From positions 1 to 36,380 of the forward strand of contig JALRGK010000074.1 in NCBI GenBank assembly GCA_023253415.1: a stretch of 36,380 nt of DNA, written 5' to 3'. Position numbers and translations under genes: made by a program. The notes under the pieces are model-generated. The model made no database searches, had not been told where the DNA came from, and worked only from the letters and a program-made list of their open reading frames with translations. The stretch is from Rhodocyclaceae bacterium (lineage in GTDB: Bacteria > Pseudomonadota > Gammaproteobacteria > Burkholderiales > Rhodocyclaceae). Shown here piece after piece: positions 1-36,380 of this stretch (position 1 is its first letter; every line of letters begins with the position of its first letter).

Positions 1-446
1 GTTGTGGCGCCAATAAAGGTGACGAGGCCCGACTCCACATGTGGTAGGAACGCATCCTGCTGCGACTTGTTGAAGCGGTGGACTTCATCAACGAAAAGAA
101 TCGTCCGTCGACCCATCTGACGGGCTTTTTCGGCGAAGCCAATGGCTTCCCGGATTTCTTTAACACCTGCCAACACGGCAGAAAGCGCCAAGAATTCTGC
201 ATCGCACTGACGGGCAACCAAGCGCGCCAGGGTAGTTTTTCCCGTACCTGGTGGCCCCCAGAAGATCATGGAATGCGGATTGCCGCTTTCAAGCACGAGA
301 CGTAGCGGTTTGCCCGGCCCCAGCAAATGAGTTTGCCCAACCACAGCGTCCGGCGTTTGCGGTCTCAACTGTTCGGGCAGCGGCGCATACGTACCGGCTG
401 CAGCCGTCGATGTGGCATTGTTGGGTGCCTGACCGAACAGATCCAT
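1..446 (-). CDS. rarA: Replication-associated recombination protein A (RarA/MgsA, AAA+ ATPase), N-terminal part only; C-terminus runs off the left edge
   Basis: Manual minus-strand translation from ATG at 446: [12 protein letters not shown]...[23 protein letters not shown]...[21 protein letters not shown]...[34 protein letters not shown]; Walker A GPPGTGKT and Walker B typical of RarA. Confidence 0.95.
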
Positions 447-449
447 GAG

Positions 450-1076
450 CTATTGCTTCAGGATATCGGCGCCCGCTGGGGGCGTAAAACGAAACAGGCT
501 GGCCGGGGCATCTCCATTACGCACGACGTTCGTAAAGACCAGCGTGGTCGTCTGACCGAAGCTGTCTTCAAGTACCATGCCTTTAAGCTCGTTACCCGCC
601 AGGCCAATACGGATACGCACAAACCCGGTATCGTTCTGCTTCGGTTCGGCAATCACCCATTCGGCACCGGCATGTTCACCATCGGCTTTGAAGGTGAAGC
701 GCTGATCTGCTTCATTGTCTCCGGCGAGCAAAGCAGCCGGTGTACCCCCTAGGGCTTTTTGTGATGGACGCACGATGACCTGTTTGAGCTCGGGATCATA
801 AAGCCAGATACGGCTGCCATCCCCCACCATCAACTGGGTGTAGGGCTTGGTAATCGACCAGCGGAATTTCCCCGGGCGACTGATCGCCATGGTGCCCTGA
901 CTTTTGCCGCCACCAATGCCGCCAACGGAGGTTTGTGCAAAGTCGGCTTTCAGGGTGCGTGTCTCACGCAACCAGCTTTTAAGGTCTGCCACGCTATCGG
1001 CCCAGGCCACACCGGTCGTCAGGCAGAGCGCGGCCAGAACTGCCGCGCGCTTCGGAAATCGGATCACGGGATGCAT
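450..1076 (-). CDS. lolA: Outer-membrane lipoprotein carrier protein LolA
   Basis: Signal peptide, then LKADFAQTSVGG...GKFRWSITKPYTQLMVGDGSRIWLYDPELKQVIVRP; lies between ftsK and rarA. Confidence 0.94.
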   Translation of the reverse strand: MHPVIRFPKRAAVLAALCLTTGVAWADSVADLKSWLRETRTLKADFAQTSVGGIGGGKSQGTMAISRPGKFRWSITKPYTQLMVGDGSRIWLYDPELKQVIVRPSQKALGGTPAALLAGDNEADQRFTFKADGEHAGAEWVIAEPKQNDTGFVRIRIGLAGNELKGMVLEDSFGQTTTLVFTNVVRNGDAPASLFRFTPPAGADILKQ

Positions 1077-1082
1077 GTGAAA

Positions 1083-3398
1083 TTACTCATCGACCGAACG
1101 ATTGGGTGCCAGGACTTCGCGGCCACCGCGGCCATCCATGCTGGAGACCAGACCGGCTTTTTCCATGGCCTCGATCAGTCGGGCTGAACGGTTGTAACCA
1201 ATGCGTAGATGACGCTGCACCAGTGAGATGGAAGCACGGCGGTTTTTGAGCACAATTTCTACAGCCTGGTCATAAAGTGGATCAGCTTCGGCGTCACTAT
1301 CACCACCTTCGCCACCTTCGCCATCTCCCTCGGTGGCTCCCGTAAGAATGCCTTCTTCGTACTCCGGTGCACCCAGCGATTTGAGGTAATCCACCACGCG
1401 ATGCACTTCATCATCGGCCACAAAGGCACCATGCACCCGTTGCGGATAGCCGGTTCCCGGCGGCAGGTAGAGCATGTCGCCCTGTCCCAGGAGTGCCTCG
1501 GCACCCATCTGGTCCAGAATCGTGCGCGAGTCGATCTTGCTGGACACCTGGAAGGCGATACGTGTCGGGATATTGGCTTTGATGAGGCCAGTGATCACAT
1601 CCACACTCGGACGCTGTGTGGCCAGAATCAGATGGATCCCAGCGGCACGGGCTTTCTGCGCCAGACGGGCAATGAGTTCTTCCACTTTTTTGCCAGCCAC
1701 CATCATCAGGTCGGCCAGTTCGTCGATCACCACCACGATGTGTGGCATGCTGCGTAAGGGTTCCGGAGATTCCGGCGTCAGCGTCAACGGATTAGGAATC
1801 GGCTCACCCTTCTCGGCTGCTTTCTGGATGTGCTCGTTAGCGCTGGCCAGATTACGCACACCCAGCTTGGACATCACCTTATAGCGACGTTCCATTTCTG
1901 CCACACACCAGGTCAGTGCATTTGCCGCCTGACGCATATCGGTCACCACCGGTGCCAGCAGATGCGGAATACCTTCGTAGATGGAGAGTTCCAGCATCTT
2001 CGGGTCAACGAGAATCAGACGTACGGCGTCCGGCTCCGATTTATAGAGCATCGATAAAATCATGGCATTGACGCCCACCGATTTACCAGAACCGGTGGTA
2101 CCGGCCACCAGCAGGTGGGGCATTTTGGCGAGATCCGCTACGATGGGCACACCACCAATGTCTTTGCCCAACGCCACGGTGAGCGGCGATGTCATGTTGT
2201 GATAGGGCCGGGATGACAGAATTTCGGAGAGTCGTACGGTTTGCCGCTTGGCGTTCGGGAGCTCCAGCGCCATACAGGATTTACCGGGTACAGTTTCCAC
2301 GACACGGACGGAAACTAGCGCCAGCGCACGCGCCAGATCACGGGCCAGGTTAACGATCTGGGCACCTTTAACACCGACAGCGGGTTCGATCTCGTAACGG
2401 GTAATCACCGGACCGGGGTACGCTGCGATGACTTTCACTTCAACGCCAAAATCGCCCAGACGGGTTTCAATCAGGCGGGACGTGAACTGCAGAGTTTCTT
2501 CGGTCGGCATGTCGGTCGGCGGCTGTGCCGGGTCCAGTAGACTCAGGGGAGGCAACTTGCCACCCACCACGGCCTCCGGGAACAAGGGCACCTGTTTTTC
2601 ACGCTCTTTGCGTTGCACAGCCTTACGGGATACCGGCACTTCAACGGGTGCCGGCGGCTCGATGAAGACAGGCTCCATGGGTTCGGCACGCTTCTGCTCA
2701 ACGGTGGCTTCACGCTGTTGAGCAACCTCTTTACCAATCCGGCGATCCTGCCAGCTTTCTACAGCACGGCCACCACCGCCCACGGCCAGCTCCATCATGC
2801 TGCCAATACGCTCAAACAAAACGACCCAGGGCAATCCACTAAAGATGCGCCAGCTCAACAAGAGAAGGCTGCCGACGATGAGCGTGGCGCCGGTAAAACC
2901 GAAGGCATGACCCATCAGCGTGGCTAAGCCTTCTCCGAGCACGCCCCCCGGACCCATCGGCAAGGCACTACCACTGGTGTGGAAACGCAATGCCGCAAAC
3001 GTGGAAACACAAACAAGCAGCACCAGAAAACCGCTCAAGGTCAACCAAAGCGGGCGAACCTCGGGTTCCACGGCTTCACGTAATGCACGTCGCCGCGCCG
3101 TCCAACCGATGAGGATCAGAACCAGGGGCAAAATGGCCCATAACCAAGCCGCACCACCAAACAGGTAGAAGAGTAGATCGGACATCCAGGCGCCAAAGCG
3201 GCCCATGGGATTTGTCACCCGACCGGCCGGGCCCGAGTGTGACCATGCAGGGTCCGACGGGTTGAATCCGCCCAACGCCAGTAGCGCAACCAGGGCAACA
3301 AAGCCCAGCAAGGCCCAGCGGGCCTCCTGCATCAGGGCGCCGATACGTTCGGGCAGAGTACGCGGCCCATCAATGCGTTGGCTAAAAAATCGGCTCAT
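1083..3398 (-). CDS. ftsK: DNA translocase FtsK
   Basis: N-terminal TM helices, motor domain ([58 protein letters not shown]) and C-terminal gamma winged-helix domain ([37 protein letters not shown]). Confidence 0.98.
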
Positions 3399-3452
3399 GG
3401 ATAAAGTCTTTGCCCTTTACGGGCTGGGGCTGGTGATGACGTAAGGAACGAT

Positions 3453-3458
3453 TATAAT
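3453..3458 (+). promoter_or_regulatory. Candidate -10 (TATAAT) for trxB; overlaps a mirror TATAAT for ftsK on the minus strand (3451-3456)
   Basis: ATTATAAT palindrome at 3451-3458 in the divergent ftsK/trxB intergenic region; no strong -35 on either side. Confidence 0.45.
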
Positions 3459-3501
3459 CCCAAGGATTAAATGAATTACGGCATCGGGCATCGCTTCCTG
3501 A

Positions 3502-4524
<1,023 letters not shown>

Positions 4525-4552
4525 GACCATAGGCGTTGCCCAGAGAAACGCC

Positions 4553-5134
4553 ATGCCCACCCACCTCTCTCGGGAAGAGCAGGATCTGTTTCTTGCCCAG
4601 GTGGGCGATGCTCGCCCCCTACGAGTGGCGCCCAAAGCCGATTTAAGTCCGCAACCGCCCAAACCGGTTGCGCGACAAAGATTGCTGGATAACCAGGCCG
4701 TGCTACACGATCTGATTCACGCTCCGATCCAGCTCGCCGACCGTCTCGAAGGTGGCGACGAACCAACCTATCTGCATCGTGGCGTCTCTATGCAAGTATT
4801 ACGTGACCTGCGACGTGGTCGTTGGGTGATACAGCGCGAAATCGATTTGCATGGTCATACGCGCGATGCCGCCCGCAGTGCACTGGCTCATTTCCTGAGC
4901 CGATGCCTGCTCGAAGGTGTGCGCTGCGTGCGTGTTGTGACGGGACGCGGTTTGCGTTCACCCGGTCAGGTAGCCGTTCTGCGCGTTTTGACAAGAAACT
5001 GGCTGGCGCAACGGCAGGAGGTTCTAGCTTACTGCCAAGCTAAACCAGCCGATGGCGGTGAAGGTGCCCTGATTGTACTGCTCAGAAACCAGCACCGACC
5101 ACACGCGACTGAGACGAATAAGGATGTTGCATGA
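4553..5134 (+). CDS. Smr (small MutS-related) domain protein
   Basis: IDLHGHTRDAARSALAHFLSRCLLEGVRCVRVVTGRGLRSPGQ...LTRNWL, characteristic Smr domain motifs. Confidence 0.88.
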   Translation: MPTHLSREEQDLFLAQVGDARPLRVAPKADLSPQPPKPVARQRLLDNQAVLHDLIHAPIQLADRLEGGDEPTYLHRGVSMQVLRDLRRGRWVIQREIDLHGHTRDAARSALAHFLSRCLLEGVRCVRVVTGRGLRSPGQVAVLRVLTRNWLAQRQEVLAYCQAKPADGGEGALIVLLRNQHRPHATETNKDVA

Positions 5135-5664
5135 CGCTGGACGCACCCCGCAAACAGAAAAGCCGCATCTGGCAGTTTGTCGCGCTTTTTTTCCTGGCAT
5201 TCTCCTTTATCCTTGCCCAACGCTATGGCAACGAACTCCTGAAGCTTGTCACTGATCCAACGGACGCCACGCAAATTACACCCCCGCCCTGCAATCTGAA
5301 CCGGGAGCGTTGCCAACTACCGATCATCACGCCGGTCGCTTCAGAGGCACCGTGGTCATTCAGCATTACGCCTCACCCCATCCCAGTCAGCGCACCGCTG
5401 ACATTGACGCTGACACCACCCGAACGCATCCTTCATACACCAGCAGCTGTATGGGTAGACCTGACTGGCGATGATATGGATATGGGATTGATTCGTATCT
5501 CTCTGCAAAAAAATTCGGATGGCAGCTGGACAGGCACTGGCAGCATTCCTGTGTGCGTCACAGGTGCCATGCGCTGGCGTGCCCGACTGTACATTCAACT
5601 GGCGCAGACAACCCTGCAGGCTGACTGGGTTTTTACGGCACCGGATCATGGCGCCCGCCACTAA
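5131..5664 (+). CDS. Membrane-anchored small periplasmic protein of unknown function, possibly FixH/YtkA-like
   Basis: Overlaps the Smr gene stop by ATGA; one N-terminal hydrophobic segment (IWQFVALFFLAFSFILA), Ig-like beta-rich remainder, DDMDMGLIRISLQKNSDGSWTGTGSIPVCVTGAMRWRARL. Confidence 0.75.
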   Translation: MTLDAPRKQKSRIWQFVALFFLAFSFILAQRYGNELLKLVTDPTDATQITPPPCNLNRERCQLPIITPVASEAPWSFSITPHPIPVSAPLTLTLTPPERILHTPAAVWVDLTGDDMDMGLIRISLQKNSDGSWTGTGSIPVCVTGAMRWRARLYIQLAQTTLQADWVFTAPDHGARH

Positions 5665-5689
5665 TAACTGCTGACGGACACTGCTACCT

Positions 5690-6451
5690 ATGCGTATTGC
5701 CACCTGGAATGTGAACTCTCTGAACGTCCGCCTGCCTCATTTACTGGACTGGCTGACGACCGCCGGCCCGGACGTCGTGGGCTTACAGGAACTGAAATGC
5801 GAAGATGCCAAATTTCCGGAAGCTGCGATCAACGAGGCGGGCTATCACGCGGTCTTTGCCGGTCAGAAAACCTATAACGGGGTTGCCCTTCTTTCCCGTC
5901 TGCCGGCTACTGCCGTACAGCGCGGTATCCCGGGATTCGACGACCCGCAACAACGCATCATTGCCGCTACGATTAACGGGGTACGTATCGTTAATGGATA
6001 TTTTCCCAATGGCCAGGCACCAGGCACCGAGAAGTTTGCCTACAAACTGGATTGGCTGAACCGTCTGACCGCCTGGCTGAGTGATGAGCTCCGGATGCAT
6101 GACAAGCTGTGCCTGATTGGCGATTACAACATCGCACCGACTGATGCCGATGCCCACCCGGACTGGAAGGAAGCAATTCACGTATCACCACCGGAACGGG
6201 CAGCGTTTGCAGCATTGGAATCTCTAGGTTTGAACGATGTCTTCCGTAAATTTGAACATCCGGAAAAAAGCTTCTCCTGGTGGGACTATCGAATGAATGC
6301 TTTTCGCCGGAATTTCGGCTTGCGGATCGATCACATTCTGGCCAGCAAGGCGCTGACCGATATCTGTACCGCCTGCGAGATCGATAAATCGCCGCGATCA
6401 CTGGAACGTCCATCAGATCACACACCGGTGATGGCTACGTTTAGCGATTGA
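5690..6451 (+). CDS. xthA: Exodeoxyribonuclease III
   Basis: MRIATWNVNSLNVRLPHLLDWL...DVVGLQELKCED...GDYNIAPTDAD...WWDYRMNAFRRNFGLRIDHILAS...SDHTPV. Confidence 0.96.
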   Translation: MRIATWNVNSLNVRLPHLLDWLTTAGPDVVGLQELKCEDAKFPEAAINEAGYHAVFAGQKTYNGVALLSRLPATAVQRGIPGFDDPQQRIIAATINGVRIVNGYFPNGQAPGTEKFAYKLDWLNRLTAWLSDELRMHDKLCLIGDYNIAPTDADAHPDWKEAIHVSPPERAAFAALESLGLNDVFRKFEHPEKSFSWWDYRMNAFRRNFGLRIDHILASKALTDICTACEIDKSPRSLERPSDHTPVMATFSD

Positions 6452-6474
6452 GTAGGGAAAAACCCCGGAAAAAT

Positions 6475-7290
6475 TCAGGGCAACTGATTCGCCAGTGCGA
6501 CGAAATCCGCTTCACTAAGGTGTTCTGCACGCTCGGTCGGGTCAACACCGGCCGCTTCGATTTGTGCGCTGTCGAGTAAGGGCTTGAGGGTATTTCGCAC
6601 CATTTTGCGTCGTTGCGAAAACGCCGCATTGACCACTTGCTGCAAACGTGCCTCGTCGACGGGCAAGCGGTCTGCCAGTGGTTTGGGGATCATACGGACA
6701 ACGGCCGAATCAACCTTTGGAGCTGGGTCAAACGATTCAGGAGGCACATCCAGCAGGCGTTCCAGATAGCAATAGCGCTGTAACATGACGGAAAGCCGGC
6801 TACGATCTGAATCTCCGGGCGCTGCGACCATGCGATCGACGACCTCTTTTTGCAACATGACGGTAATGTCGCGAACGGCACCAACCTCAACTTTATCGAG
6901 CAAATGAAAAAGGATGGGGGTCGAAATGTTGTAAGGCAGATTACCGACGACCCGTAGGTCAGGGCCGAGCGAGGCAAAATCAAATGCGAGCGCATCACCG
7001 GCATGAATGGTCATTTGTTCCGGGGGGTACTTCTTTTCCAGTCGGGCAATGAGATCCCGATCCAGCTCGACCACATGCAGATGCCCTGCGCGTTCCAACA
7101 GCGGCTGTGTGAGCGCACCAAGACCCGGGCCGATTTCGACCACACGTTCTCCCGGCTGTGGATTCACCGCATCGACAATGCCGTAGATAATGCCCTGATC
7201 AATGAGGAAATTCTGACCAAAACGTTTACGGGCAGTGTGTCCGGTTTCACGGGCGAGCTTAGTGGCGGGTTTGGCGGATGAGCGATTCAT
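6475..7290 (-). CDS. rsmA: 16S rRNA (adenine1518-N6/adenine1519-N6)-dimethyltransferase
   Basis: [52 protein letters not shown]; downstream of pdxA. Confidence 0.97.
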
Positions 7291-7292
7291 GC

Positions 7293-8309
7293 TTATTGTT
7301 GTGCGGCTAATTGTGCAGCGAGAGTCACCGCCGCATAAAGGCTACCTGGGTCCGCCACCGGTAAGGCACCATCGGGCTGACGACCAGCGAGATCCAGTGC
7401 CGTCCCATGATCCACGGAGGTACGGATAATCGGTAAACCCAGGGTGATATTGATACCCTGGCCGAAGGTCGCGTATTTCAGCGGTGCCAACCCTTGATCG
7501 TGGTACATCGCCAAGACTGCATCCCCTTGCGGTAAAACACGCGGGGTAAACAGGGTATCCGCTGGCAAGGGGCCGATCAGTTGCATCCCTTCGCCACGCA
7601 GTCGTTCCAGCACGGGGGTTATGACGTCTATTTCTTCCCGGCCCATGTGACCACTCTCGCCTGCATGCGGATTTAGACCGGCCACCAGAATTCTCGGGGA
7701 GGCGAGGCCGAACTTTTCCCGGAGATCTTTATCCAGGATACGCAGCACCTGGGTGAGTACTTCTGCCGTAATGGCGGCAGGCACCGCGGACAACGCCAGA
7801 TGCGTTGTCGCCAGCGCCACACGCAGTGGGCCATGCGGGGTATCACCCGCCAACATCATAACCACCAGTGGCGTTTCCGTTTGCTCCGCCAGATATTCGG
7901 TGTGACCGGTAAAGGAACGTCCAGCCTCGTTGATCACGCCTTTATGTAAAGGCGCAGTCACCATGGCCGCAAACTCGCCTTGCCGGCAACCACGAATGGC
8001 ACGATCCAGTATGGCCACCACATAATCACTATTGGCAGGATTCAACTGACCTGCAGTGACCGGGGCATTAGCCTGAATATCGCAAACGGTGACAACACCG
8101 ACAGGGGATGGCACCACCGGCAATGACGCATCGTAGGTCTGAAAACTAAGGTCCAGACCCATTTGCCTGGCGCGCGCCTCAAGCAGCGCACGATCACCCA
8201 AGACAACCAGCTGATTCGGCCAGGATCGTTCTGCGAGACGTAAACAGAGGTCAGGGCCAACGCCCGCCGGCTCACCCGACGTAATGGCCAGACGCACAGG
8301 CTTGGTCAT
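7293..8309 (-). CDS. pdxA: 4-hydroxythreonine-4-phosphate dehydrogenase
   Basis: [68 protein letters not shown]. Confidence 0.97.
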
Positions 8310-9640
8310 TGATCATCCAGACGGATTTCAACGTAGGCACGGTCACGCACCTGGCGCACCCATTCCTGATTAGCTTCTTCCAACTTGCGCTGACGCAGGG
8401 CCATGGTGGCCCGTTGACGCTGACGCTCCTGGGAGACATCGGTTGTTCTGCGTTCGAGCACCTGAATAATGTGGAAGCCGAACTGCGATTGCACCGGGTT
8501 GCTGATTTCACCGATTTTCAGGGCATTCATGGCCTGATCGAAAGCCGGGACTGTATCGCCCGGATACAGCCAGCCGAGATCACCACCCTTCTGGGCAGAA
8601 CCATCCTGCGAATATAGTTTGGCCAATGCTGCAAAGTCTTCACCATTTTTCAGGCGGGAATGCACCATGTTGATCTTCTGGCGCGCTTCAGATTCTGAAG
8701 TGATCTCGGTGACCTTGATGAGAATATGGCGCGCATGGGTTTGCTGGATCTGAGGCAACGCACTTCCCCCTTTACGGGCAATCAGCTTGACGATGTGAAA
8801 CCCGCTGGGACTTCGCACAACATCACTGACCTGCCCCGGCTTCAGGTTGGCAATGGCTGAACTCATGACCTGGGGCAGACTATCCAGCGGGCGGAACCCG
8901 AGATCGCCACCCTGCATGGCATCGTTTGATTCGGAATAGGTTGCGGCCAATTGCGCAAAATCTCGCCCGGCCTTAGCCTGATCGTCAATCGACACGGCTT
9001 TCATGCGCAATTTGTTCAGCGTTTCTGGCGAAGCGCCTTCGGGGATGCGAATAATGATGTGCGCCAGGTGGACTTCTTCACCGGCACCGGTGGCACTCTG
9101 GTTAGCCAGGAAGTTATCCACTTCACCGGGTGTCACGTTCACTTTGGCATCAACTTCACGTTCACGCACCCGGGCGATCATCATCTGACTACGAATTTCC
9201 TCGCGGAAGTCCGGCCAGGCAATGCCGTCCTTCTCTACCGTCTGACGCATCTGTTGCGTGGTCATCTTCTGGTTGGCCGCAATCCGGTTTAAGGCCTGCT
9301 CCAGCTCGGTATCTTCGACCCGAATACCAGCCTCCTGTGCAACCTGCACCTGCGTGCGCTCAGTAATCATCTGATCGAGCACTTGCTGGCGCAGAAACTC
9401 GGGTGGCGGCAATTGCACTTTCTGACGCTGCAACTGCATGCTGGCCGAACGAACACGGCTATTGAGCTGATTCTGCGTGATCACCCCGTCATTCACAACG
9501 GCAATGATCCGATCCAGTGTCTGCGGTTGATTCGCACGATGCACGGGGGTGTTCTGGCTTGGTGCTGCCTGCAATTGAGGTGTCAGCACAGACAACATCA
9601 GGGCGCACACAGCGATGAACCGGCGATTGAACATCTGCAT
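8306..9640 (-). CDS. surA: Chaperone SurA (periplasmic peptidyl-prolyl isomerase)
   Basis: Start trimmed to MQMFNRRFIAVCALMLSV (signal peptide); LDRIIAVVNDGVITQNQL; two parvulin domains (VHLAHIIIRIPEG, THARHILIKVTE). The track ORF start at 9736 is an over-extension into lptD. Confidence 0.95.
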   Translation of the reverse strand: MQMFNRRFIAVCALMLSVLTPQLQAAPSQNTPVHRANQPQTLDRIIAVVNDGVITQNQLNSRVRSASMQLQRQKVQLPPPEFLRQQVLDQMITERTQVQVAQEAGIRVEDTELEQALNRIAANQKMTTQQMRQTVEKDGIAWPDFREEIRSQMMIARVREREVDAKVNVTPGEVDNFLANQSATGAGEEVHLAHIIIRIPEGASPETLNKLRMKAVSIDDQAKAGRDFAQLAATYSESNDAMQGGDLGFRPLDSLPQVMSSAIANLKPGQVSDVVRSPSGFHIVKLIARKGGSALPQIQQTHARHILIKVTEITSESEARQKINMVHSRLKNGEDFAALAKLYSQDGSAQKGGDLGWLYPGDTVPAFDQAMNALKIGEISNPVQSQFGFHIIQVLERRTTDVSQERQRQRATMALRQRKLEEANQEWVRQVRDRAYVEIRLDDQ

Positions 9641-9653
9641 GATCAACAATCCA

Positions 9654-12600
9654 TTAATAGTAAGGATCCGACAGCGGCGGCATGAAGGCTGCATCCGAGG
9701 TTCGGGTGTAATTCGGAACGTTACGACGTAAGACATCCAGCGGGCTGGAACCGATACTACCCATACCCTTCAGTTCCAACTGGATAAAGAAGCTGGTATT
9801 GAGGAACGGCGTCTGGGTCGAGCTATAGGTCATCGCGCGGTGATACACGGCACGGGCTGTCCAACAGGCCGCGTTGTATTCGAGACCGGCCAGGCTTTCA
9901 ATCTGCGATGACTGTACGGCGGAATAGGTATAACGACCAACAGCACGCAGCGGGCCCCAAATCTTCCAGGCGGCGCTGACATCGTTCTGCATCACGGCGG
10001 TGGCCGTCATACCGGAAGTAGCCGCACCGGGTATGTAATCCTGGTTCTGGTACCGGTACGTGTAGTTAATCACATTCTCTCGACTCGGCTGGAACTTACC
10101 GCCAATCGTCGCCCGGTTAATGCGGTTGACACTCGTGGTGTTATTGCTGGCACTATTCGCTTGAGCGTAGGGGCTGACCTGAGCAAAGCCGTTAATGGAC
10201 GTATAGGGTGCCACCATACCGGATGCCTGAGCAAAGTAGTCATTGGCACCATAGCTGCTGGTCGGCTGGTTCGAATACAGGTTGACCTGCTGCGGCTGGA
10301 AGAACACACGCTGCCCCAGGCTGAAGCTCATTAATTGCTGCCCCGTTTTATCCAGGGAGTAACGCGAGGAAATCGCTGCAGTCACCTGATTCGCATTCGA
10401 CACCCGGTCCCATCCGGTAAACATGTTTTCGCTGAACATCTGGGCATAGCTGACATCGGCCACACCAGTATCGAACAGCGGCAGATTTGTCTGGTTACGA
10501 TAGGGGACGTACAGGTAATACAGGCGCGGCTCCAGCGTCTGATTCAGATTACGGCCAAAATATTCGGTTTTGCGATCGAAGATCAGCCCCGAATCCAGTG
10601 ACAAAATAGGCAACGTACGAGATGCCGTGTCGGAGTTGATCGCACTGGTACCCCCATAAGCACCCGAGGTCGTCAACTGGCCTGCATTGGTGTTGTATTG
10701 CGTGTAGTGCACCCCGAATTTCGGGGTCAGATAGACACCGGGCAGCTGCCAGCTGGTGGCCAACTGCGGGTAAGCCCACAAGCGATTACCCTGCACATAC
10801 GATTGCGTCTGGTTCGTAAAGTAAGAACTGTTTGCCGAAACGATGGCATCCAACCGTGTTGGCTGATCAAACATGCCATTACTTTGCAACACTTCCAGCT
10901 CATCGTTTTCGTTGAGGCGCACGTTACTAAACCCGGCGGCACCCAACAATGAACGGTTCATGGCAAAGTTGACCTGCGGCAACAACTGATAGGGCGTTGC
11001 CACCGGTGCGCTCGGGTTGAAGTTGAGTGTCTGATACCCTTGCGCCACCACCGAAGCATTCCAGGTCGGTGCCGCGTAATTGACGCGACCGGTGCGCGGC
11101 AAGTAGGACTGCGACATCGCAGCCAGCGAATTGTTCAAATCCGTGAAGTAGTAGGAATCTGACACACCCTGCAAATCCCAGGCACCGGAAAGCCCGGGCA
11201 GCACGTTGTTGAACTGCTGCTGATGCTGGCTCAAGAAGCTCCAGCGCTCGCGGTTCATCATCCGGTCGTTCGGCATGTAGTTGAATGCGTCTCTACCCGT
11301 ATAGGTAGGCACCGGGCTATTACCCGTGTTGCCGAGATAACGTGCTTCGGTGTTAAACGATACCCCGCGCTTGCCGTAGATGGCCGGTGCAAACGTGGCG
11401 TCGTAATTAGGCGCCAGATTGAAGTAATACGGGACAATCGTCTGGAAACCATTCAGCTGCGAAGAGCCAAGGCTGGGCGACAGAAAACCGGAATGCCGTC
11501 CGCGATCCAGCGGGAAGAACGCATAGGGCATATAGAGGAAAGGCACATCCTGGAAATACAGGAGCGAGTTCGTAGCATCGCCCTTATTCTGCTCATAGTC
11601 GGCATGGTAGGTGGATGCACGCATATACCAACCACTATCACCGGCCGGACAGGTGGTGTAGGTGGCGTCTTCTGCCCGGTAGCGGTTTTCACCTTCCAGG
11701 TTGATGCGAGCCGCCTGGCCATGGGACATGGTTTCGACGATACGCGCCAGTGGCGTCTGACCGGGTAGATAGGCGACCTGACCTGTCGCTGCAGCCCGCG
11801 CCTGGGTTTCAGCATCGGCACCTGCCGCCACGGCTTCGTTAATCGCCGTTTGCTGGCCGGGCTGCTGGCTCAACGTGGCACCGGCGGCAACACCGTACGA
11901 TGGCATCGTGGTTGCACCACCTGTAGAGGCAGTTGCGCCAGGGTTCCCCATCATCGAACCACCAATCGCCGGGGCATTGAATGACCAGGGGTTGGCTTGC
12001 GAAATGCGTCTCTGCTGACGAATCTCGTAATTGACGTTATTGATATAGCCGGTACGGGCGGCAACCACCATTTCGGCGTCGGTACCGGCCATCGTTGTGC
12101 CTTGGGACGGGTCGCGATACAGCACATTGCCCTGGGCATCCACATTGTCTTCAACAATGTTATAGACGATACGATCCGCATTCAGGATCGTGCCATCACG
12201 GCGCAATTCGGCATGCCCGGTTGCTGTGAGCTCCAGATCATTACGGCCTGTAATGGCATCGGCCAACAACTCTGTCTGATCCTTCGGCAATGCCTTGGCC
12301 GGCGTCTTGGCAGCCGCAGCGGCCGCAGCTGTAGGCATCTGATCCTTTTCAATGGCTGGCCCCTGCGCTACCGATTCAGGGTCATCACGCTCACGCAGCG
12401 CACCAGCGGTTTCAGCGGGTGCCTGAATTGGCGTTGTCGGAGCGGGTGCCCGTGGCGTTATCGGCGTAGCAGGCACGGTGGGAGCCGGAGCGACTGGTTC
12501 AGGGGTTGGAGCAGGAGCGGGGGTGGGTTGAGGCTCGGGGGTCGGAGTGGGTGTCGAAACGGGGGTAGAAACGGGTGCCGGTTGGGCAGCGGCAACCGCT

Positions 12601-12905
12601 TGAGGTGCCGACGGCGTAGTCTGCCCCATCGGAACCGGTTTGCTGTCCGCCGTTGCCGATGGCTTAACCGCTTTTTTTGGGCTGCGCCCTGTCGGAACAC
12701 TGCCGCCTAATGCCGCCGGCAATGCTGGTGGTGCCACCACAGGGGTACCACCCAGCAACGCAGGATCCACAAGCAAGGGGGCCATGCGGGTCGGCACGGC
12801 ACTGCTTTGCGCAAAAACCGGGGCACTGCCAAAAAAAATACCACCCACACCCAACGTCGCCAGGCAGATGACAAGCGGCAGCCGCCCGACTAGAGGGGCT
12901 GACAT
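9654..12905 (-). CDS. lptD: LPS-assembly protein LptD with a long Pro/Ala/Thr-rich region before the OstA-like domain
   Basis: Signal peptide MSAPLVGRLPLVICLATLGVGGIFFGSAPVFAQS; OstA-like segment AITGRNDLELTATGHAELRRDGTILNADRIVYN; RAEDATYTTCPAGDSGWYMRA; barrel motif FFPLDRGRHSGFLSPSLGSS; conserved lptD-surA-pdxA-rsmA order. Confidence 0.95.
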   Translation of the reverse strand: MSAPLVGRLPLVICLATLGVGGIFFGSAPVFAQSSAVPTRMAPLLVDPALLGGTPVVAPPALPAALGGSVPTGRSPKKAVKPSATADSKPVPMGQTTPSAPQAVAAAQPAPVSTPVSTPTPTPEPQPTPAPAPTPEPVAPAPTVPATPITPRAPAPTTPIQAPAETAGALRERDDPESVAQGPAIEKDQMPTAAAAAAAKTPAKALPKDQTELLADAITGRNDLELTATGHAELRRDGTILNADRIVYNIVEDNVDAQGNVLYRDPSQGTTMAGTDAEMVVAARTGYINNVNYEIRQQRRISQANPWSFNAPAIGGSMMGNPGATASTGGATTMPSYGVAAGATLSQQPGQQTAINEAVAAGADAETQARAAATGQVAYLPGQTPLARIVETMSHGQAARINLEGENRYRAEDATYTTCPAGDSGWYMRASTYHADYEQNKGDATNSLLYFQDVPFLYMPYAFFPLDRGRHSGFLSPSLGSSQLNGFQTIVPYYFNLAPNYDATFAPAIYGKRGVSFNTEARYLGNTGNSPVPTYTGRDAFNYMPNDRMMNRERWSFLSQHQQQFNNVLPGLSGAWDLQGVSDSYYFTDLNNSLAAMSQSYLPRTGRVNYAAPTWNASVVAQGYQTLNFNPSAPVATPYQLLPQVNFAMNRSLLGAAGFSNVRLNENDELEVLQSNGMFDQPTRLDAIVSANSSYFTNQTQSYVQGNRLWAYPQLATSWQLPGVYLTPKFGVHYTQYNTNAGQLTTSGAYGGTSAINSDTASRTLPILSLDSGLIFDRKTEYFGRNLNQTLEPRLYYLYVPYRNQTNLPLFDTGVADVSYAQMFSENMFTGWDRVSNANQVTAAISSRYSLDKTGQQLMSFSLGQRVFFQPQQVNLYSNQPTSSYGANDYFAQASGMVAPYTSINGFAQVSPYAQANSASNNTTSVNRINRATIGGKFQPSRENVINYTYRYQNQDYIPGAATSGMTATAVMQNDVSAAWKIWGPLRAVGRYTYSAVQSSQIESLAGLEYNAACWTARAVYHRAMTYSSTQTPFLNTSFFIQLELKGMGSIGSSPLDVLRRNVPNYTRTSDAAFMPPLSDPYY

Positions 12906-13084
12906 ATCTTGGTCTGGCAAACGGGCAAAAGAATCAGGCAGTCTGATGGGCACAACAATCCACGGCAAAAGTTCAGACGATCATTGGGTGGCGAGAGATG
13001 CCGACCAGCGACCGCAGCAAGGTAAAATACTGTCAATTCTAGCATTTCTACCACTTCAAGACGCCCTTTTGCCGCAAGGTACCC

Positions 13085-14831
<1,747 letters not shown>

Positions 14832-14891
14832 TCCACGCCACTTGTCGCCACCCCGGCGTATGATCAACAGATCGCGAAATAACCTCACACC

Positions 14892-16256
14892 ATGGCCCAC
14901 CGGAAACTGATTTCACCTCTGCCGCCACTTGCCCCAGCATTTTTTGACCCGATGCCCTTCATGCGTCGCCGTCAACAGATCTTGGCCGAGATGCACAAAA
15001 AGGGCCGGGGCGTAGCGATTATTCCCACGTCCAGCGAGCTGATTCGCAACCGGGACACCCACCACCCATTCCGTTTCGACAGCAACTTCTGGTACCTGAC
15101 CGGCTTTGAAGAACCCGATGCCGTGCTCGTACTCCTGATCAGCGATACGCCGCAAAGCCTGCTGTTCTGCCGCCCGAAAAACCCGGAGCGCGAACTCTGG
15201 GAAGGTTTCCGGTTCGGCCCCGATGCGGCGCGCGAACAGTTCGGGTTTGATGCAGCCTACCCATTGGAAGATTTGGACAGGATCGTCTCCGAACATCTGA
15301 TTGGCGCTCAAACCCTGTGGCACGGTCTGGGCCAGAATCCGGCGTGGGATCAACGTGTCGGCCAGTGGCTTGAACATGCCCGAACCCAATCCCGTGCAGG
15401 CAAAGAACCGCCAATGATCGTCGCCGATTGGCGTGCACTGGTCGAGCCCATGCGCCGCAGCAAAGATGTGACCGAACTCGGCCTGATGCAGCGCGCCGCC
15501 GACATTGCCGCTAACGCCCATATCCGGGCCATGCAGGCTAGCCGCCCAGGGCTCTATGAGTATCAACTGGACGCCGAGCTGCAATACGCCTTTCTGCAAG
15601 CGGGTGGCCACCCACCCTCTTACCCGGCGATTGTGGCTGGTGGTGCCAATGCCTGTGTGCTGCATTACACTGCAAATAACCAGGTGCTGCGTGATGGTGA
15701 TCTGGTGCTGATTGATGCTGGTTGCGAAGTCAGCGGCTACGCCTCTGATATCACCCGCACCTTCCCGGTCAACGGTCGTTTTAGTGGCGCACAACGCGAC
15801 CTGTATGCGATTACATTAGCTGCGCAGGAAGCGGCCATTGCAGCAACCCGCCCCGGCGCTGCGTTTCATGCGCCGCATGATGCCGCATTAGGCGTGCTGG
15901 TGCAGGGCATGATTGATCTGAAACTCTGCGAGGGCAGTCCCGAAGGCGTGCTTGAAAGCGGTGACTACCGGCGCTTTTACATGCATCGGACGAGCCATTG
16001 GCTGGGCCTGGATGTCCATGATGCCGGCCCCTATCATGAAGACAACGAATGGGTGAGCCTGCAAACGGGCATGACGCTGACTATCGAGCCCGGCTTTTAC
16101 GTTCGGGCCGCTGATGATGTTCCAACACACTTCCACAACATCGGCATCCGTATTGAGGATGATGTCGTTGTCACCGATTCGGGCTGCACAGTGACAACCG
16201 CTGCCGCACCCAAAACCATGGATGCGATTGAAGCACTGATGGCAGAGAACGCATGA
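14892..16256 (+). CDS. pepP: Xaa-Pro aminopeptidase
   Basis: FMRRRQQILAEM, HPFRFDSNFWYLTGFEEPDAVLVL, LVLIDAGCEVSGYASDITRTFPVNGRF, HRTSHWLGLDVHDAG, MTLTIEPGFYV. Confidence 0.95.
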   Translation: MAHRKLISPLPPLAPAFFDPMPFMRRRQQILAEMHKKGRGVAIIPTSSELIRNRDTHHPFRFDSNFWYLTGFEEPDAVLVLLISDTPQSLLFCRPKNPERELWEGFRFGPDAAREQFGFDAAYPLEDLDRIVSEHLIGAQTLWHGLGQNPAWDQRVGQWLEHARTQSRAGKEPPMIVADWRALVEPMRRSKDVTELGLMQRAADIAANAHIRAMQASRPGLYEYQLDAELQYAFLQAGGHPPSYPAIVAGGANACVLHYTANNQVLRDGDLVLIDAGCEVSGYASDITRTFPVNGRFSGAQRDLYAITLAAQEAAIAATRPGAAFHAPHDAALGVLVQGMIDLKLCEGSPEGVLESGDYRRFYMHRTSHWLGLDVHDAGPYHEDNEWVSLQTGMTLTIEPGFYVRAADDVPTHFHNIGIRIEDDVVVTDSGCTVTTAAAPKTMDAIEALMAENA

Positions 16257-17467
16257 CCGCACAGACGCTTCATCCGAACGATTACGACATCGTCATCCTG
16301 GGCGCGGGCCCGGTGGGCAGTACGCTGGCACTATTTCTAGCCGGTACAACCCATCGTGTGTTGCTGGTTGAACAACGCGACTTAGCCGCAAGCCGCAACG
16401 ACCCGCGCGCCCTCGCTTTATCTGAAGGTGCACGCCAGCTGCTGGCACCACAACAGGCATGGCCTGATAACCAGAGCAATGGCAGTTGCACAGCGATTGA
16501 AACCATTCATATCTCGCAACAAGATGGCTTCGGCCGCACGCTAATCGATCGGCAGGATTACCATGTTCCAGCGCTAGGCTATGTGGTGCGCTATGGCGCT
16601 TTGCTCGGCAGCCTGCATGATGCGCTGACCCATGCCATATCGCGGTTTCCCGACCAGATCTCCCTGCTGGAAAATACACGCGCCGAGGTCTGCAGCACTT
16701 CAGCCCCCCCCGTCAAAGATGATTTCCGGCGAACACTGATGATCGGTGAGCAGACCGTGCGCACCCGTTTGGTCGTCCATGCCGAGGGATCGCCACCGGA
16801 TAACAGCGCGGATGTGATCACACGTAGCTATGGTCAACGGGCACTGATTTTCGAAGCAGGTCTTGCGAAAAGCCATCAACAACGGGCCTGGGAACGTTTT
16901 ACCCCGCAGGGGCCACTGGCGCTGCTGCCGATCGACGGTCCCGGCGGCAAACGCGTTTCGGTGGTGTACACCGTGCCAGAAAGCGAAGCCGACACCCTGC
17001 TTGCACTGGACGATGCGGCTCTTCTGGCGCGGATCCAGCGCGCCATCGGCCCCCATGCGGTATTTACCGATGTGGGTCCGCGAGCCAGCTTTCCACTGAA
17101 GCTTCGTCTGCGCCAACCGGCATATCAGGATCGCGAACTCTGGATCGGCAATGCCGCGCAAACGCTGCACCCTGTTTCCGGACAGGGATTCAACCTAGGC
17201 CTACGCGATGCCGCGCTGTTGGCTTATCAGTTACGAGATAGCCTGGACCCCGGCTCTGCGCACACCCTAACCCCCTATGTGAGGAGCCGGCAACTTGATC
17301 GCTGGGGGGCTGCCGCATTTACCGATGGTATCGTTCGGGCCTTTTCAACGCCTTTGCCGCCCCTCAACCTGGTGCGCGGCATCGGACTTAGCGCACTGGA
17401 TCTGATCAGCCCGTTACGTCATTTTGTGGCACGTCGGATGATCTGGGGTGCCCGGGCCTGGCCATAA
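16253..17467 (+). CDS. ubiH: UbiH/UbiF-family FAD-dependent ubiquinone-biosynthesis hydroxylase
   Basis: DIVILGAGPVGSTLALFLAG; NDPRALALSEGARQLL; LWIGNAAQTLHPVSGQGFNLGLRDAALLA; overlaps pepP by ATGA. Confidence 0.9.
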   Translation: MTAQTLHPNDYDIVILGAGPVGSTLALFLAGTTHRVLLVEQRDLAASRNDPRALALSEGARQLLAPQQAWPDNQSNGSCTAIETIHISQQDGFGRTLIDRQDYHVPALGYVVRYGALLGSLHDALTHAISRFPDQISLLENTRAEVCSTSAPPVKDDFRRTLMIGEQTVRTRLVVHAEGSPPDNSADVITRSYGQRALIFEAGLAKSHQQRAWERFTPQGPLALLPIDGPGGKRVSVVYTVPESEADTLLALDDAALLARIQRAIGPHAVFTDVGPRASFPLKLRLRQPAYQDRELWIGNAAQTLHPVSGQGFNLGLRDAALLAYQLRDSLDPGSAHTLTPYVRSRQLDRWGAAAFTDGIVRAFSTPLPPLNLVRGIGLSALDLISPLRHFVARRMIWGARAWP

Positions 17468-17566
17468 AAGCCCTACAACCCTGCAGCGCAACAAAGCTGA
17501 CTAAAATTTAAGCAAAAACAACCGTTTCGGGTTAGAATGCAAGGCTTTTCTTGCCACCTGCCCGCT

Positions 17567-18598
17567 ATGGATTTTGTCGGTTACACCTTGCGAAACAATC
17601 TGTTTGTCGCCCCGATGGCTGGCGTCACAGATCGTCCGTTCCGCCAGCTCTGCAAAAAGCTGGGGGCGGGTTTGGCTGTCTCCGAAATGGTGACCTCAAA
17701 CTCCCTGCTCTACGGCAGCGCAAAAACCCAGCGTCGCGCCAATCATGATGGCGAGGTGGCCCCGATTTCCGTACAAATTGCTGGCGCCGACCCGGCCATG
17801 ATGGCGGAAGCCGCAAAGTACAACGCCGACCGCGGTGCACAGATCATCGATATCAACATGGGCTGTCCCGCCAAGAAGGTCTGCAACGTGATGGCCGGCT
17901 CGGCATTGCTGCAGCATGAAGCGCTGGTCAGCAAAATCCTGACGGCCGTTGTGAACGCCGTACCAGACACACCGGTCACGCTGAAAATCCGTACCGGCTG
18001 GAATATCGAAAACAAAAACGCACCATCGATCCTACGCATTGCCGAAGAGAGCGGAATCCGTGCGCTGGCCATTCACGGCCGCACCCGCTGCCAGCAATAT
18101 CGCGGCGAAGCCGAATTCGACACTATTGCCGCCGTCAAAGCTGCCGCCCATATCCCTGTCATTGCCAATGGTGACATCAGCACACCGGAGAAGGCCAAAG
18201 CCGTTCTGGAAAAGACGGGCGCCGATGGTGTCATGATTGGTCGTGCCGCCCAAGGCCGCCCGTGGATCTTCCGTGAGATCGAGCATTATCTAAGGACCGG
18301 CGAAAAACTACCCCCCCCTGCCGTCTCGGAAATCCAGGCAATCCTTCTCGAACATCTGGAAGACCTTTACGGCTTTTACGGTACGGAGACTGGTGTCCGC
18401 GTGGCACGCAAACATATCTCCTGGTACACCAAGGGCCTCTCCGGCTCCGCTGCTTTCCGCCACCAGATGAATCGTCTGGATCGTATTGACGAGCAACGGG
18501 CTGTGGTAGATGACTTCTTCCGTCACCTGGGCCAACGCCACGAACATCTGGTGTATGACAATTCGGCTGAGACGGGTGACGAGGAGCTTGCAGCATGA
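17567..18598 (+). CDS. dusB: tRNA-dihydrouridine synthase B
   Basis: LFVAPMAGVTDRPFRQLCKKLGAG, IDINMGCPAKKVCN, ALAIHGRTRCQQY, VIANGDI, GVMIGRAAQGRPWIF; coupled to fis. Confidence 0.96.
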   Translation: MDFVGYTLRNNLFVAPMAGVTDRPFRQLCKKLGAGLAVSEMVTSNSLLYGSAKTQRRANHDGEVAPISVQIAGADPAMMAEAAKYNADRGAQIIDINMGCPAKKVCNVMAGSALLQHEALVSKILTAVVNAVPDTPVTLKIRTGWNIENKNAPSILRIAEESGIRALAIHGRTRCQQYRGEAEFDTIAAVKAAAHIPVIANGDISTPEKAKAVLEKTGADGVMIGRAAQGRPWIFREIEHYLRTGEKLPPPAVSEIQAILLEHLEDLYGFYGTETGVRVARKHISWYTKGLSGSAAFRHQMNRLDRIDEQRAVVDDFFRHLGQRHEHLVYDNSAETGDEELAA

Positions 18599-18849
18599 GC
18601 CACACGAATACATCGCAGAATGCGTCTGCGCTGGCACAAGCCGTGACGAGCGCACTGGAAAAGTATTTCACCGAACTCAATGGCGAAACTGCCAGTGGCG
18701 TTTACGACATGGTGCTCTCCTGTGTCGAACGCCCGATGCTGGAGGTCGTAATGCATCACGCCGCCAACAACCAGACGGTTGCCGCACAGATGCTGGGGAT
18801 TAACCGCAATACCCTTCGCAAAAAGCTGTCCGACCACGGACTTCTTTGA
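18595..18849 (+). CDS. fis: DNA-binding protein Fis
   Basis: ALEKYFTELNGETASGVYDMVLSCVERPMLEVVMHHAANNQTVAAQMLGINRNTLRKKLSDHGLL; ATGA overlap with dusB. Confidence 0.97.
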   Translation: MSHTNTSQNASALAQAVTSALEKYFTELNGETASGVYDMVLSCVERPMLEVVMHHAANNQTVAAQMLGINRNTLRKKLSDHGLL

Positions 18850-18913
18850 AGTGATGTAACGTCTCGCGCACACACAAAACAATTTCCATTTTTTATCTCA
18901 ATCGACTGTCATC

Positions 18914-20518
18914 ATGAAAATCCGTCAGGCCTTGCTCTCCGTCTCCGACAAAACCGGTGTTCTCGAATTTGCCCAGGCTCTGGATGCTCAGGGCGTTGCC
19001 CTGCTGTCGACCGGCGGCACCGCGAAGCTGCTGCGTGATGCAGGGCTAAAAGTCACAGAAATCGGTGACTACACCGGCTTCCCGGAAATGCTCGACGGTC
19101 GCGTCAAGACCCTGCACCCGAAAGTGCACGGCGGCATTCTGGCCCGCCGCGATTTGCCGGCACACATGGCAACGATTGAACAACACGGCATTCCGACCAT
19201 CGATCTGGTCTGCGTGAACCTGTATCCGTTCCGTGAAACGGTGGCCAAAGCTGGCGTAACGCTGGAAGACGCCATCGAAAACATCGACATCGGTGGCCCG
19301 GCCATGGTTCGCTCTTCGGCAAAAAACTACAACGGTGTGGCCATCGTTACGGACCCGGCTGATTATGCCCCCCTGATCAATGAGATGAAGGGCAATGCTG
19401 GCGCGCTGTCGCTGAGCACGCGTTTTGGGTTGGCCAAGAAGGCCTTTACGCATACCGCCCGTTACGATTCGGCGATTGCCAACTGGCTAACTGGCCTGGA
19501 CGCTGGCGCGGAAAACCAGCCTTCCGAGGCGGCTCCACCCCCATCGGTCTTCCCGAGCCACCTGCAACTGGCTTTTGATCGTGCTGAAACCCTGCGCTAC
19601 GGCGAAAACCCCCTGCAAAAAGCTGCGTTCTACCGGGACAGCGTAACGACTGCGGGAGCCATCGCTAACTACACGCAACATGGTGGCAAAGAACTCTCTT
19701 ACAACAACATCGCTGATGCCGATGCTGCCTGGGAGTGCGTGAAGACTTTCCGCGAACCCGCTTGCGTCATCGTGAAGCATGCCAACCCCTGTGGCGTCGC
19801 GGTTGACAACACCCTGATCAAGGCCTACGAAAAAGCCTTCCAGACGGATCCGACCTCGGCTTTTGGTGGCATCATCGCCTTTAATGGCCTGGTTGATGTG
19901 GATGTCATCGAAGCCATGAACGCCCGCAAACATTTTGTTGAAGTACTGATCGCCCCCGCTTTCACGCCAGCCGCGATGGCACTACTGCAAGCAAAAGCCA
20001 ATCTGCGTGTCCTGACAGTACCGTTACCGGAAGGCAACACACCGGTTTACCACGCGCTGGAACTGAAGCGCGTGGGTGGTGGCCTGCTGGTGCAAACGCC
20101 CGATGCATTTAATGTTCAGGCCAGCGATCTGAAGGTGGTCACCAAGGTTCAACCAACCCCGTCCCAAATTGCCGATCTTCTCTTTGCCTACCGCGTTGCA
20201 AAATTCGTTAAATCGAATGCTATAGTGTTCTGTGGCAACGGCATGACGCTTGGCGTTGGTGCTGGCCAGATGTCCCGCGTTGACTCGACGCGCATTGCCG
20301 CTATCAAAGCCGCTAATGCCAATCTGTCACTCGCTGGCTCTGTCGTGGCATCGGATGCCTTCTTCCCGTTCCGCGATGGCGTTGACGTGCTGGCAGAGGC
20401 TGGCGCCAAGGCTGTGATTCAGCCGGGTGGCTCGATGCGTGACGAAGAAGTCATCGCCGCCGCTGACGAACATGGTCTGGCCATGGTTGTTACCGGCGCT
20501 CGCCATTTCCGTCACTGA
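18914..20518 (+). CDS. purH: Bifunctional AICAR formyltransferase / IMP cyclohydrolase
   Basis: [74 protein letters not shown], ending TGARHFRH. Confidence 0.98.
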
Positions 20519-20557
20519 TCATCAGCACACCCTTTTTACTTTTCAGTAGCCACCGCC

Positions 20558-21241
20558 ATGAATTGTTCCCGATTACTCTCCGGCCTGTTATCCAGCCTTG
20601 CGCTCACCTTGGCTGCATCCGCCTACGCGGATGAACCGTCAGCCGACGCATCGACAGCCCCCTCCGAAGCGACCGCAACGGCAACAAACGCACCGCAAAG
20701 CGTGGTTGTGGTTGGTTCGCCGGATAGTGATGCCAAAACATCGGAAAGCCAATCCTGGTATAGCAGCGCCTGGGACACAGCCGGCCAGCATCTGTCGGAC
20801 ATCTGGAACAAGGGTGACATCGAGCTTTACGTGCCTTTCTGGAGCTATCACCTGCCGTTTGCGTATAGTCCGGAAAAACGCGCCAGCTACACCGAATATC
20901 CGGCCGGTGGCGGTCTGGGTAAAGGTTGGTACAACGCTAGCGGTAACTGGGAAGGGGTCTATGTGATGGGCTTTCAGGATTCTCATGCCCAACCCATGTA
21001 CATGGCCGGGTATGGCTGGGTTCCCACCTGGAATCCAATCAATGAACAGACCCGCATCGGCGTCGGGGCAACCGTCTTCCTATTCATGCGCTCAGATATC
21101 AACAGTTATGCACCAACACCCGGCATCCTGCCCATGGCTACAGTCGGATATGGCCCTGTCGATGTTCAGGTTGCCTACATTCCGGGTGGCCAGGGCAACG
21201 GCAATGTATTGTTCTGGTGGGCCAAGTATTCCTTCAAATAA
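20558..21241 (+). CDS. pagP: Lipid A palmitoyltransferase PagP
   Basis: Signal peptide; IELYVPFWSYHLPFAYSPEKRASYTEYPAGGGLGKGWYNASGNWEGVYVMGFQDSHAQPMYMAGYGWVPTW...; equivalents of the catalytic H (YHLPFAY) and DS (FQDSH) are present. Confidence 0.92.
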   Translation: MNCSRLLSGLLSSLALTLAASAYADEPSADASTAPSEATATATNAPQSVVVVGSPDSDAKTSESQSWYSSAWDTAGQHLSDIWNKGDIELYVPFWSYHLPFAYSPEKRASYTEYPAGGGLGKGWYNASGNWEGVYVMGFQDSHAQPMYMAGYGWVPTWNPINEQTRIGVGATVFLFMRSDINSYAPTPGILPMATVGYGPVDVQVAYIPGGQGNGNVLFWWAKYSFK

Positions 21242-21298
21242 TACGCGATTTGAGCAAAACAATTTCGCTGACTCTCGTTTAACTCGCAGGATCGTTTC

Positions 21299-22582
21299 AT
21301 GAAAATTCTCGTCGTCGGCTCCGGTGGCCGTGAACATGCCCTCGCCTGGAAGCTCGCACAAGCCGCAGGCGTTACTCAGGTTTTTGTTGCGCCGGGCAAC
21401 GCAGGCACCGCACGCGAACCGAAACTCGAGAACCTGCCCATCACCGACCTGAATGCGCTAGCCGACTTTGCCACGGACAACGCCGTTCACCTCACCGTGG
21501 TTGGCCCGGAAGCCCCGCTAGCCGGCGGCATCGTAGATATATTCCGCGCCCGCGGCCTGAAGATCTTTGGCCCGACCAAGGCCGCTGCTCAACTGGAAAG
21601 CTCCAAAGATTTCGCCAAGCGTTTCATGGCCCGTCACAACATTCCAACAGCAGGATTCGAAACATTTACCGACCCGGCGGCGGCACATGATTACGTGACT
21701 CACCGTGGCGCGCCGATTGTGATCAAGGCTGATGGCCTGGCGGCCGGCAAAGGTGTGGTTGTCGCCATGACCCTAGACGAAGCGCATGCCGCCATTGATG
21801 ACATGCTCTCCGGCAACAAGCTCGGTAGCGCTGGTGCTCGTGTGGTCATCGAAGACTTCCTCGATGGCGAAGAAGCCAGCTTCATCGTGCTGGTTGATGG
21901 CAAAAACGTGCTGCCGATGGCTACCAGCCAGGATCACAAGCGAATTGGTGACGGCGATACCGGCCCCAACACTGGCGGCATGGGTGCCTATTCACCTGCA
22001 CCTGTGGTAACGCCCGATGTACACGCCAAAGCGATGCGCGAAATTATTCTACCCACCGTACGTGGCATGGAAGCCGATGGCATTCCGTTTACTGGCTTCC
22101 TCTATGCAGGTCTGATGATCGGCAAAGATGGCTCGGTAAAGACCCTGGAATTTAACGCCCGCATGGGGGATCCTGAAACGCAGCCGATCATGATGCGCCT
22201 AAAATCGGATGCCGTAAAAATGTTCGAGCACGCCATTGCCGGCACCCTCGATAAGGCCGAAGCAGACATCGAATGGGACCGACGCGTTGCCCTCGGCATC
22301 GTGATGGCTGCTCAGAACTACCCGGACACCCCCCGCAAAGGCGATGTGATTCACGGGTTGCCCGCTGGCAATTCGGCTGGTGAAGACGCCCATGTCTTTC
22401 ATGCTGGTACAACCGATGAAAACGGCAGCGTGGTTACCAACGGTGGTCGTGTACTCTGCGTGACGGCGCTGGGAGACAATGTCGCCCAGGCACAGAAACG
22501 TGCCCGCGAGGTCCTAGACAAGATTCGCTTCGATGGCATGCAGTACCGCACGGACATTGGCTACCGCGCCATCAATCGCTAA
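21299..22582 (+). CDS. purD: Phosphoribosylamine-glycine ligase
   Basis: MKILVVGSGGREHALAWKLAQ, FVAPGNAGTA, VVGPEAPLAGGIVD, IKADGLAAGKGVVVA, GPNTGGMGAYSPAP, FNARMGDPETQ. Confidence 0.98.
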   Translation: MKILVVGSGGREHALAWKLAQAAGVTQVFVAPGNAGTAREPKLENLPITDLNALADFATDNAVHLTVVGPEAPLAGGIVDIFRARGLKIFGPTKAAAQLESSKDFAKRFMARHNIPTAGFETFTDPAAAHDYVTHRGAPIVIKADGLAAGKGVVVAMTLDEAHAAIDDMLSGNKLGSAGARVVIEDFLDGEEASFIVLVDGKNVLPMATSQDHKRIGDGDTGPNTGGMGAYSPAPVVTPDVHAKAMREIILPTVRGMEADGIPFTGFLYAGLMIGKDGSVKTLEFNARMGDPETQPIMMRLKSDAVKMFEHAIAGTLDKAEADIEWDRRVALGIVMAAQNYPDTPRKGDVIHGLPAGNSAGEDAHVFHAGTTDENGSVVTNGGRVLCVTALGDNVAQAQKRAREVLDKIRFDGMQYRTDIGYRAINR

Positions 22583-22601
22583 TCATTGGTAGGCTGCTCT
22601 T

Positions 22602-23534
22602 ATGGCTGAATTATCCGGTACGCAGCGTTCGCAAGTCGTCGAAAACTATTTCCGCAGCCTTCAACAACGGATTGTTGATGCACTGTCGACACTGGATGGA
22701 CAACCTTTCCGCAGAGACAGCTGGACGCGTCCGGCTGGTGGTGGTGGCGTTTCCTGCCTGATCGAAGAAGGCAACCTGATCGAGCGTGGCGGCGTCAATT
22801 TTTCGCACGTGATGGGCACGCAGCTCCCCCCCTCCGCCTCCGCACATCGTGCCGAGCTTGCCGGGCGGCCGTATGAAGCCATGGGTGTATCTTTAGTCAT
22901 GCATCCACGGAATCCCTACTGCCCAACGGCCCATATGAATGTGCGCTATTTTGTTGCACACCCCCCCAAGGACCAACCAGAAGTTGAACCGGTATTCTGG
23001 TTCGGAGGTGGTATGGATCTAACGCCATACTATGGCTTCCGGGAGGACGCCGTACATTTCCACCAGACCTGCCGTGATGCCTTGGCACCTCATGGTGCCG
23101 ATTATTACCCCCGATTCAAGGACTGGTGCGATCGTTATTTTTTCCTAAAACATCGTGACGAAGCCCGTGGTGTCGGTGGTGTATTTTTTGATGATCTCAA
23201 CGAGCCCGGTTTTGATGCCAGCTTCGCGCTGACGCAATCGGTCGGCGATGCTTTTGTCGCAGCCTATGCACCATTGCTGGAACGCCGCCGCGACATATCT
23301 TGGGGCGAGCGTGAACGGGATTTCCAAGCATACCGCCGTGGCCGCTATGTGGAGTTCAATCTGGTTTTCGACCGCGGCACCTTGTTCGGTTTGCAGTCGG
23401 GTGGGCGTACCGAGTCAATTCTGATGTCAATGCCACCCATTGTGAAATGGCGCTACGACTGGCAACCTGAAGCGGACTCGCCTGAAGCAGCGCTTTACAC
23501 CGATTTTTTACCGCATCAGGATTGGTTGGCTTAA
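22602..23534 (+). CDS. hemF: Oxygen-dependent coproporphyrinogen-III oxidase
   Basis: [96 protein letters not shown]. Confidence 0.97.
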
Positions 23535-24421
23535 CGCTGCGTCCTCTGCGTATCAATAAACGCTCGCGCCTTCGCCGTCCATTCGTCAGCGGTCATGCGG
23601 CTTAACATGGCATCTGCTGCGTCGAAGAGATCAGAATCGCACTCTTTCTGCGGAATCTGTGTCAAGTACAAACTAAATCGCTGCGAATCGCTCTGATAAT
23701 GCCGCAAGTTACCCAGATGCGACTGACGCCGGCAATAGGCCAGAAAGCTATCGCTGAGCCCATCACGCGGCCGGAGATCTCGCACCTGGAGCAAGACATC
23801 TTCCCAGCGCTCAGACCCGAGCAAAGCACGCAACTCAGCACGAATCAGGCCGGTACTGCGTTTCGAACGCGATGTATGATCTGCCAACATCAGCACTTGA
23901 AGCGCCGCTTCAAACTGACGACGAGCCACTAACATTTCTGCCTCTTGCGCCAATCGAGCAGCAACCAGCGTCTCATCATCAGCATCAACTCGCCCCAACC
24001 ATACTGCAGCACGATCTGCATCGCCTAATGCCTGCGCCGCACGCGCCGCCAGCAAATCTGCATACCCCGCTGCAAAACCGGATTTACGCGCACGTTCCGT
24101 TGACTTGATCGCGGCTTCGAAGTGCCCTTCCATCAGCAAGCGCAGGGATGAAAGAAATGCCTGTTGACCACGTCGTTCACGGCGCATGCGACGAAAACGG
24201 GCAATACGACCAGGTAAGCGCAGCGTGCCTTGTAGCAATTTTAAGAGAAGGGCGCCCGCGAGCAAGGTCGCCAGCAATGCCAGCACTAGGAAATTAAGCG
24301 ACATCTCGATACGCCAGCTCGACAAGGCGACAATGGCATACCCATCGTTACGGTGCATTAGCTCAGCCACAACAACGGCCAAGGTACCCAGCACCAGGCT
24401 CCAGATCAGCAGCTTTCTCAT
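23531..24421 (-). CDS. hemY: HemY-type porphyrin biosynthesis-associated membrane TPR protein
   Basis: Two N-terminal hydrophobic segments and TPR-like helical region ([23 protein letters not shown]); downstream of hemX. Confidence 0.88.
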
Positions 24422-25509
24422 GTGGCACTTCCTTTGGCACTAGGTTCCGTTGACGCACCACCCGTAGGCGCCATCGTTTCCGCCGCCGGTTCTACACCAA
24501 GCAATGCATTCCGCAAGGCATCCAGCGCCTTTCGAGTCGCATCAAAATCGACCGCAGCCGGATCCATCTGAATTGATGCCAGTCGTTGCAATAGCTCCAG
24601 ATCATTACGCACCAAAGCATCGGCGCTATCGAAGTATTTGACAATCCAGCTTCTCGCCTGACTCAGCGATTGCTGATAAACCGCTGCATTCCTCTCGACC
24701 AGGGCATGGCGGGCATCCAGCAGTAACAGACGCACACTCTGTTGCAGAAAAATTTTCTGCTCCGGAGCGATCAGCGCTGGTTCAGCCTGATCCAGACGTT
24801 GAACACGAACCATGCGACGAATCGATTGCCAAATCTCTTCGCCAATCTCGGTGACGAGGGCTCGGGCTTTGTCCATTAGCGTCGGCACATCCACATCCGG
24901 CAACGGACTGTTTGTCATCTCGGATGGTGCCGCTTGAATGCGCCTCTCTTGCAACAACGGTAATTTGTCGATGGTGGCAATCACGCCATCAAGCTGCTGC
25001 ATGGTCTCCCGCAAATCGAGTACCTGACGGTTAGCAAGCCCAGCTAGATCTGTGGCCATTGTCTGGCGCAACACCTGAACTTCAGCCATTGGCACATTCG
25101 CCAATAGATTCTGGCCGCGCTCCAGCGCCTGGCCCAACGGCTTATTATTGCCCGTGGCCAACCAGATCTGCCATCCGGCATCGAGCTGTTCTTCAATGCG
25201 ATCAAGTTGTAACACGAGGCGATCACGCAGGAATGATTGGCGCAACGCCGCCATCTCCTGCTGCAGCCCCTGCTGGTCTGCCAGCGCCGACTCCAGCGCT
25301 GCTAGTCTCGCATCGACAGAATCCACTGCAACATCCTCACGCTGCAGTCTCTCCCACAAACGCATCGTCCAGACTTGCTGTCCCAGAATACCAATCACTG
25401 CGAAACCAACGAGACCAATGACCAATCGCTTCCCAAAAAAGACGCGTTGAGGCTTTTTGATTTTTAGATCTTCTGGCTTCGTGCTCTCCGTGGGGTTTAC
25501 GTCACTCAT
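24418..25509 (-). CDS. hemX: HemX-type membrane protein (annotated as uroporphyrin-III C-methyltransferase but lacking a methyltransferase domain)
   Basis: Short cytoplasmic N-term, TM LVIGLVGFAVIGILGQQVW, coiled-coil, DARHALVERNAAVYQQSLSQARSWIVKYFD; hemCDXY order. Confidence 0.88.
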   Translation of the reverse strand: MSDVNPTESTKPEDLKIKKPQRVFFGKRLVIGLVGFAVIGILGQQVWTMRLWERLQREDVAVDSVDARLAALESALADQQGLQQEMAALRQSFLRDRLVLQLDRIEEQLDAGWQIWLATGNNKPLGQALERGQNLLANVPMAEVQVLRQTMATDLAGLANRQVLDLRETMQQLDGVIATIDKLPLLQERRIQAAPSEMTNSPLPDVDVPTLMDKARALVTEIGEEIWQSIRRMVRVQRLDQAEPALIAPEQKIFLQQSVRLLLLDARHALVERNAAVYQQSLSQARSWIVKYFDSADALVRNDLELLQRLASIQMDPAAVDFDATRKALDALRNALLGVEPAAETMAPTGGASTEPSAKGSAT

Positions 25510-25544
25510 GGCCTATCCGTCCGTGGTTTATTAATCAATGATTG

Positions 25545-26327
25545 TTACGATTCATTATACGTTTGCAAGGCATCGAGAATACCCTGATCACCGCCTGCGG
25601 TAACCGTGACATGATCAAAACCAAGGACCCTTGCCGCTTCGGCAATCCGCGCATGCGGTACCATTACCATAACGCTCCGAAAGCGGGCCGCCAAATCTTC
25701 GGGCATGCCCCGCATCAGCCGCTGCAGTGATTCACTACTACTGATGACAGCCAACGTTGGCGGCGTTTGCTCATAAAGTTGCTGGAGCGCCGGCACAGCA
25801 AACGGGTTCAACTGACGTTGATAACTGGCCACTTCATCAACGCACCCCCCTCGATCGCGCAAGGCTTGCGCCAAAAAGTCCCGACCACCTTCTCCCCGAA
25901 TCAGCGCGAACCGTTGCCCATGACAGTTTTCCTCAGAAAAGAATGGCAATGCCATCAGGCCTTCGCTATCGAAACGGTCTGATGGCATGAGAATCTGTTC
26001 AACACCCAGATCACGCAAAACCCGTGCCGTGCCGGGGCCAACAGAGGCAGCGGCTAATGAAGATGGCCAGGGCAGCTTCGACGTCAAGATCGGCCATGAC
26101 GTCCGTACGGCATTCGCACTAACGAATAACACAGCCCGATAACGATTCAAATGCTGCGCTATGTGATTCAACGCCGGCGCTGCAGCTATTGGTGTAATCG
26201 CAAGAAACGGTATATGTGAGGCTAAACCACCCAAGGCATGAACCCCCGCCAGCAGGGTATGCGCCTGCCCCTCGGGTCGAGTGATCAGGACATGATGTCC
26301 ATTCAGCGGTCTGGTTAACGATGCCAC
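25545..26327 (-). CDS. hemD: Uroporphyrinogen-III synthase
   Basis: GHHVLITRPEGQAHTLLAGVHALGG, AVLFVSANAVRT, AASVGPGTARVLRDLGV; next to hemC. Confidence 0.92.
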   Translation of the reverse strand: MASLTRPLNGHHVLITRPEGQAHTLLAGVHALGGLASHIPFLAITPIAAAPALNHIAQHLNRYRAVLFVSANAVRTSWPILTSKLPWPSSLAAASVGPGTARVLRDLGVEQILMPSDRFDSEGLMALPFFSEENCHGQRFALIRGEGGRDFLAQALRDRGGCVDEVASYQRQLNPFAVPALQQLYEQTPPTLAVISSSESLQRLMRGMPEDLAARFRSVMVMVPHARIAEAARVLGFDHVTVTAGGDQGILDALQTYNES

Positions 26328-26349
26328 TGTTGCACGGTGCTGTCTGACA

Positions 26350-27279
26350 TTAGCCGGCGTTGATCTGACAGATCAGTTGATCGGCACCTTGTCCCAGCAA
26401 TGATTCGGCCAGTGCCTTACCGAGCTGTTCTGCCTCTGACCAAGGGCCACGACACTCACCCGCAACAATCTTGGTGCCATCCACCGAGGCAACCAGACCG
26501 CGCAACCAGAAATGCTCACCATTTTCCGGCACAGCAAAGCCAGCAATCGGTAGATGGCAGCTACCACCCAGCCGGCGGGAGAATGCGCGTTCTGCCGTGA
26601 CGCATGCGGCTGTCGCAGGATCTGCCAGTGCATCCGCAATACGCTGCATGAGCGGCTGCCCTTCACAGATTTCGATGCCAAGCGCCCCCTGACCGGGTGC
26701 CGGTAGCATGTCTGAAGGGTCAATCCGAGCACGGATCCGTTCAGCCAATCCCAGACGAACAAGTCCGGCCGCCGCAAGAATAATGGCGTCGAACTCACCC
26801 TCGTCGAGCTTACGCAAGCGTGTGTCCAGATTGCCGCGTAGGGGTTTGATGACCAGATGCGGGAATCGGGCTCGCAACTGAGCCTCCCGACGTAGGCTGG
26901 ATGTGCCAACGACAGCGCCGGCCGGCAGATCTACCAGGGTGGCATAACGGGGGCTGACAAAGGCATCACGCGGGTCCTCCCGCTCGCTGATGGCGGCCAA
27001 AACAAAGCCTTCCGGCATCTCCATGGGTACATCTTTCATGGAATGTACGGCCAGATCAGCTCGGCCTTCAGCCATCGCAACCTCTAGCTCCTTGATGAAC
27101 AGCCCTTTGCCGCCAATCGCTGCCAGGGGCCGATCCAGAATCTGATCACCACGCGTGGTCATGCCCAGAATCTGGACATCACGATCCGGGTTTTTCGCCT
27201 GCAATAGGGCTTGTACGTGTTTGGCCTGCCACATGGCCAGTCGGGATTCTCGGGAGGCGATAACAAGAGGCGTCGACAT
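26350..27279 (-). CDS. hemC: Porphobilinogen deaminase (hydroxymethylbilane synthase)
   Basis: [96 protein letters not shown]. Confidence 0.98.
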
Positions 27280-27359
27280 AAATTATTTCAAAATCCAACG
27301 GTGCAAAGACTGCGGGTGCAATTACCCGAATGAATGCAATCCTAGCACGCGGCATCCCT

Positions 27360-27365
27360 TATAAT
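27360..27365 (+). promoter_or_regulatory. Candidate -10 element (TATAAT) for argH
   Basis: cccttataatgtacgg in the hemC/argH divergent intergenic region; no convincing -35. Confidence 0.4.
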
Positions 27366-27399
27366 GTACGGTTTACAGCCACTTTTGCGACTTGCTGCC

Positions 27400-28803
27400 A
27401 TGTCTGCCAACGAAAAGACCCAAGCCTCCACGCCCTACACCTGGGCAGGCCGTTTTGATGAACCGATGTCGGATCTCGTCAAACGCTATACTGCATCGGT
27501 TGATTTCGACCAGCGCCTCTGGCAACAGGATATCCGCGGCTCGCTGGCGCATGCCCGAATGCTCGCCAAACAACAGATCATCAGCGCCCAGGATCTGGCC
27601 GATATTGAACGCGGTATGACGCAGATTCTTGGCGAACTGGAACGTGGCGAGTTCACGTGGTCGCTGGATCTGGAAGATGTACACCTCAATATCGAGCACC
27701 GACTGACCAGCCTGGTCGGTGATGCTGGAAAGCGTTTGCATACTGGCCGTTCGCGTAACGACCAGGTCGCTACTGATATTCGCCTGTGGCTACGCGACAG
27801 CATTGACATCCTGCTTGAACTCTTCAAGCGCCTCCAGCTGGCACTCGTAACGCTGGCAGAACAGCATGCAGCGACACCGATGCCGGGCTTTACACACTTG
27901 CAAGTAGCTCAACCAGTCACCTTTGGCCACCACCTGATGGCCTATGTGGAAATGCTGGCGCGTGACGCCGAACGCCTGACGGACATGCGTCGTCGCGTCA
28001 ACCGCCTACCGCTGGGCAGCGCTGCGCTGGCGGGCACAACCTACCCGATCGATCGTCACTTCGTCGCTGAACAACTGGGCTTTGAGGCGGTGTGTGAAAA
28101 CTCGCTGGATGCCGTATCGGATCGTGACTTCGCGATCGAATTCTGTGCCGCAGCATCACTGGCTATGATTCACCTGTCGCGCTTCTCCGAAGAGCTGGTA
28201 CTCTGGATGACGCCACGTTTTGGCTTTGTCATGCTGGCGGATCGCTTCTGCACCGGTTCGTCGATCATGCCGCAAAAGAAGAACCCGGACGTACCAGAGC
28301 TGGCGCGTGGTAAAACGGGTCGAGTCATCGGTGATCTGAACACGCTGCTCGTCCTGATGAAAGGCCAGCCGCTGGCCTACAACAAAGACAACCAGGAAGA
28401 TAAAGAACCGCTGTTCGATGCTGTCGATACCCTGACCGATACGCTACGTATTTTCGTTGATCTGGTACCGGGTATCACCGTGCGACCGGAGCCAATGGCC
28501 AGTGCACTTCTTCAGGGTTACGCGACCGCTACCGACCTGGCCGACTATCTGGTGCGCAAAGGTCTGCCCTTCCGCGAAGCGCACGAAGTCGTGGGGCTAG
28601 CTGTCAAGGCCGCAGAAAAGAAAGGGGTGGACCTCGCCGACCTGACGCTCAACGAGCTGCAAGCCTTCTCGCCACTGATTGAATCCGATGTCGTGCATGC
28701 CTTGACTGTCGAAGGCTCCCTGGCTGCCCGCAATCACATTGGCGGCACAGCGCCGAAACAGGTCAAAGCGGCGATCGAGCGCGCACTGAAACGCCTCGCA
28801 TAA
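27400..28803 (+). CDS. argH: Argininosuccinate lyase
   Basis: [67 protein letters not shown]. Start trimmed from 27364 because 27360-27365 reads as a TATAAT -10. Confidence 0.97.
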
Positions 28804-28815
28804 GCCCCTGCCCTC

Positions 28816-29394
28816 TTAGAAAGCGATCCCGAAGAGGATCGCAGCCCCCATTACGAGAAAAATGCCCGCGGTGATTCGATGAATCATGTCGATGGGCATT
28901 CTTTTCGCCAACGCATCGCCGAAAAAGACCACCGGCACGTTAGCGATAACCATGCCCAGCGTCGAACCGGCAACAACCGCGGTGAGATCCTGAAAGCGTG
29001 CCGCCAAAATTGCCGTGGCGATCTGGGTTTTGTCACCCATCTCCAGCAGAAAGAAGATAACCGTCGTCATGACAAAGACGCCATAGCGCTTCATCCGATT
29101 CTCAGCGACATTCTCTTCGTCAGCATCCAGCTTATCGGGAATTAACATCCAACCGGCCATAACGACAAAGGATCCTGCCAGAATCCAGCGGGTCCATTCC
29201 GGGCCCAGCCATTCAAAGACGGACTCACCAACCAGGGCCGCTAGGGCATGGTTAATGATCGTGGCAACCAGGATGCCTCCACTGATCGCCCACGGCGAGC
29301 GGTAACGCGTCGCTAGCACCAGTGAGAGCAACTGGGTCTTGTCGCCTATCTCAGCCAGCGCTACGACCCCCGTAGCGATCAGGAAGGCCTCCAT
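28816..29394 (-). CDS. GDT1/TMEM165 (UPF0016) family cation transporter, probably Mn2+ export
   Basis: Two E-x-G-D-K-T repeats in TM context: ALAEIGDKTQLLSLVLA and LLEMGDKTQIATAILAARF. Confidence 0.9.
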   Translation of the reverse strand: MEAFLIATGVVALAEIGDKTQLLSLVLATRYRSPWAISGGILVATIINHALAALVGESVFEWLGPEWTRWILAGSFVVMAGWMLIPDKLDADEENVAENRMKRYGVFVMTTVIFFLLEMGDKTQIATAILAARFQDLTAVVAGSTLGMVIANVPVVFFGDALAKRMPIDMIHRITAGIFLVMGAAILFGIAF

Positions 29395-29399
29395 CGGGA

Positions 29400-29732
29400 T
29401 CAGTTCTTGTAAGGCTCAACCAGTGCCTGCAGTTCGCCAGCCTGGAACATTTCCATCATGATGTCGCTGCCGCCAATAAACTCACCATTGACGTAAAGCT
29501 GTGGAATTGTCGGCCAGTTGGCATAGACCTTCACGCCCTCACGGACCTCGGGATTTTCCAGCACATTCACGCTGAAAAATTTGCTGACACCGCTTTCGCG
29601 CAGCAGCTTGCACGCCCGCTGCGAGAAACCACACTGCGGAAACTGCGGGGTGCCCTTCATGTACAGAACGACCGGATGGCCTTTGACCTGTTCATCAATA
29701 AGGGCCAGCACGGGATTATTGTTGTCGCTCAT
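29400..29732 (-). CDS. grxD: Monothiol glutaredoxin, Grx4/GrxD family
   Basis: VVLYMKGTPQFPQCGFSQRACKLL (CGFS), WPTIPQLYVNGEFIGGSDIMMEM. Confidence 0.96.
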   Translation of the reverse strand: MSDNNNPVLALIDEQVKGHPVVLYMKGTPQFPQCGFSQRACKLLRESGVSKFFSVNVLENPEVREGVKVYANWPTIPQLYVNGEFIGGSDIMMEMFQAGELQALVEPYKN

Positions 29733-29808
29733 AGTCTGACTCCATCATCTGTTGGGTAAAACGATCACGGAGTCTAGCCAAGCCGGCGCAGCTCGTCAAA
29801 CTTAAAAC

Positions 29809-30243
29809 TCAACGATGAGATCTCAACTTTTCAATCACGCTGTAGAGGCTCATACCTGCCAGCAAGCTGGCCATGTAGATCACACCTTCAGGTACACCCG
29901 CCCCTAGGAGCACTAAGCCGGGCCCGGGGCAAATGCCCGTAATGCCCCAACCTATGCCAAAAAGGACTGAGCCGGCAATCAGACGTCCATCAATCTTGCG
30001 ACTGCTCGGTAAGTTCAAAGGCTCACCCAACAAAGTTTTAGGTTGCCTTTTCAGCATCGCAAAACCAATACTCCCAACGACCAGGCCACCCCCCATCACC
30101 AAACCCAGTGACGGATCCCATGGGCCTGCCACATCGAGAAACCCAACAACCTTTGCAGGATTGGCCATCCCGGACAGAATCAGCCCTAGGCCGAGTAGCA
30201 AACCGGCCAGACCGGCTGTTATCCATTGATAGACACGACTCAT
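29809..30243 (-). CDS. YeeE/YedE-family half-size membrane protein (putative sulfur-compound transporter subunit)
   Basis: GLILSGMANPAKVVGFLDVAGPWDPSLGLVMGGGLVVG, LFGIGWGITGICPGPGLVLLG; the SGMxxPxKVxGFLD and GxGWGxxGxCPGP signatures. Confidence 0.9.
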   Translation of the reverse strand: MSRVYQWITAGLAGLLLGLGLILSGMANPAKVVGFLDVAGPWDPSLGLVMGGGLVVGSIGFAMLKRQPKTLLGEPLNLPSSRKIDGRLIAGSVLFGIGWGITGICPGPGLVLLGAGVPEGVIYMASLLAGMSLYSVIEKLRSHR

Positions 30244-30246
30244 CGA

Positions 30247-30702
30247 TCAGGCTCCCAGCACATGGCGCATGATAAAAACCGTCACGATGGCCGAACCCAT
30301 GAAACTGCACACAGCCATTAGCGAACGCAACGAGAACCGAGAAAGGCCGCAAATCCCGTGACCACTGGTGCAACCATTGGCATACCGTGTGCCCAGGCCA
30401 ACTAGCAGGCCGCCAATAACGAGTCCCATGGTACCAATTTGCTGTACGGATTGTGGTAAAGCCATGAGCGTCGACCACACAGCCGGCGCACCGATCAAGC
30501 CGATCAGAAAGGCAACGCGCCAGCCAAAATGTTCCCGCTTCTGTTGAACCAGTAATTCGATGAGATGGCCAAGAATACCGCTGATACCCGCAATACGACC
30601 ATTCGTCCAAGCCAGCCACACGGCTGCCAGACCGATCATGCCACCACCGATCAATGCCGCAATTGCTGCATTGAGTGTGAATGCGTCCCAATCAATCGTC
30701 AT
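30247..30702 (-). CDS. YeeE/YedE-family half-size membrane protein (partner)
   Basis: ALIGGGMIGLAAVWLAWTNGRIAGISGILG, GLLVGLGTRYANGCTSGHGICGLSRFSLRSL. Start trimmed to MTIDWDAF (30702). Confidence 0.9.
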   Translation of the reverse strand: MTIDWDAFTLNAAIAALIGGGMIGLAAVWLAWTNGRIAGISGILGHLIELLVQQKREHFGWRVAFLIGLIGAPAVWSTLMALPQSVQQIGTMGLVIGGLLVGLGTRYANGCTSGHGICGLSRFSLRSLMAVCSFMGSAIVTVFIMRHVLGA

Positions 30703-31118
30703 ACAGCACACCCTTTGGTGGCCGACGCTTTGGTTTTGGCCGAAGACGTGGGCGTTGTGCAGTACAGACGATGCAGCGTTTCAAGAATCACCTGCACATG
30801 CGGATGGGCAACCCGGTAATAAATGTACTTCCCATCACGGCGGGTTGCAACAAAACCTTCATTACGCAACACGCCCAGCTGCTGTGACAGCGTTGGCTGT
30901 TGAATGTTCAGCAATTCCTCTAACTCGCCAACCGAGTATTCTCCTTCCAGCATCTGGCAGAGCAATAGCAGACGATCAGGATTGCCGATCACTTTAAGCA
31001 AGGAAACGACCTGCGCAGCTTGCGTCCGCATCCAATCGAGGTCGAGGACAGGTGCATTAGCAGGGGCTCGGGGCGAAGTTGACACAACTTCAGCTGGTTT
31101 CGGTTTTTTGAGTGCCAT
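30699..31118 (-). CDS. ArsR-family transcriptional repressor, BigR/SqrR-like
   Basis: VVSLLKVIGNPDRLLLLCQMLEGEYSVGELEELLNIQQPTLSQQLGVLRNEGFVATRRDGKYIYYRVAHPHVQVILETLHRLYCT; cysteines at both BigR/SqrR positions; ATGA overlap with the first yeeE-like gene. Confidence 0.9.
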   Translation of the reverse strand: MALKKPKPAEVVSTSPRAPANAPVLDLDWMRTQAAQVVSLLKVIGNPDRLLLLCQMLEGEYSVGELEELLNIQQPTLSQQLGVLRNEGFVATRRDGKYIYYRVAHPHVQVILETLHRLYCTTPTSSAKTKASATKGCAV

Positions 31119-31156
31119 GTTTTCTCCTGGGGTAGGAAATTTATGGATTTTTTCTC

Positions 31157-31181
31157 ATTATACCACTAGATATATACATCT
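31157..31181 (-). promoter_or_regulatory. Promoter/operator of the ArsR-yeeE operon: extended -10 (TGGTATAAT; hexamer 31157-31162) plus imperfect palindrome AGATATATACATCT (31168-31181)
   Basis: Minus strand: CCAGATGTATATATCTAGTGGTATAATGAG...AGGAGAAAACATG. Palindrome matches its reverse complement at 12 of 14 positions. Confidence 0.65.
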
Positions 31182-31239
31182 GGAATGAAACTGAAGTAAA
31201 CCAACCGTGATTTGGCAGGACCTGCGATAGAATTCTTGC

Positions 31240-31458
31240 ATGACATTGTTCCCAACCTGGAAAAAACCCAGCGGCGCACCTGTGGCCTGCGTTGAGAAGA
31301 TCAAGGTTCTTAACGAGAATTTTGCAGAACTTCGTAATCTTGCGCAGGAAACATTGGACGATGCGCTACTACTCGGTTGTAGCGAGGCGCAGATCCGTCA
31401 GGCACTACGTGACTTGGTCGATAGTCTGGACACAGACTATAAAGAACTACCGGAATAA
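31240..31458 (+). CDS. Small conserved-looking protein of unknown function (72 aa)
   Basis: Complete ORF MTLFPTWKKPSGAPVACVEKIKVLNENFAELRNLAQETLDDALLLGCSEAQIRQALRDLVDSLDTDYKELPE; -10-like TAGAAT immediately upstream; no overlap with other genes. Confidence 0.65.
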   Translation: MTLFPTWKKPSGAPVACVEKIKVLNENFAELRNLAQETLDDALLLGCSEAQIRQALRDLVDSLDTDYKELPE

Positions 31459-31463
31459 CCCCT

Positions 31464-32531
31464 TTATAACCAGTTGAGGCGTCGTGCAGGCCAATCTAGG
31501 ACAGCTGTCCGATCAATCATTCTTGACGCCAGATGCGGATAAGCTTCGGCAATAACCTGTCGGGCGAAGCCTGACAAAAAGCGGGCTTTCAATTCGGCAC
31601 GGGCTCGATCAACGCCAATGCTTTCATAAGGCACCGATGAAAACAGCAGGAAACCATCTTCAGGAATTCTGCCTGCCTGCATATTCGCCTCAATAATCCC
31701 CGCCGCTTTGATAATCGGCTCGGCCAGATTGGGGCTATATGGACCGATGATTAAAGCCAGGTTAGGGGTATGTAAGAAATCAAAGCCCCGCCCCAGGCAA
31801 ATCATCCATTCACGGTGTTCAATGTCGAGTTGACGGTGCCCCTCGACCAGAGCCTGGCGCATGCGGGATACATGACTGAAATTCCCGAGTAGGAGCGGTA
31901 TCAGATCCTCTTTCACGCTGCCATGCATATCCGGAAACAGCCGATTCAGGCGATGTCTCAGATCGATTGGCTCTGCTTCGGCCAAGTCTGCAACATCAAG
32001 GCGCTCGCCATGCGCACCATGGAGCACGAGCGCCTCTTCGTCGGTTTCAAAGCCACAAACGAGTGGATAAACCGTGGCATGCGCTTCACCGAATACCGCG
32101 GATATCTGCTCACGAATCTTTTGGGTATGCGCCAATGCCGCCGCCTGATCGTAGCCAAAACCAGCACATCCCCGATGGGCGTCGGACTTCGAATAGTGGT
32201 AAGTCACCATAAACAGCACACGCCGACCTTCGTGCACCCGATCCATCACGTACTGCGTGACCACTTCACCAAGGTGCGGCCACCCTAGGTCAAAGCGCCC
32301 GCCAAGATTGCGGAATGGCATCAGAATGCCGACAGGCATGCCTGTGGCTACAGGAATATTGATACGGCCATCCATACACTTTAAAACGGCGATGGCGGTA
32401 GGATGCTCGCTCAAATATAGCGAACGAGCCAGAACGGCTTCTGGACTTCGAAATGCATCTCCGTGGCGTTCAGCCAGATCGGCAAGCCAATCGATTCGCG
32501 CGCTGATCGGCTGCATTTGCATCGTGCTCAT
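31464..32531 (-). CDS. CsoSCA / beta-carbonic-anhydrase-like putative zinc protein
   Basis: AVLKCMDGRINIPVATGMP and VTYHYSKSDAHRGCAGFGYD give a CxDxR...HxxC pattern; C-terminal LIIGPYSPNLAEPIIKAAGIIEANMQAGRIPEDGFLLFSSVPYE. Start at 32531 preceded by AGGAG. Confidence 0.7.
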   Translation of the reverse strand: MSTMQMQPISARIDWLADLAERHGDAFRSPEAVLARSLYLSEHPTAIAVLKCMDGRINIPVATGMPVGILMPFRNLGGRFDLGWPHLGEVVTQYVMDRVHEGRRVLFMVTYHYSKSDAHRGCAGFGYDQAAALAHTQKIREQISAVFGEAHATVYPLVCGFETDEEALVLHGAHGERLDVADLAEAEPIDLRHRLNRLFPDMHGSVKEDLIPLLLGNFSHVSRMRQALVEGHRQLDIEHREWMICLGRGFDFLHTPNLALIIGPYSPNLAEPIIKAAGIIEANMQAGRIPEDGFLLFSSVPYESIGVDRARAELKARFLSGFARQVIAEAYPHLASRMIDRTAVLDWPARRLNWL

Positions 32532-32561
32532 TCTGGGCTCCTGCAAACAGTCGGAACTACC

Positions 32562-33605
32562 TCATATCTTGGGAAATGCTACGAGATGATCAATTTCCAA
32601 GCGGATACCGATCATCTCACCCACCGCATGGTCGTGGTGACTCGGCACCAACGACAGTACCCGATCACCGGAAGGAAGTTCGAGCGTATACAAGAATGCA
32701 GCACCACGAAACACGCGTTCGAGGACGCGTGCCCGCACCGTACTGTGGTCATCGTGCTGGATATCATCCGGGCGAATCAACACATCCACGAACTCACCTT
32801 CCGGAACATCAACTGGTTGGATCCGGCAAAGCTCACCTAGCTCAAAGCTGATGCAATTATGTCCGCTAACGCGGGCCGGCAGGAACACACCATCACCTAC
32901 AAAGGTAGCAATATGCCGCGTTGCCGGCTCGTGATATAGCGCATATGGAGACGACCACTGCTGCAGTTGTCCATCAACCATCACCCCGACACGATCAGCC
33001 ATAGCAAAAGCTTCCTGCTGGTTATGCGTCACCAGCAGTGCGGTTGTCCCTGTGGCCTTGAGAATGTGGTGGACATCGATTGAGAGACGTTCACGCAGCT
33101 CCACATCCAGATTCGAAAACGGCTCATCAAGCAGTAACAAGGTTGGACCTGGTGCGAGGGCACGGGCCAAAGCGACACGTTGCTGCTGCCCACCCGATAA
33201 CTGGTGTGGATAACGTTTCCCGGCCTCAGACAGACCGACCAGCGCCAGCATTTCAGTGACCCGATGACGTTTATCGGCACTCGCCCATTCGCGCAGGCCA
33301 AAGGCAACATTATCGGCCACTGACATATGCGGGAAAAGTGCATAGTCTTGAAACACCATACCAATCTGACGTCGCTCGGGAGCTAACTGCCAATCCGCAT
33401 CTGCGACCCAATGACCATTTAAGGCAATGCGCCCTGACTGGAGTGGTTCAAAACCGGCGATTGCCCGAAGAACGGTCGTTTTGCCACAACCGGAACCGCC
33501 TAGCAAACAACCGATCTCGCCTGGTGCCAGACTAAACGACAAACCACTGACCACCGACTTACCGGTGTAGCCCAAAACCACCGAATCCAGAATCAGTGCA
33601 TCCAT
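32562..33605 (-). CDS. fbpC: Ferric iron ABC transporter ATP-binding protein (FbpC-type)
   Basis: LLGGSGCGKTTVLRAIAGFEPLQSG, GMVFQDYALFPHMSVADNVAFGL, LSGGQQQRVALARALAPGPTLLLLDEPFSNLD, C-terminal TOBE-like region. Start trimmed to MDALILDS. Confidence 0.92.
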   Translation of the reverse strand: MDALILDSVVLGYTGKSVVSGLSFSLAPGEIGCLLGGSGCGKTTVLRAIAGFEPLQSGRIALNGHWVADADWQLAPERRQIGMVFQDYALFPHMSVADNVAFGLREWASADKRHRVTEMLALVGLSEAGKRYPHQLSGGQQQRVALARALAPGPTLLLLDEPFSNLDVELRERLSIDVHHILKATGTTALLVTHNQQEAFAMADRVGVMVDGQLQQWSSPYALYHEPATRHIATFVGDGVFLPARVSGHNCISFELGELCRIQPVDVPEGEFVDVLIRPDDIQHDDHSTVRARVLERVFRGAAFLYTLELPSGDRVLSLVPSHHDHAVGEMIGIRLEIDHLVAFPKI

Positions 33606-33621
33606 AAGTTTCTTTAACCCG

Positions 33622-35247
33622 TCAGTGGAAACCAGTCTCGGATTTCCTGACCAATAGAATAACCGGCAAAAGGCCCGCCAGCACAATGGCCAGACTTGGC
33701 AGGGCTGCCCGATCCCACATCCCTTCCGAAGTCATCTCGAATACGCGTACCGCCAGCGTATCCCAGCCGAATGGTCGCGTCATGAGCGTAATTGGCATTT
33801 CTTTCATGACATCGACGAACACGATCAGAACTGCTGTCATTAATCCGCCTCTCACCATCGGCAACTGCAAACGCAACAACACCTGACGCGGAGATAGGCC
33901 GAGCGACCGCGCTACGTTACCCTGATTACGGGTGATACGTTGCATGGCAGCATCGATCGGTTGATAGGCCACTGCCAGAAACCTCGCCGACAAGGCCAAC
34001 AACATCACGAGCAATGATCCTTTGAGAATTTCAGATACTTCCCAGCCGAGTGCGCTGGCCAAGACGATCAACCGGTTATCAAGCCAGGCTACGGGGATGA
34101 ATACGCCCACGGCCAGCACAGTCCCGGGGATGGCATAGCCAAGGGTTGCTAAACGCACGATCCATTGGGTAGTCTGATCTTTATGGTGTTGCCGTATCGC
34201 GCTGAGTAATAACCCCAGCACAGTCACCACCAGTGCCGCCAGTCCGGCCAACCAGACGGAGTGCAAGAGAAAAACAGGGTATCGCGCATCAAAATCAGTC
34301 ACCCAGACATCGCGCACCCACACAAGCAATTGCAGCAACGGTACGGCAAATGCCATGGCAAAGACCAGACCGCAAAACACGACCGCTGCCCAACGTGAAC
34401 CGCCCGTTAAACGGATACGAACTGGGCTGAAGCTCTTGTTGGCATAGCGTCGGTTATCCTGTAGCCGCTGATCCACTACCGCTAGAACCAGCACAAAGAG
34501 CACCAGTAGAGACGCCAGTTGACTGGCGGCTGATAGATTGAAAAGAGAAAACCAGGCTTTGTAAATGGCGGTGGTGAAGGTATCAAAACTAAAGATAGAT
34601 ACGCTCCCGAAGTCAGCCAGTGTCTCCATCAGCGCCAACGTCATGCCGCCGGCAATCCAGGGACGCGCCATGGGCAACGCCACCTTCCAAAAGGCCTGGA
34701 AGCGGGTATAACCTAGGGCTTGCGCAGCTTCAACCGCCCGCAAGCCTTGCGTCATAAAGGCATTACGGGCCAGAAGATAGACGTAAGGATAAAAAGCCAA
34801 TGTCAGTACCAGCACGACCCCGCCCGTGGAGCGAATCGGGGGAAACCAGGGTACGCTGCCAAACCAAAGGCGTAAGGTTGTCTGTACTGGGCCGGTAAAA
34901 TCGAGCAATCCTACTTGAACAAAAGCGAGCACATAGGCCGGGATCGCCAGTGGCAACATTAGTCCCCAGGAAAAGAATCGCCGTCCGGGAAAATCACATA
35001 CTGCCGTCAGCCAGGCTAAGGGAACCCCGAGGAACAGGACCCCTGCGCCCACCCCAAAAATCAAAATCACCGTATTGAGTAAAACGCCCGGCAATACATA
35101 TTCTGCAAGGTGCGACCATATTTCAGGCTGCGGATCAAAAAACGAGGCCAGAACAACAAAAAGGGGGATGAGCGTTAAAGCAGCAATGGCCAGGGCCCGC
35201 AAGGGGCCCCAGCCACGCCAGTTCCATAGAGATCCGCGCTGTTGCAC
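33622..35247 (-). CDS. fbpB: Ferric iron ABC transporter permease (FbpB-type, fused two-domain)
   Basis: Two permease halves with EAA-like loops (AVEAAQALGYTRFQAFWKVALPMARPWIAGG; NVARSLGLSPRQVLLRLQLPMVRGGLMTA). Confidence 0.93.
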   Translation of the reverse strand: MQQRGSLWNWRGWGPLRALAIAALTLIPLFVVLASFFDPQPEIWSHLAEYVLPGVLLNTVILIFGVGAGVLFLGVPLAWLTAVCDFPGRRFFSWGLMLPLAIPAYVLAFVQVGLLDFTGPVQTTLRLWFGSVPWFPPIRSTGGVVLVLTLAFYPYVYLLARNAFMTQGLRAVEAAQALGYTRFQAFWKVALPMARPWIAGGMTLALMETLADFGSVSIFSFDTFTTAIYKAWFSLFNLSAASQLASLLVLFVLVLAVVDQRLQDNRRYANKSFSPVRIRLTGGSRWAAVVFCGLVFAMAFAVPLLQLLVWVRDVWVTDFDARYPVFLLHSVWLAGLAALVVTVLGLLLSAIRQHHKDQTTQWIVRLATLGYAIPGTVLAVGVFIPVAWLDNRLIVLASALGWEVSEILKGSLLVMLLALSARFLAVAYQPIDAAMQRITRNQGNVARSLGLSPRQVLLRLQLPMVRGGLMTAVLIVFVDVMKEMPITLMTRPFGWDTLAVRVFEMTSEGMWDRAALPSLAIVLAGLLPVILLVRKSETGFH

Positions 35248-35279
35248 GGTTAGGAGCTTTCTTCCATCAAAAGTCCGTA

Positions 35280-36308
35280 TCAGCGATATCCCGCGCGGTC
35301 CATCAGCTTGGTTGCTGCTGCCTGCAGTTCACCGGCTTTCGACACGTTGATGAGGTCCATTTTATAAGGTCCCCAGTGACGAATGATCGAATCCGGTTTG
35401 ACTTTGGGGTTGGCGGGATATTCGAAATCTTCATTCGTATAAATCGATTGCGCTGTCTCACTCGATAGCCATTCGATCAGCTTTTGAGCCCCGGCGGCAT
35501 TCGGTGCGTTTTTGGTCACTCCCGCGCCAGACACGTTCACGTGAACGCCTCGCTCTTTCTGGTTCGCCCAGAACAACCCGACCGGGAGATTGGGATCCTT
35601 ATCCAGGGCACGTGCTAGGTAGTAGGTATTCACAATACCGACTTCACACTGTCCTGCGGCCACTGCTTTGATCACGCCGTTGTCATCCGCAAAAACATCG
35701 GTTGCCAGATTGGCAATCCAGCCACGCACTACCTCTTCAGTCTTCTGCTCCCCTAATGTCGCCATCATCGTCGCCACCAGCGATTGGTTATAGACCTTCT
35801 TCGAGGTGCGCAGGCAGAGTTTCCCTTTCCACTCGGGCTCGGCCAGTGCTTCATAGGTTGAGAGCTTCGAGGGATTCACAAATTTCTTGTTATAGATGAT
35901 CGTACGGGCGCGTACCGACAAACCATACCACTCACCCTTAGGATCGCGTAGGTTAGCCGGGATGTTGGCATTCAATACTGGCGACTTAATCGGCCGCAAC
36001 AAACCAAGCCGCCCAGCATGCCAGAGGTTACCGGCATCAACCGTAATGAGCACATCAGCCGGGCTTTTGGCGCCTTCTGCTTTGAGACGCTCCAGCAACG
36101 GACCCTCCTTATCGGTCAACAACTGGATCTGCGTGCCTGTTTCTTTGGTGTACGCATCAAAAAGTGGCTTGATCAGTTGCTCGTTGCGTGCCGAGTAGAC
36201 AGTGACCGTATCCGCATTGACCCCAGCCGTAACCAACATCAGCGCCGATGCCAGCGCAGTTGCAAAGTTTGGCAGAAGTGTCTTGCGTGGGCGAAGCACG
36301 ATTTTCAT
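35280..36308 (-). CDS. fbpA: Periplasmic ferric-iron-binding protein (FbpA-type)
   Basis: Signal peptide; TVTVYSARNEQLIKPLFDAYTKETGTQIQLLTDKEGPLLERLKAEG; NTYYLARAL tandem Tyr; start trimmed to MKIVLRPRK. Confidence 0.93.
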   Translation of the reverse strand: MKIVLRPRKTLLPNFATALASALMLVTAGVNADTVTVYSARNEQLIKPLFDAYTKETGTQIQLLTDKEGPLLERLKAEGAKSPADVLITVDAGNLWHAGRLGLLRPIKSPVLNANIPANLRDPKGEWYGLSVRARTIIYNKKFVNPSKLSTYEALAEPEWKGKLCLRTSKKVYNQSLVATMMATLGEQKTEEVVRGWIANLATDVFADDNGVIKAVAAGQCEVGIVNTYYLARALDKDPNLPVGLFWANQKERGVHVNVSGAGVTKNAPNAAGAQKLIEWLSSETAQSIYTNEDFEYPANPKVKPDSIIRHWGPYKMDLINVSKAGELQAAATKLMDRAGYR

Positions 36309-36348
36309 AGGGGCATCCTGTGACAGAAGACATTGCGTCAAAGCTTGC

Positions 36349-36377
36349 ATAATACTAGGAATAATTCTCATTAACAA
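36349..36377 (-). promoter_or_regulatory. Promoter of the fbp operon with overlapping Fur-box-like sequence
   Basis: -35 TTGTTA (36372-36377), 17-nt spacer, -10 TATTAT (36349-36354); AATGAGAATTATT (36360-36372) matches the Fur core AATGATAATCATT at 11 of 13 positions. Confidence 0.65.
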
Positions 36378-36380
36378 GCG

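Follow-up and report, generated by a model that had tools for sequence, protein, structure and literature searches.

The gene that follows the ferric iron transporter genes fbpABC in the window (the whole stretch of DNA analysed, 36,380 nucleotides from a Rhodocyclaceae bacterium) is real and intact, and it probably encodes an active carbonic anhydrase of an already known, uncharacterised family, the CsoSCA2 proteins named in PMC9164163. We favor the reading, at a probability of about 0.8, that the product is a cytosolic zinc enzyme for CO2/bicarbonate supply, and that the placement of its gene behind fbpABC is local, the transcript being possibly Fur-controlled in some species. This reading draws on homology, the predicted fold, the conserved active site, purifying selection and the non-conserved iron linkage. 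The N-terminal beta-carbonic anhydrase (beta-CA) domain would bind zinc through Cys52, His112 and Cys122, Asp54 and Arg56 would form the catalytic pair, and a degenerate copy of the domain would make up the C-terminal part. The enzyme would interconvert CO2 and bicarbonate for carboxylating enzymes, alongside an ordinary beta-CA. In some species its gene would lie fourth on a probably Fur-controlled fbpABC transcript, so that a shortage of iron may increase its expression. The features discussed are listed in Table 1.

Table 1. Position of the carbonic anhydrase (CA) gene, its predicted active-site residues and its neighbours in the window.
Feature	Position	Strand	Remarks
Two YeeE/YedE-type (sulphur transport) half genes	29809..30711	-	PF04143 for 30250-30711; block in five genus members
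ArsR-family regulator	30699..31118	-	Downstream block conserved in genus
72-aa protein, unknown family, convergent with CA gene	31240..31455	+	Adjacent in 5/5 genus members examined
csoSCA2-type carbonic anhydrase gene, 355 aa	31464..32531	-	Active and degenerate beta-CA domain; PF20686, AlphaFold model, Foldseek, tree
Cys122 of RGC, predicted zinc ligand	32166..32168	-	54/54; corresponds to Cys253 in HnCsoSCA
His112 of YHYS, predicted zinc ligand	32196..32198	-	54/54; corresponds to His242 in HnCsoSCA
CMDGR: Cys52 predicted zinc ligand, Asp54/Arg56 predicted catalytic pair	32364..32378	-	54/54; corresponds to CADGR of CsoSCA
fbpC, ATPase of Fe(3+) ABC transporter	32562..33605	-	Stop codon 30 bp upstream of CA gene
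fbpB, permease of iron ABC transporter	33622..35247	-	
fbpA, periplasmic Fe(3+)-binding protein	35280..36308	-	7li0 match
Fur-box-like site GTTAATGAGAATTATTCCT upstream of fbpA	36357..36375	-	13/19 to consensus

The reading frame is open over all 355 codons, and a GGAG, the ribosome-binding sequence, precedes its ATG. The Pfam model CsoSCA_cat (PF20686) matched the protein with E=8.8e-8 and 32.3 bits (curated cut-off, 21.5), whereas the ordinary beta-CA model PF00484 gave no match up to E=1, and no Pfam match to the CsoSCA N-terminal domain was found in it. With TIGR02701, the equivalog for carboxysomal CsoSCA, the protein scored 40.9 bits, far under the cut-off of 241.05. The AlphaFold2 model, for which the 54-sequence alignment served as input, was confident (pLDDT 91.7, pTM 0.87), and a Foldseek comparison with the PDB returned the CsoSCA structures 9g4t, 2fgy and 8thm (H. 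neapolitanus, Cyanobium) as the best matches (E 6.6e-16 to 3.5e-14, TMq 0.68-0.74), with ordinary beta-CAs much weaker. In a tree of 105 rows, the window protein fell among 86 CsoSCA2-type sequences, and the 19 CsoSCA rows lay across a 100/100 branch. The resemblance to CsoSCA that the first-pass annotation had noticed is thus far beyond chance (E=8.8e-8 for PF20686, E=6.6e-16 for Foldseek). Its picture of a stand-alone CsoSCA-like carbonic anhydrase in a probable fbpABC operon, on the fbpC strand and 30 bp after the fbpC stop, which ends at 32562, agrees with the profile match, the model, the structural comparison and the neighbourhood. No carboxysome or RuBisCO genes were seen in the neighbourhood within the window, as the same annotation had stated.

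CsoSCA2 was described in 2022 (PMC9164163) as widespread outside carboxysomes, with the active-site residues kept and an N-terminus shortened to about 40 aa that forms two helices; its function was called unstudied. A later paper used the family merely as an outgroup, and our literature search found no measured activity of any CsoSCA2. The window protein fits the second (truncated) variant in each feature tested: homology to the CsoSCA catalytic part, the full set of active-site residues, a two-helix N-terminus of about 40 aa (helices 9-27 and 30-42, then a strand at 46-52 in the model), a separate clade and a position outside a carboxysome locus. Length and the arrangement of one active and one degenerate domain are likewise shared; so is the presence of such proteins, away from carboxysomes, in Beta- and other Proteobacteria, with Accumulibacter among them. 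What differs is the location of the gene downstream of fbpABC, together with a Fur-box-like site; the main text of that study lacks the word “iron”. Our analysis adds a well-modelled member to this widespread family, with an active site assigned by alignment.

The protein shares with the carboxysomal CsoSCA (epsilon, or carboxysomal beta-CA; 2fgy, 9g4t, 8thm) the fold, the ligand order Cys...His...Cys, the Asp/Arg pair and the degenerate C-terminal domain, but the identity in the structural match is only about 20%, the long N-terminal domain is missing, the TIGR02701 score is low and the gene is without carboxysome neighbours. It has the Cys-x-Asp-x-Arg motif and core fold of ordinary beta-CAs (PF00484), but its predicted ligand histidine lies 10 residues before the second cysteine and not in HxxC, it has no PF00484 match, and a separate PF00484 gene is present in the same genome. 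The CxDxR motif also occurs in DabA (PF10070; CMDDR in L049), which lies near CsoSCA2 in several genomes; DabA is, however, a separate and much larger family that was not found in the window's genome.

The zinc ligands of HnCsoSCA are Cys173, His242 and Cys253 (PMC12646314). A profile alignment (hhalign) to canonical CsoSCA paired CMDGR with CADGR, YHYS with YHTS and RGC with EGC, so that Cys52, His112 and Cys122, with the Asp54/Arg56 pair, are the likely zinc site. All five residues are conserved in 54/54 aligned sequences. The first-pass annotation had placed the two cysteine codons correctly (32376-32378 in CMDGR and 32166-32168 in HRGC) and had read them as a CxDxR...HxxC arrangement. The cysteines of this pattern stand, but the histidine of HRGC, His119, is a histidine in only 13/54 sequences; since the conserved histidine at the ligand position is His112 in YHYS, the HxxC pattern is incidental, and the ligand assignment is corrected accordingly.

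Every orthologue in the genus has a length of 1065 bp, and the two closest genus pairs gave dN/dS values of 0.043 and 0.056, indicating purifying selection; for the remaining pairs, in which dS was saturated, pN/pS was 0.19-0.27. A rival possibility is that the protein is a CsoSCA-fold metal-binding protein that has lost its carbonic anhydrase activity and has another zinc or regulatory role. The presence of an ordinary beta-CA in 22 of 25 CsoSCA2 genomes means that the activity may be redundant, and the branch of the window copy is longer (0.41) than those of its congeners (0.13-0.24). Against this, none of the 54 sequences departs from the predicted ligands or the Asp/Arg pair, and the window protein deviates in merely 2 of 150 near-invariant columns of that alignment. 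We therefore regard a loss of activity as very improbable.

Genes in GC-rich loci were called by a codon-based method. Strong matches to CsoSCA2 were found in 25 of 151 genomes of the bacterium's own family and weak ones in 2. In whole-genome searches of the phylum sample, PF20686 failed to detect CsoSCA2, even the gene in the window, whereas a family alignment detected it in 12/399 genomes, the window's genome included. Loci at 61-74% identity belonged to Rhodocyclaceae, Accumulibacter, Dechloromonas and some records labelled Delta- or Alphaproteobacteria. A PF00484 beta-CA accompanied CsoSCA2 in 22 of the 25 strong-match genomes and was absent from 3. We had also considered that CsoSCA2 substitutes for the usual beta-CA, and rejected this on the same count.

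The placement behind fbpABC is a local rearrangement in a few related species and does not in itself speak for an iron-transport role. The transporter itself is a true ferric one, as FbpA gave E=7e-118 against 7li0, an Fe(3+)-binding protein. The window, L028/G128 and L029, which represent three species of one genus, are the only cases in which the transporter genes lie directly upstream of the carbonic anhydrase gene, the gaps being 30, ~23 and ~25 bp, respectively. In two congeners (G082, G021), fbpA is 86% identical and located elsewhere, away from the carbonic anhydrase gene, which keeps its downstream block of the 72-aa protein, ArsR and the two YeeE/YedE half genes. A further 21 sampled genomes of the family have the carbonic anhydrase gene; their fbpA homologues, mostly 40-45% identical and in two cases only weak, were on other contigs or far from it. 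The co-location of this protein family with iron transporters was thus found in three congeneric species and in none of the genomes sampled outside the genus, where its absence counts against the proposal on the first-pass annotation's own terms. In the gene tree, the window copy groups with the unlinked G082/L083 pair (98/70), a pattern that could have arisen by one gain plus one loss of the linkage or by two gains.

The downstream block of ArsR and the two half genes (29809-31118) is kept across the genus. The 72-aa protein gave no Pfam match, as judged from its L002 homologue, and no NCBIfam match. A second iron-type ABC transporter appeared to lie upstream of the gene in another genus (L014/L084); we rejected it as an fbp system, as its ATPase is just 33-34% identical to FbpC, and by inspection the two genes before the ATPase look like a molybdate transporter's modA and modB. 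In L014/L084 (L084:4887-9065), the carbonic anhydrase gene lies downstream of this modABC-like transporter with one membrane-protein-like gene between them. This suggests that the upstream neighbours of the gene vary by lineage. In Accumulibacter loci (L045-L078), the gene often follows a run that reads like sulphate assimilation (cysH, cysD, cysN).

Only three sites in the whole window, counting both strands, scored 13 or more to the Fur consensus. In all three linked species (the window, L028 and L029), fbpA is preceded by Fur-box-like sites that contain AATGAGAAT and score 12-14/19, which makes Fur control of a putative four-gene transcript of fbpABC and the carbonic anhydrase gene plausible. 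Upstream of the carbonic anhydrase gene in the two unlinked congeners no such site was seen (best score, 9), and our literature search found no Fur-regulated carbonic anhydrase. It is conceivable, though we hold it to be rather unlikely, that in part of the genus CsoSCA2 has in this way become a carbonic anhydrase under Fur control that responds to iron, stepping up CO2/bicarbonate interconversion during iron shortage.

The first-pass annotation had gone further and suggested that the enzyme might supply bicarbonate as a synergistic anion for FbpA-type iron binding. On this view it would serve iron uptake under Fur control, in this way or by some other aid to Fe3+ import. That the gene comes fourth after fbpABC in three species, at a distance of ~23-30 bp, and that Fur-box-like sites precede fbpA in all three would suit such a role. 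The solved relatives of the window's FbpA include a Mannheimia haemolytica protein (1q35/1si0), and this protein binds carbonate. However, only part of the genus shows the linkage, fbpA being unlinked in the two congeners and the 21 other family genomes, and CsoSCA2 is widely found without fbp neighbours. In addition, no export signal was visible by inspection at the N-terminus of the carbonic anhydrase, whereas FbpA is periplasmic, which makes a supply of carbonate to FbpA unlikely. A role in iron uptake is thus unsupported and, in our estimation, very improbable.

The reading of CsoSCA2 as a cytosolic enzyme of CO2/bicarbonate supply is accompanied by a different recurrent context. A DAB operon (DabA, PF10070, plus several antiporter-like subunits) lies within ~9 kb of the CsoSCA2 gene, in convergent orientation, in 11 listed loci (L039, L047, L049, L070, L086, L098 and L104, and the partly overlapping G053, G101, G106 and G126), and L100 has antiporter-like genes near its contig end. 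The DAB-adjacent loci are spread over several clades of the tree, indicating that the recurrent context of CsoSCA2 is inorganic carbon and not iron; this proximity to inorganic-carbon uptake operons is directly testable. Among the 25 strong-match family genomes, 15 had a strong RuBisCO match and 8 had DabA, against ~4 expected if the two were independent and phylogeny is ignored. Searches for RuBisCO in three congeners and in the window's genome, which is 88% complete, gave no match, and DabA was not detected in the window's genome or the genus; the inorganic-carbon context of the relatives is therefore missing here.

That the enzyme belongs, with DAB or related complex-I-like complexes, to a module for inorganic-carbon uptake, (de)hydrating CO2 at the membrane, is highly doubtful, since the repeated DAB neighbours in several clades and the complex-I/Hyf-like operons near a few loci are set against most CsoSCA2 loci without such a neighbour, a genus without detected DabA, and DAB and carbonic anhydrase genes that are convergent and not co-transcribed.

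In the DabA operons beside CsoSCA2 in L149 (2107-11473), L150 (6754-15437) and L151 (6229-15268), several NuoL/NuoN-like antiporter subunits surround DabA, exceeding a two-gene dabAB, and in L062, L088 and L095, Complex-I/Hyf-like clusters (NuoD-like, NuoB-like, NuoN-like) are close to CsoSCA2. In G369 (L148:9060-16601), a CsoSCA2 gene and the carboxysomal CsoSCA gene are ~5 kb apart.
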